A stretch of DNA of 13,887 nucleotides from Pseudoxanthomonas sp. (GTDB lineage: Bacteria > Pseudomonadota > Gammaproteobacteria > Xanthomonadales > Xanthomonadaceae): positions 1 through 13,887 of the forward strand of contig JAJAZJ010000216.1 of the NCBI GenBank assembly GCA_026785795.1, given 5' to 3'. Under the pieces are notes generated by a model that made no database searches, had not been told where the DNA came from, and saw only the letters and a program-made list of their open reading frames with translations. The position numbers were made by a program, and so were the translations under genes. Shown here piece after piece: positions 1-13,887 of this stretch. The number at the start of each line of letters is the position of its first letter. Position 1 is the first letter of the stretch.

Positions 1-95
1 ATCCCTTGCACCCGGCTTAACCCCGCCAAACGAAGGGTACTGCCCCCGCGGTAAAACGGCGGCCGGTTGGGTGCCGGGCGGGGGGTGGCGGGGGT
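1..95. other. Intergenic DNA beyond the ftsZ terminator, no gene seen
   Basis: This short GC-rich stretch lies beyond the transcription stop that follows ftsZ. I see no start codon with a ribosome binding site and no convincing promoter hexamers on either strand. In many proteobacteria lpxC follows ftsZ, so on the minus strand this could be the start of an lpxC upstream region. That is inference from gene order only; no lpxC coding sequence is present. Confidence 0.3.
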
Positions 96-119
96 AAAAA
101 ATCGCCCGGGCCGCCGGGC
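96..119 (-). terminator. Rho-independent terminator downstream of ftsZ
   Basis: On the minus strand a GC-only hairpin (GCCCGG, 4-nt loop, CCGGGC; + strand arms 104-109 and 114-119) is followed, one base pair further on, by GATTTTTT, a T6 run at 96-101. A GC stem followed by a U tract is the classical intrinsic terminator layout. It lies about 75-100 nt past the ftsZ stop and is correctly oriented to end the dcw transcript. The stem is only 6 bp but neighbouring GC bases allow alternative pairings. Termination itself is inferred. Confidence 0.65.
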
Positions 120-158
120 CCCGGCAGCAAGGTGACAGGACACGTGGTTTGCATGCGC

Positions 159-187
159 TGCCGCCAGCCCGGCGAGGGCTGGCGGCA
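159..187 (-). terminator. Strong stem-loop immediately after ftsZ stop
   Basis: A perfect 12-bp inverted repeat (TGCCGCCAGCCC at 159-170, its complement at 176-187) with a 5-nt loop begins 6 nt past the ftsZ stop codon. It is the strongest hairpin near the end of the operon. No T run follows on the minus strand, so it may act as an mRNA 3'-end stabiliser or an attenuating structure and leave termination to the U-tract hairpin at 96-119. The structure is seen directly; its role is inferred. Confidence 0.6.
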
Positions 188-193
188 TTGCGG

Positions 194-1414
194 TCAGTCC
201 GCCTGGCGACGCAGGAAGGCGGGGATATCCAGGTAGTCGCTGGGCAGCTCGGCGGCCAAGGCTGCCGGCGAGGAGATCGCGGCAGGCTCTTCGCTGCCGC
301 GGCGCAGGCCCATGCCCGGATTTGCGATGGCGTCCATGCCGGCGTTGGCGTCGTAGGCCATGCCGGTGGTGCCGTCACGCACCAGCTTGATCGGGGCGCG
401 CATCGGCTGGCGCAGCTCGTCACCACGGCCGATCGGCTGGCGTGCCACTACGTTGCGGTTGAGGCCGGTGGCGACCACGGTGACCCGCACCTCGTCCTGC
501 ATGTCCGGATCCAGCACGGTGCCCAGCACCACGGTCGCGTCTTCGGCAGCGAAGCCTTCGATGGTGCGGCCCACTTCGTCGAACTCGGCCATGGTGAAGT
601 CCGGGCCGGCGGTGATGTTGACCAGGATGCCGTTGGCACCGGACAGGTTGACGTCGTCCAGCAGCGGATTCTGGATGGCCGCTTCGGCAGCGGCCTGGGC
701 GCGGTCGTCGCCGCGTGCCGAACCGGTGCCCATCATGGCCAGGCCCATCTCGCTCATCACCGTGCGCACGTCGGCGAAGTCCACGTTGATCAGGCCCGGG
801 CGCACGATCAGGTCGGCGATGCCCTGCACGGCGCCGAGCAGCACGTCGTTGGCGGCGCGGAAAGCCTGGATCATGGTCGCGTTGCGGCCCAGCACGGTGA
901 TCAGCTTTTCATTGGGGATGGTGATCAGCGAATCGCAGTGGTGGCTGAGCTCCTCGATGCCCTTCAGCGCAACCTGCATGCGCCGGCGGCCTTCGAACGG
1001 GAACGGCTTGGTGACCACGGCCACGGTCAGGATGCCCATCTCCTTGGCGAGCTGTGCAACCACCGGCGCTGCGCCGGTACCGGTACCGCCACCCATGCCG
1101 GCGGTGATGAACACCATGTCCGCGCCGTCGAGCGCGGCGATGATGCGTTCGCGGTCCTCCAGTGCGGCCTGGCGGCCGACTTCGGGGTTGGCGCCTGCGC
1201 CCAGGCCCTTGGTCACGTTGCCGCCCAGCTGCAGCTGGGTCTTGGCACCGCAGCTGTTGATGGCCTGCGAGTCGGTGTTGGCGGTGATGAACTCAACGCC
1301 CTCCACGCTGCTGCTGACCATGTGCGCGACCGCATTGCCGCCGCCGCCGCCCACGCCGATGACCTTGATCACCGCGTTGGGAGCCATTCTTTCCACCAGT
1401 TCGAAATGTGCCAT
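194..1414 (-). CDS. ftsZ: Cell division protein FtsZ
   Basis: FtsZ is the tubulin-like GTPase that polymerises at midcell into the Z ring and recruits the divisome. The 406-residue protein has the usual length and is complete. Visible motifs are the N-terminal [10 protein letters not shown] nucleotide-binding loop (about 20-29), GAGANPEVG (72-80), the tubulin signature GMGGGTGTG (106-114), and the T7 loop NVDFAD (210-215), whose Asp residues complete the GTPase site of the next subunit. A variable linker leads to the conserved tail [14 protein letters not shown] (393-406), the docking peptide for FtsA and ZipA. The start is supported by an AAAGGA ribosome site 8 nt upstream. It is the last gene of the cluster and the only one separated from its predecessor, by 245 bp largely filled by a heptamer repeat element. 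Terminator-like hairpins follow. Confidence 0.98.
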
Positions 1415-1422
1415 GTCTGCTG

Positions 1423-1428
1423 TCCTTT
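1423..1428 (-). promoter_or_regulatory. ftsZ ribosome binding site
   Basis: The minus strand reads AAAGGA with 8 nt to the ATG at 1414. This is a good Shine-Dalgarno match. Because ftsZ is the only gene here not overlapped by the preceding one, it needs an independent site. It lies just outside the inner end of the repeat element that starts at 1439, so strong folding of that element could affect access to it (inference). Confidence 0.75.
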
Positions 1429-1438
1429 TATTAGTGCC

Positions 1439-1651
1439 GGGATTGGGGATTCGGGATTGGGGATTGGGGAAATCGCGTTTCCTTGTCCCGTTCCGTCACC
1501 TGCCGCCGACGTTTATGGTGTGCTTCGGTTTTTTTAGTTCGTGTAGCTCAAGCCATTCCCTCGCCGCCCTCTTCAGCCCTCCGCTCTCCGCTCTTTTCTA
1601 TTCCGAATCCCTAATCCCGAATCCCCAATCCCGAATCCCGAATCCCGAATC
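1439..1651. repeat. Inverted heptamer-array element 1, ftsA-ftsZ intergenic
   Basis: On the + strand the left arm has four perfect tandem heptamers, GGGATTG, GGGATTC, GGGATTG, GGGATTG (1439-1466), plus GGGA. After a core of about 134 bp the right arm carries six inverted heptamers, GAATCCC, TAATCCC, GAATCCC, CAATCCC, GAATCCC, GAATCCC (1605-1646), plus a partial unit. The arms are complementary over about 30 nt in several registers, so DNA or RNA could form a long hairpin. The core is richer in A/T than the genes around it (T-rich tracts near 1529-1535) and holds no ORF of note. The element starts about 9 nt past the ftsA stop, separated from it by an A8 run on the + strand (1652-1659), and fills most of the ftsZ leader. 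Related elements are at 2922-3069 and 6231-6380. Confidence 0.92.
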
Positions 1652-1659
1652 AAAAAAAA

Positions 1660-2895
1660 TCAAAACTCCCCCCGGTACCTGTTCTTCAACTTGTTGAACA
1701 GGCTGCCCGCCTTGCCGGTAGGCAGCGACGGGCGCCGTGGATGTTCGATCTGGCTGCCCATCAGCAGCAGGCCCACGCCGGTGGCGTGGACCGGATTGCC
1801 GACCACTTCGCCCAGCCCGGTGACGTGCTGCGGGATGCCGATGCGCACCGGCATCTGCAGCATTTCCTCGGCCAGCTCCACCACGCCCTCCATCTTCGAG
1901 GCGCCGCCGGTCAGCACCATGCCGGCGCTCACGCGCTCCTCGTAGCCGGAGCGACGCAGCTCGGCCTGCACCATCTCGAAGATTTCCTCGTAGCGCTGCT
2001 GCACGGCCTGGGCCAGCGAATGACGCGGCATCCGCCGCGGCGGACGATCGCCCACGCTGGGCACCTGGATGCTTTCCTCGGCGGTTGCCATCTGCGCCAG
2101 CGCGCAGGCATAGCGGACCTTTATCTGCTCGGCCTCGGGCGTGGGCGTGCGCAGCATGTGGGCGATGTCGTTGGTGACCTGGTCGCCGGCGATCGGCAGC
2201 GATGCGGTGTGGCAGATCGCGCCCTGCACGTACACGGCCAGGTCGGTGGTGCCGGCACCCATGTCCACCAGCACCACGCCCAGCTCGCGCTCGTCCGGGG
2301 TCAGCACGGCGATGCTGGAGGCCAGCGGCGACAGGATCAGGTCATCGATCTGCAGCCCGCAGCGCTGCACGCACTTGCTGATGTTGGCGGCGGCCGACTG
2401 CGCGCAGAACACCAGGTGCGCGTCCACCTCCAGGCGCACGCCGGTCATGCCCACCGGGTTGCGGATACCTTCCTGCGAGTTGTCCACCTTGTACTCGCGC
2501 GGCTGCGCGTGGAGGATCTTCTGGTCGGCGGGGATGGCCACGGCCTTGGCCGCTTCCAGCACCCGGTCCAGGTCGCCCCAGGTCACTTCGCCGTCGCGGA
2601 TCGGCACGATGCCGGGCGAGTTCTTGCACTGCACGTGCGCCCCGGAGATGGAGGCGTAGACCGAACGGATCTCGCAGCCTGCCATCAGCTCGGCCTCCTC
2701 CACCGCACGCTGGATGGACTGCACGGTGGATTCGATGTCCACCACCACGCCGCGCTTGAGCCCGCGCGATTCGTGCGAGCCGATGCCGATCACTTCGATC
2801 GGATTGCCCGGCGAATACTCGCCGACCAGCGCGGTGACCTTGGAGGTGCCGATGTCGAGGCCGACGATCAGCGATTTGTCGCCCTTGCGATTCAT
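1660..2895 (-). CDS. ftsA: Cell division protein FtsA
   Basis: FtsA is the actin-like ATPase that tethers FtsZ filaments to the inner membrane and recruits later divisome proteins. The 411-residue product is full length. It has the phosphate-1 loop GLDIGTSK (about 12-19), the FtsA-specific 1C domain in the region after it, the phosphate-2 motif LVDMGAGTTDL, the adenosine motif VLTGGASKMEG, and a C-terminal amphipathic membrane-targeting helix in SLFNKLKNRYRGEF. The ATG at 2895 overlaps the ftsQ stop as ATGA. A longer open frame runs upstream to 3081 but only reads through repeat DNA and carries no FtsA homology. No Shine-Dalgarno is visible before this ATG (the upstream minus-strand sequence is pyrimidine-rich), unlike most neighbours, so its translation probably depends on coupling to ftsQ. 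Confidence 0.97.
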   Translation of the reverse strand: MNRKGDKSLIVGLDIGTSKVTALVGEYSPGNPIEVIGIGSHESRGLKRGVVVDIESTVQSIQRAVEEAELMAGCEIRSVYASISGAHVQCKNSPGIVPIRDGEVTWGDLDRVLEAAKAVAIPADQKILHAQPREYKVDNSQEGIRNPVGMTGVRLEVDAHLVFCAQSAAANISKCVQRCGLQIDDLILSPLASSIAVLTPDERELGVVLVDMGAGTTDLAVYVQGAICHTASLPIAGDQVTNDIAHMLRTPTPEAEQIKVRYACALAQMATAEESIQVPSVGDRPPRRMPRHSLAQAVQQRYEEIFEMVQAELRRSGYEERVSAGMVLTGGASKMEGVVELAEEMLQMPVRIGIPQHVTGLGEVVGNPVHATGVGLLLMGSQIEHPRRPSLPTGKAGSLFNKLKNRYRGEF

Positions 2896-3764
2896 GATGG
2901 GGTGCCAAGTGGGGAAAGGCTGGGAATGGGGAATCGAGAATCGGGATTCGGGATTCGGGATTCGGGAATGGGAAAAGCAGCGGGTCGGCTGAGCGCGGCG
3001 GCTGCCGGGGGCGGCATTGGCGGCACCGCTGGCTCTTCCACAACTCCCGAATCCCGAATCCCGATTTCCGCATCCGCCCAAAAAAGGGCGAATCCATTGG
3101 TGTACCGCAGGTCCGCGCGCTGCAGGGCGTGCGGGTCGCGGGCCAGCAGCTGCGGCAGCATGCGCACGAAGCGCTGCAGGCGCGGGCGGGCATCGGCGCG
3201 GCCGATGACCACCCGCGTGCCGCTGTCCAGCGCCAGCGACCAGCTGCCGCGGCGATCCATGCCCAGTGATTCGACGCGCAGGCCCAGCGGCGCGAACAGC
3301 TCGCGCGATTCGTTGTAAAGCGCCACCACTTCCTGCACCTGAGTATCCGGGCCGGCGAGCTGCGGCAGGCCGTCGATCGCAAGCCCCTCGGGAATCGGGA
3401 ACAGCCGGCCCTGCTGCGACAGCAGGCGGTCGGCGCCCCAGCGTGCGAACGGCTTGTGTTCGGTGACCTCGACTTCAATCACGTCGGGCCAGCGCTTGCG
3501 CACTTCGGCGCGCTCCACCCACGGCAGTTTTTCCACTGCGTCCTGCGCGGCCTGCAGCCGCACCGCGAAGAATCCCTGCCCCGCATACGGCAGCACCGCG
3601 GCGCGCAGCTGCTGCGGGTCAACGCGCTCAAACTCACCGTGCACGCGCAGCTTGGTCAGCGGCCAGCGATCGGCGCCAATCCAGCCGTTGACCACTGCCA
3701 CGACCGGCAGCGCGACCAGGGCCAGGGCCAGCAGCCAGGCGAACAGGCGCAGGGCGGCGTTCAT
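2892..3764 (-). CDS. ftsQ: Cell division protein FtsQ with repeat-encoded C-terminal tail
   Basis: FtsQ is the bitopic inner-membrane divisome protein that, with FtsB and FtsL, links early and late division proteins. Of 290 residues, about 7-27 form a single transmembrane helix after a very short cytoplasmic end. A POTRA domain follows (about 36-104, including [19 protein letters not shown]), then the periplasmic beta domain, ending at [12 protein letters not shown] (218-229), equivalent to the E. coli FtsB-binding end. Residues 233-290 are foreign-looking: EIGIRDSG, a Pro/Ala-rich middle, then [18 protein letters not shown]. They are translated from repeat element 2. The start at 3764 overlaps the ddlB stop (ATGA) and has an AGGAGA site 7 nt upstream; an earlier in-frame Met at 3809 lies inside ddlB and was not used. 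The ftsA overlap is intact despite the insertion. Confidence 0.93.
2922..3069. repeat. Inverted heptamer-array element 2, inside the 3' end of ftsQ
   Basis: A 7-bp periodicity runs from 2922 to 2970: GGGAATG, GGGAATC, GAGAATC, three perfect GGGATTC units (2943-2963), then GGGAATG. A GC-rich core of about 70 bp follows, then the inverted arm with two perfect GAATCCC units (3049-3062) flanked by degenerate ones (3042-3048, 3063-3069). The element lies wholly inside ftsQ and encodes residues 233 to about 281 with no stop codon. The core ends look related to the arms of the other elements: GGGAAAAGC at 2970-2978 and GCTCTTCC at 3032-3039 are near complements and extend the stem. The more degenerate units suggest it is older than element 1 (inference). 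Confidence 0.9.
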
Positions 3765-4762
3765 CGTCCCGTCTCCTGCGCGAGGGTGGTTTCGAGGATT
3801 CGCCAGCACAGCGTCTGGAAATCCAGGCCGGCCTGCTGCGCCGCCTTCGGCACCAGCGAATGGCTGGTCATGCCGGGCGCGGTGTTGACCTCCAGCAGCT
3901 GGAACGCGCCGGTGGCGCGGTCACGCATCACGTCCACCCTGCCCCAGCCGCGGCAGCCTGCGGCCTGGAACGCCGCCAGCGACAGGCGGCCTATCTGGTC
4001 TTCCTCCTGACCGTCCAGGCCAGGACACAGGTATTGGGTGTCATCGGCCTTGTATTTGGCGTGATAGTCGTACCACTGGCCCTTGGGCACGATGCGGATC
4101 GACGGCAGCGCTATGTCGCCGAGTATGGAAACGGTCAGCTCATCGCCTTCGATCAGCTGCTCCATCAGCAGCTCGCCGTCGTAGCGTGCGGCCAGGTCAA
4201 CCGCAGCGGCCAGGTCGCTTTCCGCAAACACCCGGGTCACGCCCACGCTGGAGCCTTCGTTGGCCGGCTTCACGATCACCGGCAGCCCCAGCTGGCTCGC
4301 GGCCGCGTACACGTCCGCGCCCGCGACATTCGCACCTGCCTTTGCTGCGTCGCCCGGCATCAATCGCACATAGCGCGGCGTGGGCAGGCCCAGCGCAAGC
4401 CAGACCTGTTTGGTCCGCACCTTGTCCATGCTCAAGGCCGAGCCCAGCACGTTCGAGCCGGTATACGGAATGGCGAAAGCTTCGAGCAGCCCCTGCACCA
4501 CGCCGTCCTCACCGCCGCCCTTGTGCCCATGCAGGATGTTGAACACGCGGTCGAACTGCTTCTGCACCAGCGCCGCGGCCAGCGCCGGAATGCCGTCGAC
4601 CGCTTCCGCATCCACGCCGCGCGCGCGCAGTCCCTGCAGCACGTTGCCGCCGGAATCCAGCGAGACCTCGCGCTCGCTGGAGGTGCCGCCCAGCAGCACG
4701 GCCACGCGGCCAAACACGGCCGGGTCGGTGCTGCGCAGCGGTGGGAATGCGAACGGGCTCAT
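3761..4762 (-). CDS. ddlB: D-alanine--D-alanine ligase
   Basis: This ATP-grasp enzyme joins two D-Ala in the cytoplasm to make the dipeptide that MurF adds to the peptidoglycan precursor. The 333-residue protein is slightly longer than E. coli DdlB, with a short N-terminal extension. Visible are [13 protein letters not shown] with the catalytic-type Glu at 30, the [11 protein letters not shown] loop, [15 protein letters not shown], the ATP-grasp P-loop region EGSSVGV, YDYHAKY with the omega-loop Tyr/Lys, and the C-terminal metal/substrate motif [13 protein letters not shown]. The active-site loop contains Tyr (YDYHAKY), as in D-Ala-D-Ala ligases, so there is no sign of a D-Ala-D-Lac (vancomycin-resistance) enzyme. 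It starts inside the murC stop (ATGA, 4759-4762) and ends in the same way over ftsQ. Confidence 0.96.
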
Positions 4763-6207
4763 GTGCTGCTGTCGTCCTCGAAGCCGCTGTTGGCGATCTG
4801 TTGCGCCACCTGACCGATGTCGCCCGCACCCATAAGCAGCAGCAGGTCGCCGTCCTGGAGCACGTTGCTGAGCACCGCAGCCAGATCCGACACCTGCCCA
4901 ACCACGACCGGCTCGTTGCGGCCGCGCGCGCGGATGGCGCGGGCCAGGGATTTCGCGTCTGCGCCGGCGATCGGGGCTTCGCCCGCCGGATAGACTTCGC
5001 TCAACACCAGCGCATCCACCTCCGACAGCACCGCGGCGAACTCATCGAACTGGTCGCGGGTGCGGCTGTATCGATGCGGCTGGAAGGCCACCACCAGGCG
5101 CTTGTGCGGCCAGCCGCCGCGCGCTGCGGCGAACACGGCGGCCAGCTCGCGCGGATGGTGGCCGTAGTCATCCACAACGTGCACGCGCGCGCCGCTGGCG
5201 GTGGTGAACTCGCCCAACTCGTTGAAACGCCGGCCAATGCCGGAGAACTTGCGCAGCGCGCTGGCGATGTGTTCCGGGCGGACGCCCAGCTGCCAACCGA
5301 TCGCAGCCGCGGCCAGCGCGTTCTGCACGTTGTGCAGCCCGGGCAAGGCCAGGGTCACGTCCACCTGGGTGTCTTCAGGCAGGCGCAGGGTGAAGTGCAT
5401 GCGCCCGCCCTGCTGGGTAACCGCCTCGGCACGCACGTCGGCATTCGCGGCAAAGCCATAGCTCATCACGTGGCGCGGCGTATCCGCGGCCAGCGCGGCC
5501 ACTTCCGGATCGTCGATGCACAGCACCGCCAGCCCGTAGAACGGCAGGCGCTGCAGGAACTCGGCGAACGCGGCCTGGAGCTTGGCAAAATCGTTGTCGT
5601 AGTTTTCCAGATGGTCGGCGTCGATGTTGGTGATCACCGCCATCAGCGGATTCAGGCGCAGGAAGCTGCGGTCGCTTTCGTCGGCCTCGGCCACCAGCCA
5701 CTGGCCGTCGCCCAGCTTGGCGTTGGCGCCGGCGGCCAGCAGCTGCCCGCCGATGACGAAGGTTGGATCCATGCCGCCCTCGCTCAGCACCGCCGCGGTC
5801 AGGCTGGTGGTGGTGGTCTTGCCGTGGGTGCCGGCCACCGCGATGCCGCGACGGAAGCGCATCAGCTCGGCCAGCATTGCGGCGCGCGCCACGATCGGGA
5901 TGCGCTGTGAGCGGGCTTCCATCAGCTCCGGGTTGTCGTGGCGGATCGCGCTGGAGAAGACCACGCAGTCCGTGCCCAGCACGTTGGCCGCGTTGTGGCC
6001 GCGCATCACGCGCGCGCCCAGCGAGGCGAGGCGACGGGTGGCGGCGTTTTCGGCGCTGTCCGAGCCGGACACTTCGTAGCCCAGCGTGCACAGGACTTCG
6101 GCAATGCCGCTCATGCCCGAGCCGCCGATGCCGACGAAGTGCACGCGACGGAACTCCTCGGCCAGATTGCCGGTGTGCTGCAGCCGACGCTCACGGGCGG
6201 ACGCCAT
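4759..6207 (-). CDS. murC: UDP-N-acetylmuramate--L-alanine ligase MurC
   Basis: MurC is the ATP-dependent ligase that adds L-Ala to UDP-MurNAc, the first amino acid of the stem peptide. The 482 residues match the family length. Visible are the Rossmann-type UDP-binding loop [15 protein letters not shown] (25-39), the Mur ligase P-loop GTHGKTTTT (126-134), the EADESD segment (174-179), [10 protein letters not shown], and the C-terminal [10 protein letters not shown]. Residue 180 after EADESD is Arg, where I recall Gly or Ala in proteobacterial MurC. The ATG at 6207 shares a base with the murG stop (TGATG). A GTG directly before it at 6210 would give a GTGA overlap and sits 7 nt from the CAGGAG site, so either start is possible. 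DdlB follows with an ATGA overlap. Confidence 0.96.
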
Positions 6208-7463
6208 CACGGCGGGGCTCCTGCTGTTGCGGGATTGGGGGTTCGGGATTGGGGATTAGGGAAGAGCGAAGCATTGGCCGCGATTCGGACCTGGTTATCA
6301 CGCTTGTCTGCAGGCGCATTCGTGTGTTGCCGTTCTTGCTCCGGCTGTTGACGAATCCCCAATCCCGAATCCCGACTTCCCGCCTCCTCAAGAATGATGT
6401 CGGCGATGCGCTCGGCGGCATCGGGTTTGGCCAGGCTGCGCGCGGCCTGGGCCATGGCCAGTCGCCGCGGCTCATCGCAGGTGAGTTCGCGCAGGAGCTG
6501 CTGCAGGTTGGCGCCCAGCTGCGCGTCCTGCTTCAGCAGCAAGGCCGCACCGCGCTCCACCAGGTACTCGGCGTTGCGGGTCTGGTGGTCGTCCACCGCG
6601 GCGGGAAACGGCACCAGCACGCTGCCGATACCCACCGCACACAGTTCGGCAAGCGTGGATGCCCCGGCCCGACACACCACCAGGTCCGCCCAGGCGTAGG
6701 CCTCGGCCATGTCGGCGATAAAGCTCTCTACCCGCGCGTGCACGCCGGCATCGGCATAGGCAGCCGCGGCTTCCTCGCGCATTTTTTCGCCGCACTGGTG
6801 CAGCACGTCGATCTGGAAACCGGGCAGCGCCGCAAGCGCCTGCGGCATGGCCTGGTTCAGCGCACGTGCGCCCTGGCTGCCGCCCAGCACCAGCAGCCGC
6901 AGCGGAGCGTCGCGCCCGGCCAGGCGCACAGCGGGATCTGGCAGCGCGGCGATTTCGCCACGCACCGGATTGCCCACGGCCTCTTCCCGCTCAGCAAAGC
7001 TGCCCGGGAACCCGGTGAGGATGCGCCTGGCGAACCGGGCCAGCACCCGGTTGGTGAAGCCCGGCGCGCGATTCTGTTCGTGGACCAGCAGCGGCCGGCC
7101 CTGCAGCCTTGCCGCCAGCCCGCCGGGGCCTGCAGCGAATCCGCCGAAGCTTACTACCGCACGCGGTGCGCGCATCCGCAGCACCGCGCCCGCGCTGCGC
7201 ACCGCCTGCATGACCCGCAGCGGCGCGCCCAGCAGCGCCAGCTTGCCCTTCCCGCGTAAACCGGAAATGGCGATGGTGTCGAGCGGGATGTCGTGCTGGG
7301 GCACCAGCCTGGTTTCCATGGCACCGTTGGCGCCAAGCCAGGTCACCGGCACGCCCCGGCTGCGCAGCACCTTGGCCACGGCCAGCGCGGGGAAGATGTG
7401 TCCGCCGGTGCCGCCGGCCAGGATCATCACCGGTGCCGCTGCGGTGGAGGGCACGCTGCTCAT
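6207..7463 (-). CDS. murG: MurG lipid II-forming GlcNAc transferase with repeat-encoded tail
   Basis: MurG is the peripheral inner-membrane GT28 glycosyltransferase that adds GlcNAc from UDP-GlcNAc to lipid I, making lipid II. Visible are the N-terminal glycine loop GGTGGH (17-22), [10 protein letters not shown] (106-115), HEQN (128-131), NPVR (165-168), the second glycine loop GGSQGA (194-199), and the UDP-GlcNAc site [11 protein letters not shown] (264-274) followed by [14 protein letters not shown]. The enzyme fold ends near residue 361; MurG is usually about 355-360 aa. Residues 362-418 are an extra tail, [10 protein letters not shown], a charged middle, then [11 protein letters not shown], translated from repeat element 3. 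The boundary is sharp: codon 362 begins at 6380, the outer edge of the repeat. The ATG overlaps the ftsW stop (ATGA) with a GAGAGGA site 4 nt upstream. Confidence 0.95.
6218..6223 (-). promoter_or_regulatory. murC ribosome binding site
   Basis: CAGGAG on the minus strand lies 7 nt before the GTG at 6210 and 10 nt before the ATG at 6207. It sits between the end of repeat element 3 (6231) and the murC start, within the last codons of murG. The insertion therefore left the murC initiation region intact. The spacing does not clearly decide between the two start codons. Confidence 0.6.
6231..6380. repeat. Inverted heptamer-array element 3, inside the 3' end of murG
   Basis: The left arm on the + strand is GGGATTG, GGGGTTC (one mismatch), GGGATTG, GGGATTA (6231-6258), then GGGAAGAGC. 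A core of about 87 bp follows. The right arm has inverted units GAATCCC, CAATCCC, GAATCCC (6353-6373) and a degenerate GACTTCC ending at 6380. The whole element is translated as MurG residues 362 to about 411. The GGGATTA unit could give a stop codon (TAA on the minus strand) in one phase, but MurG reads it as CCT-AAT and avoids it. The core is not obviously similar to the other two cores apart from the GGGAAGAGC-type motif next to the arm. Confidence 0.9.
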
Positions 7464-8734
7464 GCAATCCTCTCGAAGCGGGGCTCGACGCGCCCGGCGG
7501 CGCGCTTGCCGCCGCTAACCGCGACGTTTGGCCCGGCCGCGATCGCGGGGGCAGGTGGCTCGGCGGTCTGGCCCGGTTCGCCGCGCAGCAGGGCAACCTG
7601 GCGTTCGGCGCGGCTCAGTTCGTAGGAGACGCGCAGCAGCAGGCCGATGGCCACGCAGGTCATCATCACGCTGGAGCCACCCGAGGAAATCAGCGGCAGG
7701 GTCAGGCCCTTGGTCGGCAGCAGGCCAAGGTTCACCCCGATCGACACGAAACTCTGCATGCCGATCCACAGGCCGATGCCGAAGGCGATGTAGCCGGCGA
7801 AGTGCCGGCGCATTTCCACGCAGCGCACGCCAATCCAGAACGCCCGCCCGGCCAGCAACGCATACAGGCCAATCACCAGGCACACGCCGACAAAGCCAAG
7901 CTCTTCGCCAATCACCGAGAAAATGAAATCCGTGTGCGCTTCGGGCAGGAAGTTGAGCTTCTGCACCGAAGCGCCCAGGCCCACTCCGAACCATTCGCCG
8001 CGGCCCAGCGCCATCAGCGCGTTGCTGAGCTGGTAGCCCGAACCCAGCTGGTCCTGCCACGGATCCAGGAACGAGGTGATGCGCCGCATCCGGTAGGGCT
8101 CGAGGATGGCGATGAAGGCGAAGATGGGCAGGCCAATCACGACCGGCATGGACATGCGCGGCAGGTTCACCCCGCCCAGCACCAGCATGCCGGCGGTGAT
8201 CGCCAGCAGCAGCGTGGACGAGCCGAAGTCGGGCTGCATCAACAGCAGCGCCACCAGCAGCACGGCCACGCCCAGCGGCTTGAGCATGGCCGGCCAGGTG
8301 GCGTTGACGTCGTCGCGGAAGCGGACCAGATAGCTGGACAGCCACACGATGTACAGCACCTTCACCGCTTCGACCACCTGGAACTTGGAGACCCCCAGGT
8401 TGATCCAGCGCCGCGCGCCGTTCACGGTGTGGCCGATGCCCGGCACGAACACCAGCAGCAGCATGCCGAAGCAGGCCAGCAGCAGGAACTGGTTGTATTG
8501 CTCGATGATTTTGAGTTCGGTGCGCATGACCACACAGGCCAGGGCGATACCTATGCCAAGGAACACCACATGGCGGGTCAGGTAGTGGAAGGGATCGCTG
8601 TTCAATGCCATCGAGCTGGAGGCCACCATCACCACGCCCAGCGCGGCCAGCGCCAGCGCCACGCCCAGCATCCACGGGTCGTATTGGCCGCCGATGGCGT
8701 CCAGTCGCGTCGCCTGGCGCGGGCTGTCGTTCAT
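7460..8734 (-). CDS. ftsW: Septal peptidoglycan glycosyltransferase FtsW (SEDS family)
   Basis: FtsW is a polytopic inner-membrane SEDS protein that polymerises lipid II into glycan at the septum, working with FtsI. The 424-residue product has about ten hydrophobic segments. Conserved features are GARRWI (about 106-111), the QPDFGSS loop (167-173), the long periplasmic loop motif with [21 protein letters not shown] (253-273) and its catalytic-type Asp (269), GEELGF, and the late LISSGGSS motif. The C-terminal part after the last helix is Pro/Ala rich and cytoplasmic. The ATG at 8734 shares one base with the mraY stop (TGATG), with a GAAGG site 7 nt upstream. In E. coli murD sits between mraY and ftsW; here there is no room for it. 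Confidence 0.96.
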
Positions 8735-9819
8735 CAGCGCACCTTCAGCGTGGCCAGCGCAACCAGCACCAGCACTACGGAAATGATCCAGAAGCGCACG
8801 ATCACGCGCGGCTCCGGCCAGCCCTTGAGTTCAAAGTGATGGTGGATGGGCGCCATGCGGAACACGCGCTTGCCGGTGAGCTTGAACGACGCCACCTGGA
8901 TGATCACCGACAGGGTTTCGATCACGAAGATGCCGCCCATGATCACCAGCACCAGTTCCTGGCGCACGATCACCGCGATGGTGCCCAGCACCGCGCCCAG
9001 GGCCAGCGCGCCGATGTCGCCCATGAACACCATGGCCGGATAGGTGTTGAACCACAGGAAGCCGAGCCCGGCACCGGCAATGGCCGCGCAGATGATCACC
9101 AGCTCCCCTGCACCGGGCACCTGCGGGATCTGCAGGTAGGCCGAGAACACCGCGTTGCCCGCGGCGTAGGCGAACACGCCCAGTGCGCAAGCCACCAGCA
9201 CCGTGGGCATGATCGCCAGTCCGTCCAGGCCATCGGTCAGGTTCACCGCATTGGAGAAGCCCACGATCCAGAAATAGGCAATGGCCACGAAGCTGACCCC
9301 GGCCAGCGGCAGGGCGATGGACTTGAACATCGGGATGTAGAAGGTGGTCGCCGCCGGCGTGTCGGCGGTGTAGTACAGGAACAGGCCGGCGGCCAGGCCC
9401 ACGATCGACTGCAGCAGGTATTTCCAGCGTGACTTCAGGCCGTTGGGGTCGCGCCTGACGATCTTGATCCAGTCGTCGTACCAGCCGATCGCGCCGAACC
9501 CCACCATCACCGCCAGCACCAGCCACACGTAGCGGCTGCGCAGGTCGCCCCACAGCAGCACCGACAGCAGCACGGTCACCAGGATCAGCGCGCCGCCCAT
9601 GGTCGGAGTGCCGGCCTTGGTGAAATGCGTCTTCGGGCCGTCCTGGCGGATCGGCTGGCCGCCCTTGAACTGGGCCAGCCGGCTGATCACCGCCGGACCC
9701 AGCCACAGGGACAGGAACAGGGCAGTGAGTGCAGCGAGGATGCCGCGGAAAGAAATGTACCCGAACAGCCGGAACACCCCTTCCTGCTGCTGCAGCCAGT
9801 TGGAAAGTTCAAGCAGCAT
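8734..9819 (-). CDS. mraY: Phospho-N-acetylmuramoyl-pentapeptide-transferase MraY
   Basis: MraY is the integral membrane enzyme that moves phospho-MurNAc-pentapeptide from UDP to undecaprenyl phosphate, forming lipid I. The protein is 361 residues with about ten transmembrane segments. Visible are [16 protein letters not shown] (61-76), the catalytic-type DD pair at 115-116 (YDDWIKI), [13 protein letters not shown] (190-202), [12 protein letters not shown] with Asp267, and the cytoplasmic HHH motif at 326-328 in [13 protein letters not shown]. These match the E. coli key residues. An open frame continues upstream but lies inside murF. The start at 9819 is chosen because it matches the family N-terminus (MLLELSNWL) and has a strong GGAGGA site 8 nt upstream. 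It overlaps the end of murF by 11 bp and touches ftsW. Confidence 0.97.
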
Positions 9820-11188
9820 GCGAGGCGTCCTCCGGGGTTGACAGCAAGGTGCTGACGACGCGATCCATGGCGCTGCCGCGTGAGCCCTTGACCAGCAGCC
9901 GCAGGCCGGCCGCGGGCGTGGACCGCAGGTCCGCGCGCAGCGCATCGATCAGCGCGGCATGTGATTCGAAGCTGCGCGCGCCGTCTCCGAAGGCGGTCGA
10001 GGCCGCTGCGCTCAGCGGGCCCAGCGTGTACACGCGGCGGATCCCGGCTGCGCGCGCGTGGCGACCGGCGTCTGCATGCAACGCTTCGGCTTCCACCCCA
10101 AGCTCGCGCATGTCGCCCAGCACCAGCCAGGATTCGCCGCCGCCGACCACCAGGGTATCGATGGCCGCGGACAGCGAGCCGGGATTCGCGTTGTAGCTGT
10201 CGTCGATCAGCAGTGCGCCGTTTTCCAGCACGTGGCTGACCTGGCGACCCGGGACCGGCTGCGCCGCGGCCAGGCCCTCGGCGATGGTGGCCAGGCTGAC
10301 GTTGCAGGCAAGCGCCAACGAGGCGGCGGCCAGGGCGTTGAGGACGCTGTGGCGGCCGGGCAGCGGCAGCGTGACCGCCACCTCGCCCTGCGGCGTGAGC
10401 AGGCGGAACTGCGTGCCATGGTGGCTGCTCTGCAGGTCACCCGCGGTCACGTCGGCACTGCTGTCCAGGCCGAAGCGGATTACGCGCCTGCCTTCGGCGC
10501 GGGTAGCGAAGTATTCGGCAAAGGCATCGTCGGCGTTGATCACCGCGGTGCACGTGGCCGGCAGGGCGGAATAGATCGCGCCCTTGGTTTCGGCCACGCC
10601 CATCAGACTGCCCAGCTTTTCCAGGTGGGCAGCGGCGACGTTGTTGACCAGGGCGACGTCCGGCGTGGCGATTTCGGCCAGGTACGCGATATCACCCGGC
10701 TTGCCGGCGCCCATTTCGTAAACGGCGAAATCCGCGTCGTCCGGCGCATCAATGACCGCGAGCGGCAGGCCCACCTCATTGTTGCGATTACCCGGATTGA
10801 CATAGCTGGTGCCGGCCAGCTGCAGGATCGACTGCAGCAGGGACTTGACGCTGGTCTTGCCGTTGCTGCCGGTGATGGCGACCACCTTGGCGCCGCGATC
10901 GCGCTGCAGGTTGCCGGCAATCCTGGCCAGGGCAATGTACGCATCAGCCACGATCACCTGCGGCAGCTCGACCTCGACTGCGTGCTCCACCAGCAGCGCG
11001 CCGGCACCGCGCATTGCAGCGTCGTAGGCGAAATCGTGCCCGTCGAAGCGTTCGCCGCGCAGCGCCACGTACAGGCTGCCCGGCACCAGGCTGCGGGTGT
11101 CGTTGGTGATCGCATCCACGACGACGTCGTCACCGCGCAGTTCGCCATCGGCCCAGTGCGCCAGCAGCGAGAGCGGCATGGTCTTCAT
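9809..11188 (-). CDS. murF: UDP-MurNAc-tripeptide--D-Ala-D-Ala ligase MurF
   Basis: MurF is the cytoplasmic ATP-dependent Mur ligase that adds the D-Ala-D-Ala made by DdlB to UDP-MurNAc-tripeptide, completing the pentapeptide. The 459 residues match the family. Order of domains: N-terminal substrate domain with [25 protein letters not shown] (about 29-53), central ATPase domain with P-loop GSNGKTSVK (107-115) and the [10 protein letters not shown] segment, and a C-terminal domain with [10 protein letters not shown], typical of MurF. The ATG at 11188 forms an ATGA overlap with the murE stop and has an AGGTGGA site upstream. A second Met three codons in is possible but less well placed. It ends 11 bp inside mraY, and its last codons contain the mraY ribosome site. 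Confidence 0.97.
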
Positions 11189-12675
11189 GCATCCACCTGC
11201 GGCCTGGCAGAGCGCGCCTGCAGGTGCTGGCGCGCCACCGCCGTGTCGTCGAACGGGTGGCGGACGCCCGCCACTTCCTGGTAACCCTCGTGTCCTTTCC
11301 CGGCCACCAGCACGATGTCTCCTGGACCGGCTTCCGCAATGGCCCGGGCGATGGCCTGCGCACGATCACGCTGGACCAGCACCGCATCGGGGCGTGAGAA
11401 ACCGGCCAGGATGTCGGCCACGATACGGTCACCATCTTCACCGCGCGGGTTGTCGTCGGTCACGATCACCACGTCGGCCAGGCGTTCGGCGCTGGCCGCC
11501 ATCTGCGGGCGCTTGCCAACGTCGCGTTCCCCGCCGCAGCCGAAAACGCAGACCAGGCGTGCTTTGGCGTGCTCGCGCAGACTGGCAAGCGCCTGCTCCA
11601 GCGCATCGGGCGTGTGGGCGTAGTCGACCACCACCAGCGGCGCGCCGTTTTCGCCACCCAGCCGGTTCATGCGCCCGTGGATCGGCTGCAGCCGTGACAG
11701 GGTGCGGGCGATGTCGGCCGGTGCTTCACCCAGCGCATGCAGCGCGCCGGCGACCGCAAGCAGGTTGTCGACGTTAAACCGACCCAGCAGCGCAGAGTCC
11801 ACCGTATACGCCTGGCCGTCGACCCCCAGTTCAAAGCGGATCCCGCTGGCATCCAGGTGCAGCCGCGATGCGCTGACCCGTGCCGCCGGATCACCGCGCG
11901 AGCTGAGCCCGATCCTGGCCACATCCGCGGCCACCGATGCCAGCAACCCGTGGCCAAACGGGTCATCCAGGTTGACCACGGCGGCCTTCAGCTCCGGCCA
12001 CGCGAACAGCTGGGCCTTGGCCTGGCCGTAGTGCTCCATGTCACCGTGGTAGTCGAGGTGGTCGCGGGTGAGGTTGGTGAACACGGCCACGTCAAAGTGC
12101 ACGCCATCCACCCGCCCCTGGTCCAGCGCATGCGAGCTCACCTCCATGGCAACCGCCTTGGCGCCCGCATCACGGAACTGGGCCAGCAGCGCGTGCACCT
12201 GCAGCACCAGCGGCGTGGTGAAGCCGGTCGCGCGCAGCTGTCCATGCAGGCCGGCGCCCAGGGTGCCGATGCTGGCGCAACGCAGCCCGCGCAGGTGCCA
12301 GGCCTGGCTGAGCATCTGCACGGTGGAAGTCTTGCCGTTGGTGCCGGTGACGCCGACCGTGCTGAGCTGGCGCGATGGCCGTGCATGGAACCTGTCGCCC
12401 ATCTCGCCCAGGCGCCTGGCCAAGCCAGGCACGGCAATGGCGTCTTCCGGAACCGCGAGGCCGTCAGGTGCGGGAGGTTCAAACAGGATGGCGCTGGCGC
12501 CGGCAGCTCTGGCTTGCTGCACGAAGCCCAAGCCGTGCGCGCCAAAGCCGCCTATGGCGATAAAGGCATCGCCGGGCCCGACCATGCGGCTGTCCTGGAC
12601 CAGCCCGCGCACCACCAGATCGCGCGGCACTGCCACGTCGGGCAGCAGGTTGGACAGGGACATGGCGCGCTTCAT
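11185..12675 (-). CDS. murE: UDP-MurNAc-dipeptide--meso-diaminopimelate ligase MurE
   Basis: MurE is the cytoplasmic Mur ligase that adds the third stem-peptide residue to UDP-MurNAc-L-Ala-D-Glu. The 496-residue protein has an N-terminal UDP-binding domain ([13 protein letters not shown] near 28-40), the P-loop GTNGKTST (111-118), the central [12 protein letters not shown] segment (200-211), [11 protein letters not shown] (350-360), and DNPR at 408-411 followed by GED. DNPR is the known specificity motif for meso-diaminopimelate rather than lysine, so the wall should be of the ordinary Gram-negative type. The ATG at 12675 overlaps the ftsI stop (ATGA); a second Met five codons later (12663) is an alternative. 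Its stop overlaps the murF start. Confidence 0.97.
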
Positions 12676-13887
12676 TGACCCACCAGCGGCGCGGGCAGCG
12701 AAGCGGTGAGGTCGACCGGCTGGTCCGCGACCACAGCCGTCGGGCGCGCGCTCGCAGCCTGCCTGGCCTGGTTTTTTTCCTGCGCCGCGATCCAGGTTTC
12801 GATGTCATCGGGCGGCACGTCCATCAGCCGCAGCGAGCCGTCCATGACCTTCTGGAACACCGGCGCCGACACCAAGCCGCCGTAGTACGAACCGGCCTGC
12901 GGATTGTCGATGACCACGGCCATGGCAAAGCGCGGGTTGTCCACCGGCACCAGTCCGGCGAAGAAAGAAAAGTATTCGCGCGAATATCCCCCGCCGCTCG
13001 CCTTGCGCGCAGTTCCGGTCTTGCCGGCGACGTGATAGCCCAGGATGGCGGCCTGGGTGGCGGTACCGCCGGGCTCGGTCACGGTCTGCATCATGCGCAC
13101 CACCTGGCGCGCCACTTCGGGCGTGACCACCTGCACCGGCTCGTTGCGCTGGCCCTTGATGAAAGTCGGAGCCAGCGCGCGCCCGCCGTTGCCCAGGGTG
13201 GCGTAGGCGTGTGCGATCTGCAGCGGCGTGGCCGACAGGCCGTAGCCGTAAGAGATGGTCTGCTTGGTGGTGCCGCTCCAGCGCGCCGGCGGCGGGAACT
13301 GGCCGGCCGCCTCGCCCGGGAAACCGCTGCCGGTCTTGCTGCCGTAGCCGAAGCTGCGCAGGAATTCGTAGTACTCCCGGTCGGGCACCATCGCCGCGAG
13401 TTTCGCCGCGCCCACGTTGGAGCTCTTGCGGATGATCCCGGTCACGTCCAGCACGCCGTAGTTGTGCGTGTCGGTGGTGCGGAACCTGCCGTTGGCAATC
13501 CAGCCGGGCGCGGTGCTGAAGAGGGTGGTGGGCGTGACCACGCCCTTGGCCAGCGCCGCAGCCGCGGTCAGCGGCTTGATGGTGGAGCCGGGCTCGATCA
13601 TGTCGGTGATGGCGCGGTTACGATGCGCATCCGGCTTGCCCAGCGAGGCGGCGTTGGGGTTGAAGGTGGGCAGGTTGACCATGGCCAACACTTCGCCAGT
13701 GGCGACATCCAGCACCACCGCCGAACCGCTGCTTGCTTTGTGGGCGGTCAGGGCGTTGCGCAGCTCGCGGAATGCCAGGTACTGGATCCGGCGATCAATG
13801 CTGAGGGTCAGGTCTTTGCCCGGCTGGGCCTGCCTGACCAGGTCGACGTTCTCCACGATACGGCCGCGGTTGTCGCGGATCACCTTC
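12672..13887 (-). CDS. ftsI: Septal transpeptidase FtsI (PBP3), 5' end outside window
   Basis: FtsI is the class B penicillin-binding protein that crosslinks septal peptidoglycan with FtsW. Only the C-terminal part is present: the window edge cuts the gene, so the membrane anchor and most of the N-terminal pedestal domain are missing. The visible frame starts within the linker before the transpeptidase domain. Counting from the first complete codon with a possible start at 13883, the three active-site motifs are in order and spacing: STIK (100-103, the serine acylated by beta-lactams, coded near 13586), SSN (154-156) and KTGT (288-291). The usual glycine-rich segments lie between them. The end is Ala/Pro rich with no obvious domain. 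The stop overlaps the murE ATG by ATGA. Nothing suggests inactivation. Confidence 0.95.

Follow-up and report, generated by a model that had tools for sequence, protein, structure and literature searches.

The dcw cluster of a Pseudoxanthomonas strain carries three inverted-repeat elements built from arrays of heptamers (A, B and C in Table 1), and two of them, B and C, seem from their open reading frames to supply translated tails for the essential proteins FtsQ and MurG. All three belong to a Xanthomonadaceae family of heptamer-array inverted repeats, with most copies lying between co-directional genes and a few inside protein-coding sequence, which in one relative is even that of the replicative DNA polymerase. 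Probably these are mobile hairpins, similar to REPINs or to Rickettsia palindromic elements, whose common units are free of stop codons in every frame, so that gene junctions and protein loops can tolerate them. By default, they would be selfish or neutral DNA that has added tails to MurG and FtsQ.

Three elements and their family

The window (the whole stretch of DNA that was analysed, 13,887 nucleotides) contains the genes shown in Table 1 and also FtsW, identified like the others by Pfam, all of them on the minus strand. The stop codon of ftsQ overlaps the start of ftsA (ATGA), and, as read from the sequence, the TGA of murG overlaps the murC ATG at 6207 (TGATG).

Table 1. Genes and heptamer-array elements in the window
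Feature	Position	Strand	Remarks
ftsZ	194..1414	-	406 aa; Pfam FtsZ
Element A, ftsA-ftsZ junction	1438..1653		6-8 nt beyond ftsA stop; untranslated
ftsA	1660..2895	-	411 aa; Pfam FtsA
ftsQ	2892..3764	-	290 aa from inferred ATG; Pfam FtsQ
Element B, within ftsQ 3' end	2922..3069		open in frame (FtsQ tail)
ddl	3761..4762	-	Pfam Ddl
murC	4759..6210	-	483 aa counted from GTG start; Pfam MurC
murG	6207..7463	-	418 aa; Pfam MurG
Element C, within murG 3' end	6231..6380		open in frame (MurG tail)

An earlier note on this DNA described inverted pairs of GGGATTS arrays where ftsA, ftsQ and murG end, and the pairs were confirmed: GGGATTSGGGATTS, allowing up to two mismatches, matches the window 24 times, far over the 0.27 matches (sd 0.51, largest 2) found in 200 dinucleotide shuffles. 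Element A has a left array of four units (1439-1466) and a right array of six (1605-1646, or 1598-1653 when mismatched units are counted), separated by a core of 138 nt (1467-1604). The left array of element B (2922-2970) mixes GGGAAT and GGGATT units and lies 71 nt (core 2971-3041) from the right array (3042-3069), while element C consists of arrays at 6231-6258 and 6353-6380 around a core of 94 nt (6259-6352). The arrays of A and C are GGGATTS, without tandem GGGAATC. The elements do differ, then, in arm length, unit purity and core, as had been observed. All three were said to sit at or just past a 3' end, and the association with gene ends stands, but only the ftsA element is beyond a stop codon, those of ftsQ and murG being before the stop, within the ORF. 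A long hairpin is predicted for each element (fold z of -3.75 on the mRNA strand for A, -6.32 for B and -4.42 for C), and the window gave no match to Rfam families at the gathering score.

The rest of the genome agrees with the proposal that these are members of one dispersed family, with a paired inverted layout, and not local duplicates. A double unit with at most one mismatch has 123 matches there, against 1 for the reversed control, and triple units have 21 (GGGATTS) and 20 (GGGAATS), against none. The inverted pairs number 27, of which 24 are in 20 fetched stretches and 3 in the window. The note's placing of the family in Xanthomonadaceae is right, such heptamer arrays having been described in Xanthomonas (Rehm et al. 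2015, PMC4692102).

An arm typically has three to four GGGANYS heptamers and an inner box, approximately GNAANAGC (one arm has about 105 units), and the inverted arms enclose from 8 to more than 100 nt of mostly site-specific sequence. The unit differs by element (GGGATTS, GGGAATS, GGGACYS or GTGATTS), while the two arms of one element usually match: of the 27 pairs in this genome, 20 agree in unit type, where 13.8 would be expected (p 0.019). Among cores compared between sites, one orthologous pair is clearly alike and no other. With flanks included and duplicates kept, cores at the same site are moderately similar to those of the window in 20/28, 20/33 and 23/33 loci (p ≤0.05), and similarity across sites reaches that level in from 1/33 to 12/28 loci. 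One genome (G005, locus L093) has a core-like ftsA-ftsZ spacer without arrays, which hints at a native ftsA-ftsZ core, so that arms plus core are perhaps not the moving unit; the "core" may be local sequence rather than cargo of the element. Switching of units in place around a conserved core was also considered, and it is weakened by murG, where unit type and core type are seen on inspection to change together.

Gene junctions and open frames

Among 49 pairs, 40 lie between co-directional genes, 1 between divergent and 0 between convergent genes, with 4 at edges and 4 inside genes. Flanking genes are thus co-directional in 40 of the 41 classifiable pairs, as compared with 37/54 element-free gaps of at least 40 nt. 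(A further count, in which 102/102 pairs lie between aligned genes, was set aside as evidence, since its loci are centred on the co-directional dcw cluster.) The distance to the 3' end is between -11 and +13 nt in 36/41 pairs, with a median of 5 nt after the stop, and the median position relative to the next gene is 16 nt upstream of its start. The preference for 3' ends suspected earlier is real as a strong association with gene ends, but it is better put as a preference for junctions between co-directional genes. A role as transcription terminator was rejected at overlapping junctions, where the frame continues through the element, and it is unlikely overall, with 0 of the 41 pairs between convergent genes.

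Where neighbouring genes overlap, most copies are in frame within the upstream gene, so the overlapping stop and start are preserved; where the genes do not overlap, the copy is placed behind the stop. The ftsQ frame runs into the ATGA overlap in 98/98 loci, including 23 filled ones of varying length, and the lengths of filled ftsA-ftsZ junctions are spread over the three frames (12, 11 and 10 loci). In murG, 28 of the 35 filled loci read through in frame. These are precisely the loci without a sense GTGATT (28/28), while the loci with one (7/7) terminate at the TGA of such a unit, which in these seven copies is, judging from the sequence, the source of the MurG stop codon. At ftsQ, 1 of the 23 filled loci has a sense GTGATT yet reads through.

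The common units are computed to be free of stop codons in all six frames, because an array of 7-nt units translates, in whichever frame of a strand, to one cyclic heptapeptide (GIRDSGF or ESRIPNP), and so read-through gives a tail or a loop. Such openness is not rare, being found in 74% of random heptamers of 67% GC. An array of GGGATTA would not be open; that unit occurs here singly. The Pfam domains of MurG end at aa 353, and the element-coded part begins at about aa 362; in FtsQ, the element-coded part begins at about aa 232.

Three genes, dnaE, yoaA and hrpA, also contain full elements in frame (open frames, read from sequence). One DnaE (in genome G010) carries six in-frame copies of a 90-bp element, and the dnaE of the genome from which the window comes carries a solo array. 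Of 13 further candidate in-gene loci (L216-L228), 7 have an open frame across the element. The copy at L218 (T2SSE ATPase) looks in-gene, and those at L216, L217 (CysNC) and L227 (NadD) are at the upstream edge of the gene. The frames of L219, L220 and L224 were searched and matched no family, and these are probably not genes.

Occupancy, and the proposed exchange and movement

A junction was called filled if the detector found at least three tandem units, the filled counts being lower bounds: decayed copies and copies of other units (e.g., X. albilineans, and L082 at murG) were counted as not filled, as was the GAGTGAG-like spacer of L095 and L111. By this measure, 35/97 distinct loci are filled at murG, 23/98 at ftsQ and 33/98 at ftsA-ftsZ, and among the 28 Xanthomonas loci, 25, 16 and 25, respectively. 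Occupancy is patchy, in that most Xanthomonas and some Pseudoxanthomonas loci are filled, while the sites are empty in nearly all Stenotrophomonas and in many Pseudoxanthomonas loci. The ddl-ftsQ junction, with no element in the window, is filled in 25/98 loci elsewhere. With so many relatives filled at the same junctions, the idea of separate insertions, if taken to mean recent and lineage-private ones, was not borne out; neither are the junctions occupied in all relatives.

Perhaps a selected intercistronic structure, be it the hairpin or a quadruplex formed by the G-rich arm, tunes the stability or processing of dcw mRNA. The strong predicted hairpins, the co-directional placement and the matched arms are what one might expect of such a structure, and quadruplexes in vitro and transcription have been reported for the Xanthomonas sequences (PMC4692102). 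However, the same sites are empty in the loci just mentioned, one Xanthomonas ftsQ allele group has a decayed left arm, the frame passes through ftsQ and most murG copies, and other copies sit inside dnaE, yoaA and hrpA. Rehm et al., for their part, identified no regulatory role (PMC4692102). We regard selection for structure as unlikely.

Junction alleles follow the flanking genes weakly, as if traded between species. The murG junction of L082 has an identity of 0.45 to that of L067 though the flanks are at 0.91-0.97, and of 0.80 to that of L087, with flanks at 0.80-0.95. The correlation between junction and flank is 0.12-0.45, against 0.54 for a control spacer (253 pairs per site); fast evolution of the repeats can account for part of this weakness. 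At ftsQ, only 2 of the 45 closest-flank pairs have unlike junctions, which counts against exchange. Switch points were noted in junction alleles and counted in favor of exchange. In comparisons of empty and filled alleles, the filled one has other sequence in place of the local one instead of being just the empty one plus an insert, and no target-site duplication, such as a MITE would make, was definable. No transposition event was seen, and no mobilising enzyme was found.

One might do without a mobile cassette altogether if arrays expanded by local slippage and were then copied in inverted form by template switching across a hairpin. This would fit the largely unrelated cores, the arms that match within an element while the elements of one genome differ, the solo array in dnaE, the array-less spacer of G005 and the arm of about 105 units. 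It is nonetheless quite doubtful, since many unrelated sites of a genome share the heptamers, the inner box and the count of three to four units in each arm, which requires copying between sites.

That a RAYT (Y1_Tnp) transposase moves the elements, as it would true REPINs, is very improbable, despite the inverted doublet, hairpin, variable loop and many copies and despite Y1_Tnp genes in 35/38 genomes of the genus, for the complete and element-rich genome G018 (167 GGGATTS triple-unit matches) has no Y1_Tnp match, none of 20 fetched Y1_Tnp loci (of 105 matches) has an array of at least three units within about 1.1 kb (against 13/80 1.3-kb pieces from element-selected loci, a background biased upwards), the outer 8-nt flanks of the 52 pairs inspected show no recurrent GTAG/CGTC head (single cases at L127 and L160), and Xanthomonas carries separate GTAG REPs with RAYTs of their own (PMC2817692). 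With element A as query, phages gave no match and plasmids a single record, from X. sacchari, in which 15% of the query matched; the exact triple unit occurs in 45 IMG/VR stretches.

According to the preferred reading, that of tolerated mobile hairpins, an enzyme would have scattered a hairpin cassette, whose two inverted arms could pair into a long hairpin, either as DNA or as RNA. Insertions would have persisted for the most part where co-directional genes meet, and the species would later have acquired them from one another largely through short-tract exchange of the junction allele. On this reading, the hairpin of the untranslated ftsA-ftsZ spacer might still have a modest effect on the mRNA. 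A bolder version is tentative, and we lean slightly against it: that this is a protein-invading, frame-agnostic palindromic family outside Rickettsia, present between genes and in the tails of MurG and FtsQ, amplifying in DnaE, moved by something other than a RAYT and re-traded site by site. If the overall picture is right, a repeat known since 2015 for its quadruplexes also contributes novel protein sequence to essential enzymes and is a marker of very short-tract interspecies exchange, and the question of what moves heptamer arrays becomes testable. The natural sets of filled and empty alleles (at murG, ftsQ, ftsA-ftsZ, dnaE and yoaA) permit direct measurement of the cost of a hairpin, a tail or a polymerase-loop insert.

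Comparison with known systems

In form, the elements resemble REPINs, and in effect, Rickettsia palindromic elements, being small hairpin cassettes that are dispersed and carry no cargo genes. REPINs, or REP doublets, are inverted doublets of a short repeat that form a hairpin with a less conserved spacer, and they are mainly extragenic and high in copy number (Bertels and Rainey 2011, PMC3116915). Our elements share the inverted doublet, the predicted hairpin, the variable loop and the many copies, but they differ in having arms of heptamer arrays, no recurrent GTAG head and no association found with a RAYT.

Rickettsia palindromic elements (Ogata et al., as described in PMC10969869 and PMC3733652), of about 150 bp, occupy in-frame positions within protein genes that are unrelated to one another, where they add a peptide. 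Our elements likewise lie in frame in unrelated genes (dnaE, yoaA, hrpA and the tails of murG and ftsQ), as judged by open frames alone, but the host group is different, and ours are heptamer arrays found mostly between genes. The Rickettsia sequences are not known to resemble our heptamer elements, and we claim no membership. ERIC elements are not known to contain tandem heptamers, and this sets them apart. Enterobacterial repeat units of that kind are small, intergenic and sometimes fused to genes (Delihas 2007, PMC2759123).

The closest system is that of Rehm et al. (PMC4692102), who described Xanthomonas arrays of GGGAATC heptamers, with about four units preferred. Their criterion was (GGGANTN)n of at least 14 bp with at least one GGGAATC; our set adds arrays of GGGATTS, GGGACYS and GTGATTS. 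In-frame insertion in proteins, allele-linked unit types and interspecies exchange of junctions were not found described in the main text of that article, which has neither "amino acid" nor "transposase". A figure legend gives dnaE as a repeat-associated gene, and 11% and 7% of arrays overlap a gene at least partly (PMC4692102). The family itself is already known; protein-internal and tail copies, variation in unit type and junction exchange were not found described. The Xanthomonas arrays are mostly intergenic, no more than 50 bp from a stop codon and mainly between aligned genes, are mostly at the same place in two species, and include 70 (Xcc) and 75 (Xac) convergent inverted pairs (PMC4692102). 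They thus share with our elements the tandem heptamers, the convergent inverted pairs, the proximity to stop codons and the setting between aligned genes.

Array pairs and their place among genes

The window carries the dcw operon, from ftsW to ftsZ, on the minus strand (Pfam). All three inverted pairs of GGGATTS-type arrays claimed in the earlier note were found in place: at the ftsA-ftsZ junction (A), inside the 3' end of ftsQ (B), and inside that of murG (C). When up to two mismatches are allowed, a double unit matches the window 24 times, against 0.27 expected. On the mRNA strand, A, B, and C are predicted to fold far better than shuffled sequences (z of -3.75, -6.32, and -4.42, respectively). 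No Rfam family matches the window. The source assembly is a 2.0-Mb draft in 359 contigs, and in a tree of 98 loci it clusters with Pseudoxanthomonas gei, P. sacheonensis, and strain CF125. Triple units of GGGATTS and GGGAATS occur in it 21 and 20 times (controls 0), and 24 further pairs were analysed beyond those of the window. A strict paired pattern matches 11 of 37 genomes of the genus, this one included, and none of 24 genomes from other families of the order.

Fifty-two pairs, picked by pattern matches, were analysed (3 from the window, 24 from the rest of the genome, and 25 from three relatives). Arms of four units (26 left, 24 right) and of three (17 left, 17 right) are found, and on both sides an inner box close to GNAANAGC comes after the array. 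The exact triple GGGATTS unit is also present in 45 IMG/VR stretches (L165-L209).

Genes around the pairs were called by codon usage, using our own caller, trained on the window genes, which it recovers. Forty-nine of the pairs come from outside the window: co-directional genes flank 40 of them, divergent genes one, and convergent genes none; four others are at the edges of stretches and four inside a called gene. Since element-free junctions at the same loci are co-directional in 65 cases, divergent in 11, and convergent in 9 (37, 11, and 6 where the gap is at least 40 nt), what is favoured is the junction of two co-directional genes rather than a 3' end in itself. The median distance is 5 nt to the nearest 3' end (36 of 41 within -11 to +13) and 16 nt to the nearest 5' end.

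Reading frames and copies inside proteins

Whichever frame of a strand is read, a heptamer array gives the same cyclic heptapeptide. None of the nine tested GGGANYS units contains a stop codon on either strand; GTGATTC, GTGATTG, and GGGATTA do contain stop codons. Such openness is found in 74% of GC-rich heptamers, so it accounts for the tolerance of arrays without in itself indicating selection. In all 98 distinct loci, including the 23 that are filled (at least three tandem units by our detector, decayed and other-unit copies not being counted), ftsQ is open into its ATGA overlap with ftsA, and its varying lengths are always equal modulo 3. The 33 filled lengths of the non-overlapping ftsA-ftsZ spacer fall 12, 11, and 10 into the three frame classes. 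At murG, the frame continues into murC in 28 of 35 filled loci, none of which has sense GTGATT; the other seven all carry it, and their frame ends at the TGA of a GTGATT unit. At ftsQ, one filled locus reads through despite sense GTGATT. Triple GTGATTS units occur in 11 of 38 genomes of the genus. MurG of the window has 418 aa, with Pfam domains stopping at 353, and FtsQ has 290 aa, counted from an inferred ATG. The C-terminal peptides of both are element-coded, and the open frames suggest that these tails are translated.

Four of the 49 pairs lie within one long frame.

Array pairs within single long reading frames
Gene	Genome	Position	Remark
dnaE	G027	aa 593-626 of 1211	
hrpA	G027		one orthologous site with G034
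hrpA	G034		one orthologous site with G027
yoaA	source assembly	aa 366-401 of 699	

Eight dnaE genes were fetched and codons counted between fixed anchors. The site has 29 codons and no element in four genomes (G019, G026, G035, and G061), 55 codons with a complete GGGATTG-type pair in G027 and G034, 33 codons with one solo GGGAATG array in the source assembly, and 228 codons with GGGACYC arrays in G010 (L214, contig 1, 137300-141700), where a 90-bp segment built on those arrays is present in six copies, all in frame. Elsewhere in G010 there is a 72-bp-spaced series (contig 1, 13015-13546). The counterpart of the dnaE site in the E. coli chain 5fku_A is the loop formed by residues 576-581. Match tables show no insert there longer than about 21 nt in the other genomes of the genus (38 searched; G003 lacks a complete dnaE, and short solo arrays could escape) or in 14 additional genomes, which include 11 of Xanthomonas. 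The variable linker of yoaA has 60 codons in the source assembly and 57 in G030, both with the element, and 37-45 in eight other fetched genomes. In dnaE and yoaA, the element replaces local loop sequence.

Turnover and possible movement

Occupancy is patchy on the FastTree tree of the 98 loci, with a minimum of 11 changes at murG, 12 at ddl, 15 at ftsQ, and 10 at ftsA-ftsZ; the alternative that all relatives are occupied at the same three sites does not hold. (In the dcw tree, a record titled Bacillus subtilis SK7B5, L057, sits inside Stenotrophomonas and is probably mislabelled or contaminated. Also, the murC-ddl gap is 733 nt in one S. maltophilia strain, L050, and 8-14 nt in most relatives.)

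Xanthomonas arboricola NL_P126 has murG/murC flanks 0.89-0.97 identical to those of four other arboricola loci, to which its murG junction is only 0.42-0.45 identical; the junction is 0.80 identical to that of X. euvesicatoria (flanks 0.80-0.95). In the comparison of these two, informative sites show the own type upstream at -1 and -22 and downstream at +4, +33, and +46, and the donor type at +2, +14, +81, -205, and -211. At ftsQ of locus L073, the sites at -16 and +42 are of own type and those at -163 and -175 of donor type; the allele switch at ftsA-ftsZ is wider or uncertain. When 23 Xanthomonas loci are compared in 253 pairs, the identity of the junction correlates with that of the flanks at 0.34 (murG), 0.45 (ddl), 0.31 (ftsQ), and 0.12 (ftsA-ftsZ), against 0.54 for the control spacer after ftsZ. 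Junction identity is below 0.65 in 10/42, 22/39, 2/45, and 25/41 of the closest-flank pairs, respectively. The ftsA-ftsZ junction of G014 closely resembles that of P. sp. z9, and the sister of G014, P. mexicana, is empty. Recombination over short tracts, old alleles shared between lineages, and rapid turnover of the repeats may each play a part in this pattern, of which element-specific replacement would be only one possible reading.

Genes for Y1_Tnp, the RAYT-type transposase family and a candidate mobiliser, were found in 35 of 38 genomes, with no match in G018, a complete and element-rich genome. None of 20 Y1_Tnp loci fetched out of 105 matches (one stretch only 1.4 kb) has an array nearby, the background being 13 of 80 pieces, biased upwards since they were drawn from element-bearing loci. 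Among 1275 comparisons of cores, one orthologous pair is prominent (score 85; next 32, 28, 28, and 28). At least eight others exceed the shuffle maximum of 25, so there may be a weak residual likeness among cores, its source perhaps the inner box. Genome G005 (L093), a sister of array-bearing species, has an array-less, core-like spacer at ftsA-ftsZ, hinting that the core there is native and that the moving unit may be a single arm.

Unit types and the known heptamer family

Triple units of GGGATTS/GGGAATS/GGGACYS were counted on both strands of 24 chosen genomes (reversed controls 0); the counts range from 354/17/0 in Stenotrophomonas MMGLT7 and 17/245/7 in X. cucurbitae to 11/2/610 in Xanthomonas AmX2, 0/0/123 in G010, and 0/0/0 in three genomes (G061, S. 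maltophilia G074, and G075). The arms of one element usually share a unit type (20 of 27 pairs in the source assembly, 13.8 expected, p 0.019). Within the single genome G035, the murG arms are GGGACCG and the ftsQ arms GGGAAT. At ftsA-ftsZ, a GAGTGAG-like inverted spacer replaces the GGGANYS element in L095 and in L111 (G035).

The GGGATTC-type repeats that the earlier note mentions for Xanthomonadaceae are in print for Xanthomonas: Rehm et al. 2015 (PMC4692102) describe a heptamer repeat family, which the window elements fit, and list dnaE as a repeat-associated gene in a figure legend; in two other Xanthomonas papers GGGATTC appears as a typing repeat (PMC8002079, PMC6459536). The family is already known, and as far as literature searches of mostly open-access main texts show, its in-frame invasion of proteins, unit-type diversity, and junction exchange are apparently undescribed. 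About 98 perfect GGGAATC units lie in G012 (contig 1, 326879-327564), and by our detector 105 units make up one right arm (L156:1927-2661); these very long arrays exceed the 26-unit maximum reported by Rehm et al. (PMC4692102).
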